The notes under the pieces were generated by a model, which did no database searches, was not told the DNA's origin, and saw nothing but the letters and a program-made list of their open reading frames with translations. Shown one piece after another: positions 1 to 54,643 of a stretch of DNA of 54,643 nt (positions are counted from its first letter, which is position 1; every line of letters begins with the position of its first letter). A program made the translations under genes and the position numbers. The stretch comes from Bacteroides sp. (GTDB lineage Bacteria; Bacteroidota; Bacteroidia; Bacteroidales; Muribaculaceae): assembly GCA_014802015.1 (NCBI GenBank), contig JAAVDB010000028.1, forward strand, positions 1 to 54,643, in the 5' to 3' direction.

Positions 1-118
1 CATGAGTGAGATAAGGGAAAACTTCTTCGGCAGTGAGTCCTGCCACGTATGTTTCGGCCGACACAAAATTGTCGGTGAAGCCGGGTATAAATTCTTTAGG
101 CCAATGTATTGCTTCCAT
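1..118 (-). CDS. SRPBCC-like domain protein, N-terminal fragment
   Basis: The complement from the ATG at 118-116 to the window edge gives 39 residues beginning MEAIHWPKEF, with FTDNF and VAGLTAEEVFPYLT following. This resembles the start of SRPBCC/polyketide-cyclase-like proteins, in which a Trp-Pro opening leads into the first strand and helix of a ligand-binding helix-grip fold. The rest of the gene lies outside the window, so no ligand pocket can be assessed and the family call rests on a short stretch recalled from similar proteins. Its upstream region is the large gap at 119-626. Start choice is simple because it is the only ATG near the beginning of the open frame. Confidence 0.5.
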   Translation of the reverse strand, partial: MEAIHWPKEFIPGFTDNFVSAETYVAGLTAEEVFPYLTH

Positions 119-408
119 ATTCTTGATAGTTTTATAAAAACAACATCTCTATCCACTGAAAGTTTGATTTATTATATCGCTTATTACTAATTGTTTACCT
201 CCATATTTTAACGTGATATATTTTGGAGTATGAACAATATACTGAAAATCATTATTTGCGATAAATAGGTTACTAAGGGATAATAAAGAGAACTTTACTT
301 GAAAAATTTTTTAATCAATACGGTTAGACATCTGAATCGATACAGACAACTATTGTGATTTCGCGTCATAGCCTATCATTGATAACTTTTCTGAAAAATG
401 ATGATCAC
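119..408. other. Gap with no gene seen
   Basis: About 290 AT-rich bases in front of the SRPBCC-like gene. I find no convincing coding frame, tRNA or known riboswitch. A 14-base near-repeat (CTGAATCGATACAG at 332-345 versus CTGAATCGGTACAG at 540-553, one mismatch) flanks the hairpin cluster that follows; its meaning is unknown. Confidence 0.5.
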
Positions 409-502
409 GTGGGCCGATACGTTCACAGGCCCACACTTATGAACCTCGTTCATAAGTGAAGTGCCCCCAAAAGCTTTGTGTTCAACTTTTTGGGGGCACT
501 TC
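409..502. repeat. Three consecutive inverted repeats
   Basis: Three hairpin-forming palindromes abut one another. GTGGGCC at 409-415 pairs with GGCCCAC at 428-434. CACTTATGAAC at 434-444 pairs perfectly with GTTCATAAGTG at 448-458 around a 3-nt loop. GAAGTGCCCCCAAAA at 458-472 pairs perfectly (15 bp) with 488-502. The third could be a strong terminator on either strand, because its arms carry A and T runs. No gene is seen inside, and 503-626 holds nothing else recognisable. Confidence 0.8.
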
Positions 503-626
503 ATTGTGAGGTCCAGTCTTGTCGTAATAATCGTAGAGACTGAATCGGTACAGTGATAAGGCTATCTCCATCAAAAGTCTAATCTCTGGCACTTCCTTTG
601 TGATGATTTAGCCAATTACTGAAATG

Positions 627-674
627 AACAAACGGCAAGCTCATCATTTGTAGAGAGTCTCGCCGTTAGTTGTT
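627..674 (-). terminator. Probable terminator of the CMD-cupin operon
   Basis: AACAAACGGC at 627-636 can pair with GCCGTTAGTTGTT at 662-674, directly beyond the stop codon at 675-677 of the minus-strand gene. The following tract on the minus strand is only moderately T-rich (TGTTCATTT), so termination may be imperfect. Confidence 0.5.
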
Positions 675-1490
675 TTATTCGATTGAAAGATACTGCTCGT
701 CAGTAACAGGTTCGAGCCATACGTTTTCGGATTCTTCACCGGGCACTGCGAAAGCCAAGTGTGCAAACCAAGAATCTTTTGCGGCTCCATGCCAGTGCTT
801 GACGTTGGCCGGAATATGAATAACTGTGCCGGGAAGAATCACTACAGCCGGCTTTCCCTCTTCCTGATACCAACCGCGACCTGCAACACCGATAAGCATC
901 TGCCCGCCTCCCTTTTCAGCCTTGTGTATGTGCCAGTTGTTGCGGCATCCCGGCTCAAATGTGACATTTGCGAACGGAATCTGGGAGTCTGAAATCTGAG
1001 CGAGATAACTATTGCCGATGAAGTATTTAGCGTATGAGGTGTTTGGTTCCCCTATAGGGAATATCATCTGACGTTGAAAAGCCGCTTTTGCATCTTCACC
1101 CTTAATGTCGTCGTTCCATACATCTTTGGCAAGACGGAACGCAGCCCAAGCCTTTGGCCAGCCTGCATAAAATGCGATATGGGTGATTATCTCTGCGGCC
1201 TCTGTTCGTGTGATCCCGTTTTTCTTAGCCTCCCGAAGATGGTAGGTAAGCGAGTTGTCGGTGATGCCCTGTGAGATGAGAGAAGAGATTGTGACCAGAC
1301 TGCGGTCACGTAGAGAGAGGAGATCGTTTCTACTCCATATCTCCCCAAAGAGGATGTCATCGTTGAGATAAGCGAACTCGGGAGCAAACTCACCAAGCGC
1401 ATCACGTCCTGCTGTCTGTACTATTTTTGTCTGTGCCATAAGATTGAAAATGCAGGTTATGCTGATTAGCGTTATTATTACTCGGTTCAT
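675..1490 (-). CDS. Exported carboxymuconolactone decarboxylase-cupin fusion
   Basis: A 271-residue protein with a Sec-type signal peptide (residues 1-19, hydrophobic core ending LMAQ). Residues about 30-125 form a carboxymuconolactone decarboxylase (CMD/AhpD-like) domain, recognisable from RDRSLVTISSLISQG and EAAEIITHIAFYAGWPKAW. Residues about 145-265 form a cupin barrel with NNWHIHKAEKGGGQML and HIPANVKHWHG, whose histidines would bind a metal. No CxxC of peroxidase-type AhpD is present, so alkylhydroperoxidase activity is unlikely. CMD-cupin fusions of this type are common in Bacteroidales beside aldo/keto reductases and flavodoxins. The start overlaps the flavodoxin stop by 4 bp (ATGA), indicating translational coupling. 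Substrate unknown; the fused architecture and export are clear. Confidence 0.82.
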   Translation of the reverse strand: MNRVIITLISITCIFNLMAQTKIVQTAGRDALGEFAPEFAYLNDDILFGEIWSRNDLLSLRDRSLVTISSLISQGITDNSLTYHLREAKKNGITRTEAAEIITHIAFYAGWPKAWAAFRLAKDVWNDDIKGEDAKAAFQRQMIFPIGEPNTSYAKYFIGNSYLAQISDSQIPFANVTFEPGCRNNWHIHKAEKGGGQMLIGVAGRGWYQEEGKPAVVILPGTVIHIPANVKHWHGAAKDSWFAHLAFAVPGEESENVWLEPVTDEQYLSIE

Positions 1491-2209
1491 CGTGATATGC
1501 AGATTTTATTTCCATTGATAATGTAAATTCCAGCTTGCAGAGTGTCAATGGATCTAGATTTATACATGAGCTGTTTCCCTGACAATGTATAGACTGTGAA
1601 ATCAGTTGCTATATCGTTGCTTACGCGATCAATTTCGCTTGTCAACATCTCATAGTTGATCTCCTTCAGCCAGTTTTCTATCATTGAAGAAGCATTTGAA
1701 GTCTGGGAACTGCGAATCCAGAGACTTTGACTCAGGAAATGACCATCAGGAATAAGACGTTTAGCATCCGCCTCAACTCCGCTTATGCCACTGCTTGCGC
1801 TTGATACGATGAGTCCGATATTCTTCCCTGCCATTACCTTGCCATTGTTAAAAAGATAGGTCTGCAAAGGTGCTGCCATCTGACTCCACCACAGTGGCGC
1901 AGCTATGATTATGGTGTCGTATTCATCAAGATTCGCATTTACCGGATCTATTGCCGGATAGGAGGAGCTGTCGTCGGGATTATTTTTTATGGCACCGATC
2001 TGAGCACTTCCTATTGCATAGTTGTTGGCTGCATAGTCAAGCCCCTTCTCTGCCGGTTCTACTTCAACTACATCAGCCTTTATCTGACGGCTGAGTTCGT
2101 TGACGATCTTCTCTACATTATTGGTATAGCTGTAATATACTATCAGCGTTTTCGCATTGATTGACATGCAACCAATTATCATGGTTAAAATTAAAACGAT
2201 TCTTTTCAT
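1487..2209 (-). CDS. Exported flavodoxin-like protein with T9SS-like tail
   Basis: A 240-residue protein. Residues 1-19 are a signal peptide (ending SINA). Residues about 20-170 are a flavodoxin_4-type domain: TLIVYYSYTNNVEKIV matches the FMN-phosphate loop and IIIAAPLWWSQMAAPLQTYL the second FMN loop. The last 40 residues (FTVYTLSGKQLM, LQAGIYIING) resemble the C-terminal sorting/adhesion motif of T9SS cargo. A secreted flavodoxin with such a tail is unusual, since flavodoxins are normally cytosolic electron carriers. It lies 17 bp after the aldo/keto reductase and overlaps the CMD-cupin gene, so it is one member of a co-transcribed redox set. FMN binding and surface or periplasmic location are inferred. 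Confidence 0.8.
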   Translation of the reverse strand: MKRIVLILTMIIGCMSINAKTLIVYYSYTNNVEKIVNELSRQIKADVVEVEPAEKGLDYAANNYAIGSAQIGAIKNNPDDSSSYPAIDPVNANLDEYDTIIIAAPLWWSQMAAPLQTYLFNNGKVMAGKNIGLIVSSASSGISGVEADAKRLIPDGHFLSQSLWIRSSQTSNASSMIENWLKEINYEMLTSEIDRVSNDIATDFTVYTLSGKQLMYKSRSIDTLQAGIYIINGNKICISR

Positions 2210-2226
2210 ATATGCTTGCGTTATTT

Positions 2227-3372
2227 CTAAAATCCTACTTGTTTTTGTTGTTCTGCATTGTAGCGGTCGCCTACTACGGGGATTTGTGCTACTGCAAGTT
2301 CTAATTCATCCCATTCTTCGGACGATACTTCAAAATCCAATGTTCTGAGGTTTTCTTCCAGATGCGACAATTTTGTGGTGCCGGGGATCGGAACGATGAA
2401 CGGTTCCTTTTGCAGCAGCCAGCCAAGTGCAACCTGCGAGGAGGTCATGCCACGCTCCCTTCCGAAGTTCTGCAACACGTTTACTATTCTTGTGTTTGCT
2501 CTCATAGCCTCTGGCTGAAACCGTGGCAGTGTGTGCCGGTTGTCGTTATTGTGGTCGAACACTGTGTATTCGTTTATGCAGCCGCCGAGAAAACCGCGGT
2601 TGAGCGGACTGTAAGGCACGAATCCAATACCCAGATTCTTACAGACATCAAGTACACCATTCTCCTCAACGAGCCGATGCATCAGGTGATATTCGCTTTG
2701 AATTGCGGTAAGCGGACATTCTGCATGAGCCTTACGGATTGTTTCAGGACTGACCTCACACATACCCCAATGGAGAACCTTGCCTTCCTTTATTAAATCA
2801 CTGATTGTCCCGGCTACATCCTCTATCGGTGTATTGGGATCAAACCTATGCTGATAGAACATCGGTATGCAATCTGTCTTCAATCGACGCAGTGACTCCT
2901 CACAGTATCGGCGGATAGTGGCAGGGCGGCTGTCCTGACGACCTGTGCCTTTCCCATTGATAACCTCATGTCCGAATTTTGTAGTGACATTGATTTTTCC
3001 ACGAAACTCCGACAAGGCTTCACCCGCAAGAATTTCATTCGTCAGCGGGCCATAGATGATGGCGGTGTCAAAAAGCGTTATACCTCTGTCCACAGCCTCA
3101 TGCAGAAGACGGATGCACTGTTTCTTGCCAGGGTGTTGCGAACGGTTGTAGGTCATACCCATCACTCCGAATCCGAGAGCCGACACATCGAACGCCGCAT
3201 TACCCGAACCAAGTGTGCGGACAGGAAGACATTCTGTAGATGGCTTTTTATTTCGCCCTACAAGATTATTTGCCGCTTGAACTTTATTATAGGTTGGTTC
3301 CAAAGCCATCGCACCCATGGTCAATCCAAGAGTTTTAAGGAATCCTCTTCGTGTAAATTTATTCCCGCTCAT
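2227..3372 (-). CDS. Tat-signal aldo/keto reductase
   Basis: A 381-residue NAD(P)H-dependent oxidoreductase with a TIM barrel. The N-terminus carries a twin-arginine signal (FTRRGFLKTLGLTMG, residues 6-20), suggesting export of the folded protein. The catalytic tetrad is visible: Asp102 and Tyr107 (FDTAIIYG), Lys132 (TTKFG) and His175 (YQHRFDP). The C-terminal PIPGTTKLSHLEENL is the usual cofactor-phosphate loop. Its start overlaps the acetyltransferase stop by one base (TAATG). Members of this family reduce aldehydes, ketones or quinones; the substrate cannot be read here. The Tat signal is odd for an NADPH enzyme, so either cofactor is carried along or the motif is vestigial. Confidence 0.87.
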   Translation of the reverse strand: MSGNKFTRRGFLKTLGLTMGAMALEPTYNKVQAANNLVGRNKKPSTECLPVRTLGSGNAAFDVSALGFGVMGMTYNRSQHPGKKQCIRLLHEAVDRGITLFDTAIIYGPLTNEILAGEALSEFRGKINVTTKFGHEVINGKGTGRQDSRPATIRRYCEESLRRLKTDCIPMFYQHRFDPNTPIEDVAGTISDLIKEGKVLHWGMCEVSPETIRKAHAECPLTAIQSEYHLMHRLVEENGVLDVCKNLGIGFVPYSPLNRGFLGGCINEYTVFDHNNDNRHTLPRFQPEAMRANTRIVNVLQNFGRERGMTSSQVALGWLLQKEPFIVPIPGTTKLSHLEENLRTLDFEVSSEEWDELELAVAQIPVVGDRYNAEQQKQVGF

Positions 3373-3938
3373 TACATTTCGATTTTTTTGATTACACGTG
3401 CAGGATTTCCGGCAACAATCGTCATCGGAGGGACATCATGGGTGACAACGCTCTGCGCTCCGACTATCGCCCCGTAGCCGATTCTTACACCTGGCAAAAT
3501 AGTGGAATTGATACCAATCCATACTTTATCCTCTATCACGATAGGTCGACCGTAAGTAGCACTGCGATTCTCGGGATTCACGTCATGGTTGATGGTGATA
3601 AGGTTACACTTCGGACCGATGAAGACCCCGTTGCCGATCGAAATCTGACCGCGTCCGAAGAAGGTGCAGCACTGCTGGATGAAACAGTCTTCGCCTATAG
3701 TTACGGGTTTGCCGTAGTCTATATAGAACGGGGGAAGTACCGTAGTGCTTTCGGGGAGCGGCTTGCCAAGAATCTCCCCCATCAGTTCATGTACGCGTTT
3801 CTGATCGCGGATGCTTACGGTAGAAAGTTTCTGAGCAGTTTCCATACATGAAAAAATGTCGTCAATCAGAAGTTCATATCCCGGCTCATCGGGTGATATA
3901 ACCTCTCCGTTACGGTCTCTTTCAAATATATTTTCCAT
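3372..3938 (-). CDS. maa: Maltose/galactoside-type O-acetyltransferase
   Basis: A 188-residue left-handed beta-helix acetyltransferase of the maltose/nodulation/galactoside O-acetyltransferase family, which uses acetyl-CoA to acetylate a sugar hydroxyl. Residues 1-60 are the N-terminal helical domain, followed by hexapeptide repeats (IGNGVFIGPKCNLI, VWIGINSTILPGVRIGYGAIVG) and the usual end AGNPARVIKKI. The catalytic His is in ITINHDVNP. An ATG exists 69 bp further upstream, but the start at 3938 is preferred: it matches the family length and a TAATTTTG promoter element lies at 3962-3969, inside the longer frame. It leads the operon with the aldo/keto reductase, flavodoxin and CMD-cupin genes. 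Confidence 0.85.
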   Translation of the reverse strand: MENIFERDRNGEVISPDEPGYELLIDDIFSCMETAQKLSTVSIRDQKRVHELMGEILGKPLPESTTVLPPFYIDYGKPVTIGEDCFIQQCCTFFGRGQISIGNGVFIGPKCNLITINHDVNPENRSATYGRPIVIEDKVWIGINSTILPGVRIGYGAIVGAQSVVTHDVPPMTIVAGNPARVIKKIEM

Positions 3939-3961
3939 ATCTTTTTTTAATTTTTCTGATG

Positions 3962-3969
3962 CAAAATTA
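3962..3969 (-). promoter_or_regulatory. -7 element of the maa operon promoter
   Basis: The complement reads TAATTTTG, an exact match to the Bacteroidetes TAnnTTTG -7 box, about 24 bp before the chosen start codon. No clear TTTG -33 box is visible at 19-21 bp, because the terminator hairpin of the preceding gene occupies that space; an activator such as the adjacent AraC protein may compensate (inference). Confidence 0.55.
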
Positions 3970-3974
3970 CATAC

Positions 3975-4004
3975 AAAAAAATAGCCTCGCTTTGCTGCGA
4001 GGCT
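3975..4004 (-). terminator. Intrinsic terminator of the AraC-family gene
   Basis: On the minus strand AGCCTCGC (4004-3997) pairs perfectly with GCGAGGCT (3990-3983) around a 6-nt loop and is followed by ATTTTTTT (3982-3975). It lies 22 bp after the regulator stop codon and immediately upstream of the maa promoter. Confidence 0.85.
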
Positions 4005-4025
4005 CAAACTATTTTGTCAGGAAGT

Positions 4026-4847
4026 TCAAATTGCCGAAAGTGTCGGTGCCATGCCATACATCTCTTTATAAAGTTTCGAGAAGTGCGAAAGGTTCTTGAA
4101 TCCGACATCGAAACATATCTCCGACACCTTTCTGCCTCCTTTATGGATTAGGTCACGGGCAGCTTCCAGTCTCCTGCGCATCAGCCATTTCTGAGGTGTC
4201 AGCTCACTCACTTTCTTGAAATCCCTTTTGAAAGTCGCAAGGCTACGCCCTGTGTAATATGCCATTTCCTCCATAGATAGTTCGTTCATATAGTTCTTCT
4301 CCATGAAATCGACGATATCTATCTTCCAAGGTTCAACGAAATCAAAAAGCGAAGCATAAAGGTTCACATCAGTCTTGAGTATTGCCCGCATACCCTCTGT
4401 CATCTTTATCTTCAGAATGTCCTCTTCAGGTTGTACCCCTGCATCAAAATAAGGAATCAATGACTCAAAAAGACTTTTGACATCAAGACGGTTAGTGGGG
4501 AACTTCATTAAGCTCACCTTCTCTCTTTTCGAGTCGGACGGTATCTCGCGTTGATTTATATTACGATAAAAATCCTTTAGAAAATCGCGTGAAAATTTCA
4601 TGACCACAGAACGATAAGGCTTGTTTTCCGAGGCCCGTTTCTGTAACCACATTCTATTATCACGGCGCATGAAAGCACAATCTCCCGGATGTAGGATTGT
4701 CTTTTTTCCAGCGTCCGTTATCTCCAGTTCACCGGAGATAATATATATCAGAGTATGCTCACGGTTGCAGTGGGCACAACCGCGGTCATCCGTGAAAAAG
4801 CTCGCAATGAATACATTTGAACAGTCGAATACTTCAAGTTTTTCCAT
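4026..4847 (-). CDS. AraC-family transcriptional regulator
   Basis: A 273-residue regulator. Residues about 15-90 form a cupin-like sensor domain (HTLIYIISGELEI, LHPGDCAFM). The C-terminal 100 residues carry two helix-turn-helix units: MNELSMEEMAYYTGRSLATF, then RKVSEICFDVGFKNLSHFSK and the family signature end KEMYGMAPT. An ATG 21 bp upstream is possible, but the TAATTTTG box at 4866-4873 would then overlap the start, so 4847 is favoured. It sits directly upstream of, and in the same direction as, the maa-aldo/keto reductase-flavodoxin-CMD operon and probably controls it; the effector is unknown. Confidence 0.87.
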   Translation of the reverse strand: MEKLEVFDCSNVFIASFFTDDRGCAHCNREHTLIYIISGELEITDAGKKTILHPGDCAFMRRDNRMWLQKRASENKPYRSVVMKFSRDFLKDFYRNINQREIPSDSKREKVSLMKFPTNRLDVKSLFESLIPYFDAGVQPEEDILKIKMTEGMRAILKTDVNLYASLFDFVEPWKIDIVDFMEKNYMNELSMEEMAYYTGRSLATFKRDFKKVSELTPQKWLMRRRLEAARDLIHKGGRKVSEICFDVGFKNLSHFSKLYKEMYGMAPTLSAI

Positions 4848-4865
4848 ATCCAAAGATTTACACTG

Positions 4866-4873
4866 CAAAATTA
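4866..4873 (-). promoter_or_regulatory. -7 element for the AraC-family gene
   Basis: The complement reads TAATTTTG, matching TAnnTTTG, about 19 bp before the start codon at 4847. The -33 region is not convincing. Confidence 0.45.
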
Positions 4874-4933
4874 GTATAAAATGTAATGATCCACTTTGTT
4901 GATAAGCTCAAATTTCATCATTGTACTGTCGAG

Positions 4934-5119
4934 TCTCCTGGAGCAGCTTTCGCAATTTTCGGAGCGGTTAGCTTCCTTTTCGGTGGAATCATGTCTCCTT
5001 TGGTTGGTATCGGTGAAATTATTCTCACGTCCTCCATTCTTATCATAGCCTGTGCAGCAATATGTCTTGCACTGCCTATTGTCTGTGTGCGACGTGACCA
5101 TAATGTTAAGGCCTTATAA
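4934..5119 (+). pseudogene. C-terminal remnant of a Bcr/CflA-type MFS transporter
   Basis: The frame ending at 5117-5119 encodes SPGAAFAIFGAVSFLFGGIM, then SPLVGIGEI, a long hydrophobic helix and a basic end. This matches the last two transmembrane helices of Bcr/CflA-family drug-efflux proteins, whose helix 11 region reads like A-ALFGAxQFLFGAxxSPLVG. Nothing upstream in any frame continues the transporter, so about 85% of the gene is missing. The open frame formally starts at 4886, but residues before SPG do not look homologous. It lies next to an intact MFS gene of a different subfamily on the other strand, so it is not a broken copy of that gene. Confidence 0.6.
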
Positions 5120-5160
5120 ATCAGGAATCATTATAGCCGATTTGACAATAGGCGGACTGA

Positions 5161-6312
5161 TCAATTACTTGAGACCGGATATTTCTTGTAAAGTATGAAT
5201 AGTGCGATTGATCCGATAAGCGCAAACGGTACGCCCACAAGGGCCGGAGATGCGTAGCCAAATCCTTGATGAATAGCGAGTCCGCCAAGTGATGCGGATA
5301 TAGCATTTGACACATTGAAAGCGATTTGAATGCCGGCACCGCCAAGCATCTCGCCTCCTCTTGCATACCGCACAATCAGATACTGAAGAGGCCCCCCTAC
5401 TCCAAAAAGACACGCAGGAGCAATGAACGCAAATATTACCGACGGTATCTTGTAACCGGCGCACAGGTAGAGCGCGGGCATTATTATCACGAGAGACGCC
5501 GCGACAATTGCAGTGACGAGAGAGGCCGAATAACGGTCTGATAATTTTCCCGCGAAGCTATTGCCCACTACCATACCAAAGCCTACCACTACCATAATCC
5601 ACGTCATAGCCGACTGTGAAAAATGGGTCACCTGTGTCATCATCGGAGCTATGTAACTCAACCAACAGTACACAGATGCTTGCCCGAAGAACACACCGGC
5701 ATACACAAGCCATGGTCCCGGTTTTGTAAGAAAGTGAAACTGACCTTTTAAGCCTGTATCGGGCAACGCAGGAAGCGCAGGAAGATAACTTTTAATCGCA
5801 ATCAGACCAATCAACGCACAAGCAGACACCACAATAAACGCCACTCGCCAGTCAATTGTATTTGATAGGAACGTAGCCAATGGTACCCCGACCATATTTG
5901 CCACTGTCATACCGCCTAATACTATTGCTACAGATTCAGCCTTGTGACCTTCGGCAGCAATCCGCTCTGCCACAATTGCAGCCGCTCCGAAGAATGCTCC
6001 GTGTGGAAGCCCGGATATAAATCGAGACACAAGCATGGTGAGGTATCCCGGAGAGGCAGCCGTGCAGACATTGCCGATAAGAATTACAGACACAAGCAGT
6101 AGCAATAGTTTTTTCAGGGGCCATTTACGCAATAATACCAGCAGTGGAGCCCCCACAGCTACACCTGCGGAATAAGCTGTGATGAAATGTCCGGCTTTAA
6201 CTACTGATATACCCAGACTTTGAGCGACATCCTCAAGTATTCCCATCATTCCAAACTCGGTAATTCCGAGGCTGAATGTCACAACAGCTATTGCAAGAAG
6301 ACTTTTCTTCAT
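5161..6312 (-). CDS. araJ: AraJ-like MFS efflux transporter
   Basis: A 383-residue, 12-helix major facilitator protein of the DHA1 group. The opening ITEFGMMGILEDVAQSLGIS, the segment SGLPHGAFFGAAAIVAERIA and the C-terminal GGEMLGGAGIQIAFNVSNA closely follow E. coli AraJ, a putative sugar or drug exporter. No recognisable signal or extra domain is present and the length is normal. It begins 24 bp after the SGNH gene in the same direction, so it may be read from the MBOAT promoter. The exported substrate is unknown; the name reflects sequence similarity only and not a proven arabinose role. Confidence 0.8.
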   Translation of the reverse strand: MKKSLLAIAVVTFSLGITEFGMMGILEDVAQSLGISVVKAGHFITAYSAGVAVGAPLLVLLRKWPLKKLLLLLVSVILIGNVCTAASPGYLTMLVSRFISGLPHGAFFGAAAIVAERIAAEGHKAESVAIVLGGMTVANMVGVPLATFLSNTIDWRVAFIVVSACALIGLIAIKSYLPALPALPDTGLKGQFHFLTKPGPWLVYAGVFFGQASVYCWLSYIAPMMTQVTHFSQSAMTWIMVVVGFGMVVGNSFAGKLSDRYSASLVTAIVAASLVIIMPALYLCAGYKIPSVIFAFIAPACLFGVGGPLQYLIVRYARGGEMLGGAGIQIAFNVSNAISASLGGLAIHQGFGYASPALVGVPFALIGSIALFILYKKYPVSSN

Positions 6313-6336
6313 TTCAAATATATCGGTAAGTATGTG

Positions 6337-7290
6337 TTATAAAAGAGGATTGCTCAGTATCGAACTGTCGTTACTGAGAGTATATATCTCGTCAACCTGA
6401 AGGGTGTCATATTCATTGGCGAGTAAAATACATTTTGACAGTATAGGAGCAAACATTCTGGCTCCTTTATAGTTTAGATGAATACAATCCCCGAAACATG
6501 AATCAGGCAATGGCATTTGCATACAGTCAATCAGAGGCACATCCGGATAATATTCCCTATGTATATCGCGATATACAGTATCGGCCCAGACAGATTTATG
6601 TTTAGGGATATTTATGAAAAACACGGTTATGTCTTTTTTACGGCAATAGTCCAGGATATTATCCACGTAGTATCGACATATTATAGGAAAATCCTTATAT
6701 GTCTTCCGGGGCCTTCCTTCACTATCTTTTCGACGCTCAATATCTTGTGCGAGTTTATCTCTTATTAACCATGAATATCCACCTAATTTCAAGTCCCTTA
6801 TATCAACTTTACTAAAAAAAGATTTAATAACAGGTAACGTTAATCTTATATGATAGATATGGTTAATCAATTTGTAATTACTTTCTGTTGAAAATTCTTT
6901 CAGATTCATAATCCAATCGTTTGCGCTATATTTTTCAACAAAATATAAATGTGACATTCGAGAATTACCAACAAGCTCTCCGTTTAATAAAATAATATCG
7001 TCAAATCCTATAAAGACGGTGTCAATATGAGGATTATTCTCTTTTATTAGTTGAAGTTTCGCGTACACGTACACCAATGATTCCCAACCTCTTGCAAAAT
7101 TGAATGATGAGCCGATAAGTGAGTCATTCACAGAATATTCTACTGTTGAGTTGCCAAAAAACACCGTAGTGCAGTCCTTGGGTAAGGTCATTAGCTTCTT
7201 TTGAGGATACATCAAAACACAATGTAACAGTCCACAAAATATAGATAATACGCAACCAAAGATTATAATGTTGAGAATAAACTTACGCAT
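6337..7290 (-). CDS. SGNH/DltD-like protein partnering an MBOAT acyltransferase
   Basis: A 317-residue protein with one N-terminal membrane anchor (MRKFILNIIIFGCVLSIFCG) and an extracytoplasmic SGNH-hydrolase-like domain. FFGNSTVEYSVNDS fits block I, with Ser in place of the nucleophile of GDSx, and GDCIHLNYKGARMF supplies the Asp-x-x-His of block V. Such proteins act with MBOAT proteins (as AlgJ/AlgX or DltD do) to move an acyl group, usually acetyl, onto an exported polysaccharide or other surface polymer. The open frame extends 84 bp further upstream, but this start gives a clean signal anchor and lies 2 bp after the MBOAT stop codon. The AT-rich composition differs from flanking genes and suggests recent acquisition. 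Confidence 0.72.
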   Translation of the reverse strand: MRKFILNIIIFGCVLSIFCGLLHCVLMYPQKKLMTLPKDCTTVFFGNSTVEYSVNDSLIGSSFNFARGWESLVYVYAKLQLIKENNPHIDTVFIGFDDIILLNGELVGNSRMSHLYFVEKYSANDWIMNLKEFSTESNYKLINHIYHIRLTLPVIKSFFSKVDIRDLKLGGYSWLIRDKLAQDIERRKDSEGRPRKTYKDFPIICRYYVDNILDYCRKKDITVFFINIPKHKSVWADTVYRDIHREYYPDVPLIDCMQMPLPDSCFGDCIHLNYKGARMFAPILSKCILLANEYDTLQVDEIYTLSNDSSILSNPLL

Positions 7291-7292
7291 GA

Positions 7293-8735
7293 TTAGAATT
7301 GGAAATATAAGAATTGTTCCTGTTCTCCTACAAAGATTATTATGAAGAAACAAATTGCTATATATAAAGACCATCTGACTACCATCGGACGCCCTCTTAC
7401 TATCTCAAGACCATAGGAACGTCGACGCTGCGTCCAATCTAAAACAGACATAAATACAATCAACAGAATTGTATAAGCAATGATACTGGTTTGATCCGAT
7501 ACCGAGTCTCCGCCCGGAGCAAATGAAACACATCGTTTTATATATAGGAAAGCATCTGCTATATTTTCCGCGCGGAAAATTATCCAGCCAATAGTTACAA
7601 GAATAAATGTTACTGTAATTGATAAAAATTCTCGGAAAGACGGTAAAATCTTATCACACGCGACAACCTCTAAGTTCCTGCGATTTTTACCTGAAAGAAT
7701 CAGAGGTAAAAACAATAGCCCATGATATGCTCCCCACGCTACAAAAGTCCAATCTGCACCATGCCACAATCCACTGAGCAGAAAAATAATCATGGTGTTT
7801 CGTATTATTTTTGCTTTTGAGCATCGGCTCCCTCCTAACGGGATATAAACATAATCCCGAAACCAAGTATTCAATGATATGTGCCATCTGCGCCAAAATT
7901 CAGCAATATCTTTTGAAAAGTAAGGATAGTGGAAATTTCGGCTTAAATTGATTCCAAACAATCTGGCTGTACCGATTGCTATATCAGAATAGCCGGAGAA
8001 ATCTCCATATATTTGAAAAGCAAAGAAAAACGCTCCAAGCCATAGAATGTAGAAACTATTGGATTCATAATTATTAAAGATACTGTTTGCTACTCCGGCA
8101 CAATTATCTGCTATTACAATCTTTTTGAAGAAGCCCCACAACATTTGTCTGATTCCATCTACTGCTTTTGAATAATCAAAAGTCCTTTTGGTGAGAAATT
8201 GAGGTAAAAGGTTCGTAGAGCGTTCTATCGGACCGGCCACCAGCTGAGGGAAAAATGATATAAAAGCACTAAACGCTACAAAATCATTCGTAGCCTCTAT
8301 TTTTCTGCGATAAACATCTATCGGATAACTTATAGCCTGAAAGGTATAGAAACTTATGCCTACAGGGAGAAGTACATCCAAAGTAAACCAATCATATTGA
8401 TACCCGAATTGTGAAAATAAGATCCTGAGATTTTCCGTGAAAAAATTAAAATACTTGAAATAGCACAAAATCAGTATGTTTATAACAATATTTACACCAC
8501 ATACCAATTTTCGTTTAGACCGGCTTTCAGCATTTTCAATTAATCTTCCTGATATATAACACGAAACAGTAGTTAAAAAAATCAGGAACAGGAAACGCCA
8601 ATCCCACCAGCCATAGAACACATAGCTTGCTATAACCACGAAAAGATTTTGCCACGACAATTTGCGGAACACAAACCAATACCCACAAAAAACAATAGGC
8701 AAAAAAATCAGAAACGTATATGAGTTGAATAGCAT
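7293..8735 (-). CDS. MBOAT-family O-acyltransferase (AlgI/DltB-like)
   Basis: A 480-residue polytopic membrane protein of the membrane-bound O-acyltransferase family. The diagnostic central stretch is present: FSGYSDIAIGTARLFGI, the FWRRWHISLNTWFRDYVYIP segment with PLGG just after it, and the catalytic-histidine motif LLSGLWHGADWTF. AlgI homologues pass an acetyl group across the inner membrane to a periplasmic transferase, here the adjacent SGNH protein. The start MLFNSYTFLIF at 8735 is chosen over a frame beginning 27 bp earlier because it matches the family opening. Gene composition is clearly more AT-rich than the proBA or cob genes. No polysaccharide gene cluster is adjacent, so the acceptor polymer is unknown. 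Confidence 0.9.
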   Translation of the reverse strand: MLFNSYTFLIFLPIVFCGYWFVFRKLSWQNLFVVIASYVFYGWWDWRFLFLIFLTTVSCYISGRLIENAESRSKRKLVCGVNIVINILILCYFKYFNFFTENLRILFSQFGYQYDWFTLDVLLPVGISFYTFQAISYPIDVYRRKIEATNDFVAFSAFISFFPQLVAGPIERSTNLLPQFLTKRTFDYSKAVDGIRQMLWGFFKKIVIADNCAGVANSIFNNYESNSFYILWLGAFFFAFQIYGDFSGYSDIAIGTARLFGINLSRNFHYPYFSKDIAEFWRRWHISLNTWFRDYVYIPLGGSRCSKAKIIRNTMIIFLLSGLWHGADWTFVAWGAYHGLLFLPLILSGKNRRNLEVVACDKILPSFREFLSITVTFILVTIGWIIFRAENIADAFLYIKRCVSFAPGGDSVSDQTSIIAYTILLIVFMSVLDWTQRRRSYGLEIVRGRPMVVRWSLYIAICFFIIIFVGEQEQFLYFQF

Positions 8736-8820
8736 ATTCTCAAAAAGGCCGATCGACACCACTTGATCAGCTATTGGTTAATCAATGAACGAAGTGTCTG
8801 TTTTCGTAACTTTACTGATG

Positions 8821-8852
8821 CAAATTTAGAGTAAAAAAGTAAAATATCCAAG
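8821..8852 (-). promoter_or_regulatory. Promoter of the MBOAT-SGNH-araJ unit
   Basis: On the minus strand TTGG lies at 8851-8848 and TAAATTTG at 8828-8821, with 20 bp between, matching the Bacteroidetes -33/-7 arrangement. The start codon is about 85 bp downstream. Confidence 0.65.
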
Positions 8853-8880
8853 AGTGCTCTTATCGCGTTTTTGCAAAATA

Positions 8881-8912
8881 TTTGGACGAAGATTGATAAA
8901 TGACTAATTTTG
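8881..8912 (+). promoter_or_regulatory. Promoter of the secreted esterase gene
   Basis: TTTG at 8881-8884 and TAATTTTG at 8905-8912 are separated by 20 bp, an exact Bacteroidetes consensus. The ATG at 8965 is about 52 bp downstream. It is back-to-back with the MBOAT promoter. Confidence 0.75.
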
Positions 8913-8964
8913 GCACCAACTATTCACAATCATTTATATCTGTGTTTGATACTACACCGGCAGT

Positions 8965-10023
8965 ATGAATATTATCAAGAAGTTTCTGACGCTCGCTCTT
9001 TTGATCATGAATTGTACTCAGTCCTTTGGCCAATCCGAGGCTGACAAAATGCGGTCCGAGGCCATAAGTTTTATCAAAAGTATGCCTGCCGGTATGCAGG
9101 ACATCCAAAACAGTGCGATCAAGGCAGCCTTGGGTGGTGACGCTACCGATCTGAATGAAGTAAGAAATTCACGCAACAAGGCTTCAAAAATTCTTACCGG
9201 GATAACTGCCAGAGATTTACATGGGATCTATCGGCTATATACTCCCGATGAGCAGTGTGACACACTACGGCCGTTGATGATCTACCTGCATGGCGGTGGC
9301 TGGTGCTTCGGTAGTATCAACAGTTGTTCCGCTTTTTGTATGGAACTTGTCAAATGTTCAGGCATATCAGTCTTAGCCGTTGAATATCCTCTTGCTCCCG
9401 AACATACTTATCCTGCCCCGTTGAACGCGTGTGTCGATGCTTTGACTTACGTCTATGAGCATGCAGCCGAGTTGGGTATAGACACCGACAGGATCTCGAT
9501 TGGCGGAGATAGCGCCGGAGGAAACCTTGCATTGTCAACAGCAATAAGGATGATATATACGCGGGAGCAGCTTGACCGAATGGGCTTGACGGCAGATTTA
9601 CCGAAAATCCATTCACTTGTATTGTTCTATCCCGTTGTAAAAGCTTGGAACGACAATTCTGAATCATGGGAGGCTTTCAAGACGGGCTATGGTCTTGATG
9701 GGGAAATAATGGAAACGTTTAATGATGCATACGTTGGAGACGCTGATCGACAGTTACCTCTAATATCGCCCTTCAATGCGGCGCATACCCATTTGGCCCA
9801 ATTACCACCCACCCTACTGATCAACGCTGACCACGATATACTTCGCGATCAAGGCAGAGAAATGTTTGACAAGATGAAAGATGCCGGTGTTGAAGTCCTG
9901 CGAGAAGTCTTTCCCGGCACAACTCATCTCTTTATAACCGTTCCCGGACAGCCGACAGCGTTCAGAAAAGCGGTGGAGTTAACCACTGGCTTTCTTACTC
10001 CCTCACTTGTCCGTGGCCTGTGA
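8965..10023 (+). CDS. Secreted alpha/beta-hydrolase (HSL-type esterase)
   Basis: A 352-residue carboxylic-ester hydrolase with an N-terminal Sec signal (residues 1-22, ending SFG). The hormone-sensitive-lipase signature is complete: oxyanion-hole HGGGW at 109-113, nucleophile Ser183 in GDSAGG, acid Asp291 (DHDILRD) and base His321 (GTTHLF). Export and the family suggest hydrolysis of short acyl esters from dietary or host compounds, but the substrate is not predictable. Its 3' end overlaps the convergent proA gene by 29 bp, so the two transcripts must be antisense over their stops. A clean promoter stands alone upstream, so it is monocistronic. Confidence 0.87.
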   Translation: MNIIKKFLTLALLIMNCTQSFGQSEADKMRSEAISFIKSMPAGMQDIQNSAIKAALGGDATDLNEVRNSRNKASKILTGITARDLHGIYRLYTPDEQCDTLRPLMIYLHGGGWCFGSINSCSAFCMELVKCSGISVLAVEYPLAPEHTYPAPLNACVDALTYVYEHAAELGIDTDRISIGGDSAGGNLALSTAIRMIYTREQLDRMGLTADLPKIHSLVLFYPVVKAWNDNSESWEAFKTGYGLDGEIMETFNDAYVGDADRQLPLISPFNAAHTHLAQLPPTLLINADHDILRDQGREMFDKMKDAGVEVLREVFPGTTHLFITVPGQPTAFRKAVELTTGFLTPSLVRGL

Positions 10024-11242
10024 GCAGATAGCGTGTCGTAGTGATTTCCTTGAGCCCCATAGGCCCTCGGGGACCGAGTTTCTGGGTCGAGATACCGATC
10101 TCTGCACCGAGGCCAAACTGCGCACCGTCAGTGAAACTTGTCGGAGCGTTGACATAGACGCACGCGGCATCCACTTCGCGCTGAAATCGTCCGGCGCTCT
10201 CGTCGCTCTCTGTGATAATACACTCACTGTGGCCCGACCCATGAGCGGCGATATGCTCAATAGCCTCAGTTATATTACCGACCGTACGGACCCCCATTTT
10301 ATAATCCATCCACTCGCGGTCCCAATCGCCATCGGCGGCATGTATGAGCAGTTCCGCAGGATACTTACCATGTAGGACTGCAAATGCGCGTTCATCAGCA
10401 TGAATCTCCACACCTTTCCTTCCCAACGGTTCCATAAGAGTAGGCAGATCGGCTAATCGCCCGGCATGTATCAACAACGTATCAAGAGCATTACACACAC
10501 TCACACGGCGTGTCTTGGCATTCTCAACAATCGCAGTACCGATTGAGGTATCGCCAAACTCATCGAAATACGCGCTCACCACACCGGCGCCGGTCTCGAT
10601 CACCGGGATGCGGGCATTATCGCGAACGAAATCTATAAGGCTGCGCCCTCCGCGGGGGATGCACACATCCACCTGTCCTACCGCCCCGAGCAGGGCCGTC
10701 GTTGCCTCGTGTGTTGCCGGAAGCAGGCAAGCTGTGTCCGGGCTGAGTCCATGTTGCCTGAGAGCGGAGTGAATCATCTCGATTGCCGCCTTATTGGAGT
10801 GTTCTGCATCACGCCCGCCTTTAAGTACACAGCAATTGCCACTCTTCAGACAGAGCGAGAATACATCAAACGTCACATTAGGGCGAGCCTCATAAATAAC
10901 ACCGATCACACCGAAAGGCACCCGGACCTGTCGGAGCAGAATACCGTTGGGTAATGTGCGTCTCACCGTCTCCTCGCCAAGAGGACATGCCAGTGACGCC
11001 ACATTGCGCATGTCGGAAGCGATGCCGTGTATACGGGCCGGGGTGAGTTGCAGACGGTCGTACAGCGGATTTGAGAGATCCATACGCTCCAGATCCGCAG
11101 CATTAGCCGTAAGCAGCGGCTCCATATCGTTGTCGAGCATATTTGCTAATGTCAGTAATACGGCCGACCGCTCACCATCGGTCAGCGCGGGCAGCAAACG
11201 CGAGGCTCTCTTTGCCCTCGCGAAAATATCCGAGTAGTCCAT
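9995..11242 (-). CDS. proA: Gamma-glutamyl phosphate reductase
   Basis: A 415-residue NADPH-dependent reductase making glutamate-5-semialdehyde from glutamyl-5-phosphate, the second step of proline synthesis in the cytoplasm. Family marks include VPFGVIGVIYEARPNVTFDV, KGGRDAEHSN, the catalytic Cys250 in VSVCNALDTLL and the end GLKEITTTRYLL. Length is as expected. It follows proB by only 5 bp in the same direction, so the two form a proBA operon. Its last 29 bp overlap the end of the opposing esterase gene. Confidence 0.96.
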   Translation of the reverse strand: MDYSDIFARAKRASRLLPALTDGERSAVLLTLANMLDNDMEPLLTANAADLERMDLSNPLYDRLQLTPARIHGIASDMRNVASLACPLGEETVRRTLPNGILLRQVRVPFGVIGVIYEARPNVTFDVFSLCLKSGNCCVLKGGRDAEHSNKAAIEMIHSALRQHGLSPDTACLLPATHEATTALLGAVGQVDVCIPRGGRSLIDFVRDNARIPVIETGAGVVSAYFDEFGDTSIGTAIVENAKTRRVSVCNALDTLLIHAGRLADLPTLMEPLGRKGVEIHADERAFAVLHGKYPAELLIHAADGDWDREWMDYKMGVRTVGNITEAIEHIAAHGSGHSECIITESDESAGRFQREVDAACVYVNAPTSFTDGAQFGLGAEIGISTQKLGPRGPMGLKEITTTRYLLTGHGQVRE

Positions 11243-11247
11243 ATATC

Positions 11248-12318
11248 CTATTCTATATATAAGTAATCATAGTGTATCACAGGTCTTGAGCCACGCTGTC
11301 CCATCAGCATCTTGGTCTCGGCAGATGAAATCGAAGCCCTCCCTACCCCTACAGTCTCTCCATCAGGGCCTATTACGGTGATTATGTCACCCTCCTCCCA
11401 TTCACCTTCGGCACCGGTCACTCCGATCGGCAGCAGACTCACGGCGCGGTCACTACGCAGGACCTCGGCAGCTCGCCGATTCACGCTCACCGTACCCTTG
11501 GCAAACGAAGCGGAGTGAGCTATCCACCGCTTGACATTGCTGAGTGATTCTGGATTGGGTTCAAACAGTGTGTGTGGTACAGTCTCGGGGCGCTCTACAA
11601 GATCCACGAGTACCCCCGGACGCTCACCGCAGGCAATGATTACGGCTACTCCCTCGTCACTCACCTTACCTGCTATACCACACTTGGTCCCCATGCCGCC
11701 ACGGCCAAATCCGCTCTTTGACGCCACTACATTCCCGCTCACATCCTGGCCCGGAGCAACACGCTCTATAAGTCGTGATGTCGGATCGGACGGCGAACCG
11801 GTATAGATGCCATCCACATTCGACAGGATAATGAGCATATCGGCATCCACCATAGTCGCTATCAGGCCTGACAGTTCATCGTTGTCAGTAAACATCAGCT
11901 CGGTCAGGCTCGCCGTATCATTCTCATTGACTATCGGTATCACCCCGTTCTCTATCATGGTCAGCATACAGGCCCGCTGATTGAGATAAGATGTGCGTGA
12001 CGCAAAATTCTCCTTTTGCGTCAATACCTGCCCTATCACAATGTCATACTCAGCAAATAGACTGTTGTACAGATTGATAAGCCTTATCTGGCCGATCGAG
12101 CTGTACAGCTGACGCGATGCCACGCTGTCAAGTTGTCTGCGGGGGGATACCGCACCGCGGCCGCAAGCCACGGCACCGCTTGACACCAGTATCACTTCAT
12201 GCCCCGAAGCTCTGAGCGATGACATCTGATCTACCAACGCCGACATATTCGTTACATTTGGTTTGCCATCCTTACGTGTGAGAACATTACTGCCCACCTT
12301 AACCACTATTCTACTCAT
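11248..12318 (-). CDS. proB: Glutamate 5-kinase
   Basis: A 356-residue kinase phosphorylating glutamate, the first and usually proline-inhibited step of proline synthesis. Residues 1-250 are the amino-acid-kinase domain (VVKVGSNVLT, VSSGAVACGRG, NENDTASLTELMFTDNDELS, GRGGMGTKCGIAGKVSDEGV). The C-terminal 80 residues are a PUA domain (TVSVNRRAAEVLRSDRAVSL, VGVGRASISSAETKMLMGQ). Both are complete, and proA follows directly. Confidence 0.96.
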   Translation of the reverse strand: MSRIVVKVGSNVLTRKDGKPNVTNMSALVDQMSSLRASGHEVILVSSGAVACGRGAVSPRRQLDSVASRQLYSSIGQIRLINLYNSLFAEYDIVIGQVLTQKENFASRTSYLNQRACMLTMIENGVIPIVNENDTASLTELMFTDNDELSGLIATMVDADMLIILSNVDGIYTGSPSDPTSRLIERVAPGQDVSGNVVASKSGFGRGGMGTKCGIAGKVSDEGVAVIIACGERPGVLVDLVERPETVPHTLFEPNPESLSNVKRWIAHSASFAKGTVSVNRRAAEVLRSDRAVSLLPIGVTGAEGEWEEGDIITVIGPDGETVGVGRASISSAETKMLMGQRGSRPVIHYDYLYIE

Positions 12319-12420
12319 AGTTTCACAGTCTTATGTTGCAATTTGTATGATATACACGCTTGACACAAGCGAAATCGCTACTTATGTTGCCCGATACCAT
12401 GCAAAATGTCAATATGAGCG

Positions 12421-12452
12421 CAAATTTACCTCCTTATTGTCAGAAAAACAAA
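12421..12452 (-). promoter_or_regulatory. proBA promoter
   Basis: On the minus strand TTTG at 12452-12449 and TAAATTTG at 12428-12421 are separated by 20 bp, an exact Bacteroidetes promoter. It leaves a leader of about 95 bp before proB. Confidence 0.75.
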
Positions 12453-12574
12453 TTCTTTAGACGCCATACGCATGTATAATCAAGAGAAATATATGATTTC
12501 CAATTATTTTTAGTAAAAATATTATAAACACATTAAAATATCGTAATAATACAGCATTATTAATATAATTTTAT

Positions 12575-12582
12575 TACCTTTG
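12575..12582 (+). promoter_or_regulatory. -7 element for the DUF1573 gene
   Basis: TACCTTTG matches TAnnTTTG exactly, 55 bp before the start at 12637. No good TTTG is visible 19-21 bp upstream. Confidence 0.55.
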
Positions 12583-12636
12583 CACGCAAAATTTTCGCGA
12601 TAAATTCGGCTGGAGAATTTCAGCGCGTAATATAAT

Positions 12637-13056
12637 ATGGTACAAATGGGTAAAAAGATAATGTTTTTGTCCTTCTTATTGATGATGGGATTCTTGACGT
12701 CGCATGCCGATGACCCGATCTCGCCGGATGACTTTGAGGCCAAGATTTCGTTCGAGAGGACATATATTGATTTCGGTGAACTTACTGATGAATCAGGAGG
12801 ACAGAAATTTGAATTTCGATTCGTCAACGACGGTAATGCACCTTTGGTCTTGACGTACGTTCACCCCTCATGCAGTTGTGTTAAGATGGAGTATCCCCGC
12901 ACACCTATCGCACCCGGCGACAGTGCCAGCATCAAGGGTGAATTGAATCCGGCCTTGATACACGAGAGGGATTTCAAACGCAATGTCCTCATTCGCTCAA
13001 ATGCCGCCTCCGGGCAGAGCCGTGTGTTTTTAGTCGGGAAAAAGCTGAATAAGTAG
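12637..13056 (+). CDS. DUF1573 exported protein
   Basis: A 139-residue protein: signal peptide to about residue 24 (ends SHAD), then a single DUF1573 domain, an immunoglobulin-like fold common in Bacteroidetes. ERTYIDFGELTDESGGQKFE, FRFVNDGNAPLVLTYVHPSC and YPRTPIAPGDSASIKG are typical, with the paired cysteines SCSC at the strand turn. Function is not established for the family; it is usually periplasmic or surface-associated. A second ATG at 12646 is equally plausible as the start. It stands alone between its own promoter and that of the next gene. Confidence 0.85.
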   Translation: MVQMGKKIMFLSFLLMMGFLTSHADDPISPDDFEAKISFERTYIDFGELTDESGGQKFEFRFVNDGNAPLVLTYVHPSCSCVKMEYPRTPIAPGDSASIKGELNPALIHERDFKRNVLIRSNAASGQSRVFLVGKKLNK

Positions 13057-13104
13057 GAATAGTTAACAGCTACACTGCGATATTTGGAATAAAATTCTGC
13101 ACTA

Positions 13105-13135
13105 TTGCGTAAATTATAGATAGTTTATAAATTTG
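13105..13135 (+). promoter_or_regulatory. Promoter of the orphan secreted protein gene
   Basis: TTG at 13105-13107 and TAAATTTG at 13128-13135 are separated by 20 bp, matching the Bacteroidetes consensus. The start codon lies about 46 bp downstream. Confidence 0.7.
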
Positions 13136-13181
13136 CATCAAATTTCAAATCAATTTATTAATCACTTACTCAAATTTCTCT

Positions 13182-14612
13182 ATGAAGAAAGTTTTACTCC
13201 CTATGGTTGCCGTGTGCGCTTTTGCCGCACCTGCATTTGCCGAGGATGAATTGGCTTACGGCACAACGCCTGAAACCGCTAAACCGTTCCCGGCTTACAC
13301 AAAGAATCCTGTGACCGGAATGTATAACTTTGGCGGTTGGATGGTAACTTCGCTTGCTGATGTTCCTGAAGAGGTGTATTTCACAATCAAATACGAAGGT
13401 GAAACTCCCGCTATGTGGGGCGATGCACCCGGTTCTAATGACCACATGGTATGGGTGTATCTCTGTAATGAAGGTCAGGAAGCATTGCAAATGATGGAGG
13501 GGACCAATTCGTATATTCTCTTCCCCGGTCAGGAATATCTTGTAAAGATTACTCCTAAAGAAACCGGCACATACGGTGCGAGTGGGCCTATGGCACTCCC
13601 GGCTGATAGGGCGGGTCAGTACAAGTATTTTCCCCAGGATATCACAGCTAATCAGAACCTCACATTCTACCAGAGTGCCGGTACGACCAGGTATTATCTC
13701 TACAACGCTCCGTATGCAAACCAGCTGAATGTGTCTGCTAAAGCCCTTGACAACTCAGGAAAAGTTATCGGAGCAAATACCGATATTACAAACGTTGAAG
13801 TTACTCACATAGAGTGTCCCGGCGGTACAAATGTAAGCACCGGAATCCCCGGCGTCTTGCTGATCGGCCCGTGGATTAAGGCCGGCCGTAACATCGTATC
13901 AGTGACTGTCGCTGAAACTGCACCTGAGGGTTTTGGTATCGGCTTTAGCTTAGATGCACTCAACATTCGGAATTGCGGTAATAAGTTATCGTATGCGTCT
14001 GATCAATTCAAGCTTGACACACCGCTGGAATATCCTGACGCATATTATACGGTCGACTATAAGTTCGAGGTTCCCGAGGATGGCACATACACATTCATCA
14101 ATCACGGAGCCGCCGGCACAATCCTTAATGTCGGCTTTATGGAATATCTCCCCACTGATCCCGATGATCCTTATGCAGGCAAACCTTTCAAATGTCTTAC
14201 AGAAGGTATGAAGACCGCAACTGTAGGCAACGACGATGCTGTAGTAGTTTTCGAAAACCTCAAGAAAGGTCAGACCATGTATGTCCAGTCTGACGCATTC
14301 GGCGTGATCGGTTCCGGTGAAAAGCCTTATCTCAAGATTACCAAGGGCACAAGTGCTATCAACGAGATTGCTGCTGATGGCAATACACTCAAGGTTAATG
14401 CCGCAGACGGTATTCTCTCAGTCGAGAGCGTACTCCTCGCTTCAGGTGCTGAGGTTGCTGTTTACGACATGACCGCACGTAAGGTGGCAAGCTCTGTTGC
14501 AGCTGCCGGTGCTGACCGTCTTGATATGAATCTTAACGTTGCTCAGGGTGTATACGTTGTCGTGGTTTACGGCAAGGGCAATTCTGAGTCAGCCAAGATT
14601 GTCATCAAATAA
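13182..14612 (+). CDS. Secreted protein of unknown function with T9SS-like C-terminal domain
   Basis: A 476-residue protein not recognised as a known enzyme. Residues 1-20 are a signal peptide (ends PAFA). The body (about 25-390) is beta-rich, with repeated Gly/Asn/Thr stretches and segments such as YTVDYKFEVPEDGTYTFIN that resemble beta-sandwich carbohydrate- or adhesin-type folds. The last 75 residues (VAVYDMTARKVASSV, LNVAQGVYVVVVYGKG, SAKIVIK) fit the T9SS type A sorting domain, so the protein is probably moved across the outer membrane and attached or released. Only one cysteine pair is visible (ECPGG, RNCGN). It has its own promoter and terminator and is therefore a single-gene unit upstream of the C10 protease operon. 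Surface role is inferred; catalysis cannot be claimed. Confidence 0.75.
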   Translation: MKKVLLPMVAVCAFAAPAFAEDELAYGTTPETAKPFPAYTKNPVTGMYNFGGWMVTSLADVPEEVYFTIKYEGETPAMWGDAPGSNDHMVWVYLCNEGQEALQMMEGTNSYILFPGQEYLVKITPKETGTYGASGPMALPADRAGQYKYFPQDITANQNLTFYQSAGTTRYYLYNAPYANQLNVSAKALDNSGKVIGANTDITNVEVTHIECPGGTNVSTGIPGVLLIGPWIKAGRNIVSVTVAETAPEGFGIGFSLDALNIRNCGNKLSYASDQFKLDTPLEYPDAYYTVDYKFEVPEDGTYTFINHGAAGTILNVGFMEYLPTDPDDPYAGKPFKCLTEGMKTATVGNDDAVVVFENLKKGQTMYVQSDAFGVIGSGEKPYLKITKGTSAINEIAADGNTLKVNAADGILSVESVLLASGAEVAVYDMTARKVASSVAAAGADRLDMNLNVAQGVYVVVVYGKGNSESAKIVIK

Positions 14613-14651
14613 ACAGTCAAAGCTCACCTAAAGACCATAAAAAATCTTAAT

Positions 14652-14683
14652 AGAGGGGCATTAGCAATAGTGCTCCTCTAATT
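14652..14683 (+). terminator. Terminator of the orphan secreted protein gene
   Basis: AGAGGGGCA at 14652-14660 pairs with TGCTCCTCT at 14671-14679 (one G-U pair) around a 10-nt loop and is followed by AATTTTTAAT. Confidence 0.8.
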
Positions 14684-14789
14684 TTTAATACTTTCAGAAC
14701 AATTTTCGTACTATATCGGCGTTATTTTGCTGTAATTATGACATAGTACACATCAGTACAATCATCATTTCATAGGATTAAACGAACTC

Positions 14790-17237
14790 ATGAGACGATA
14801 CATTATTACTGCCATCATGTCGTTTGTTACTGTTGCCGGAGCCGTGGCAGCACCGGTGAGCAAGAACGAAGCAATACATTCGGCAAAAAAATTTCTGGAG
14901 GGGCGAGGTATAATATCTCAGCTACACGAAGTGTCATCCCGCAGCCGGGCCGGCGAGGCAGATCAGGCTTATCACATATTTAATATCGGTAATAACGATG
15001 GTTTCGTTATCATAGCAGGTGATGACCGTGCGAGAAACGTTCTCGCCTATAGCGACCTAGGCTCGATCGATCCCGCCTCAATGCCTGAAGCGTGCAGCGC
15101 ATGGCTTGCTCAGTATGCAGGCGAGATCTCTTCATTGACTGCAAGTGACATCGCAGCTACTGGTAACGACGACATCTATTCTACCGAAGTCATCTCTCCC
15201 CTCTTGCCCTGCAAATGGGACCAGGGTACGCCATATAATTATGACTGTCCGATCGATCCGACGACCGGCAAGCGTTGTGTCACCGGATGTGTCGCCACCG
15301 CCGTGGCTCAGATAATGTATTACTACCGTTACCCCGAGCGTGGTGTCGGATCGGTAAGCTATGATGACAAGGGCACAATACGCTCCATTGACTTTGCCGA
15401 CTATCCTGCATTTGACTGGGACGGTATGCATGACACCTATACCTCTACGACCACCGAGGCCGAAGCTGCGCCCGTCGCATCACTGATGAAAGCCGTCGGT
15501 TATGCATCCAAGATGGCCTATACCTCTGACGTCAGCGGAGCGCAGCATCTTGTGGCAGGATTGGCGATGATCAACAACTTCGGTTATGATAAGAATATGC
15601 ATCGCTACGAGCGTAGCCGCATGACCGATGAGGAGTGGAACGACATCCTTATCTCAGATCTCAAGGCCGGTCATCCCGTCCTCTACACAGGCCGTAACCC
15701 CGAGGGTGCACATGCATTCGTGTGTGACGGATATGACGGTAAGGGCTATTATCACATCAACTGGGGTTGGGGTGGTAAGAGCGACGGATACTTCGCGTTG
15801 TCGGCACTCACTCCTCCTACCCAGTCCATCGGAGGCACAGGCAGCGGATACTCGTTGGGCCAGCAGATTCTCACGAACATTGCACCGGCAGGCAACGCTG
15901 ATGACAAACCTCAGCAAGAAGGACTGATGTCACTCTATGAACTTTATTATCGTGACGGAACCGATTTTCATAAATCCTCAACCACACCGGTCTTAACATC
16001 ATCTCTTGAGGATGCAAGGCTCTTTATCTATGCTTACAATCGTGGCATGGGCGAGTTCTCAGGTGATATATGCGTAGCTGATCTGACCGACGGTACAATG
16101 CGTCCGATGATGACTCAGCAAGTATATTTCCTCAATGTTGATGACTTCACCGGCATATCGTTCAACATAGCCGACATCCCCGGCATGACCGATGGCACAT
16201 ACAAGGTAGGATTCTATTACCGGGCCAATACATCCGACCAATGGTATCCGATCCTCCCGTCGACGATCGATAATCCGTCGACCTGTACAGTCACCGTCAA
16301 TGGCAGTAACGTCACCTTTACGTCGATCTATCCCGACAACACACTCCGACTGGTGTCTGCGCCTGTCTTCACTCCGCTCTACAGCATCGGTAAGCAGACC
16401 TGGCAGTTCAGCGTCGAGAATGACGGTAATACCCGATTCGAGGGTTATACAGGTATAGCCTTTATCAATGCCGCAGGTCAATACACTACAATCTTCACCC
16501 CTACCGTCTGCTCGTCGGGCTCGACAACCGATATTGAGATCACCAATACACTCTCATCGCTCGTCTCGGGGACGTACAAGGTCGCACCTTTCTTTACGAC
16601 CAGCTCCGACCCCAAGGCAGACAATATCACCCTGCTTGCAGAGCCTGTTGATGTTGACATCTACACGATCGTGCTATTGTCAACCACCGGCAACTATATG
16701 GTTATCGACGGCAATACTTCATCGCTCGGACTCTCGATACGCAACATCGGCCGCATCAAGTGGCAGTCGAGCCTTGAGGGTAAGATTTTCGCTGAGGACG
16801 GCACTCCCCTTTCCGGCAGAATCTACACAGATCAGCTCACAGTTGATAAGGATCAGTCTTTACAGGTTTCACTCATGACCGAAGGCCTTGATCTCAAGAG
16901 GGGCAGCTACAATGTCAGCTTCTCGCCTGCAAACGCTCCCGAGACCGTACTGGCGACATTCCCGCTGATAGTGATGGATGATTACTCCGCACTCGGCGAG
17001 ATCAGTGCCGAAAATACCGGCATAGCGGTTGCGCCGGGTAGTGTCACAGTCACCTCGCCCGTAGCCATTGCGGCAATAAGCATTCATGATATGTCAGGCC
17101 GCATGATTCTAACACGACAGGTTGATGACAATACAATAACTGTCGGAACCGAGAACCTTGCGGACGGCATATATATTCTTTCGGTCAAGACCACCGACGG
17201 CAATCAGACAGCGAAGAAGATCATTATCAAACACTGA
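14790..17237 (+). CDS. C10-family cysteine protease (streptopain-like), T9SS-like tail
   Basis: An 815-residue secreted endopeptidase. Residues 1-20 are a signal peptide. Residues about 22-120 form a Spi-like propeptide (FNIGNNDGFVIIAGDDRARN). Residues about 130-360 form the C10 catalytic domain: CKWDQGTPYN opening, nucleophile Cys167 in TGCVATAVAQIMYYY, His308 in GAHAFVCDGY and the INWGWGG motif at 323-329. Residues 370-730 are beta-sandwich-like segments of unknown role. The last 70 residues (AISIHDMSGRMIL, LADGIYILSVKT) form a T9SS-type sorting domain. The gene ends 32 bp before the RagA/SusC gene and probably shares its transcript, suggesting that peptides released by the protease feed that importer. 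The catalytic pair is intact, so activity is likely. Confidence 0.9.
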   Translation: MRRYIITAIMSFVTVAGAVAAPVSKNEAIHSAKKFLEGRGIISQLHEVSSRSRAGEADQAYHIFNIGNNDGFVIIAGDDRARNVLAYSDLGSIDPASMPEACSAWLAQYAGEISSLTASDIAATGNDDIYSTEVISPLLPCKWDQGTPYNYDCPIDPTTGKRCVTGCVATAVAQIMYYYRYPERGVGSVSYDDKGTIRSIDFADYPAFDWDGMHDTYTSTTTEAEAAPVASLMKAVGYASKMAYTSDVSGAQHLVAGLAMINNFGYDKNMHRYERSRMTDEEWNDILISDLKAGHPVLYTGRNPEGAHAFVCDGYDGKGYYHINWGWGGKSDGYFALSALTPPTQSIGGTGSGYSLGQQILTNIAPAGNADDKPQQEGLMSLYELYYRDGTDFHKSSTTPVLTSSLEDARLFIYAYNRGMGEFSGDICVADLTDGTMRPMMTQQVYFLNVDDFTGISFNIADIPGMTDGTYKVGFYYRANTSDQWYPILPSTIDNPSTCTVTVNGSNVTFTSIYPDNTLRLVSAPVFTPLYSIGKQTWQFSVENDGNTRFEGYTGIAFINAAGQYTTIFTPTVCSSGSTTDIEITNTLSSLVSGTYKVAPFFTTSSDPKADNITLLAEPVDVDIYTIVLLSTTGNYMVIDGNTSSLGLSIRNIGRIKWQSSLEGKIFAEDGTPLSGRIYTDQLTVDKDQSLQVSLMTEGLDLKRGSYNVSFSPANAPETVLATFPLIVMDDYSALGEISAENTGIAVAPGSVTVTSPVAIAAISIHDMSGRMILTRQVDDNTITVGTENLADGIYILSVKTTDGNQTAKKIIIKH

Positions 17238-17269
17238 TACAGATATAACCTAAGAAAGTAATAGTAACG

Positions 17270-20200
17270 ATGCAAAAGAATATCAACATTATCAGCAAAT
17301 CAATCGTCATGGCGACCCTCGGGTTGGCCATGGCTCCGGCTCTCCCAGCGGTTGCGGCCGAAGGGGCTGCTACTGTCGTTGCGCCCCCTGCTCAGACCTA
17401 TACTGTCAAGGGCACAATCACTGACGAGAGCGGCGAACCTCTCGCCGGTGCCACTGTAATGATAAAGGGCACCCGTGAAGGTGTAAGCGCCGACATCGAC
17501 GGAAACTTTGAACTGGGTGTAACGAAGCCCGGCAAGGTGACTCTCGTTGTGAGTTATGTAGGCATGAAGACCAAGGAGGTACAGACCACCACAGGATCCG
17601 CCATCGACATCGAGCTTGAGATGAACTCCGACATCCTTGACGAGGTCATCGTTTCAGGTTTCCAGACCATATCGCGCGAACGTAACACCGGTTCGGCAGT
17701 CGTGATCAATTCCGAGAAACTCGGCAAGATTCAGGCGCCCGACCTTACGTCCAAGCTTGAAGGTATCACTCCCGGTCTCACTATCTATAACAATCAGGTG
17801 AGCATCCGAGGCAACTCGTCACTGTCGATCTCAAGCACCCCTCTGCTTGTTATCGACGGTCAGCCGGCCACAGGCATGAGCCTCAGTGACATCAATCCCA
17901 GCACTATCGAGAGCGTTAGCGTGCTCAAGGATGCCGCAGCGTCTTCACTCTACGGTGTCTATGCATCCAATGGTGTGATAGTTGTCACAACAAAGCGCGG
18001 GACTGACAAAAAGCTCGAAGCACACTTCTCGCTCGGATTTTACTATAATCCTCTCCCCTCGCTCGACTATCAGCATTACGCATCCACGTCCGACATTATT
18101 GATCTTGAGCGTGACATGTTGCTCTCAGATCCTGATTACATCAAGAATCCGACCTCATACTTCAGCACCAAGACCAACAAGACCAATGCGGCATATATGT
18201 CACAGGTCGATATGCTCTACTATCGTCTGGCCAAGGGGCAGATCAGTGAGAGTGATGTCAATGCCGGACTCGATCGCCTGCGTCTTAACGACTATCGACG
18301 CGAATATCAGAAACAGCTGATGCAGAACAGCCTTACTCAGGACTATAACGTGACTCTCAACGCCGGTTCGGATAAGTATAATTTCTACGGCGCACTGCGT
18401 TATGAGTCGATGGGTCAGCACACCAAGTTCAACAGTGATCACCGTCTGTCCTTCTACACCCGCAATGACATCAAGGTGGCACCCTGGATGAACCTGACAG
18501 TAGGTGCGAACATCTGGCTCAAGAAGACTGACGCCACTCAGGCGAGCGGCCTCGGATACGCGGCAGCCATGCCCTACGACACACTCTATGACGAAGACGG
18601 CAACCTCTCATACCGCTATAGGTATAATCAGGTGCTCGCCGAGGAAGTCAACGCTACACAGGGCCTGAAGTTCATGGGCTACAATGCTGTCGAGGAGTCG
18701 GCCTACAACCGTCTCAAGACCGACGACATGTATATGAAGTATTTCCTTCAGGCTAACTTCAAGCTCCTCCCCGGTCTTGACTTGGAATTGAAAGGCCAGT
18801 ATGAGAAGCGTAAGGTCAATGCAAATGAGTATGATGAGGAGGATTCCTACATGATGCGTTCGATGATTAACGAATATGCATCGACCAATCCCCGCGGAGG
18901 CTACACATATAATATACCGCTGGGTGGACGTCAGCTGTATCAGGACACCAATTATGACAACTATAATGTACGTGCCCAGTTCAATTATCGCAACACTTTC
19001 GGCGAGAAGCATGACATCACGGCTCTGATCGGTGGTGAGGTCCGCGAGGACAAGAGCAATTCGCACACAGGCGAACGTTACGGCTTCGATGCGCAGCGTC
19101 TCACCTACGCTCAGGTTGACTGGCTTACACTGTCGCAGAATGGCGTAGTGGGTCAGCTCTACGCCAACTCACGCCGCAAGTCCGAAATGCTTACGGTTAC
19201 CGATGACAAGCATCGTTATGTGTCAGCTTACATGAATGCCGGATATGTATTCGATTCGCGTTTCTCGGTCAATGCAAGTGTCCGTGTGGAGCAGGCTGAC
19301 CTCTTCGGCAGCGATCCCAAGTATCGTTACCGTCCTCTCTGGTCAGTCGGCGGCAGCTGGAATATTGACAAGGAGTCATTCATTCAGAATCTTACCTGGC
19401 TCAATATGCTCAAGGTGCGTGCGACATACGGTATCACAGGTATGGTCGATCAGAGCTCCTCACCCTATCTGCTTGCATCGTTTGTCACATCGCCCAACTC
19501 AGGCGGCCCTGTCACCGTCATCACCACACCCCCCAACAGTTCACTGCGTTGGGAGAAGACCGCGACATTCAATGCCGGTATCGACTTCATGTTGTTCAAC
19601 CGTCTCAACGGTACTCTCGATTTCTATCGCAAATACAGCTCTGACCTCCTCGTGAACAAGAGCATCGATCCGTCCCTCGGATTTGACGGTCAGGCTCGTG
19701 CCAACAACGGTGAGATGAAGAATATCGGTTTTGAGATCAACTTGGGTTACGACTGGATCAAGAGTCGCGATTTCTCGCTCAACACCTCGTTCTCGGCCGC
19801 CTACAACAAGAACACTATCGAGAAGATTGATTACAAACCTACCGACGCGTTTGACATGATGCGCTACCCGACCTCCAACTATCTGCAGGGCGACGCTTAT
19901 AACTCACTCTATGCATATCGTTATGCAGGTCTGACCGCTGACGGCAATCCCTCTATCTACAACCAGAACGGTGACATCGTATCGATCAACCCCGTGCGCA
20001 ACATCGATGCACTGGTATGTGTCGGACAGCTCACCCCGAAGTGGAACGGTGCCTTCAATGTCGATTTCCGCTGGCGCGATCTCTCGGTGTTTGCCAAGAT
20101 GGTCTACTATGCCGGACACTCTCTGCGTGTGGATGTTCCGACTCTCTATGACTCGTACAACCCCCTCACTGATGCAGGTGTGAATGAAGGTATCACCGAC

Positions 20201-20539
20201 CGCTGGACACCGGATAACACCGGTGCCACCGTACCTGTAATGGGTATTCATGGTGACAGCGGCGAGCGCAACTACCACTGGCGTTATGCAGATGTCAACA
20301 CGGCAAGTGCATCGTTTGTAAAACTCCGTAACATCGGTGTGGCATACACCTTCCCCTCGCGTCTGCTCAAGAAAACCCATGCTCTGCAGGGGGCTCAACT
20401 GCGCTTCCAGATCGACAACCTCTGCTATTGGGCAGCTAACAAGCATGACATTGATCCCGAGGCCTTCAACGCCAACTACGGTACCCGCACCAACCAGCAG
20501 AAACCGACCTACACATTCGGTCTTAACTTCAATTTCTAA
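17270..20539 (+). CDS. SusC/RagA-family TonB-dependent outer-membrane transporter
   Basis: A 1089-residue outer-membrane protein. After a signal peptide (ends AVAA, residue about 30) comes a carboxypeptidase-D-like domain (TVKGTITDESGEPLAGATVM), then the TonB plug (DEVIVSGFQTISRERNTGSA, SIRGNSSLSISSTPLLVIDG, IESVSVLKDAAASSLYG) and a 22-strand barrel ending in the aromatic motif FGLNFNF. Length is normal. It pairs with the SusD lipoprotein 23 bp downstream. Because a C10 protease precedes it and a TlpA-like protein follows, rather than glycosidases, a RagAB-like oligopeptide importer is more likely than a glycan importer; this is inferred from context. No anti-sigma/ECF pair is adjacent. Confidence 0.95.
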   Translation: MQKNINIISKSIVMATLGLAMAPALPAVAAEGAATVVAPPAQTYTVKGTITDESGEPLAGATVMIKGTREGVSADIDGNFELGVTKPGKVTLVVSYVGMKTKEVQTTTGSAIDIELEMNSDILDEVIVSGFQTISRERNTGSAVVINSEKLGKIQAPDLTSKLEGITPGLTIYNNQVSIRGNSSLSISSTPLLVIDGQPATGMSLSDINPSTIESVSVLKDAAASSLYGVYASNGVIVVTTKRGTDKKLEAHFSLGFYYNPLPSLDYQHYASTSDIIDLERDMLLSDPDYIKNPTSYFSTKTNKTNAAYMSQVDMLYYRLAKGQISESDVNAGLDRLRLNDYRREYQKQLMQNSLTQDYNVTLNAGSDKYNFYGALRYESMGQHTKFNSDHRLSFYTRNDIKVAPWMNLTVGANIWLKKTDATQASGLGYAAAMPYDTLYDEDGNLSYRYRYNQVLAEEVNATQGLKFMGYNAVEESAYNRLKTDDMYMKYFLQANFKLLPGLDLELKGQYEKRKVNANEYDEEDSYMMRSMINEYASTNPRGGYTYNIPLGGRQLYQDTNYDNYNVRAQFNYRNTFGEKHDITALIGGEVREDKSNSHTGERYGFDAQRLTYAQVDWLTLSQNGVVGQLYANSRRKSEMLTVTDDKHRYVSAYMNAGYVFDSRFSVNASVRVEQADLFGSDPKYRYRPLWSVGGSWNIDKESFIQNLTWLNMLKVRATYGITGMVDQSSSPYLLASFVTSPNSGGPVTVITTPPNSSLRWEKTATFNAGIDFMLFNRLNGTLDFYRKYSSDLLVNKSIDPSLGFDGQARANNGEMKNIGFEINLGYDWIKSRDFSLNTSFSAAYNKNTIEKIDYKPTDAFDMMRYPTSNYLQGDAYNSLYAYRYAGLTADGNPSIYNQNGDIVSINPVRNIDALVCVGQLTPKWNGAFNVDFRWRDLSVFAKMVYYAGHSLRVDVPTLYDSYNPLTDAGVNEGITDRWTPDNTGATVPVMGIHGDSGERNYHWRYADVNTASASFVKLRNIGVAYTFPSRLLKKTHALQGAQLRFQIDNLCYWAANKHDIDPEAFNANYGTRTNQQKPTYTFGLNFNF

Positions 20540-20562
20540 TCACATAAGGCACACTTACAGCA

Positions 20563-22056
20563 ATGAATACAAAACAAAAAATATATGCCCTCGCGTTACT
20601 TGCGCCTGCGATGTCAATGATGATGTCGTCGTGTGACAGTTATCTTGATGTCGAGCCCAAGGGTAAAACTCTTCTTGAGAGCACCGAGGATTACCTCGGT
20701 CTGCTCGAAGAGATCTCACCGACCTACGACCATGCTTACAGTCTCAATATCTGTAATGAGGCGTCATGGTATAAGGTGGAGGAGATTATGAACTATACTA
20801 CCCCGATCCGTTCAGCCGGTTTCTTATGGAATGATTCGTATGACCGCGCATCTCTTATGGTCGAGAATGCACTCTATAATAATTGCTACAGCCGCATCAC
20901 AAACTATAATGTGATTGTCAGCAACATCGACAAGGCCAAAGGCCCTCAGGAGGAGAAGGATCTCGCTATGGCGCAGGCCAAGATCATGCGTGCCTACAAC
21001 TATTTCTTTCTCGTCAACACCTTCGCGGCGCCTTACGATCCTGCCACAGCCGATCAGACCAGCGGTATAATCGTGCGTGAGAAGATGTTTGAGAGCATCG
21101 AAGATAAAGGTGTTCAGCAGTCGGTCGGATATACTTACCGTTTTATTCAGAAAGACATTGACGACGCTATCGCTGATCTGCCACACGTCGCACTCAACGC
21201 ATTCCGTCCTGACAAGACGTTCGGTTATGCGCTCAAGGCAAAGGTTCACCTGTTCAAGCGTGAGATCGACGAGTGTATCACCGCATGTCTCGATGCTCTT
21301 GCCGAGGCTCCGGCCGGCAATCACGAACTGTGGGACATGAATGTACAGTACAATACTCTGGCTCCTCAGGTCAAAATGCTTTTCGGTACCGACCGTGCCA
21401 TTGACGAGCCCAGATATATGGCTGTCAATGACCAGATCGAAACTATCTGGAAGAACGGTGTGGAGAAACCTTACGATTCTCCCGAAAATCTGCTCTATCA
21501 GTTCGGCACTACCTATACCGATCCCTTCCCCATGTATCTGTCATCGGATGTAATCGAGCTATTCGATCACGATGCCGACCTGCGCGAGCTCTACTGTCTG
21601 AAATACCGGACAGGTCACGCGACCGCACCTGAAGGACATCGTGAGTATGCTTCAAACGGTATACGCTGGAACCCCTCGGGAATGCGTCTCTCGGAGGTTT
21701 ACCTCATGCTCGCAGAGTGCTATGCCCGCAAAGGTTCCCCCTCGGACATCGTTACGGCAATGGACTATCTCGACCAGCTCCGCTCACACCGTAATATTAC
21801 ATCAAAATATACACGTCTGACCACTACCGATGCAGCCGAGGCCTTGAAGTTCGTGCGCGAGGAACGTAAACGCGAGCTCTTCTTAACCTGTAACGGCTTC
21901 TTCGATCTGCGTCGCTTCGCCACAGAGTTCAACGAGACCCAGACCAAGGTATTCGAGGGCGAGACCTATACACTTGCCCCCAACTCGACACTCCTCACAT
22001 TCCCCTTCCCATTGAAAGCAATGCAGACAAGCGACCTCAAACAGAATAGCAAATGA
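20563..22056 (+). CDS. SusD/RagB-family substrate-binding lipoprotein
   Basis: A 497-residue surface lipoprotein. The signal peptide ends in the lipobox MSSC, with lipidated Cys24, followed by DSYLDVEPKGKTLLESTEDY, the typical SusD opening. TPR-type helices and the C-terminal RagB/SusD region are visible (SGMRLSEVYLMLAECYARKG, FVREERKRELFLTCNGFFDL). The protein would cap the neighbouring SusC barrel and gate ligand entry. Its stop overlaps the TlpA-like start by 4 bp. Ligand not identifiable; oligopeptides are favoured by the operon context. Confidence 0.93.
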   Translation: MNTKQKIYALALLAPAMSMMMSSCDSYLDVEPKGKTLLESTEDYLGLLEEISPTYDHAYSLNICNEASWYKVEEIMNYTTPIRSAGFLWNDSYDRASLMVENALYNNCYSRITNYNVIVSNIDKAKGPQEEKDLAMAQAKIMRAYNYFFLVNTFAAPYDPATADQTSGIIVREKMFESIEDKGVQQSVGYTYRFIQKDIDDAIADLPHVALNAFRPDKTFGYALKAKVHLFKREIDECITACLDALAEAPAGNHELWDMNVQYNTLAPQVKMLFGTDRAIDEPRYMAVNDQIETIWKNGVEKPYDSPENLLYQFGTTYTDPFPMYLSSDVIELFDHDADLRELYCLKYRTGHATAPEGHREYASNGIRWNPSGMRLSEVYLMLAECYARKGSPSDIVTAMDYLDQLRSHRNITSKYTRLTTTDAAEALKFVREERKRELFLTCNGFFDLRRFATEFNETQTKVFEGETYTLAPNSTLLTFPFPLKAMQTSDLKQNSK

Positions 22057-23423
22057 TGAAACGTAACAGCTTTTCAATCCTCTCCCTCGGCATCCTCTGT
22101 GCCTCACTGCACATTAACGCGTCCGAACCGGCTACGGTGAGAATAACCAATAACTCGGGAGAGAATCTATTCTTTCAGCCCGAATCATTGCTTGGCTATA
22201 ACCGCATCTATGCAACGGACACTGTAATGAACGTGAGCGAACTGCCTGCCTATTACAGACTCGCTACGTCCGACGGATCATTCCATCCTGTGTTCCTTAC
22301 CGCAGGGTCGGAGACGGCAATCACAGTCGGAGACGATGGCAGTGTTGAAATCAAGGGTACTAATGAGCGTGAGAACAGGTTTATGAAAGAACATTCATAT
22401 ATCTGCCGCGTACCCGAGCCCATCAAGACCTATTCAAGCGAGTGGATTGACTACAATGAGGCTGAGATAGCGGCGCTCGACTCTATTATCGACGCCGAGG
22501 GACTTGATCCTGAGTTTGCGGCAATTCATAAGCTGTATAATCGTTTTACATTCCTCAATCAGCGTCTTGGTGGAGTGACATTTGCTCAGACGTTCCGTCC
22601 CGGTGGCCGAAATGTCGAACTGAGTGATAACTTCTATGACTTCCTCGGATCGCTGCGATTTACAGATGATCGCATAATGTTTATACCGAAATGGTTTAAT
22701 GTGATCAACGTTGCACTTGAGGTCATGGAGAAGCAGGGGCTGCTCGAAGTAGACAATGACAATTATATGAGTATATATGCGCGTGCGATCGACAACGAGA
22801 CTGTACGCTCGAATTATCTCATCGAACTGTTGCGCCTCACACTCAAACGCAATTATCTGAATGACATCGAGCGTCAGCTCCCCGCCATACGTCAGTACAT
22901 CACTGATCCGACAGCCGCTGCGCAGCTCCCCGACATTGAGGCACAGCTCGCGAAACAGATGGAAGCGACTGCCAATACAGCAGCCGGAACTCCGATGCCG
23001 GAATTTACCTGCAAGACTGTGGATGGCAAGGAATATAGCCTCTCAGACTTCAAGGGCGACTATGTCATTGTCGACTTCTGGTTCACGGGTTGCGTTCCCT
23101 GTCGTGCCGAGATGCCTTACTTTGATAAAGTTGCAGCTGATTTTGACGGTCGCGGAGTGAAATTCGTCTCACTCTCGCTTGACACAGGTGATGAGCTTTA
23201 TGCCACCTGGGAACAGATGATGCGCGAGAAACCACATGCTCCGGGAGTGCTGAGTGTAAACCTCCCCGGAGGATTCACCTCTCCCCTGCTCGGACAGCTC
23301 AACATTCACGGTGTGCCCCGAATAATGCTATTGGACCGTGAGGGTAAGATCGTCGAGAGTTATGCCAAGCGTCCCTCTGATCCCAAACTCCGCCAGCAGC
23401 TTGAAAATCTTATAAGCCGGTAA
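22053..23423 (+). CDS. TlpA-like thioredoxin-fold protein
   Basis: A 456-residue exported protein. Residues 1-23 are a signal peptide and residues about 24-310 an alpha/beta N-terminal region of unknown role, resembling DUF4369-type TlpA partners. Residues about 315-455 form a TlpA/AhpC-type thioredoxin domain (AGTPMPEFTCKTVDGKEYSL, VIVDFWFTGCVPCRAEMPYF) with the redox pair Cys350-Cys353, the cis-Pro region HGVPRIMLLD and a complete C-terminus. It would reduce or shuffle disulfides outside the cytoplasm. As last gene of the protease-SusCD operon it may keep the C10 protease cysteine reduced or act on imported peptides; that link is inference. Confidence 0.87.
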   Translation: MMKRNSFSILSLGILCASLHINASEPATVRITNNSGENLFFQPESLLGYNRIYATDTVMNVSELPAYYRLATSDGSFHPVFLTAGSETAITVGDDGSVEIKGTNERENRFMKEHSYICRVPEPIKTYSSEWIDYNEAEIAALDSIIDAEGLDPEFAAIHKLYNRFTFLNQRLGGVTFAQTFRPGGRNVELSDNFYDFLGSLRFTDDRIMFIPKWFNVINVALEVMEKQGLLEVDNDNYMSIYARAIDNETVRSNYLIELLRLTLKRNYLNDIERQLPAIRQYITDPTAAAQLPDIEAQLAKQMEATANTAAGTPMPEFTCKTVDGKEYSLSDFKGDYVIVDFWFTGCVPCRAEMPYFDKVAADFDGRGVKFVSLSLDTGDELYATWEQMMREKPHAPGVLSVNLPGGFTSPLLGQLNIHGVPRIMLLDREGKIVESYAKRPSDPKLRQQLENLISR

Positions 23424-23455
23424 TATTACCGCACACATCCCGTTACTATTCTTTC

Positions 23456-23497
23456 GAGGACAGATACAGCAATCCTGTATCTGTCCTCACTCTTTTT
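23456..23497 (+). terminator. Terminator of the C10-RagAB-TlpA operon
   Basis: GAGGACAGATACAG at 23456-23469 pairs perfectly (14 bp) with CTGTATCTGTCCTC at 23475-23488 around a 5-nt loop, followed by ACTCTTTTT. This isolates the operon from the oxalate cluster. Confidence 0.92.
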
Positions 23498-23646
23498 ATA
23501 TATAATAGTATCATATAATTTCCGATAAATAATCATCCGATTTCAACCTTTTCGTTTCTGCGTTGTTTTAATTTTAGAAATTCAAATTAGAAAGCAATTT
23601 CAAAGTAAATATTATATCATCAATTCTAAAAACACACATTACTATT

Positions 23647-24978
23647 ATGAACACCGCACCTCTTCAGGGAATTAAGATCATCGATTTTACCGAGGTCCAG
23701 TCGGGCCCTTCATGTACACAATTGCTCGCATGGCTTGGCGCCGACGTTATCAAGATTGAACGTCCGGGCGTAGGCGATGCTACACGTAAGGAGCTCCAGT
23801 TTGATCCTAATCTCCCGAGCTATTATTTCCTCCAGCTCAATTCAGACAAGAAATCACTTACCCTTGATGCCAAGACCCCTGACGGCAAGGCTATTCTTAC
23901 CAAGCTCATCCAGTCGGCTGACGTATTCATCGAGAATCTTCACCCGGGCGCTATGGATAAGCTCGGTTTCAGTTGGGAAGTAGTCCACAAGCTTAATCCT
24001 AAGTGTATCTACGGTACCATCAAGGGTTTCCCTCTCTCATCAAAGTATAAGGATCTTAAGGCATACGAGCCTATCGCTCAGGTGACCGCTGCTGCCGCAT
24101 CGACCACCGGCTGGTATGACGGCGAGTATAACATTCCTACTCAGAGTGGCGCCGCCCTCGGTGACTCTAACACCGGTATGCATCTTACCATCGGTATCCT
24201 TGCCGCGCTTATGCAGCGTGAGAAGACCGGCGAGGGTTGCTACGTATATCAGTCTATGCACAATGCATGTCTTAACCTCTGCCGTATCAAGACCCGTGAC
24301 CAGCTCACACTTGACAAGATCGGTTATCTTACCCAGTTCCCGCAGTATCCCGACGGAAAGTTCGGCGATTGCGTTCCCCGTTCAGGCAACATCGAGGGCG
24401 GCGGTGTTCTCGGCTGGACTTACAAATGTAAACCTGCCGGTGGCCTTGACTCAGAGATTGATGCAAACAACTATGTATACATCATCCTTCAGCGTGGCGA
24501 GAAAGAGTTCCAGCTTGCCTGCGAGGGTCTCGGATTCCAGGATTGGCTTACTAACCCTGACTTCAATACGGCCGATGCACGTGACAAGCACAAAGCGGAA
24601 ATCTACAAACGTATCGGCGAATGGACAGCCGATAAGACCAAGTATGAGGTTACCGAAATCCTCGGCAAGTATGGCGTGCCTGTAGGCCCTGTCCTCTCTA
24701 CCAAGGAGATGATGAGTGATGAAAGCCTCTATGACGGCAATACCCTCGTCCGCATTAATCAGGGTGGCGAGATCGGTGAATTTGTCACCGTGGGTGTACC
24801 TTTCACCATGAGCAACTTCCAGCCTACTTACGGCCCCGCTCCTTCACTCGGCGGAAATACCGACGAAGTCCTCAAGGCTTACGGATATACTGACGATCAG
24901 ATAGCCGGATTTGCCAAGAACGGTACGACCGCTCCCATGCCCAAACCCGCAGCACCTGCAGCGCCTGCTTCCAAATAA
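23647..24978 (+). CDS. frc: Formyl-CoA (oxalate) CoA-transferase
   Basis: A 443-residue class III CoA-transferase that moves CoA from a donor thioester, classically formyl-CoA, onto oxalate to give oxalyl-CoA. Similarity to Oxalobacter Frc runs the full length: DFTEVQSGPSCTQLLAWLGA, VIKIERPG, KAYEPIAQ with the active Tyr140, SGAALGDSNTGMHLTIGILA with the covalent-intermediate Asp173, and the flexible glycine loop EGGGVLGW. Two pocket positions differ by hand alignment: Oxalobacter Met44 is Ala45 and Trp48 is Glu49, so donor preference may differ. The last 16 residues form an unusual Pro/Ala tail (TAPMPKPAAPAAPASK). It is first of four genes with oxc, an AEC permease and a PFOR. Only a weak promoter-like TAATTTTA (23569-23576) lies upstream. 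Confidence 0.93.
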   Translation: MNTAPLQGIKIIDFTEVQSGPSCTQLLAWLGADVIKIERPGVGDATRKELQFDPNLPSYYFLQLNSDKKSLTLDAKTPDGKAILTKLIQSADVFIENLHPGAMDKLGFSWEVVHKLNPKCIYGTIKGFPLSSKYKDLKAYEPIAQVTAAAASTTGWYDGEYNIPTQSGAALGDSNTGMHLTIGILAALMQREKTGEGCYVYQSMHNACLNLCRIKTRDQLTLDKIGYLTQFPQYPDGKFGDCVPRSGNIEGGGVLGWTYKCKPAGGLDSEIDANNYVYIILQRGEKEFQLACEGLGFQDWLTNPDFNTADARDKHKAEIYKRIGEWTADKTKYEVTEILGKYGVPVGPVLSTKEMMSDESLYDGNTLVRINQGGEIGEFVTVGVPFTMSNFQPTYGPAPSLGGNTDEVLKAYGYTDDQIAGFAKNGTTAPMPKPAAPAAPASK

Positions 24979-25013
24979 GCTTACAAAATAGATCAACTGA
25001 CTAATTAAAATTC

Positions 25014-25076
25014 AAGAGGGGACAGTTGACCGATTGTCCCGCCCTACGGGATCGGGTCGGCGATTGCCCCCTCTTT
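25014..25076 (+). other. frc-oxc intergenic RNA hairpin
   Basis: The outer arms AAGAGGGGACA (25014-25024) and TGCCCCCTCTT (25066-25076) pair at 10 of 11 positions. Inside, GACCGAT pairs with ATCGGGTC (one bulge) and TCCCG pairs with CGGGA around a CCCTA loop, giving one long nested stem. Only TTTCC follows, so it is a poor terminator and may be a stabiliser, processing site or partial terminator. Confidence 0.8.
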
Positions 25077-25099
25077 CCAAACATCACAACTAAGAAACT

Positions 25100-26848
25100 A
25101 TGGCAACAACAAATACAACTCCCGCATCGTCAACACCTCAGGCACCTCACTTCCCCGAACAGGTGACCGGCATGTACGTGCTCGCACGTGCACTCAAGAA
25201 TGTGGGTATTGAAAACGTCTATGGCCTCGTCGGTATACCTATTACCGAGGCCGCATATCTCGTACAGGATCAAGGCATACGTTTTGTCGGATTCCGTCAT
25301 GAACAGCAGGCCGGTATGGCAGCAGCCACCGAAGGTTACCTTACCAAGAAACCGGGTGTGCTTATGACCGTATCATCACTCGGATTTATGAATGGCCTTA
25401 CAGCTACGGCCAATGCTACCGTCAACTGTTATCCTATGATTCAGATCTCAGGTGCTACCGACCCGATGATGGTGGATATGAGAATGGGTACATACGAAGA
25501 GATGGATCAGTACAACACAGCCCGTCCTCTCGTCAAGGCCGTATTCCGCTGCTACAAGGCCGAGGATATTCCTTCGGCTGTAACCCGAGCATACCGAGCC
25601 GCCGTTTCCGGCCGTCCCGGCGGTGTCTATATCGACATGACTACTCCTGCACTCGGCCAGATTATGAATCGCGAGGATGCAGACAAACTGTTCTATGAAC
25701 CGGTTGACGTCTATTCACCTGTCGCTCCCAATCAGGCAGCTGTCGATCGTGCTGTCGAGATTCTTACCTCGGCCAAGCGTCCTGCTATCCTTCTCGGTAA
25801 GGGTGCCGCATACGCTCAGGTTGACGATAAGATCAAGACTCTTATCGAGAAATACAATATTCCCTACCTCCCGATGTCAATGGCCAAAGGCCTTATGCCC
25901 GATGACGGTCCCCTCAGCGCACTGTCTTGTCGATCTACCATTATGGAGAAGTCCGACGTGGTCATGGTAATCGGAGCACGACTCAACTGGATGCTGTCCT
26001 TCGGACGCGGTAAGTGGAACCCTGATATGAAGTTCATTCAGCTCGATGTCGAACCTCAGGAGATTGATGTCAACGTGCCTATCGCTGCACCTGTAGTCGG
26101 CGATATGGGCTTGTCACTCGATGCCATCCTCGCCAAGCTCCAGAATGCCAAGATGAGCGCCGATCCCACATGGGTAACATCACTCCAGGCCGAGACCAAG
26201 GAGAAAAATGCAAAATTCCAGGCTCGTCTTCAGGCTAACAAGGATGCCAGTCCTATGGACCACTGGACAGCTCTCGGAGTGATCAAACCTATAATCGAAA
26301 GCAATCCTGACATTATCCTCGTAAACGAGGGAGCCAATACTCTTGATGACACTCGTGATGCGATCAACATGTCGCTCCCCCGTCATCGTGTCGACTGTGC
26401 TACATGGGCTATCATGGGCATGGGTATGGGCTCGGCGATCGGTGCTGCCGTAGGTACCGGCAAACAGGTTGTTGCCATCGAGGGTGACTCGGCATTCGGA
26501 TTCTCCGGCATGGACTTCTCGACCATCTGCCGATTCAAACTTCCTGTCACAGTAGTGATCTTCAATAACGGTGGTATCTATAACGGTATCGGCAAGCCTA
26601 TGGACAACACGACCGACCCCGCGCCTACTACCCTTGACATTAATGCCCGTTACGATAAACTCGGTGAAGCATTCGGCGCACAGACCTACTACGTACAGAC
26701 ACCTGAAGAGCTTGACAAGGCCCTCAAAGAGAGCATCGCAAGCAAGAAGCCGTGTCTGATCGATGTACAGCTCGCCGCCGACTCGGGTGCTGAGTCAGGC
26801 CACATCGGTTATCTTAATCCTGCACCTATCCAGCAGATTACGGTATAA
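25100..26848 (+). CDS. oxc: Oxalyl-CoA decarboxylase
   Basis: A 582-residue thiamine-diphosphate enzyme converting oxalyl-CoA to formyl-CoA and CO2. Clear landmarks shared with Oxalobacter Oxc: YGLVGIPITE, the activating Glu68 in FRHEQQAG, YEEMDQYNTARP, GRPGGVYIDM, ILLGKGAAYAQVDDKIKTL, LPMSMAKGLMP, VLVNEGANTLDDTRD (opening ILVNEG here), and the ThDP-Mg motif from GDSAFGFSGMDF (462 on) to FNNGGIYNG (about 488-496). Length matches the family apart from a Thr/Ser/Pro-rich N-terminal extension of about 12 residues. It recycles formyl-CoA for the preceding CoA-transferase. Cytoplasmic, homotetrameric in characterised relatives. Confidence 0.96.
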   Translation: MATTNTTPASSTPQAPHFPEQVTGMYVLARALKNVGIENVYGLVGIPITEAAYLVQDQGIRFVGFRHEQQAGMAAATEGYLTKKPGVLMTVSSLGFMNGLTATANATVNCYPMIQISGATDPMMVDMRMGTYEEMDQYNTARPLVKAVFRCYKAEDIPSAVTRAYRAAVSGRPGGVYIDMTTPALGQIMNREDADKLFYEPVDVYSPVAPNQAAVDRAVEILTSAKRPAILLGKGAAYAQVDDKIKTLIEKYNIPYLPMSMAKGLMPDDGPLSALSCRSTIMEKSDVVMVIGARLNWMLSFGRGKWNPDMKFIQLDVEPQEIDVNVPIAAPVVGDMGLSLDAILAKLQNAKMSADPTWVTSLQAETKEKNAKFQARLQANKDASPMDHWTALGVIKPIIESNPDIILVNEGANTLDDTRDAINMSLPRHRVDCATWAIMGMGMGSAIGAAVGTGKQVVAIEGDSAFGFSGMDFSTICRFKLPVTVVIFNNGGIYNGIGKPMDNTTDPAPTTLDINARYDKLGEAFGAQTYYVQTPEELDKALKESIASKKPCLIDVQLAADSGAESGHIGYLNPAPIQQITV

Positions 26849-26861
26849 TTCACATTAGATA

Positions 26862-26912
26862 ATCCGGAGCAGTTTACCGCTGCGGTCAGCGGCTCCGGAT
26901 TTCTATTATTAC
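26862..26912 (+). terminator. oxc-AEC intergenic hairpin, possible partial terminator
   Basis: ATCCGGAGC at 26862-26870 pairs perfectly with GCTCCGGAT at 26892-26900, with a small inner ACCG/CGGT stem, followed by TTCTATTATT. Strong stem with an interrupted T-tract. Confidence 0.7.
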
Positions 26913-26934
26913 TAACTCTCAATTACAACTATTT

Positions 26935-27903
26935 ATGGAACACATTATTCTATACGCGATCGTTCCTATTATCGTAGTCATGCTCGCAGGATATATATCC
27001 GGTAAGAAGGGGATATTCTCAGGCGATGATGCCAAGAAGTTCAATAAAGTCGTACTTGATTACGCCCTTCCTGCCGCACTATTCGTATCAATCGTCCAGT
27101 CGACTCGTGAAATGCTTGCCGCAGACATCAAATTGTCGCTCATAGCATTGGTTGGTATCATGGGCTGTTTTATGCTCGTATACTATGTATTCAAACTTTT
27201 CAAATCCAATTCAGGAGCTGATGCCGCAATCTCAGCTCTTATCAGTGGATCTCCTACCATCGGATTCCTCGGATTTGCAGTGCTTGAGCCTATTTTCGGT
27301 ACTACCCCTGCAGTGGCTCTTGTCGTCGCAATCGTCAGCATCGTGGTCAATGCAGTAGGTATTCCTGTCGGACTCTCGCTTATGAATGCATCGCTTGAGA
27401 AACAGCAGCCCGGCTCAACCAAGAAGGAAAGTGCATGGCTACCTGTACTTCACGCTCTCGAACAGCCTGTAGCCTGGGCTCCTATTCTTGCAGTCGTATG
27501 GGTACTCGCCGGTATCCCCTGGCCACATTGGGCAAGTCCTTCCTTTGACCTGATTAAGGGAGCCAACGCATCAATGGCCGTATTCTCTGCCGGTATCACA
27601 CTGTCCTCGATCAAGGTTGATATTAACTGGCAGGCAGTTCTCGGTTCTATCATGAAGATGGTAATGATGCCTGCCGTACTTCTTATCCTCGGCCTTGTAT
27701 TCCACATGGATCCCACTAACCTCAAGATGCTTGTTGTAGCCGGTGCTCTTCCTCCTGCATTCTCAGGTATCATTATCGCCGACGAATACAACACCTACGT
27801 TGCTACCGGTACATCTTCATTGACTCTGTCCGTCATACTGTTTATCGGATTCTGTCCTCTCTGGTTGTGGATTACCGACCTTTGCGTAGGAGGAGGTTTC
27901 TAA
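26935..27903 (+). CDS. AEC-family permease, probable oxalate/formate transporter
   Basis: A 322-residue membrane protein of the auxin-efflux-carrier (AEC) family with about ten hydrophobic helices in two inverted halves. Landmarks: YAIVPIIVVMLAGYISGKKG, KFNKVVLDYALPAALFVSIV, the substrate-region ISGSPTIGFLGFAVLEPIFG and the C-terminal GALPPAFSGIIIADEYNT. E. coli carries an AEC member (YfdV) beside its Frc and Oxc homologues, so the same combination here supports a role in oxalate uptake, formate export or exchange, replacing the MFS antiporter OxlT of Oxalobacter. Direction and substrate are inferred from context. It is flanked on both sides by intergenic hairpins. Confidence 0.85.
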   Translation: MEHIILYAIVPIIVVMLAGYISGKKGIFSGDDAKKFNKVVLDYALPAALFVSIVQSTREMLAADIKLSLIALVGIMGCFMLVYYVFKLFKSNSGADAAISALISGSPTIGFLGFAVLEPIFGTTPAVALVVAIVSIVVNAVGIPVGLSLMNASLEKQQPGSTKKESAWLPVLHALEQPVAWAPILAVVWVLAGIPWPHWASPSFDLIKGANASMAVFSAGITLSSIKVDINWQAVLGSIMKMVMMPAVLLILGLVFHMDPTNLKMLVVAGALPPAFSGIIIADEYNTYVATGTSSLTLSVILFIGFCPLWLWITDLCVGGGF

Positions 27904-27936
27904 CTTAGTCCTGTTAAAATAATCCTTTAACTCAAT

Positions 27937-27995
27937 AAACGGGCATACGGATCAGCCGCTCTCCGCGACATCATCCTTATGCCTGTTTTTATTTA
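27937..27995 (+). terminator. AEC-PFOR intergenic hairpin with T-tract
   Basis: AAACGGGCATACGGAT at 27937-27952 pairs with ATCCTTATGCCTGTTT at 27973-27988 (15 of 16 including one G-U), followed by TTATTTATAA. This looks like a true intrinsic terminator although a same-strand gene starts only 10 bp later and no promoter motif lies between; readthrough may set PFOR dosage. Confidence 0.75.
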
Positions 27996-28004
27996 TAATA
28001 TTCT

Positions 28005-31000
28005 ATGGATAAACAGATACTTGACGGATGTACTGCTGCCGCCCATGTTGCCTTTGCCATGAGCGATGTTGCGACGATTTATCCTATCACCCCTATCGCA
28101 TCCATGGGGCAGACCGCACAGCAATGGGGCATCGCAGGACGACGTAATCTTATGGGACAGGCACTTGAGGTCCGTGAGATGGAAAGTGAGCTGGGTGCGG
28201 CCGGAGCTCTCCACGGAGCACTTGCCGCCGGAGCGCTTGCCACAACTTTTACATCATCGCAGGGTCTCATGCTTATGATACCTAACATGTACAAGATAGC
28301 AGGTGAATTGCTCCCGGCCGTATTTCATGTCGGATGTCGTTCGCTTGCCACACATGCACTGTCGATCTTCGGTGATCATCAGGATGTAATGGCGTGCAGG
28401 GCTACGGGTGTGACGATGTTGGCGTCATCATCAGTTCAGGAGACAATGGACCTTGCAGTGGTCGCACATCTTGCGGCAATTGAAGGCTCCCTCCCGGTAC
28501 TGCATTTCTTTGACGGATGGCGTACTTCATCTGAAATGGACACTATTGAAGTCATAGATTACGAAACAATACGTCCGATGGTCGATTGGGATAAGGTTAA
28601 TGTGTTCCGCAGACGCTCAATGAATCCCGAACATCCTGACCTGCGCGGATCCGCTCAGAATCCGGACGTGTATTTTCAAAACAGAGAAGCCGCTAATAAA
28701 TATTACGACGTATTCCCCTCTATCGTACAGTCCGCGATGGATAAAGTCGCACAAGCCACCGGCCGTCAGTATCACCTGATGGATTATCACGGAGCGCCTG
28801 ACGCTGACCGCGTGATCGTGATCATGGGGTCGGCCGCAGATGTTGTCAGTGAGACAGTCGATTATCTCAACAGCCGTGAAGGCTATAAGGTCGGAGTGAT
28901 TAAAGTCCATCTTTACCGACCCTTCCCCGTTGATGCATTGCGATCTGCTCTGCCAAAGAGCGTAAGGACTATTGCGGTAATTGATCGGACGAAAGAACCC
29001 GGCGCGCAGCATGAACCTTTATGCGAGGATGTTAAATCCGCACTTTACGATTTTACCCCTGACGGTGTGCAGATCAAGATATTGGGCGGTCGATATGGAC
29101 TGTCGAGCAAGGAGTTTGATCCATCCATGGTAAAAGTAATCTATGATGAGATGGCTCAACCTGATCCGCGCGAGACCTTTACTGTCGGAATCAACGACGA
29201 TGTCACTCATCTCTCACTTGACATCACTGACCATATCGAGACCTCAGCCTCGGCCGATACATATCAGGTTATACTTTACGGTATCGGTAACGACGGTACC
29301 GTCGGTGGCACCAAGCAGGTCGCATCTATCCTCGGAAATACTCCGGGGACGTATGCTCAGGCCTATTTCAGTTACTCTGCCAAGAAATCGGGTGGCTATA
29401 CGATTTCACAACTCCGTATGGGACATAAGCCTATAACATCCGCTTATGGTATCGAGAATGCTGATTACATCGGATGTCATAAAGCATCGTACGTACATCG
29501 TTTCCCGATGCTCGATAATATAAAGGATGGTGGTATCTTCGTACTCAACTCGCCGTGGACAGCTGAACAGATGCCGGACAAGTTGCCGCTCGCATTGCGT
29601 CGCCGGATTGCCGAGAAACATCTTAAATTCTACAACATCGATGCGGATGCCATCGCTGCTGAGGTAGGACTTCTGCCACGTATCAATATGCCGATGGAGA
29701 CCATACTGTTATACCTGAGTGAGATTATTCCGTTCAAGCTCAGTTATCCGCAACTTCTTCAGAAAATCCGTGAGACATATATTCACGAAGGAGGCGAGGT
29801 CGTGGAACGTAACATCAAAGCGGTGTCCATGGCAGTTGATGCTCTTAAAGAGATAGATTACAGTTCTATTGACGGATGGACTACACAGGATGTCTCACAA
29901 CATGTCGCCTCTCCTATTTTCGCTAACGAGCGGATCAAGGATTTTATCGAGAAAATTCACACACCGTGTATCAAAGGGCGCGGTGATACCATACCTGTCT
30001 CAGCATTCACTCCGGACGGCACTATGCCGATGGGGACAACAGCCTATGAACATCGTCGCATCGCAACGCGTGTCCCCGTCTGGGACGCAGACAAATGTGT
30101 GCAGTGCACGGAGTGCAGTCTTGTATGTCCTCACGCCGCCATACGCCCGTATGTATTTGACTCGGCCGAAGCCGCATCCGCTCCCGATGATATAATTACC
30201 ATTGAGGCAAAGGGAGCCCCGTCGCTTTCGGGATACCGTTTCAGGATTCAGACTTATCCCGAAGACTGTCTCGGTTGTTCATCATGCTCACTGATATGTC
30301 CGGGCCATGCGCTCACGATGACTCCGATTGAGGATGTGGTTGACACGGAGGTCAAGCGTCTTGACTGGGTAAAGAGCAATGTTCGTCCGAAGGATTATCT
30401 GCTCCCCGCAGTGACTGTAAATGGTTCTCAGCTACGCACGCCGTGTCTGGAATTTTCCGGAGCATGCGCCGGTTGTGGCGAGACTCCCTACGTAAAGCTG
30501 CTCACCCAGCTCTTCGGTCCGCGGCTACTCATCGCTAACGCCACCGGTTGCAGTTCGATATGGGGCGCGAATTATCCGTCCAATGCCTATTGTACCGACC
30601 ACAACGGACGAGGCCCCGCCTGGGGAAATTCGCTGTTTGAGGATAATGCCGAATACGGGTTCGGAATGCTCGTATCGATTCGTCAACGTCGTGAACGCGT
30701 AGCAAAGATGGTCAAGGATCTGATTGACTCGCCTGACACTCTCCCCTATCTCAAGGCCCCGTTACAGGCATGGTATGATGCCAAGGATGACCCCGATCTG
30801 TCTGCATCAACCGGCGTGCAACTTGCTGCAATGCTCACCCCTGTCCGCGATGCCTCTCCGGCATACGCATCGTTGCTTGAATGTGCCGATATGTTTGCGA
30901 CCAAGTCAGTCTGGGCCATCGGTGGTGACGGATGGGCATACGACATAGATTTTGCCGGACTTGACCATGTGCTTGCATCGGGTGAGCCTATAAAGATTCT

Positions 31001-31613
31001 TGTCATGGACACCGAGTGCTATTCCAACACAGGCGGTCAGACCTCAAAGGCCACACCGCGTTCGGCTGTGGCGAAATACTCCCCCGAAGGTAAATCCACC
31101 CCGAAGAAGAATCTCGGTCGCATGATGATGACTTACGGCAATGTATATGTGGCATCGATTTCACTCGGTGCGAACTATCAGCAGGCGATCGACGCGCTTG
31201 CCGAGGCCGAGCGTTATCCGGGTCCTGCCATCGTCATAGCCTACTGCCCATGTCTAAATCACGGTATACGTCCGGGCCTTGGCCATTCGATTATCGAGGA
31301 ACGCCGTGCGGTCGAGTCGGGCTACTGGCCGCTGTATCGCTTCAATCCCGTAGCATACGCCAAGGGCAAAGAGCCTCTTACTATTGATCATGCCGTTCCC
31401 GGACCCGATAACAGTGGTAACAACGGTTCATCTTCACGTACGGCTTCCGAATCGTATAAGACACCTGAACCTGTCAGGGATGTCAAGCAGTACACCGACG
31501 CCGAAGACAGATATATCGACCTCGACATGATTTCATCTGTCCGATCGTCAATACTGCGACCCCAACTTCAGCAGGATTGTAACCGTGAAAATGATGAGTT
31601 GAAGAAAATCTGA
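28005..31613 (+). CDS. nifJ: Pyruvate:ferredoxin (flavodoxin) oxidoreductase
   Basis: A 1202-residue single-chain PFOR: pyruvate + CoA + oxidised ferredoxin to acetyl-CoA + CO2 + reduced ferredoxin, reversible. Domain I holds YPITP with Thr29, EMESE with Glu62 and CRSLATHALSIFGDHQDV with the carboxylate-binding Arg112. Two 4Fe-4S motifs are complete (Cys698/701/704/708 and Cys755/758/761/765). Domain VI carries CAGCGETPY, GGDGWAYDIDFAG and CYSNTGGQTSKATPRSA. The loop usually reading YPITPSSPM is YPITPIASM here. The C-terminus ends in a Ser/Asn/Gly-rich stretch and a charged tail instead of the common RYKSL-type ending. It follows the oxalate genes in the same direction. Pyruvate is the default substrate; use of another 2-oxoacid such as glyoxylate is possible but unproven. 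Confidence 0.92.
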   Translation: MDKQILDGCTAAAHVAFAMSDVATIYPITPIASMGQTAQQWGIAGRRNLMGQALEVREMESELGAAGALHGALAAGALATTFTSSQGLMLMIPNMYKIAGELLPAVFHVGCRSLATHALSIFGDHQDVMACRATGVTMLASSSVQETMDLAVVAHLAAIEGSLPVLHFFDGWRTSSEMDTIEVIDYETIRPMVDWDKVNVFRRRSMNPEHPDLRGSAQNPDVYFQNREAANKYYDVFPSIVQSAMDKVAQATGRQYHLMDYHGAPDADRVIVIMGSAADVVSETVDYLNSREGYKVGVIKVHLYRPFPVDALRSALPKSVRTIAVIDRTKEPGAQHEPLCEDVKSALYDFTPDGVQIKILGGRYGLSSKEFDPSMVKVIYDEMAQPDPRETFTVGINDDVTHLSLDITDHIETSASADTYQVILYGIGNDGTVGGTKQVASILGNTPGTYAQAYFSYSAKKSGGYTISQLRMGHKPITSAYGIENADYIGCHKASYVHRFPMLDNIKDGGIFVLNSPWTAEQMPDKLPLALRRRIAEKHLKFYNIDADAIAAEVGLLPRINMPMETILLYLSEIIPFKLSYPQLLQKIRETYIHEGGEVVERNIKAVSMAVDALKEIDYSSIDGWTTQDVSQHVASPIFANERIKDFIEKIHTPCIKGRGDTIPVSAFTPDGTMPMGTTAYEHRRIATRVPVWDADKCVQCTECSLVCPHAAIRPYVFDSAEAASAPDDIITIEAKGAPSLSGYRFRIQTYPEDCLGCSSCSLICPGHALTMTPIEDVVDTEVKRLDWVKSNVRPKDYLLPAVTVNGSQLRTPCLEFSGACAGCGETPYVKLLTQLFGPRLLIANATGCSSIWGANYPSNAYCTDHNGRGPAWGNSLFEDNAEYGFGMLVSIRQRRERVAKMVKDLIDSPDTLPYLKAPLQAWYDAKDDPDLSASTGVQLAAMLTPVRDASPAYASLLECADMFATKSVWAIGGDGWAYDIDFAGLDHVLASGEPIKILVMDTECYSNTGGQTSKATPRSAVAKYSPEGKSTPKKNLGRMMMTYGNVYVASISLGANYQQAIDALAEAERYPGPAIVIAYCPCLNHGIRPGLGHSIIEERRAVESGYWPLYRFNPVAYAKGKEPLTIDHAVPGPDNSGNNGSSSRTASESYKTPEPVRDVKQYTDAEDRYIDLDMISSVRSSILRPQLQQDCNRENDELKKI

Positions 31614-31641
31614 CCCTGAAGCAGTTTATATATTCCTACGT

Positions 31642-31694
31642 CAGCTCCGTGCCGGTGTCACGCTTGAATAGCGACATCGGCACGGACTGTTTTT
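31642..31694 (+). terminator. Terminator after PFOR
   Basis: CAGCTCCGTGCCGGTGTC at 31642-31659 pairs with GACATCGGCACGGACTG at 31673-31689 (one bulge, one G-U) and is followed by TTTTT. This closes the oxalate-PFOR unit. Confidence 0.9.
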
Positions 31695-31748
31695 AAGTGC
31701 GTTTTCTTTTTACAGAAAATAGTGCTTTTACAGGTAAAAAAATAGTGG

Positions 31749-31756
31749 TAACTTTG
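31749..31756 (+). promoter_or_regulatory. -7 element for the PepSY-cobUTSC unit
   Basis: TAACTTTG matches TAnnTTTG exactly. The expected transcript start is about 20-25 bp before the TTG start of the PepSY gene. Only a TTTT run (31726-31729) stands near the -33 position. Confidence 0.6.
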
Positions 31757-31783
31757 CACATATAATTTACATCATAACATACT

Positions 31784-32833
31784 TTGAAAAATTCTATTAT
31801 TCGCAGATTGCATCTCTGGTTGTCCATACCGTTTGGACTTGTAATCACCATAATATGTCTCTCGGGTTCAATTCTCGTATTTGAACGTGATTTCGGTTCT
31901 ATGGGACAGTATGAAGTTTGTCCTGATGGACGTGTCCCTCTGCCAATTGACAGCCTGCTCTCAGTTGCAAACAATTCAGTACCCGAGGGCAGCGCCATTG
32001 CAGGTATCATCACATATCCCGATTCATGCCACGCTTACAAGTTTATGCTTACCCGTCCGGCAATGGCCGCACTGTGGGTCGATCAGTACACAGGTGAAGT
32101 GATGCGTCCGTATCAACGTGCGGCAATATTCAAGTTCGCAAGTTCAGCCCATCGTCGGTTGTTCGGAACGACCAAAAGCAAGACCGGGAAACACATCATA
32201 GGTATCTGCACACTCTGTTTCGTCATAATCCTCATTACAGGTGTGATACTATGGTGGCCCCGATCGGCCAAAGATGTAGGTCATAAGCTGAAGATTCCCG
32301 CCGGTAAGGGTAAATATGCGTTCTGGCACGGCCTCCATTGTGCAGGAGGAATGTATATCACCGTAATACTTTTGGTCTGTGCCCTTTCAGGTCTGGCATG
32401 GTCATTTAAATGGTATAACCAAGGACTGTATGCCATCCTCGGATCAGAACAGGCCAAATCATCACGTCACAACAAACCGGCTGAGAATTATGCTGCCTGG
32501 CAGAATGTTTACGATTATGTCTCTGAAATCAATCCTTCGCGCGAGATAAGGATTTATCAGGGAGAGGCTGAAGTGTTATGCGGCGGTTATGGTAATCAGC
32601 AGGCCGCCGATACATATAAGTTTGATGCGGAAACGGGTACGGTTACTGATGTCATTATGTACGATGATCAGCCGAAATCAAGAAAAATCAAAGGTTGGCT
32701 CTACACCCTTCACGTCGGCAGCTGGTGTGGATGGTGGTCCAAAATACTTTATTTCATAATAATGCTTATCGGTGCTACCCTTCCGCTTACAGGCTACTAT
32801 ATGTGGATACACCGTATTAATCACAGACATTGA
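31784..32833 (+). CDS. PepSY-associated transmembrane protein, TTG start
   Basis: A 349-residue inner-membrane protein of the PepSY_TM (iron-regulated/PiuB-like) family. Opening KNSIIRRLHLWLSIPFGLVI is the classic first helix with an RxLHLW motif, followed by SGSILVFERDF, FASSAHRRLFG, a periplasmic PepSY segment, HGLHCAGGMYI and a final helix ending LTGYYMWIHRI. Such proteins are often linked to siderophore or metal uptake and may be ferric reductases with haem-ligand histidines. The only in-frame start that keeps the first helix is TTG at 31784, with a stop codon (TAA at 31775-31777) just upstream. Its stop overlaps the cobU start (TGATG), so it heads the plus-strand cobalamin arm; a role in corrinoid or metal handling is a guess. 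Confidence 0.8.
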   Translation: MKNSIIRRLHLWLSIPFGLVITIICLSGSILVFERDFGSMGQYEVCPDGRVPLPIDSLLSVANNSVPEGSAIAGIITYPDSCHAYKFMLTRPAMAALWVDQYTGEVMRPYQRAAIFKFASSAHRRLFGTTKSKTGKHIIGICTLCFVIILITGVILWWPRSAKDVGHKLKIPAGKGKYAFWHGLHCAGGMYITVILLVCALSGLAWSFKWYNQGLYAILGSEQAKSSRHNKPAENYAAWQNVYDYVSEINPSREIRIYQGEAEVLCGGYGNQQAADTYKFDAETGTVTDVIMYDDQPKSRKIKGWLYTLHVGSWCGWWSKILYFIIMLIGATLPLTGYYMWIHRINHRH

Positions 32834-33357
32834 TGATAGTGATGGGAAGACGTATTGTTATGATAACCGGCGGCCAGCGTTCAGGCAAAAGTGCTATTGC
32901 CGAGCGCATGACCCTTGAGATGACATCTAAGCCGGTGTATATCGCGACTGCACGTGTCTGGGATGACGAGTTCCGTCATCGCGTCGAGTTGCATCGCCAA
33001 CGGCGCGGTCCGGAGTGGACTACCTACGAGGCACCGTTACACACTGATGCTCTCCCGATCGGGGACGATGACACAGTGCTGTTTGACTGCGTGACGCTTT
33101 GGGCGACAAACTGGTTCTTTGAATGCAACGAAAATTCTGACCTCGCGCTCGCCGAGATGAAAAGCCGTGTCGACATCCTGACAACCCGATGCCGCAACAT
33201 AGTTTTCGTGACAAATGAGATCGGACTCGGCGGTGTGGCAGAGAACAGCATGCAGCGCCGGTTCACCGACCTTCAGGGGCTGATCAATCAATATATCGCA
33301 TCGATGGCCGACGAGGTTTATCTTGCTGTCTCCGGAATAAAAGTAAGAATCAAATAA
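32833..33357 (+). CDS. cobU: Adenosylcobinamide kinase / adenosylcobinamide-phosphate guanylyltransferase
   Basis: A 174-residue bifunctional enzyme that phosphorylates adenosylcobinamide and then adds GMP from GTP to give adenosylcobinamide-GDP. The P-loop GGQRSGKS is near the N-terminus, followed by [20 protein letters not shown] (the guanylylated His region), [27 protein letters not shown] and the YLAVSGI end. ATG at 32833 overlaps the preceding stop; another ATG at 32842 is possible. Next gene cobT begins 11 bp downstream. Confidence 0.94.
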
Positions 33358-33368
33358 AGAATATCTAT

Positions 33369-34409
33369 ATGAAAACTTTTGATATACAGCCGCTCGACCG
33401 AGCTCTTGAGCGCGATATAATTGATAAGATCGACAATCTCACCAAGCCTAAAGGTTCATTAGGTCGTCTTGAGGAACTGGCACTGCAACTGTGTCTTATA
33501 CAGAAAACACTTTCGCCTGAACTTCACGCCCCTACAAATGTGCTTTTTGCAGCAGATCACGGCATTATCGAAGAGGGTGTATCCGTATCTCCTAAAGAAG
33601 TCACATGGCAGCAACTCAGCCACTTCTCCAAGGGCGGTGCGGGCATTAACTTCCTGTGTGATCAGCACGGATTCACTCTGGTGCTCGTTGATGCCGGTGT
33701 CGATTATGACATTCCGTCCGGCCATGGCATTATCGATATGAAGGTACGTAAATCGACCAGAAATTATCTGCATGGGCCGGCCATGACTGAAGAAGAATTT
33801 GATCTTTGCCTCGAACGCGGTGCTAAGGTCGTTGACGAAATTGCTGACTCGACCGGTTGTAATATTATCAGTTTCGGAGAGATGGGCAGTGGCAATACAT
33901 CATCGTCATCAATATGGATGCACCTGTATACCGGCATACCGCTTGACAAATGTATCGGAGCCGGAGCCGGCCTTGATAATGAAGGTATCCGTCACAAATA
34001 CGATGTCTTGTCGCGTGCGGTTGCAGGATACAATGGTGATGGTTCGGTGCGTTCAAAACTCGCATGGTTCGGAGGCTACGAAATGGCTATGGCCGTCGGT
34101 GCTATGCTACGTGCGGCCGAACGCAGCATGACCGTCATCGTCGACGGATTTATTATGACAAGTTGTATCCTTGCGGCATCACAACTTTATCCTGCTGTGC
34201 TTGACTATGCAATCTTCGGCCACCAGGGTGACGAGAGCGGTCACAAACTCATGCTTGAGGCTATGGGTGTCCGTGCCCTCCTGCACCTCGACCTGCGTCT
34301 TGGCGAAGGCTCGGGTGCCGTATGCGCCTATCCCATTATTGAGTCAGCTGTAAGAATGATCAATAACATGGACTCGTTCGGCTCGGTAAATGTCACAAAA
34401 TATTTCTGA
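33369..34409 (+). CDS. cobT: Nicotinate-nucleotide:dimethylbenzimidazole phosphoribosyltransferase
   Basis: A 346-residue enzyme that makes alpha-ribazole phosphate from nicotinate mononucleotide and a lower-ligand base. Motifs: [67 protein letters not shown] (opening IFGHQG) and the catalytic Glu313 in [13 protein letters not shown]. Length is normal. It lies between cobU and cobS in a tight operon. Which base is used cannot be read from the sequence. Confidence 0.95.
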
Positions 34410-34418
34410 CATCGGATT

Positions 34419-35180
34419 ATGAAGAGAGTATTAGCCGCCTTTACACTGTTCACACGACTCCCCTTCTGGCGCATAACGAATATACCTCAGGAATGTTATT
34501 CTCAGGCGGTTGTCTTTTGGCCACTGACAGGATGGCTGACAGGCGGATTTACAGCTGCAATAATGTATGCCTGTTCGTTCGTCATGCCGTGGCCTATGGC
34601 TGTAATCACTGGGCTTGTGGCAAAACTGCTGTTGACGGGAGCATTGCATGAAGACGGACTTGCTGATTTCTGTGATGCCTTCGGGTGTGGAGGAGGCAAA
34701 GAGCGGATACTCTCGATAATGAAAGACTCTCACATCGGCACATACGGAGTCATCGGGCTTATCATGTATTATACACTGACGATTGCCATCCTATCATCGA
34801 CCGATGTCATTATAGCAGTCCTTGCTGTGGCTGCATGCGATCCGTTTGCGAAACTTTGCGCAGGACAACTCACCAACATATTGCCATACGCCCGTCCCGA
34901 AGGTGCTAAAAACAAGATTTCATACAGCCGCATGAATCTATGGCAGATGATGGTTCAGATACTTTTCGGCATCCTACCTGTTGCTATGTTCATATATCTT
35001 TTCCCTCGGCTAACGATGATTCTCGCATTATTGGCTCCTGTCACTGCAACAGGTCTGCTTGTATGGTATTTGCGCACTAAGATCGGAGGGTATACAGGTG
35101 ACTGTTGCGGAGCCGCATACCTGATATGTGAACTCACGATGCTGATGAGTGTCAACCTGATATGGTGGAATGCCCTATGA
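34419..35180 (+). CDS. cobS: Adenosylcobinamide-GDP ribazoletransferase (cobalamin synthase)
   Basis: A 253-residue polytopic inner-membrane enzyme joining adenosylcobinamide-GDP and alpha-ribazole (phosphate). The opening AFTLFTRLPFWRI, the acidic metal-binding motif HEDGLADFCDAFGCGGGKER, then IMKDSHIGTYGVIGL and the C-terminal GGYTGDCCGAAYLICEL are diagnostic. Its stop codon overlaps the cobC start (ATGA), so translation is coupled. Confidence 0.94.
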   Translation: MKRVLAAFTLFTRLPFWRITNIPQECYSQAVVFWPLTGWLTGGFTAAIMYACSFVMPWPMAVITGLVAKLLLTGALHEDGLADFCDAFGCGGGKERILSIMKDSHIGTYGVIGLIMYYTLTIAILSSTDVIIAVLAVAACDPFAKLCAGQLTNILPYARPEGAKNKISYSRMNLWQMMVQILFGILPVAMFIYLFPRLTMILALLAPVTATGLLVWYLRTKIGGYTGDCCGAAYLICELTMLMSVNLIWWNAL

Positions 35181-35707
35181 GAATAATCCTCATACGCCAC
35201 ACGTCGGTCGCAGTGACGCGCGGCACTTGTTATGGCTGTACCGATGTGCCGCTTGCCGAAACATTCCCTGCAGAGGCCGCTGAGGTCAAGCGCCATCTTG
35301 CCGGATACAATTTTGACATTGTATACAGCAGTCCGTTATCACGATGTCGCAAGTTGGCCGGGTATTGCGGATTTCCTGATCCTGTAATTGACGCCCGTCT
35401 TATGGAGATGAATTTCGGTGAATGGGAAATGCAACGTTTCGACACGATCACTGATCCACGTCTTCAGCAGTGGTACGATGACTTTCTTAACGTAGCTCCG
35501 ACCGGCGGAGAGTCATCAATGGATCAGGCCATGAGGTTGAAATCATTTTTTGATTCGCTTGATCGTTCTGACCCTGATCGTACGATCGGGGTGTTTACAC
35601 ACGGTGGGATACTAATACATGCCTCTGTCCTGCTCGGCGGCAAGACGTATGACGAAGCGTTCCGTGCGCTTCCCGATTATGGCGCTATATTAGAATTGCA
35701 CATCTGA
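35177..35707 (+). CDS. cobC: Alpha-ribazole phosphatase, histidine phosphatase family
   Basis: A 176-residue phosphoglycerate-mutase-like phosphatase. The catalytic start LIRHTSV gives Arg7-His8, followed by GTCYGCTDVPLAETF, SSPLSRCRKLA, the acidic MEMNFGEWE motif and the second histidine in VFTHGGI. It removes phosphate from alpha-ribazole-5'-phosphate or adenosylcobalamin-5'-phosphate. The start at 35177 overlaps the cobS stop and is preferred to an in-frame ATG 15 bp upstream. The 3' end overlaps convergent cbiB by 23 bp. Confidence 0.9.
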   Translation: MRIILIRHTSVAVTRGTCYGCTDVPLAETFPAEAAEVKRHLAGYNFDIVYSSPLSRCRKLAGYCGFPDPVIDARLMEMNFGEWEMQRFDTITDPRLQQWYDDFLNVAPTGGESSMDQAMRLKSFFDSLDRSDPDRTIGVFTHGGILIHASVLLGGKTYDEAFRALPDYGAILELHI

Positions 35708-36617
35708 CCAATCCTGCGAGCACTACGCTCAATACCTCGGCCACACGATTGATACGCACGGCTGTGAGCATGTCGTCAGATGTCAACTGCCTGTCGACGG
35801 TTCCGATAAATGGTTTTTCTACCGTCTCGCCGAAATAATCATGTGGACCTCCGAAGCGGCATCCGAGTATCCCTGCCAGTGCAGCCTCGGGATAACCGCT
35901 GTTGGGACTTGCATGTTTAGGTCCATACTTGGCTACGAAGCGCAGCAGACTCAAGTGCCCGGATGCCACGACCATAAGCAGTGCTGTCAATCTGGCAGGT
36001 ATGTAATTAGCCACATCATCGATACGGGCGGCCACCGTGCCGAACTGTCTGTAGCGTACCGAGCGGTAGCCTATCATCGAGTCAAGCGTATTGACCATTT
36101 TATATGCCAGCATACCGGGCACTCCGAGCAGAGCGTACCAGAATAGAGGTGCGATCACCCCGTCGCTCAGATTCTCGGCAAGAGTCTCAAGCGCAGCCGT
36201 ACGGATTTCATTGTCTGACAACTGAGCCGTGTCACGCCCTACTATTCTTGCCACCTGACGTCTACCCTCCTCAAGCGATCTGTCAGCGGCCTTGAAAACC
36301 ATTCTGACCTCACGTATAAGAGTTGTGCCTGCCAGACAGTAGAAGACAAGCACGGCCTCTACGGCAATCTTTACCCACAGCCACGGATCAAGCAATCCTG
36401 TCAGCCACAGTGTGAGTGCGTATGTCGCGATAATAAGGCCTATTGCCATCACCCCACCTTTCAGTCTGCGGTGCCCTCCTCGGTTCAAGCGATGTTCAAA
36501 AAAAGAAATGATACGGCCAAATCCTACTATCGGATGGGGCAATCGGGCAGGATCTCCGAGACAAAGATCAAGAATCCAGCCGAGGACAAGAGGAAGCAAT
36601 ATGAGTGAAACTGTCAT
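35685..36617 (-). CDS. cbiB: Adenosylcobinamide-phosphate synthase
   Basis: A 310-residue membrane enzyme that attaches (R)-1-amino-2-propanol phosphate to adenosylcobyric acid. Landmarks: GWILDLCLGDPARLPHPIVG, TAALETLAENLSDGVIAPLF, YKMVNTLDSMIGYRSVRYR, VANYIPARLTALLM and HASPNSGYPEAALAGILG (split here as SPNSGYPEAALAG). It is the last gene of the minus-strand cobalamin arm and probably also has its own promoter (TAACTTTG on the complement, 36638-36645). Its stop lies within the 3' end of cobC. Confidence 0.94.
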   Translation of the reverse strand: MTVSLILLPLVLGWILDLCLGDPARLPHPIVGFGRIISFFEHRLNRGGHRRLKGGVMAIGLIIATYALTLWLTGLLDPWLWVKIAVEAVLVFYCLAGTTLIREVRMVFKAADRSLEEGRRQVARIVGRDTAQLSDNEIRTAALETLAENLSDGVIAPLFWYALLGVPGMLAYKMVNTLDSMIGYRSVRYRQFGTVAARIDDVANYIPARLTALLMVVASGHLSLLRFVAKYGPKHASPNSGYPEAALAGILGCRFGGPHDYFGETVEKPFIGTVDRQLTSDDMLTAVRINRVAEVLSVVLAGLVRCAILI

Positions 36618-36628
36618 TTATGTACTGA

Positions 36629-36649
36629 TTGATAGTACAAAGTTAAACA
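36629..36649 (-). promoter_or_regulatory. cbiB promoter element
   Basis: The complement of 36638-36645 reads TAACTTTG, an exact -7 box about 21 bp before the cbiB start. It overlaps a small inverted repeat (TGTACT at 36621-36626 with AGTACA at 36634-36639) that could be an operator. Confidence 0.5.
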
Positions 36650-36687
36650 ATTCCACTCATTCGGTAATCTTTTTATGGTAAGTATTA

Positions 36688-36858
36688 TTATTCCCGCGAT
36701 TTAGACCCGTTCCCCACCTTAGCTTTCGCTATACGGTCAAGCTGTTCAGGTGTGAGAACAGTGTGCTCTCGCATACACCTGATGTTATTCATTTCGAGCG
36801 GTTTCAATCGTCTGGCTGAGTCTAACTCAGGATGTGGGATCTGCTTAATCTGTTTCAT
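36688..36858 (-). CDS. Small conserved-looking protein, possible precursor peptide
   Basis: A 56-residue frame starting MKQIKQIPHPELDSARRLKP, followed by LEMNNIRCMREHTVLTPEQL and a basic, Gly/Ser-containing end. The start overlaps the VKOR stop by 14 bp and I chose it over a longer frame because the upstream part runs inside the VKOR gene. The segment LKPLEMNNIR recalls the leader pattern of small Bacteroidetes peptides encoded beside VKOR/thioredoxin genes, but the single Cys gives little to cross-link. There is no signal peptide. Function unknown; it may be a genuine small protein or a natural-product-like precursor. Confidence 0.5.
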   Translation of the reverse strand: MKQIKQIPHPELDSARRLKPLEMNNIRCMREHTVLTPEQLDRIAKAKVGNGSKSRE

Positions 36859-37885
36859 CACTATCTGAAATTTTTCGAGAGTCCTTGTTTTCGATAAGTG
36901 GCATAACGGCATTGAGCCCGAGCATTACACCAACGTATGCTATGCCGAGTGCAAAGAAATTGAGCGATATAGGCCAGGCCATACGCAACCATCCACCAAA
37001 TAAGTAGCAGAAGAACAGCAGCCACAGCGAGCACTGCACACAGACACATAACGTACACCATTTGTGCGCACGAAATCTCTGATACCAGATGCTCCAGAAC
37101 GTAAACGGCAGACAGCATAGGTTGCATAGAGCAAGCCATGGTAACAATTGAGGTAATAAGAGTAAAGCACCGAGGCTCACTGAAAAGTAGGCAAACCCGA
37201 CCTCGCTCCATCCGAATATACCGAAAAATTTCGAGGCCTTTGTCTCAAGTATGCTGTCGCATCCACCAGCCTGAAGGACACCGCATACACGGTCGGCGGC
37301 CGGATTATGGATGTTAAGTGATTTCTGTACGAGCAGATAGGTAAAGTATAGTCCTCCGAGGTCAATCGCGGAAATGAGGATTGTAGACACGTGCATATAT
37401 ATCCCGTTGACTATGAAGAGATATATAAACAGAGCCATTGCACAGAATGCCAGAATCCATTTCTTAGCCTTCATGAAAAAATCCACCCTGGAATGCAATC
37501 CGTACTCTGGCTCGGCAGCATCAGGCTCAGGGAACGATAACAGTACGTTACCATCCCATACCTCATTAAATCTGTCAAGCGTCACCGTCTCCGGCACCCC
37601 CTGAGTCAGATAACTTATCTCAGTGGGTGTAAGCCCTGTAACGATTACCTCCCCGACGACCGTATTGGCCAGAAACGGAGGTGTTATTTTGACAATCTCA
37701 CTCTTATCTTCAAGCATATATGCCTCGGAGTGTACTCTGTATTCGGCAAGTAGTTTTGAAAGGCCGAACAGTGTTTTGAAAGGAACATTCTTCATCCTCT
37801 CCTCCGAATACTCATCAGTATGTGGCACTCCGAGCGCCTGAAGATAATCACTGATCAGGGAATGCCGGGACGATTTCGCTGACAT
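36845..37885 (-). CDS. VKOR-family protein with degenerate C39-like N-terminal domain
   Basis: A 346-residue membrane protein. Residues 1-130 resemble the C39-peptidase-like domain found on Bacteroidetes VKOR proteins (LISDYLQALGVPHTDEYS, FNEVWDGNVLLSFPEPD) but lack the catalytic Cys and His, so proteolysis is unlikely. Residues about 140-330 are a vitamin K epoxide reductase domain: loop cysteines Cys201 and Cys209 (VCGVLQAGGCDSIL), the FGIFGWSEVGFAYF helix and active CxxC Cys277/Cys280 in KWCTLC. VKOR enzymes reoxidise thioredoxin-like partners using quinone and so drive disulfide formation. The thioredoxin gene ends 20 bp upstream, giving a ready partner. Its position inside a cobalamin arm is unexplained. 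Confidence 0.83.
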   Translation of the reverse strand: MSAKSSRHSLISDYLQALGVPHTDEYSEERMKNVPFKTLFGLSKLLAEYRVHSEAYMLEDKSEIVKITPPFLANTVVGEVIVTGLTPTEISYLTQGVPETVTLDRFNEVWDGNVLLSFPEPDAAEPEYGLHSRVDFFMKAKKWILAFCAMALFIYLFIVNGIYMHVSTILISAIDLGGLYFTYLLVQKSLNIHNPAADRVCGVLQAGGCDSILETKASKFFGIFGWSEVGFAYFSVSLGALLLLPQLLPWLALCNLCCLPFTFWSIWYQRFRAHKWCTLCVCVQCSLWLLFFCYLFGGWLRMAWPISLNFFALGIAYVGVMLGLNAVMPLIENKDSRKISDSDETD

Positions 37886-37905
37886 GACAGAACACCTTAA
37901 TTTTA

Positions 37906-38199
37906 TTACATGAATGACTGAATCTTATCAAGAAGAGCCTGCCCATCCATCTCGCCGCTCTCACGCCACACCTGTTTGCCGTCACTATAGATAATGAATG
38001 TAGGTGTTGAACTGATGTGCTCTATGTCGGCCAGTTTCTCGTTAAGATCGATGTTGAGTTGATAGATGTCAACCGAGCCGTCAAGCAGTTCCTTAATCTG
38101 ATCGATCACAGGCATCATGCGTTGGCAATGAGGACACCAGTCTGCATAAAATTCAACAAGTACGACAGGTGTTGATTTGATAGCTTCAGTGTAATCCAT
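37906..38199 (-). CDS. Thioredoxin-family protein
   Basis: A 97-residue thioredoxin fold without a signal peptide. The active site is WCPHC (Cys22, Cys25), preceded by VVLVEFYAD, and the cis-Pro loop STPTFIIYSDG is present. The CPHC dipeptide is DsbA-like rather than the reducing CGPC, hinting at an oxidant or disulfide-exchange role, which fits the adjacent VKOR. Lack of an export signal argues for a cytoplasmic location unless VKOR faces inward. A long imperfect palindrome ends four bases before its ATG. Confidence 0.88.
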   Translation of the reverse strand: MDYTEAIKSTPVVLVEFYADWCPHCQRMMPVIDQIKELLDGSVDIYQLNIDLNEKLADIEHISSTPTFIIYSDGKQVWRESGEMDGQALLDKIQSFM

Positions 38200-38202
38200 A
38201 AT

Positions 38203-38245
38203 ATATCTTGTTTAATAGGTTTAATCTGCTATTAAAACAAGATAT
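38203..38245. repeat. Palindrome between cobD and thioredoxin genes
   Basis: ATATCTTGTTTAATAG at 38203-38218 pairs with CTATTAAAACAAGATAT at 38229-38245 (16 pairs, one bulged A) around a 10-nt loop. It fills the 52-bp gap after the cobD stop and reaches to 4 bp from the thioredoxin start, so it could block ribosome access, end the cobD transcript or bind a regulator. Confidence 0.75.
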
Positions 38246-38251
38246 TCGGCC

Positions 38252-39265
38252 TCACTGTTCACTCAGCCATTCAGCGATGGCACCGATGAGCGTGTCGTTT
38301 TCAGATGACGATAGTGGAGCGATACGGAAGTGTGCGGGTGACAGGCCATGAAAATTTCCCGCATCGCGGATCAGTATACCATGTCGCTCGGCAAGATAGT
38401 CTTTCAGGTCACGTGCTTTACCGTGAGGCAATCGGCCGAGCAGTATATTACAGTCCGTCGGGGTTATCTCAATGCCGAGTTTTGACAGCGACTCCCCTAT
38501 CCTTACAGCCTCGCTATGTAGAGTCGTGGCATCTATGGGATATTCCGAGGCATGTGCAAGCATATACTTTGCTCCCTCTATGGCAAGCTGGTTGACCGAC
38601 CACGGCATTCGCATGGCTCTCAGTCGGTCAAGTATCTTGTGATTAGCCACCGCGTAACCGATACGTAGTCCCGGTATGGCGAAACGTTTGGTCAGCGAAC
38701 CGAGTAATATGACATTCCCATAGCCGCATACTTCCTTTTCATCCATGGTCCGGACCATACTGTAGTCGGCGTAGGCTCCGTCTATGATAAACAGGACTGA
38801 CGGATTGCACTCAATACATCTTCGCAGCATGTCCGAATCCGTAACCTGCCCGGTGGGATTGTTTGGATTGCACAACCAAACAGCATCCGCATCTTCAGGT
38901 ATCGCCGTCATGTCCGTAATGCCACACACGGTGTGACCATGCACGGCACATGCGTCGCGATACTCGCTGAATGTCGGCTCGACGATACACGACTTGCTTC
39001 CGCGCATCATCTGTGCTATCAGGTATATAGCTTCGGTCGCTCCATTTGTGACCATCACAGATCGGGCGGTAACACCTTTCTGGTCAGCAAGGACTTTTTC
39101 AACCGATGACGGTGACGGCTCAGGATAGCGTTTGATGCTGCCGGCCACAGACGCAAGATGACGGACCAATGCGCTGTGATCAAAACCACAGTACACATTG
39201 GTGCTGAAATTATGTTTTATTTCGCATCCGTAACGGTATGCGTCATCGCCGTGTCCCTCGATCAT
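38252..39265 (-). CDS. cobD: Threonine-phosphate decarboxylase-like PLP enzyme
   Basis: A 337-residue fold-type I PLP enzyme of the histidinol-phosphate aminotransferase/CobD group. VTNGATEAIYLIAQ, WLCNPNNPTGQV, IIDGAYADYS (Asp-x-x-Tyr) and the PLP lysine in GSLTKRFAIPGLRIGYAVA are seen, with the substrate Arg near HFRIAPL. CobD decarboxylates L-threonine-O-3-phosphate to (R)-1-amino-2-propanol phosphate, the substrate of CbiB. The call over HisC rests on the start codon overlapping the cbiP stop (ATGA) and on cbiB being nearby; alone, the sequence would be ambiguous. Confidence 0.85.
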   Translation of the reverse strand: MIEGHGDDAYRYGCEIKHNFSTNVYCGFDHSALVRHLASVAGSIKRYPEPSPSSVEKVLADQKGVTARSVMVTNGATEAIYLIAQMMRGSKSCIVEPTFSEYRDACAVHGHTVCGITDMTAIPEDADAVWLCNPNNPTGQVTDSDMLRRCIECNPSVLFIIDGAYADYSMVRTMDEKEVCGYGNVILLGSLTKRFAIPGLRIGYAVANHKILDRLRAMRMPWSVNQLAIEGAKYMLAHASEYPIDATTLHSEAVRIGESLSKLGIEITPTDCNILLGRLPHGKARDLKDYLAERHGILIRDAGNFHGLSPAHFRIAPLSSSENDTLIGAIAEWLSEQ

Positions 39266-40740
39266 TCCGCACCCATTATTTTATACAGCAGAGGTATGTC
39301 AATATGCTCACGCAGATGAGTGGCGAGCGCGTCATACTGTTCCTCCTTATACGTGGTGTAATCAAATGTCGTTTGCTCCGTGCGGCCGGCATAAGGGGCA
39401 AGGAGATGATCGATGACAGAACGGTTGTCAAGAACACCGTGTATATACGTGCCGAAACATCTGTCATCCGCATAGCATCCATCCTCACATCCTCCGTCGA
39501 TATGATTGAGCGGTGTCGCTTCCCCGTCGGTGAATGTGGTGCGTCCCATGTGGATTTCGTAGCCCGAACATTCGGCATCTCCGCCCATAAAACGGAATTT
39601 CACCTGTCGTGTCACCTTGTCTCCTTCAAGGGTGGTACGTACAGGGAGCAGTCCGAGACCGGGCAGACGGGCTATCTCCCCCTCTACTCCTTGCGGATCC
39701 TCCACTTCGAGTCCCATCATCTGGTATCCGCCGCAAATACCGATCACCGTTTTGCCCTCACGTCGGCATTCCGCGATGGCTGTGGCCAGTCCGCGATGGC
39801 GCAGATACTGTAGGTCAGACAGTGTTGCCTTACTGCCGGGCAGTATTATGATGTCAGCCTCATGCAGCTCGTTTGCATCCGAGGTATAATACAGGTTGAC
39901 ACGCGGGTCACGTTCGATGGCATCAAAATCTGTAAAGTTGGAAATGTGTGGCACGAGCACGACAGCGATGTTGATTTTGCCCTCGGCTCCCTTTGACCGT
40001 TTGGTTGCTATCGCCACCGAATCCTCCTCTTCGATGTGAATGTCGGGAGCAAACGGCACTACTCCGAGCACTGTGACGCCGCATATCTCTTCCATCATCT
40101 TGCGACCTTTTTCAAAAAGACGTATGTCGCCGCGAAATTTGTTGACTATTATCCCTTTGATGCGTCGTCTGTCCTCCGCATCCTGCAACATTATCGATCC
40201 GTACACACTTGCGAATACACCACCACGGTCTATATCTGCCACGAGAATCACATCAGCCCCGGCATAGACCGCCATCGGCATATTCACAAGATCACTGTCT
40301 TTCAGGTTTATTTCGGCGATACTTCCTGCCCCTTCCATAACGATAGGATTGTATCGCGCGGCAAGACGGTCAAACGCCTGGTGAACTTCGGTTCGCAGTT
40401 CCTCTCGCCCCTCTTTACGAAAGTATTCGTAAGCGTTGCGGTTGCCGACCGGCCGTCCGTTGAGCACCACCTGTGACGTATGATGCCCGGAGGGCTTGAG
40501 CAGTATCGGATTCATGTCCGTATGGCACGGCACTCCGGCGGCCTCGGCCTGCACGGCCTGAGCGCGACCTATCTCAAGTCCCTCGGGAGTGGCGTATGAA
40601 TTAAGAGCCATATTCTGAGCCTTGAAGGGAGCGGGATTATATCCATCCTGACGGAATATCCTGCACAGGCCTGTGGCTATAAGACTTTTGCCTACATCGC
40701 TGCCGGTTCCGGCAAGCATTATTGGGGTCAGTCGTTTCAT
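39262..40740 (-). CDS. cbiP: Cobyric acid synthase
   Basis: A 492-residue ATP-dependent glutamine amidotransferase that amidates side chains b, d, e and g of adenosylcobyrinate a,c-diamide. Residues 1-250 are the dethiobiotin-synthetase-like domain (MLAGTGSDVGKSLIATGLCR, FKAQNMALNSYATPEGLEIG, VMEGAGSIAEINL). Residues about 255-490 are the GATase domain with nucleophile Cys in VIGICGGYQMMG, FMGGDAECSGYEIHMG and TYIHGVLDN. ATG at 40740 overlaps the pduO stop by 4 bp; an upstream in-frame ATG would extend into that gene and lacks family support. Confidence 0.95.
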   Translation of the reverse strand: MKRLTPIMLAGTGSDVGKSLIATGLCRIFRQDGYNPAPFKAQNMALNSYATPEGLEIGRAQAVQAEAAGVPCHTDMNPILLKPSGHHTSQVVLNGRPVGNRNAYEYFRKEGREELRTEVHQAFDRLAARYNPIVMEGAGSIAEINLKDSDLVNMPMAVYAGADVILVADIDRGGVFASVYGSIMLQDAEDRRRIKGIIVNKFRGDIRLFEKGRKMMEEICGVTVLGVVPFAPDIHIEEEDSVAIATKRSKGAEGKINIAVVLVPHISNFTDFDAIERDPRVNLYYTSDANELHEADIIILPGSKATLSDLQYLRHRGLATAIAECRREGKTVIGICGGYQMMGLEVEDPQGVEGEIARLPGLGLLPVRTTLEGDKVTRQVKFRFMGGDAECSGYEIHMGRTTFTDGEATPLNHIDGGCEDGCYADDRCFGTYIHGVLDNRSVIDHLLAPYAGRTEQTTFDYTTYKEEQYDALATHLREHIDIPLLYKIMGAE

Positions 40741-41306
40741 TTGCGGCGTTTGTATGTGAATGCCTTCCAACGTTCCTCGTCTATTCCGGCCGAGGTCATC
40801 TCATGACGGGCCATAATGAAGAACAGATCCGAAAGACGGTTGATATATGTCAGAATCTCGTGCGGGACCGGGTCTGCCTCATTCAGTTCCCACAGTCTGC
40901 GCTCTGCCCGTCGGGCCGTGACACGGGCCTGATGCATGCATGCTGCGGCTTGTGTTCCGCCGGGTAGGATAAAATACTCCGCGTCTCCACACTCTCCGGC
41001 CACTTCGTCGATCAATCGTTCGATCTCTTCTGTCAGACCATCCGGCAACCTATTCGGATTGTCACAGCGACGTCCTGACGGAGTTGCTACCAGGCTCATA
41101 AGCGACATCATGTTCAGCTGTATCTCTTTGAGAGCCGTCTGCCATTTGCAATCAGCCGGGAGAAACGAACGCACTAACCCTATCGCTACATTGAGTTCGT
41201 CCAGCTGACCGTTAGCCTCGATGCGTATGTCGGTTTTCTTCACTCGTTCACCGCCGTGTATTGCTGTCAGTCCCCTGTCGCCGGTACGTGTATATATTCG
41301 TTTCAT
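40737..41306 (-). CDS. pduO: Cob(I)alamin adenosyltransferase, PduO type
   Basis: A 189-residue ATP:corrinoid adenosyltransferase adding the upper 5'-deoxyadenosyl ligand to cob(I)yrinate derivatives. The N-terminus MKRIYTRTGDRGLTAIHGGE, the ANGQLDELNVAIGLVRSFLP segment and ECGDAEYFILPGGTQAAA, then ARVTARRAERRLWEL, are typical of the PduO/MMAB trimer. Start at 41306 overlaps the cbiA stop (ATGA); the longer open frame is inside cbiA and was rejected. Confidence 0.93.
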   Translation of the reverse strand: MKRIYTRTGDRGLTAIHGGERVKKTDIRIEANGQLDELNVAIGLVRSFLPADCKWQTALKEIQLNMMSLMSLVATPSGRRCDNPNRLPDGLTEEIERLIDEVAGECGDAEYFILPGGTQAAACMHQARVTARRAERRLWELNEADPVPHEILTYINRLSDLFFIMARHEMTSAGIDEERWKAFTYKRRK

Positions 41307-42637
41307 AAGTCCCAGAGTTTTAAAATATCCTGTTCGGCCCAATACAGATGTGTGTATCCGGCTATACAATTCTTATGGCGGTATACAGGTGTCGGCACGT
41401 TTTTACCTTTAGCATTAAACTGTACGGCGATCGATTGGCAATCCTTGTCATCGGTCACACGTGAGTAGTGAAATTCATGTCCGCGCAGAGTCAATCCGGG
41501 CATATCGACCTTGCGGTAGCCGAGCGTCAGACGTGCGTCGGCCATAGTCACACTCAGAGGCAACACATCGCACATCTTCGCTCCGTCAATGTCTCGGCCG
41601 AGATAGATCATTCCGCCACACTCGCCTAACAGCCGTCCGCCCGCTTCGACATAATCGCGTATGGAAGCGCGCATGCTGCCGTTTGCCTCAAGTTGCCGGG
41701 CATACAGCTCCGGGTATCCACCAGGCAAATATATAATGTCTGCCATAGGAAGAGTTCGGTCAGAAAGCGGCGAAAACCACTTCACAGTCACATCATAACG
41801 CCGGTGTGACCGTAACGCATCAATATTGGCCGGATATATAAAATTGAATGCTTCATCACGCGCCACAGCTATGGTAAGCGACATGCGTGATGCTGAAAGA
41901 TCATAGTCATCCGAACAGTCCGCAGATTTGTCCGCACGAAGATAACGTGTAGCCTCAAGCAGTCGATCTATATCAACATTTTCACTTACGGCGTCTGCCG
42001 ACGCATTGATGAATGCATCCATTTCCTCCATAGCTGTAAGTGATAGCCCGAGGTGACGTGACGGAGTCTGAAGCCCCGTGTTGCGTCTGAAATATCCGAA
42101 ACATTCTGCTCCGGCATCAAGGCATGCATCGCGCAGGAATGCAAAATGTGTCTCCGATGCCACGCGATTGAATACCACACCGGCTATCTTGATATCCGGC
42201 CGGAAATTCCTGAAACCATATATGGTAGCTGCGACGGAATAAGCTGAGGATGTCGAGTCAACAAGAAGCACAACGGGCAGACCGAGCAGAGATGCGATTT
42301 CGGCACAGCTGCCCTTCATCCTGTCGTAACCGTCAAACATACCCATAGCACCCTCGACAATTCCTGCATCCTGTCCGCAAATATGACGTTCAAACTGACT
42401 CACAACATGGGCATGCGACGACATGAACGTATCCAGATTGATACTGTCATTACCCGATGCCACTCGGTGAAACTGAGTGTCTATATAGTCAGGTCCGCAT
42501 TTGTAAGGCTGCACACTCATACCTCTGCGTGACAGCGCACGCATCAGACCAAGCGACAGAGTCGTCTTACCACTACCCGATCTGGGCGCGGCAATCACAA
42601 AAGCCGAAGGCTGTATGGAACTCCTTGTGTCGTTCAT
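41303..42637 (-). CDS. cbiA: Cobyrinate a,c-diamide synthase
   Basis: A 444-residue glutamine amidotransferase amidating carboxylates a and c of cobyrinate. The P-loop VIAAPRSGSGKTTLSLGLMR is N-terminal, followed by YKCGPDYIDTQFH, GIVEGAMGMFDGYD and the GATase part YLPGGYPELYARQLEANGSM, with the nucleophile Cys in LLGECGGMIYLGRD and the His of HEFHYS. It starts the minus-strand arm cbiA-pduO-cbiP-cobD. A TAATTTTG -7 box lies about 26 bp upstream. No cobalamin riboswitch motif was recognised in the leader. Confidence 0.94.
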   Translation of the reverse strand: MNDTRSSIQPSAFVIAAPRSGSGKTTLSLGLMRALSRRGMSVQPYKCGPDYIDTQFHRVASGNDSINLDTFMSSHAHVVSQFERHICGQDAGIVEGAMGMFDGYDRMKGSCAEIASLLGLPVVLLVDSTSSAYSVAATIYGFRNFRPDIKIAGVVFNRVASETHFAFLRDACLDAGAECFGYFRRNTGLQTPSRHLGLSLTAMEEMDAFINASADAVSENVDIDRLLEATRYLRADKSADCSDDYDLSASRMSLTIAVARDEAFNFIYPANIDALRSHRRYDVTVKWFSPLSDRTLPMADIIYLPGGYPELYARQLEANGSMRASIRDYVEAGGRLLGECGGMIYLGRDIDGAKMCDVLPLSVTMADARLTLGYRKVDMPGLTLRGHEFHYSRVTDDKDCQSIAVQFNAKGKNVPTPVYRHKNCIAGYTHLYWAEQDILKLWDL

Positions 42638-42662
42638 TTGAGATTTACACGGTATCTTAATG

Positions 42663-42670
42663 CAAAATTA
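42663..42670 (-). promoter_or_regulatory. -7 element for cbiA
   Basis: The complement reads TAATTTTG, matching TAnnTTTG. The nearest TTTG upstream (42688-42685) is only 14 bp away, shorter than the usual 19-21 bp, so the -33 contact is uncertain. Confidence 0.5.
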
Positions 42671-42716
42671 ACGAATAATATTCACAAATTCCATGTCACA
42701 TACTGAAAAAGTCTCA

Positions 42717-42748
42717 TTCTAATTGTGGCAAATTCCCCACAATTAGAA
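42717..42748. repeat. 12-bp inverted repeat upstream of cbiA
   Basis: TTCTAATTGTGG at 42717-42728 pairs perfectly with CCACAATTAGAA at 42737-42748 around an 8-nt loop. It lies about 50 bp upstream of the cbiA -7 box, so it may be an operator or a second structure after glnN. Confidence 0.75.
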
Positions 42749-42786
42749 ATCACTCGCGGCTCAACAGTTTTAAACAAGCCTAAATT

Positions 42787-42849
42787 ACCATACAGTAGAA
42801 CAGTCCCGATGAATCACATTGACTCATCGGGACTGTTCTACTGTATGGT
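42787..42849 (-). terminator. Perfect 26-bp inverted repeat after glnN
   Basis: The arms 42787-42812 and 42824-42849 are exact reverse complements over 26 bp, starting ACCATACAGTAG, around an 11-nt loop. It begins 12 bp beyond the glnN stop. The sequence after it on the minus strand (TAATTTAGG) lacks a real T-tract, so it may act as a 3'-end stabiliser or factor-assisted terminator rather than a classical one. Confidence 0.8.
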
Positions 42850-42861
42850 TATATCTGAAAT

Positions 42862-45051
42862 TTATCGGATAAAGAGCAGTTCGCGATACTTGGGCAGAGG
42901 CCACATTTCATTGTCAACGAGCAGTTCAAGCTTGTCGATATGATAGCGGATGGTTTCGAGGCATGGAGCTACGTTGAGCGAATATGCGATAGCCTTGTCA
43001 CGTTCATTCTCAATCTTGTTGGCGTCCTTACGTGCGTTAACCATTTTCGCCACCTCTTCTTTAATTATCGAGCAGTGACCCATGATCTTTTCGACTGTCA
43101 GTGCATCCTGCGATGATAGTACAATCCCCTTATCACCGGGGAACAGCTGACGGATCTTGACCATATTATCAAGAAGAATCGACAGATAGCGTGTGGCGAC
43201 AGGTATAATGTGGTTGATGGCAAGGTCGCCGAGCACACGGGCCTCGATCTGAATCTTCTTGGTATACATTTCCCACTTAACCTCGTTGCGGGCCTCAAGC
43301 TCAACGTGATTCATTACGCCCGTCTTACGGAACATTTCGACTGACGAAGGTTTGAGATAGGCATCAAAGATGAGTGCGGGATTGGTCTCGCAGTCAAGGC
43401 CGCGGCGTGCAGCCTCCTCCTTCCACTCGTCAGAATATCCGTTGCCGTCAAAGTGTATCGGCTCGGAATACAGAAGCAGAGCCTTGATCTCAGCGAGCAA
43501 TGCATGCTGCAGCTCCTCACCTGCCTCCAGGCGTGAATCAACCTTCTGCTTGAAGTCAGCAAGCTGTTCGGCAACAGCCGCATTGAGCGCGATCATTGCA
43601 GACGCACAGTTGGCGCTTGAACCTACGGCTCGGAACTCAAAGCGGTTACCTGTGAAGGCAAACGGTGACGTACGGTTACGGTCGGTGTTGTCAATCATCA
43701 GCTCGGGGATCTGTGTCACACCGAGATTGATCTCCTCCTTACCGGCAAGCTCGATGAGTTCGTCCTTATCCGAGTTCTTGATCTTATTGAGAACTTCAGC
43801 AAGCTGAGAACCTGTAAAGATCGAAATAATGGCAGGGGGCGCCTCGTTTGCACCAAGGCGGTGACAGTTGGTAGCAGACATGATAGATGCCTTGAGCAGA
43901 CCGTTATGACGATGCACGGCTGCCATCACATTTGCCACGAACGTTATGAACTGAAGATTGTCTTTGGGAGTCTTTCCGGGAGCGAACAGCAATGTTCCCG
44001 TATCTGTTCCGAGACTCCAGTTGTTATGTTTACCAGATCCGTTAATGCCGGCAAACGGTTTCTCATGGAGCAGCACGCGGAAGTTATGACGGCGTGCCAC
44101 CTCATTCATAACCGACATGAGGAGCATGTTATGGTCATTGGCAAGGTTCGTCTCCTCAAAGATAGGTGCCAACTCAAACTGATTAGGTGCCACTTCGTTA
44201 TGGCGGGTCTTGCACGGTATTCCGAGCTTATGAGCCTCGATCTCAAGATCGAGCATAAATGCCTCCACACGTTTGGGAATAGCTCCGAAATAGTGGTCTT
44301 CGAGCTGCTGGTTCTTTGCAGACTCATGTCCCATAAGTGTGCGGCCCGTGAGCACGAGGTCAGGACGTGCCGCATAGAGAGCCTCATCAACGAGGAAATA
44401 CTCCTGCTCCCATCCGAGATTGGAGATGACATGCTTTACATTCGGATCAAAGTAGCGTGCTACACCTGTACCAGCCTTGTCCACGGCCGATAGCGCACGC
44501 AGCAGAGGGGTCTTATAATCAAGTGACTCACCCGTATACGAGATGAAGATAGTCGGGATACACAGAGTGTTGTCAATGATGAATGCCGGTGAAGATATAT
44601 CCCATGCCGAATAACCGCGGGCCTCGAATGTGTTGCGGATACCACCGTTAGGGAAGCTCGATGCATCAGGCTCCTGCTGAACGAGCAGTTTACCCGAAAA
44701 TTCCTCGACCATTCCGCCCTTGCCGTCATGCTCGACAAATCCGTCATGCTTCTCGGCCGTTGTCTCGGTCAGAGGCTGAAACCAGTGTGTGTAGTGGCGG
44801 GCGCCGTTATCGATGGCCCACTGCTTCATACCTTTGGCCACACTGTCGGCTACCTTACGTGACAGCGGCTCCTTGTTGTCAATAGCATTGACGAGCGCAT
44901 TGTAGGTGTCCAGAGGCAGGTATTCATACATTTTTGCACGATTGAAAACCTTGCTGGCATAGTAAACCTGCGGACGTTCCTTAGGGATTTCCACTGCTAC
45001 CGGTTTGCGGTTGGATGCTTCCTCTACGACTTTAAATCTTAAACTTGACAT
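42862..45051 (-). CDS. glnN: Glutamine synthetase, type III
   Basis: A 729-residue GSIII, the large form typical of Bacteroidetes, making glutamine from glutamate, ammonia and ATP as a dodecamer. Clear signatures are ARHYTHWFQPLTETTAEKHD, GGIRNTFEARGYSAWD, NLGWEQEYFLVD (metal-site Glu), KTRHNEVAPNQFELAP, NINGSGKHNNWS-type loop (here GINGSGKHNNWSLGTD) and RNRTSPFAFTGNRFEFRAVG. Length is normal. It lies 60 bp downstream of dapL in the same direction; glutamate synthase is 5 kb away, so ammonia assimilation genes are loosely clustered. Confidence 0.97.
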   Translation of the reverse strand: MSSLRFKVVEEASNRKPVAVEIPKERPQVYYASKVFNRAKMYEYLPLDTYNALVNAIDNKEPLSRKVADSVAKGMKQWAIDNGARHYTHWFQPLTETTAEKHDGFVEHDGKGGMVEEFSGKLLVQQEPDASSFPNGGIRNTFEARGYSAWDISSPAFIIDNTLCIPTIFISYTGESLDYKTPLLRALSAVDKAGTGVARYFDPNVKHVISNLGWEQEYFLVDEALYAARPDLVLTGRTLMGHESAKNQQLEDHYFGAIPKRVEAFMLDLEIEAHKLGIPCKTRHNEVAPNQFELAPIFEETNLANDHNMLLMSVMNEVARRHNFRVLLHEKPFAGINGSGKHNNWSLGTDTGTLLFAPGKTPKDNLQFITFVANVMAAVHRHNGLLKASIMSATNCHRLGANEAPPAIISIFTGSQLAEVLNKIKNSDKDELIELAGKEEINLGVTQIPELMIDNTDRNRTSPFAFTGNRFEFRAVGSSANCASAMIALNAAVAEQLADFKQKVDSRLEAGEELQHALLAEIKALLLYSEPIHFDGNGYSDEWKEEAARRGLDCETNPALIFDAYLKPSSVEMFRKTGVMNHVELEARNEVKWEMYTKKIQIEARVLGDLAINHIIPVATRYLSILLDNMVKIRQLFPGDKGIVLSSQDALTVEKIMGHCSIIKEEVAKMVNARKDANKIENERDKAIAYSLNVAPCLETIRYHIDKLELLVDNEMWPLPKYRELLFIR

Positions 45052-45111
45052 GGAAACGTATATTTTGGGATGATTGAAATCTAAGTTTTATATCTATAGT
45101 TACTTATATCG

Positions 45112-46335
45112 TTAGTCAGCCATTCTTGACATAGCCTTGACTGTATTCTCGCGGGTATTGAATGCCGTGAGTCGGAAATATCCCTCTCCTGACGGACCGA
45201 AACCGCTGCCGGGAGTGCCGACTATATGATATTTATTGAGCAGGAAGTCAAAAAACTCCCATGATGTCATGCCATCGGGTGTCTTTATCCACACGTACGG
45301 CGAATTGACACCGCCCACGCATTCATATCCTGCATCAGTGAGACCCTTACGCATCACGGCCGCATTTTCGAGATAATAATCTATTGTCTCGCGCACCTGA
45401 CGCTGTCCCTCTTCGGTGTATAATGCCTCTGCTCCGCGCTGAGTCAGATAGCTTGCTCCGTTAAATTTAGTGGTCTGGCGACGACGCCACAGCGGATTGA
45501 GTGCCACATCGTTGCCATCTGAATCCTTACCCTTTAATTCGCGGGGTACCACAGTATATCCCAGACGTATACCGGTAAATCCGGCCGTTTTGGAGAAACT
45601 TCTGAACTCGATTGCCACTTCACGTGCCCCCTCGATTTCATATATCGAGTGCGGCACATTCTCCTCGCGTATGAATGCCTCGTAAGCCGCGTCAAACAGC
45701 AAGAGCGCTCCATGTTTACGGCAATAATCCACCCACTTTTTCAGCTCTTCGCGTGTCAGTGTCGTTCCGGTAGGATTGTTGGGATAACACAGATATATCA
45801 CATCCGGCTTACCCGCGGGTAAGGAGGGTATGAAGTTATTCTCAGCCGTGCATGGCTGATACTCTATATTGCTCCATCGGCCATCCTTTCTGAGCATTCC
45901 GGCACGTCCTGCCATTACGTTTGTGTCCACATATACAGGATAAACCGGGTCGGTCACGGCCACACGGTTGGCTGTCGAGAGAATATCGCCGATATTACCC
46001 GTATCACTCTTGGCGCCATCGCTTACAAACACTTCATCCTCGCTGACATCAATGCCGCGACGACGATAGTCATACTCGACTATCTTGCTGACCAGAAAGT
46101 CATAACCCTGCTCAGGGCCATAGCCGTGAAATCGCTCGGCGCAACCTTCGTCATCTACGGCCTTGTGCAGAGCATCGATGACAGCCGGACATAAGGGACG
46201 TGTCACGTCACCGATACCCATACGTATTACCTCGGCCTCGGGATGAGCCTCTGTGTAAGCCTTCACTCGCCGCGCCACCTCACTGAAGAGGTATGACGAC
46301 GGCAGCATAGTGAAGTTGTCATTAACCTGAAACAT
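45112..46335 (-). CDS. dapL: LL-diaminopimelate aminotransferase
   Basis: A 407-residue PLP aminotransferase that converts tetrahydrodipicolinate and glutamate directly to LL-diaminopimelate, bypassing the acylated branches. Landmarks: [70 protein letters not shown] and the PLP lysine in [17 protein letters not shown]. It follows dapF by 25 bp, giving a two-step route to meso-diaminopimelate for peptidoglycan and lysine. Confidence 0.96.
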
Positions 46336-46360
46336 ATCTTTTTTCTGTTACCTTAAAATG

Positions 46361-47263
46361 TCATCTTCTGAAATAAACTCCCTGAAAAACCTCCGTGGCC
46401 GGCCCGGTCATCAACACGTGTCCGTTGTTGGCCAGCTCGATCTCCAGATCTCCTCCACGCAGATGCAGTGTCACTTTACGACCCGTGCGCCCGGTCAGCG
46501 CAGCAGCCACAGCCGTCGCGCACGCACCGGTCCCGCATGCAAGTGTCTCGCCTGTACCGCGTTCCCACACTCTCATGCGGATATTACCGCTATCAAGCAC
46601 CTGGGCAAACTCGATATTCGCACGATCGGGCCACATCTCATGCCGTTCCATATAGGGACCGAGATTGTCAAACGGCACATCCTCGATACAGTCTACGAAA
46701 ATCACGCCATGCGGATTACCCATTGATACGGCCGTCACCTTGACGTCACCATACGGAGTGCTGACGGATTTCTCCACTACTCTATCCTCTTCCGCCACGA
46801 CCGGGATGACCGATTTATCGAGGGAAGGTTCACCCATATCCACAGTCACCGACACCACTTCATCCCCCTCAATATTAAGAGATAAAGCCTTGATACCCGA
46901 GAGGGTTTCAAGGCTTATGGGGTTATTCTGTGTCAGACCGTGGTCGTGAACATACTTGGCGATACATCTGGAGGCGTTGCCACACATACGGGCTTCTGAC
47001 CCGTCGTTGTTGAACATTCTCATCCGAAAGTCGGCGACTTCCGAGGGGCAGATCAGGACGATGCCGTCTCCACCCACACCCATGTGTCGGTCACTCATTT
47101 CCCGAGCGAGGTCGGGGAGTCGTTCAGGCATCGATTCCATACAGTCGATATATATGTAATCGTTACCTATTCCGTGCATCTTTGTAAACCGAATCTCTCC
47201 GGCGTGCACCTCGGTGACAGATGTCACCTCTTTGCTTCTGGCATTTGTTGTCATTTTGTCCAA
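46361..47263 (-). CDS. dapF: Diaminopimelate epimerase
   Basis: A 300-residue cofactor-independent epimerase turning LL- into meso-diaminopimelate with two cysteines: Cys94 in MCGNASRC and Cys243 in ACGTGACATA. Other marks are KMHGIGNDYIYID and MGVGGDGIVLI. The N-terminus is about 22 residues longer than usual before the core, and a start three codons later (47254) is also possible. A consensus promoter lies just upstream; dapL and glnN follow, so one transcript may cover all three. Confidence 0.95.
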   Translation of the reverse strand: MDKMTTNARSKEVTSVTEVHAGEIRFTKMHGIGNDYIYIDCMESMPERLPDLAREMSDRHMGVGGDGIVLICPSEVADFRMRMFNNDGSEARMCGNASRCIAKYVHDHGLTQNNPISLETLSGIKALSLNIEGDEVVSVTVDMGEPSLDKSVIPVVAEEDRVVEKSVSTPYGDVKVTAVSMGNPHGVIFVDCIEDVPFDNLGPYMERHEMWPDRANIEFAQVLDSGNIRMRVWERGTGETLACGTGACATAVAAALTGRTGRKVTLHLRGGDLEIELANNGHVLMTGPATEVFQGVYFRR

Positions 47264-47303
47264 TTTTGCCGTTACGTATCTGAGTTTTGACTCAAATACG
47301 GTG

Positions 47304-47334
47304 CAAAGTTATACATTTTGCTAAAAAGCACCAA
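47304..47334 (-). promoter_or_regulatory. dapF promoter
   Basis: On the minus strand TTG at 47334-47332 and TAACTTTG at 47311-47304 are separated by 20 bp, an exact Bacteroidetes promoter, about 40 bp before the dapF start. Confidence 0.75.
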
Positions 47335-47353
47335 CAATTTCACAATTATTTTC

Positions 47354-47401
47354 AAAAAAATATCGGGCCAGTCCGGCTTGATACCTGCCGACTGACCCGA
47401 T
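47354..47401 (-). terminator. Terminator of the DUF4293 gene
   Basis: On the minus strand ATCGGGTCAGTCGGC (47401-47387) pairs with GCCGGACTGGCCCGAT (47377-47362) with one bulge and one G-U/mismatch and is followed by ATTTTTTT. It begins 21 bp after the stop codon and just ahead of the dapF promoter. Confidence 0.9.
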
Positions 47402-47421
47402 ACATATTTCTGATTATTCTT

Positions 47422-47856
47422 TTATCTCAAGCGATTGTATGAGTTAAGGAGCTTGATGTCGTGCATGATGCCCTTGATGCCGAGTATTTCAAACAGGGCG
47501 GCAGCAGGCAGCAGGATGTCCCATACGCTGAAATGAGCGTCCATACCCTCCGTACGTGCCACTCCCAATAATGTGAAGCACACTGTGGCTGCTGTGGCGA
47601 GTGTGATCATCAGACTAACCACTAGTACCGTGCGCTGTAGCGGCATATTGCGATAGAGGAACAGGTCGACGAGGAGAAGAATGACGGTAGCACCAGTAGG
47701 AATGAGTATTCCGTATTCCGACATCGTATAGAGCGGTTCGAACACCGACGGGGTCTCGGTTAACAACTCCGCCTGTCCGTAAGGTACTACGAGAAAAATA
47801 GCCATAGCTACAATCGACAGGAAGATGTAGACTGACTGAATACGCTGAATCTGCAT
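47422..47856 (-). CDS. DUF4293 membrane protein
   Basis: A 144-residue protein with four hydrophobic helices. The opening MQIQRIQSVYIFLSIVAMAI is the family hallmark, and the end IKGIMHDIKLLNSYNRLR is typical. The family is restricted to Bacteroidetes and has no assigned function. It is monocistronic, with a TACTTTTG -7 box on the complement of 47901-47908 and a strong terminator after its stop. Confidence 0.87.
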   Translation of the reverse strand: MQIQRIQSVYIFLSIVAMAIFLVVPYGQAELLTETPSVFEPLYTMSEYGILIPTGATVILLLVDLFLYRNMPLQRTVLVVSLMITLATAATVCFTLLGVARTEGMDAHFSVWDILLPAAALFEILGIKGIMHDIKLLNSYNRLR

Positions 47857-47900
47857 AATTAAATTACTGTTTTAGTTGAATGAAGATCTGTTTGTGAGTT

Positions 47901-47908
47901 CAAAAGTA
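47901..47908 (-). promoter_or_regulatory. -7 element for the DUF4293 gene
   Basis: The complement reads TACTTTTG, matching TAnnTTTG, about 45 bp before the start codon; no clear -33 box. Confidence 0.45.
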
Positions 47909-47957
47909 CAAAATTCTTGCTAAACCACCCTACTCTGACAGTCATTTTTCCAAAATC

Positions 47958-49415
47958 CTATCTCCGTTTTTTCCGTTCCGCCAATCTCAGAGCGGTAGTC
48001 ATAGCCTTGTCAGCCGGCACATTCACGTCAGGCATCGCTCCGTGTATATCATTTTCATCAGCCTTATAATGCCAGAAACGTTTATATGATATGATGCTCG
48101 ACAGCTTGGATATCGGCAGTGTATACGTCAGCACGTCGCCGTAAGCCACACTCATACCTCCGGTCTCCTCACCTATCACAGTGCCCATCCCGCACACCTT
48201 GAAGAGCCACGCAAACGATGATGCAGACGAATACGTCTGGTTGGACGTAAGCAAATAGACATTTCCGTTATAATGTCCCTCCTCCTCGTTTCGTGGCTTA
48301 ATCAGATGATCGGTATCCGTCTCGATGAAAAACAGGCCAGGCACCATATTTCCACTATCACCCATCAGCTTTATGGTCTCAGGCGTAATCTTGACCAGCA
48401 TTTTATCAAACTGCGTGAACGGTTCTTTGGAAATATAGCGCAACAGCACATCCCCGACATCACTGTTGCCTCCAACGTTGTCGCGCACGTCGATAATCAG
48501 ATTGGTTATCCTCTTACGGCGCAACTCACTGAACATCGAGTCAGCAAACTGTGTCATTCTGTCGGGATTATTAAATCTATTGAACTCCATTACCGCGACA
48601 TTATTCACACTGTCAGCGACATAAGCATAATCCGGTTTACGTTTGCGTCGCTGTTTCTCAGGTATCTTCGACAGTTCTACAGCAGGTAACGTCACGACTG
48701 ACGCTGTGACAGAATCCCACGGCTCATATTCTATCTCATACCGGTCAGCCTTGAAAAGCAACTCATGCAGAGCATGGAAATCATCCGATACACTTGCCCA
48801 TTTAAAATGCTCCCGCTCACCTGATATGTATGTGAACATCGAGTCAATCATCGTATCTATATCGATGCCGTTGATTCTGAGAATATTCGCTCCGACGGGA
48901 ATTATGGAGTCAAGACTTGCCTGACAGATCAGCTCACGCCGGTTGTTGATATATCCGAGTATCGGCAGACGCTTGGTCTCTTTAGTCAGTATATCTTCTT
49001 TCGGGATTTTCAAGGCGGTATGTCCGTCCCCGATCATGGCGACAATCGGAGCCGCGTGACGATACAGCGCCGCAACAGTCAGCGAGTCAGGCAATGACGA
49101 TACTGTCCTGTTGAGCGCCCCCATCAGATCAGACTGACTGCACTCCGAGAACATTGCGGGATGAACCTCATTGATTGTGTAAATCAATGCCATCAGGTCA
49201 AAGATAGCCTGATTTCTCGACAACCGACCCGATGGAGCAATTTCGAGCAGCTCAGGATGGGGATTATCATAAAAATTCACCGCCCCGACGGCATCCACCC
49301 CATGTTCTACTATATTTTCGAATACATGGCTGTTCCTCCGATCTTCCTCCGCGGCCAGAATTGCTCCACTGAGTGCGATCGCAAACAATACCGCGAAAAA
49401 TCTACATCTACGCAT
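47958..49415 (-). CDS. Secreted S41-family (tail-specific-like) protease
   Basis: A 485-residue exported protein. Residues 1-22 are a signal peptide (ends ILAA). Residues about 65-190 form an N-terminal helical domain and a degenerate PDZ-like segment (VGANILRINGIDIDTMIDSM). Residues about 280-470 are the S41 core: NLIIDVRDNVGGNSDVGDVL, the presumptive catalytic Ser in LLTSNQTYSSASSFAWLF and GTVIGEETGGMSVAYGD, with the end HGAMPDVNVPAD. The catalytic Ser is present; the Lys partner is not certain by eye. It is common in gut Bacteroidales with unknown substrates. It lies after gltBD in the same direction, separated by two large hairpins. Confidence 0.85.
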   Translation of the reverse strand: MRRCRFFAVLFAIALSGAILAAEEDRRNSHVFENIVEHGVDAVGAVNFYDNPHPELLEIAPSGRLSRNQAIFDLMALIYTINEVHPAMFSECSQSDLMGALNRTVSSLPDSLTVAALYRHAAPIVAMIGDGHTALKIPKEDILTKETKRLPILGYINNRRELICQASLDSIIPVGANILRINGIDIDTMIDSMFTYISGEREHFKWASVSDDFHALHELLFKADRYEIEYEPWDSVTASVVTLPAVELSKIPEKQRRKRKPDYAYVADSVNNVAVMEFNRFNNPDRMTQFADSMFSELRRKRITNLIIDVRDNVGGNSDVGDVLLRYISKEPFTQFDKMLVKITPETIKLMGDSGNMVPGLFFIETDTDHLIKPRNEEEGHYNGNVYLLTSNQTYSSASSFAWLFKVCGMGTVIGEETGGMSVAYGDVLTYTLPISKLSSIISYKRFWHYKADENDIHGAMPDVNVPADKAMTTALRLAERKKRR

Positions 49416-49491
49416 CTTTTATCATATTTTTTCGATGCGTAAAGGTACAAACAAATCCCGACTCAGCGTCTGGTTCATTCAATTTTAAGAC

Positions 49492-49553
49492 CCCGTACCC
49501 CAATATTTGATAAGGCTGGGGCGGCCCAGCGTTAACAAATATTGGGGTACGGG
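49492..49553. repeat. Compound inverted repeat, 18-bp arms with inner stem
   Basis: Arms CCCGTACCCCAATATTTG (49492-49509) and CAAATATTGGGGTACGGG (49536-49553) are perfect complements. Between them GCTGGG and CCCAGC (49515-49530) form a second 6-bp stem with a GCGG loop. The whole element could fold into one 62-nt RNA or a DNA cruciform. Confidence 0.85.
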
Positions 49554-49560
49554 ATCTAAG

Positions 49561-49593
49561 TTCAGTCCGTGCGCAAAAAGCACACGGACTGAA
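49561..49593 (-). terminator. Hairpin after gltD
   Basis: TTCAGTCCGTG at 49561-49571 pairs perfectly (11 bp) with CACGGACTGAA at 49583-49593, starting 7 bp beyond the gltD stop. No T-tract follows on the minus strand; the compound repeat comes next. Confidence 0.65.
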
Positions 49594-49600
49594 TCCTGTT

Positions 49601-51034
49601 CTATCTTTCGGACATGAGATACTCATGTATCCCTTTGGCTGCCTCGCGACCTGAGGCGATACATCGCACCACGAGTGATGCTCCCGTAGCCGTATCACCT
49701 GCCGCAAATACCTTGTCAACGCTTGTAGCCCGCGTTTCTGGATCGACTTTCACATTGCCGCGCGCATCTTTATCAAGACCCATCGCATCGATAAGTCCGG
49801 CACTCACAGGGCCTGTAAAGCCCATGGCAAGCAGTACGAGTTCAGCCTTTATGATAGACTTATTGCCTGTATGTACAAGATTCATACGACCTGTCTCAGG
49901 ATCCTTGTGCCACTCTACCTCCTCGACCTCCACCTCGCTTACACGGCCTTTATCATCACCGATAAAGCGACGGGTGTCGAGCAACCAGCGGCGTTCGCAT
50001 CCCTCCTCGTGGCTGCTTGACGTCTTGAGCACAACGGGCCAATAAGGCCACGGAGTGTCAGGGTTATCCCCTACCGGCGGTTTGGGCATAATCTCGATCT
50101 GAGTCACCGACAAGGCTCCCTGACGATGAGCAGTGCCCACACAGTCACTGCCGGTGTCACCGCCACCGATCACAAGTACGTTCTTGCCTTTAGCCGTGAT
50201 ACGGTCCTTCTCGGCTATCTTCTTACCGGCATTCACACGGTTCTGCTGCTGAAGGAGTTCAAGGGCAAAATGCACGCCTTTCAGTTCACGCCCCTCCACT
50301 CTCAGATCGCGCGGAGTCTCGGCGCCCATCGCAAGGCATACCGCGTCGTAATCTTTCATAAGATCGTTGACACTCACATCCTCTCCGATCTTGACATTGC
50401 AGCGAAACTCTATACCTTCGGCCTCCATCAGTGCCACACGGCGATCGATGACACTCTTGTCGAGCTTAAAGTCAGGTATGCCGAAGCGCAACAGTCCTCC
50501 GGGAGCTTCATTTTTCTCGAACACCGTCACTGTGTGTCCGCGACGGTTGAGTTGGTTGGCGCAAGCCAGTCCGGCAGGGCCGGCACCGATTACTGCCACA
50601 CGCTTGCCGGAACGGTGCGAGGGCTTACAGGGTTTTATAAGCCCTTCGGCAAACGCGCGTTCTACGATAGCAAGTTCATTCTCACGCACTGTCACGGCCT
50701 CATGTTGCTTGTTCAGCACGCAGCCTTTCTCGCACAGAGCCGGACATACACGGCCGGTAAATTCAGGAAAGTCATCGGTCTGCGACAGCAGCACGTATGC
50801 TCCGGCGATGTCGTCACGATACAAACGATCCTGCCATTCGGGCTGACGGTTGCCGAGCGGACAGCTCCAGTGACAGAACGGCACACCACACTCCATGCAG
50901 CGCGACGCCTGCTCGCGACGGTCGGGAGCATTGAGTCTGACCTCCACCTCGCGATAATCATTGACACGCTCGTCCACCGGGCGGTATCCACCCTCACGGC
51001 GCGGTATATTTAAGAATGCTTTAGGATTTCCCAT
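49601..51034 (-). CDS. gltD: Glutamate synthase small subunit
   Basis: A 477-residue NAD(P)H-oxidising subunit feeding electrons to GltB. The N-terminal cysteine region CMECGVPFCHWSCPLGNRQP and CPALCEKGCVL binds 4Fe-4S centres. VAVIGAGPAGLACANQLNRR is the FAD site and NVLVIGGGDTGSDCVGTA the NADPH site. FAAGDTATGASLVVRCIASG ends the FAD domain. Full length. It follows gltB by 44 bp. Confidence 0.96.
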   Translation of the reverse strand: MGNPKAFLNIPRREGGYRPVDERVNDYREVEVRLNAPDRREQASRCMECGVPFCHWSCPLGNRQPEWQDRLYRDDIAGAYVLLSQTDDFPEFTGRVCPALCEKGCVLNKQHEAVTVRENELAIVERAFAEGLIKPCKPSHRSGKRVAVIGAGPAGLACANQLNRRGHTVTVFEKNEAPGGLLRFGIPDFKLDKSVIDRRVALMEAEGIEFRCNVKIGEDVSVNDLMKDYDAVCLAMGAETPRDLRVEGRELKGVHFALELLQQQNRVNAGKKIAEKDRITAKGKNVLVIGGGDTGSDCVGTAHRQGALSVTQIEIMPKPPVGDNPDTPWPYWPVVLKTSSSHEEGCERRWLLDTRRFIGDDKGRVSEVEVEEVEWHKDPETGRMNLVHTGNKSIIKAELVLLAMGFTGPVSAGLIDAMGLDKDARGNVKVDPETRATSVDKVFAAGDTATGASLVVRCIASGREAAKGIHEYLMSER

Positions 51035-51078
51035 TTTTCTTCTTGTTTTTAGGTGCTTGATTTCGGATAATCACCCTG

Positions 51079-54000
51079 TCAAAGGGCCTTTGCCGCTTTC
51101 TTTTCGGCTTCGAGCACCTTTTTATATTCTATAGGTATCACTTTGAGGAACTGACTTACGTATTTGTCCCAGTCGTCGAGCATGCGTGCCGCAAGCGGTG
51201 AACGCGTATGCTTGTAATGAGCCGAGATCAGGCGGTGGAGTTCCCTGTTATCAGCCACATCCTCGATCAGTGACAGTTCGACAAGCTCCATATTACAGAA
51301 GTAATCAAATTCGCCCTCAGGATCCCATACATAAGCGATACCTCCGCTCATTCCGGCCGCAAAGTTACGTCCCGTTGGCCCGAGCACTACCGTACGCCCG
51401 CCGGTCATATATTCACAGCAGTGGTCACCGACACCTTCCACGACGGCAGTAGCGCCTGAGTTACGTACACAGAATCGTTCGCCCACGCGGCCATTGATAT
51501 AAATCTCGCCTGATGTGGCACCGTATAGCAGAGTATTTCCCGCGATGATATTAGCCTCGGGTGCGAATGACGACCCTACAGGTGGTACAATTACGATCTT
51601 GCCTCCTGACAGACCCTTGCCTACATAATCATTGGCATCCCCTTCGAGACGGAACGTGATGCCATGAGCGAGAAACGCGCCAAAACTCTGTCCGGCCGAG
51701 CCCTTGAACGTGCAGCGTATCGTGTCGTTAGGTAATCCGGCCTCGCCATACCGCTTGGCCACATCGCCCGATAGCATCGCACCCACGGCACGGTCCGTAT
51801 TGCAGATCGGAAACTCCAGTTCGACAGGCATCCCCGAAGTAAGGGCCGGGAACGAGCGGGATATTATCTCGCGGTCAAGCACATGATTTATCTCATGGCT
51901 CTGCGGGATTATATTGATTATAGCGTTTGAGGCGGTTTCCTCAGGCATATACAGCAGTTTCGACAAGTCAAGCCCCGGAGCGATGCGTCGACGCATTTCC
52001 TCATTGACACGCAGCATGTCGGCACGGCCTATCACCTCGTCGAGTTTGCGTATACCGAGCGAAGCCATTGTCTCACGGATGTCACGTGCAAGGAATCGGA
52101 AGAAGTTTATAACATATTCCGAGCGTCCGATAAAGCGTTTGCGCAATTCCTCATTCTGAGTAGCGACACCCACGGGACATGTATTCATGTGGCATTTGCG
52201 CATCATTACGCATCCGAGCACAATCAACGCGCTGGTGGCAAATCCGTACTCCTCTGCGCCGAGCATAGCCATTATCAGCACGTCACGGCCCGTCTTGAGC
52301 TGACCGTCTGCCTGTAATTTTACCTGACCGCGCAGATTGTTGATGACGAGAGTCTGCTGGGTCTCGGCAAGTCCTATCTCCTCAGGTACACCGGCATAAC
52401 GTATCGAGCTGGCCGGAGAAGCTCCCGTACCACCGTCACTGCCGCTGATGGTGATAAGATCACTCTTAGCCTTTGCCACACCGGCGGCAATGGTACCGAC
52501 TCCACTTTCCGAGACAAGCTTGACACTTACCTTTGCGGACGGATTGACATTCTTGAGGTCGAATATCAACTGAGCGAGGTCTTCGATCGAATAAATATCA
52601 TGGTGAGGAGGAGGAGAAATGAGTGTCAGACCCGGTATGGAGTGACGTGTCTTGGCAATAATGCTGTCCACTTTAAATCCGGGCAACTGTCCGCCTTCAC
52701 CCGGCTTGGCGCCCTGAGCGATTTTAATCTGTATCTCGTCGGCGTTGACCAGATACTCGGCTGTAACGCCGAAACGGCCTGAGGCCACCTGTTTTATGGC
52801 CGAGCGGGCCGATGTACCGTCGGGGCGGGGTGCGAAACGTGCCGGGTCCTCGCCTCCCTCACCCGTATTGGAGCGGGCGCCGATGGCATTCATGGCTATT
52901 GCAAGCGCTTCGTGTGCCTCGCGGCTTATTGAGCCGAATGACATGGCTCCGGTCACAAATCTGCGCATGATCTCTTCCTCCGGTTCGACTTCATCTATTG
53001 AAATAGGTGTGCCGGGACGGAACTCAAGGAAATCACGCAGGAATATCGGAGCGGGCTTATTGTCTACCAGCTCGGTAAATTCCTTGAACTTCTTGTACGA
53101 GCCGAGACGTGTGGCAAGCTGAAGTGTAGCGATGGTCTCGGGATTCCAGGCATGTTCCTCACCATCCTTACGGAACGAATATTGTCCAATAAAAGGCAGC
53201 GGTGCGTTGATGTCAAAATCGTTACCGTAAGCCTCGGCATGAGCGGTAAGGATGTCGCGTGTCATGGCCTCAAGGCCGATACCGCCCACCTTGCTTACAG
53301 TATCGCCGAAATATCTGCGGCACATTTCGTCCGAAAGACCGATGGCCTCAAACAGCTGTGCGCCCTTGTAGGATGTGAGCGTGGATATACCCATCTTGGA
53401 CATGACTTTAAGAAGGCCCTTATCCACGGCCTTGATGAAGTTGTGGCATGCCGTGTTGAAGTCGAGCTGAATCTCCTTGCGGTTTACGAGATCATCTATT
53501 ATCGCGAAGGCCAGATACGGATTTATGGCCGATGCACCATAACCTACGAGCAGCGCGAAATGCATGACCTCACGTGCATCAGCCGTCTCGATTACAAGAG
53601 CCGTCTGCACACGTTTTTTCTTGTCGATAAGATGATGATGGACAGCCGATGTAGCCAGAAGTGCGGGAATGGGAGCATTCTCAGCATCCACACCGCGGTC
53701 TGAGAGGATCACATAATTACATCCTTCGTCAACGGCCTTCTCGGCATCGGCACACAATCGTTCGATGCCTCTTGCCAGTCCCTCGGCACCTTCGCTAACG
53801 GGGAATGTCATCGAGAGTTTGCGAGTATTGAATCCCTTATATCTGAGATTGCACAGCAGGTCCAGTTCACGATTGGTGATGATGGGACGTTTGAGCAGTA
53901 CCATCTTGCACAGCTCGGGCGACAGCTCCATCAACGAGAGATTTACCGCACCGATATAACTGTCAAGGCTCATCACAAGTTCCTCACGCAACGGGTCGAT

Positions 54001-54643
54001 GGGAGGATTGGTCACCTGTGCGAAGTGCTGGCGGAAATAGGTATACATCAGCTGAGGCTGTTCGGAGAGAACGGCGATAGGCGTATCCTTACCCATGGAG
54101 TTCACAGGCTCCTTGGCATCGGTCACCATCGGAGTCATAATCTTCTCGACCTCCTCGCGATTGTAGAAAAACGCCTTTTTCAGACGGGCGAAATCATCTA
54201 CCGAATTGCTTACCTTACGTCCTGACGTGATGTTGTCGAGACTGATACGGTTGAGTGACAGCCAGTCGCGGTAAGGGAACTGCGTGGCGAGCTGTGCCTT
54301 GAGTTCGTCGTCGTAATATATCTTACCCTCCTGCATGTCCACCATCATCATCTTGCCCGGACGCAGACGACCTTTCTCACGTATCTCCGAGGCATCGAAC
54401 GGCAGCACGCCGGTCTCCGATGCTATCACTACCGTATCATTGTTGGTGATGAGATAGCGGGCCGGACGCAGACCGTTACGGTCAAGCATACCGCCGGCAT
54501 AGCGTCCATCGCTGAACAGGAGAGCTGCCGGACCGTCCCATGCCTCCATGAGTATTGAATGATATTCATAGAAGGCCTTCAGATCGGGTGATATAGGATT
54601 CTTGTCGTTAAACGATTCTGGCACGAGCATTGCCAATGCATGA
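51079..54643 (-). CDS. gltB: Glutamate synthase large subunit, 5' end cut by window
   Basis: At least 1187 residues of the roughly 1500-residue subunit; the frame runs off the window at 54643, so the N-terminal nucleophile Cys of the glutaminase domain is not visible. Present are the end of the glutaminase domain (DGRYAGGMLDRNGLRPARYL), the central domain (ILSDRGVDAENAPIPALLAT), the FMN synthase domain (FVTGAMSFGSISREAHEALA, NTGEGGEDPARFA, PGEGGQLPGFKV, SGSDGGTGASPASSIRYAG), the 3Fe-4S cysteines in CVMMRKCHMNTCPVG and the C-terminal GXGXG beta-helix (GGRTVVLGPTGRNFAAGMSG). It makes glutamate from glutamine and 2-oxoglutarate. Confidence 0.96.
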   Translation of the reverse strand, partial: HALAMLVPESFNDKNPISPDLKAFYEYHSILMEAWDGPAALLFSDGRYAGGMLDRNGLRPARYLITNNDTVVIASETGVLPFDASEIREKGRLRPGKMMMVDMQEGKIYYDDELKAQLATQFPYRDWLSLNRISLDNITSGRKVSNSVDDFARLKKAFFYNREEVEKIMTPMVTDAKEPVNSMGKDTPIAVLSEQPQLMYTYFRQHFAQVTNPPIDPLREELVMSLDSYIGAVNLSLMELSPELCKMVLLKRPIITNRELDLLCNLRYKGFNTRKLSMTFPVSEGAEGLARGIERLCADAEKAVDEGCNYVILSDRGVDAENAPIPALLATSAVHHHLIDKKKRVQTALVIETADAREVMHFALLVGYGASAINPYLAFAIIDDLVNRKEIQLDFNTACHNFIKAVDKGLLKVMSKMGISTLTSYKGAQLFEAIGLSDEMCRRYFGDTVSKVGGIGLEAMTRDILTAHAEAYGNDFDINAPLPFIGQYSFRKDGEEHAWNPETIATLQLATRLGSYKKFKEFTELVDNKPAPIFLRDFLEFRPGTPISIDEVEPEEEIMRRFVTGAMSFGSISREAHEALAIAMNAIGARSNTGEGGEDPARFAPRPDGTSARSAIKQVASGRFGVTAEYLVNADEIQIKIAQGAKPGEGGQLPGFKVDSIIAKTRHSIPGLTLISPPPHHDIYSIEDLAQLIFDLKNVNPSAKVSVKLVSESGVGTIAAGVAKAKSDLITISGSDGGTGASPASSIRYAGVPEEIGLAETQQTLVINNLRGQVKLQADGQLKTGRDVLIMAMLGAEEYGFATSALIVLGCVMMRKCHMNTCPVGVATQNEELRKRFIGRSEYVINFFRFLARDIRETMASLGIRKLDEVIGRADMLRVNEEMRRRIAPGLDLSKLLYMPEETASNAIINIIPQSHEINHVLDREIISRSFPALTSGMPVELEFPICNTDRAVGAMLSGDVAKRYGEAGLPNDTIRCTFKGSAGQSFGAFLAHGITFRLEGDANDYVGKGLSGGKIVIVPPVGSSFAPEANIIAGNTLLYGATSGEIYINGRVGERFCVRNSGATAVVEGVGDHCCEYMTGGRTVVLGPTGRNFAAGMSGGIAYVWDPEGEFDYFCNMELVELSLIEDVADNRELHRLISAHYKHTRSPLAARMLDDWDKYVSQFLKVIPIEYKKVLEAEKKAAKAL

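Follow-up and report, generated by a model that had tools for sequence, protein, structure and literature searches.

The four-gene locus described here is the known Muribaculaceae oxalate unit joined by one added accessory gene, which encodes a second pyruvate:ferredoxin oxidoreductase (PFOR-2) distinct from the housekeeping enzyme of the same genome. The window that we analysed is a 54,643-nt stretch of the forward strand of contig JAAVDB010000028.1 from a Bacteroides sp. (Muribaculaceae; GCA_014802015.1), whose genome is 87% complete. Open reading frames and family scores agree with the initial annotation that frc, oxc, an AEC-family permease gene and a PFOR gene are collinear, all on one strand (Table 1). 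The frc–oxc–permease core has already been published for this family, occurring in 19 of 30 S24-7/Muribaculaceae genomes (Ormerod et al. 2016, PMC4936053), and the new part is the PFOR. Our locus shares with that unit the same three genes and a permease adjoining oxc, and differs from it as published in the PFOR, which goes unmentioned in the main text of PMC4936053, since neither ferredoxin nor pyruvate appears there as a word. It also resembles the E. coli yfdXWUVE oxalate/acid-tolerance operon as described in PMC3720670, in which YfdW is Frc, YfdU is Oxc and YfdV is a membrane transport protein; the order W-U-V is kept, but the four-gene unit has neither YfdX nor YfdE and has gained the PFOR. 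The likeness to yfdW/yfdU/yfdV proposed earlier holds for gene content and stops at YfdE, for which no counterpart was found: Frc is the sole class III CoA-transferase detected in this 87% complete genome.

Table 1. Genes and predicted hairpins of the oxalate locus, in window coordinates.
Feature	Description	Position	Strand	Basis
Hairpin with T-rich tail	After upstream TlpA-like gene	23456..23488	+	Terminator scan; z -8.75 for 23424-23500
frc	Formyl-CoA:oxalate CoA-transferase, 443 aa	23647..24978	+	TIGR03253 564 bits; YfdW 1pqy 461 bits
Hairpin	frc-oxc gap	25014..25075	+	Gap fold -38.2 kcal/mol, z -4.77
oxc	ThDP-dependent oxalyl-CoA decarboxylase, 582 aa	25100..26848	+	TIGR03254; 2q27
Hairpin	oxc-AEC gap	26856..26905	+	-27.7 kcal/mol, z -6.53
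AEC-family permease	YfdV-like, 322 aa	26935..27903	+	PF03547 169.8 bits; NF007384 316.6 bits
Hairpin	AEC-PFOR gap	27937..27988	+	Gap fold -24.0 kcal/mol, z -4.91
PFOR-2	Single-chain pyruvate:ferredoxin oxidoreductase, 1202 aa	28005..31613	+	TIGR02176 1545 bits
Hairpin then T tract	After PFOR	31642..31689	+	z -4.74 for 31614-31720

Both enzymes of the core exceed their NCBIfam equivalog cut-offs (504.2 bits for Frc; 755.6 against 739.4 bits for Oxc), and the closest solved structure to Oxc is the oxalyl-CoA decarboxylase 2q27 (603.7 bits). The motif GAALGD, which we take to hold the catalytic Asp of Frc, is present in all 99 full-length Frc rows (80 distinct), while the glycine loop reads EG[GS]GVLGW where YfdW has GGGGQPGW. 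The permease meets the AEC family model, and YfdV is its top family, but its score falls under that equivalog cut-off of 404 bits; it is presumed to be the oxalate carrier.

PFOR-2 matches TIGR02176 over residues 5–1170 as a full-length single chain (cut-off 911 bits). A second full-length enzyme, PFOR-1, lies on another contig (G000:C38) and is 47% identical to it, which rules out PFOR-2 as the generic PFOR of the genome. Phylogenetic analysis placed PFOR-2 in one clade apart from Bacteroidales PFORs, set off by a branch with an SH-aLRT value of 100, in a tree restricted to rows with at least 950 aligned residues (L195 and L251, among others, fell short of this) and built without the Moorella and Desulfovibrio chains. 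Muribaculaceae PFOR-1 branches with the other Bacteroidales PFORs, so a recent duplication of PFOR-1 is likewise ruled out. Among the matches listed from 296 genomes of the phylum and a plasmid collection, PFORs outside the clade reached about 50% full-length identity at most (in one set 25 of 38 records were listed, and all 38 were below 60%). PFOR-2 also evolves faster than PFOR-1, with 58–79% compared with 85–93% identity across the same 15 genome pairs.

Comparison with solved single-chain PFORs (6cin, presumably from Moorella; 1b0p and 7plm, presumably from Desulfovibrio) showed that PFOR-2 shares their domains, their catalytic residues and the ligands of their clusters. The pyruvate-site Thr, Glu, Arg and Asn and the 12 cluster cysteines, whose roles in PFOR we assume here, do not vary in any of the 47 PFOR-2 rows or of the 62 others. 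Unlike other single-chain PFORs, PFOR-2 has diagnostic residues of its own, 21 positions being fixed in it and nearly absent elsewhere, and its last 69 residues do not align to the solved PFOR chains. An oxygen-protecting C-terminal domain like that of the Desulfovibrio africanus enzyme was considered for this tail, which shows no alignment with 1b0p. Six of the 21 positions (A32, E60, L63, G110, C1005 and C1081) are at most 3 residues away from a catalytic residue or a ligand of the proximal cluster (p 0.019); when conservation was demanded in both groups, the differing sites showed no enrichment around the active site at any of three thresholds (p 0.33, 0.33 and 0.65). The tests disagree, and the outcome is set by the definition used. 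PFOR-2 shares the OFOR superfamily and an oxalate-related context with oxalate oxidoreductase (5c4i). It is a single chain, unlike the separate subunits of that enzyme, and keeps Thr at the YPI(T/R)P position where 5c4i has Arg; this YPITP motif and a score of 84.7 bits to the alpha-subunit model NF045791 (cut-off 500) rule out PFOR-2 as an oxalate oxidoreductase.

Next to this, the survey of 297 Muribaculaceae genomes revealed PFOR-2 in 83, of which 77 also carry oxc, compared with 102 of the 214 genomes without PFOR-2; the corresponding figures for high-quality genomes are 60 of 61 and 73 of 143. Plain Fisher tests of this co-occurrence ignore shared descent; under permutation within genera the association is strong for all genomes (p 0.00015) but weak for high-quality genomes alone (p 0.06). 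PFOR-2 occurs in 77 of 179 oxc genomes and is therefore accessory, and since none was seen in the remaining 102, it is not required for breaking down oxalate. Only 6 of 118 genomes without oxc have PFOR-2; five are less than 90% complete, and in the sixth (G225, 97% complete, high quality) about 63 residues of PFOR-2 are missing in one stretch (query 893–967), with the frame continuing on both sides, which does not suffice to call the copy decayed. Of the 77 genomes with both genes, 36 carry PFOR-2 a short way downstream of oxc, 1 carries it divergently and 29 on another contig, with 11 unscored. The cultured Isolate-110 (locus L100) has the linked arrangement, and Duncaniella muris DSM 103720 has PFOR-2 on another contig. 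Among 29 relative genomes, 17 have PFOR-2 after the permease, as do 17 of the 58 named loci that leave enough space for it, and the same position beside the oxalate unit recurs in several genera. On the PFOR-2 tree the linked/unlinked label changes nine times, five of them forced by well-supported branches. Among 18 relocated copies read (of 29), frc, oxc and the AEC gene were absent alongside in 17, and no partner gene recurred in three or more of the 20 neighbourhoods. Shared gene sets flank relocated copies in the genome pairs G001/G006, G011/G019, G086/G124 and G132/G225. The earlier view that ties the PFOR to the oxalate genes stands: it is a second, distinct enzyme, often directly downstream and nearly confined to oxc genomes, rather than a generic single PFOR without conserved linkage.

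The initial annotation had placed a strong terminator only after PFOR, and this did not hold, as each of the three gaps contains a strong hairpin with a z comparable to that of the post-PFOR hairpin. The frc–oxc hairpin is kept in relatives; in the AEC–PFOR hairpin, the 3′ arm enters a U-rich stretch, and 16 nt separate its end from the start of PFOR. The post-PFOR hairpin is likely a terminator, and the one after the TlpA-like gene probably separates that gene from frc as a terminator. A simple terminator scan listed this upstream hairpin and intragenic sites, but neither the three gap hairpins nor the post-PFOR hairpin. TAnnTTTG, which we take to be the -7 box of Bacteroidetes, is absent from the + strand between 13332 and 30890, in agreement with the earlier statement that no promoter motif separates the genes; this carries little weight because frc has none upstream either. 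Sigma-70-like matches between 22000 and 33000 are at chance level (16 versus 15.5 expected).

From sequence and gene context we infer the substrate and direction of PFOR-2, its co-expression with the oxalate genes and its oxalate tolerance. Our leading interpretation, to which we assign a probability of roughly 45%, is that PFOR-2 is a pyruvate-type accessory PFOR serving metabolism during oxalate use, perhaps as an oxalate-tolerant isozyme. The permease would import oxalate, Frc would attach to it the CoA of formyl-CoA, and Oxc would convert oxalyl-CoA into formyl-CoA and CO2, with formate probably leaving through the single FocA-type channel found in the genome. PFOR-2, from a lineage separate from housekeeping PFOR-1, would keep pyruvate + CoA <-> acetyl-CoA + CO2 + reduced ferredoxin going under oxalate load and thereby maintain the supply of acetyl-CoA and ferredoxin. 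No pyruvate formate-lyase (PFL) was found in the 87% complete genome.

Oxalate is a pyruvate analogue. None of the papers searched brings together ferredoxin oxidoreductases, pyruvate and inhibition by oxalate, so the idea of tolerance is drawn from analogue chemistry. A stricter form of it, which we regard as doubtful, makes PFOR-2 a dedicated self-protection isozyme in which the surroundings at E60, L63, G110, C1005 and C1081 would have changed to exclude oxalate with the catalytic residues unchanged, so that the pyruvate step of an oxalate-using anaerobe would stay open while imported oxalate poisons the ordinary PFOR.

We consider it unlikely that PFOR-2 is a neighbour functionally unrelated to oxalate, both being accessory genes of the same lineages. 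The many oxc genomes without PFOR-2, the 29 of 77 genomes with the two on separate contigs and the within-genus p of 0.06 in high-quality genomes fit this possibility, and with a strong hairpin in each gap the four genes may be separate units; its near-absence from genomes without oxc, its repeated position across genera and the persistence of relocated copies in oxc genomes argue against it. Similarly improbable is a role in making the acetyl-CoA whose CoA would set the formyl-CoA/oxalyl-CoA cycle going, with Frc itself taking acetyl-CoA. In E. coli, the acetyl-CoA:oxalate transferase YfdE primes oxalate use from acetyl-CoA (PMC3720670), and both the altered Frc loop and the missing YfdE-like transferase, weak evidence because the genome is 87% complete, would agree with such a role; however, priming would need only catalytic amounts, PFOR-1 would already make acetyl-CoA, and Frc scores as a formyl-CoA transferase. 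We likewise see little chance that PFOR-2 runs in reverse as a pyruvate synthase, joining CO2 from Oxc to acetyl-CoA with reduced ferredoxin and so bringing oxalate carbon into biomass. Oxc does release CO2, and PFOR is established as able to act in this way (PMC10176493), but gut CO2 would be abundant, PFOR-1 could do likewise, no ferredoxin, hydrogenase or formate dehydrogenase was found by family search among the four genes and two flanking genes, and no sequence feature examined tells the direction. Least likely of all is a changed substrate, either glyoxylate (to formyl-CoA, feeding Frc, and CO2) or another small 2-oxoacid: the six diagnostic positions near the active site, the faster evolution and the Frc loop speak for it, but the retained Thr, the lack of enrichment under the stricter definition and the absence of a glyoxylate-forming enzyme among the same six genes (family search) speak against it, and glyoxylate is the least supported of the three chemical links first offered because the four pyruvate-site residues are unchanged.

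Most kidney stones consist mainly of calcium oxalate (PMC10258309), and in the gut metagenome of a rodent Muribaculaceae are reported among the taxa dominating the carriers of oxalate genes (PMC12045624). That the oxalate unit of many Muribaculaceae is accompanied by a second, distinct PFOR may point to a connection, so far undescribed, between oxalate breakdown and pyruvate metabolism. The isozyme idea, if true, would represent a form of self-resistance within a catabolic pathway. Present in a subset of oxalate-gene carriers and nearly always together with oxc, the second PFOR poses a testable question that links oxalate breakdown to central anaerobic metabolism.

The positions of the four open reading frames of the oxalate unit proposed in the initial annotation were borne out by ORF coordinates, as were the family assignments by profile searches: Frc and Oxc both scored above the equivalog cut-offs, the PFOR reached 1545 bits on TIGR02176, and the permease belongs to the AEC family and comes nearest to YfdV, at a score under the YfdV cut-off. 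The best-aligning solved chains were E. coli YfdW for Frc (461 bits) and an oxalyl-CoA decarboxylase for Oxc (604 bits). The genes after the unit (32830-36617) were read as putative cobalamin biosynthesis genes (CobU, CobT, CobS, CobC and CobD-like), and at one named locus (L113) the gene immediately after the permease is related to the CobU-labelled one (53%).

The initial annotation would have been refuted by the PFOR of the unit being the generic single PFOR of the genome, which is not so: the same genome (2.63 Mb, 87% complete, 5.5% contaminated) encodes another full-length PFOR (C38:33536-36895) that is 47% identical to it. We termed the PFOR beside the oxalate genes PFOR-2 and the housekeeping enzyme PFOR-1. 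Across 61 genomes (own and relatives), 59 of which had some PFOR match at E 1e-100 or better, full-length matches formed two groups, at 59-80% identity (PFOR-2) and about 45-49% (PFOR-1); partial matches spread wider, with N-terminal pieces reaching 56%. In a tree of 109 PFORs, built by a quick method and rooted at the midpoint, a branch of SH-aLRT 100 separated the 47 PFOR-2 rows from the rest, and Muribaculaceae PFOR-1 clustered with other Bacteroidales PFORs, which rules out PFOR-2 as a recent duplicate of PFOR-1. Among the matches listed from 296 genomes of the phylum and a plasmid collection, no candidate donor exceeded about 50% full-length identity. Over the same 15 genome pairs, identity was 58-79% for PFOR-2 vs 85-93% for PFOR-1; judged by these values, PFOR-2 is changing faster. 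In record L251, a 99-bp stretch (67-165) beside an Azospirillum nifJ is labelled TLA-3 beta-lactamase in PLSDB, a label that looks spurious at that length.

PFOR-2 is associated with oxc across the family. Among 297 Muribaculaceae genomes, oxc (E 1e-80 or better, fragments such as that of genome G023 being scored absent) occurred in 179 and PFOR-2 (identity of at least 55% among the matches listed, a count that may miss weak fragments) in at least 83. Among the PFOR matches listed, 77 genomes held both genes, 6 PFOR-2 only, 102 oxc only and 112 neither; the corresponding numbers for the 204 high-quality genomes were 60, 1, 73 and 70. Fisher tests on these counts, which ignore shared descent, gave 2e-14 and 4e-13, respectively. 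Permutation on the same matches (20,000 shuffles inside genera that vary) gave 66 observed vs 57.1 expected for all genomes (p 0.00015) and 31 vs 28.4 for the high-quality ones (p 0.06). Convincing oxc was found in none of 24 genomes from other families of the order, where the best E-values, about 1e-45, were at the level of acetolactate-synthase-like relatives. Several records that hold the oxalate unit are filed under seemingly mistaken organism names (Paenibacillus, Staphylococcus, Clostridium), their oxc loci being Muribaculaceae-like.

Physical linkage of PFOR-2 to the oxalate genes, for which the initial annotation had proposed a survey, was present in part of the loci. PFOR-2 lay immediately 3′ of the permease in 17 of 29 relative genomes (31 oxc loci), several of the others being contig ends; of the named oxc loci, which were the best 80 of 166, 58 extend 3.7 kb or more past the permease, and PFOR-2 was downstream in 17 of these. 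In 36 of the 77 genomes with both genes, PFOR-2 starts 3′ of oxc on the same strand, at a distance of 1.07-1.46 kb that leaves space for the permease (2.5 kb in one); it was divergent in 1, on a different contig in 29 and unscored in 11 for which no oxc coordinates were listed. At locus L131, PFOR-2 is divergent and adjoins frc, and on G273:C50 it is divergent from oxc, in neither case downstream of the permease. Of the 29 genomes with PFOR-2 on a different contig, 18 were read. In one of these (G019) the permease sits immediately 5′ of PFOR-2 at a contig edge; in the other 17 frc, oxc and the AEC gene were absent from the stretch read beside PFOR-2, which in one of them (G011) has the contig end 193 nt 5′ of it. 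Mapping linkage onto the PFOR-2 tree, in which 28 of 45 labelled rows are linked and 17 unlinked, takes 9 label changes, and well-supported branches force 5 of these, indicating that PFOR-2 and the oxalate genes were repeatedly separated or joined.

A strong terminator had been placed only after PFOR, which proved incorrect. The hairpin 3′ of PFOR (z -4.74, dinucleotide shuffles) has a strong counterpart in each of the three gaps inside the unit.

Hairpins in the gaps of the oxalate unit (z against dinucleotide shuffles)
Gap	Position	Feature	z
frc-oxc	24979-25099	strong hairpin	-4.77
oxc-AEC	26849-26934	strong hairpin	-6.53
AEC-PFOR	27904-28004	strong hairpin	-4.91

For relatives' distinct gaps of 60-200 nt, z with mononucleotide shuffles was below -2 in 57/60 (frc-oxc), 59/63 (oxc-AEC) and 23/23 (AEC-PFOR), and in 35/85 control gaps (other same-strand gaps of the window and 80 named loci); without the length filter the unit's counts were 64/84, 62/84 and 24/25. 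These hairpins could serve in processing or stability, or act as leaky terminators. Because the AEC-PFOR hairpin stops 16 nt before the PFOR start, the PFOR transcript must initiate upstream or read through. In line with the initial annotation, promoter consensus matches in the gaps between the genes do not exceed chance; this is weak evidence, since the region upstream of frc also lacks TAnnTTTG. A TAnnTTTG box at 31749-31756, ~28 nt 5′ of a PepSY-type gene at 31784, suggests a promoter belonging to that gene.

The window's own genome holds one class III CoA-transferase, Frc, and one FocA-type channel; neither pyruvate formate-lyase nor a YfdE counterpart was found in this 87% complete assembly. 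In E. coli, the second transferase YfdE primes the oxalate cycle from acetyl-CoA, and the glycine-rich Frc loop is tied to substrate choice, according to the portion of text available for PMC3720670. This loop reads GN[ITQ]EG[GS]GVLGW in Muribaculaceae vs GNAGGGGQPGW in YfdW, the former pattern covering 86 of 99 full-length Muribaculaceae Frc rows (80 distinct) and leaving 13 outside; the altered loop may shift the acyl-CoA donor. That PFOR-2 supplies acetyl-CoA for priming seems unlikely to us, and we likewise doubt that it serves CO2 fixation.

Four residues of the pyruvate site (Thr, Glu, Arg and Asn) and twelve cluster cysteines are invariant in 47/47 PFOR-2 rows and 62/62 others. By alignment, the four correspond to Desulfovibrio africanus 31, 64, 114 and 996, which we take to have pyruvate-site roles. 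Oxalate oxidoreductase has Arg where PFOR-2 keeps the Thr. With the catalytic residues intact and that Arg absent, the sequence speaks for pyruvate as substrate. Six of 21 diagnostic PFOR-2 residues (A32, E60, L63, G110, C1005 and C1081) lie within 3 residues of catalytic or proximal-cluster ligand positions, an enrichment with p 0.019 among PFOR-2-conserved sites; when conservation was demanded in both groups, no enrichment near the active site was found at three thresholds (p 0.33, 0.33 and 0.65). C1005 is not unique to PFOR-2, because the E. coli PFOR compared here (L254) has the same cysteine. We hold a changed substrate to be quite improbable.

The AEC permease presumably corresponds to K07088. 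In the text available of two earlier studies, frc and oxc with an adjacent permease were reported in 19 of 30 S24-7 genomes (Ormerod et al. 2016, PMC4936053), and oxc, frc, K07088 and a formate transporter were described as family-specific (Lagkouvardos et al. 2019, PMC6381624); the word ferredoxin is absent from the available main text of both. Judged by title and abstract opening, none of the papers listed in our searches of openly accessible main texts ties a PFOR to frc/oxc. PMC10176493, PMC12764544 and PMC4318912 contain both kinds of term and make no such link in the portions available; in the last, both enzymes appear as over-represented in a single group of infants. The three-gene core was already known, and the PFOR association, undescribed within the scope of these searches, is the new part.

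In several enzymes, oxalate acts as an analogue of pyruvate and of the enol form; a text search of the available literature for PFOR inhibition by oxalate found no paper combining all three terms. PFOR-2 would turn over pyruvate while oxalate is used. Because PFOR-1 gives basic activity, a second, oxalate-tied PFOR needs an oxalate-specific reason, and we tentatively favour (probability about 0.45) the reading that PFOR-2 is an accessory isozyme that would sustain the pyruvate/acetyl-CoA/ferredoxin step under oxalate load.
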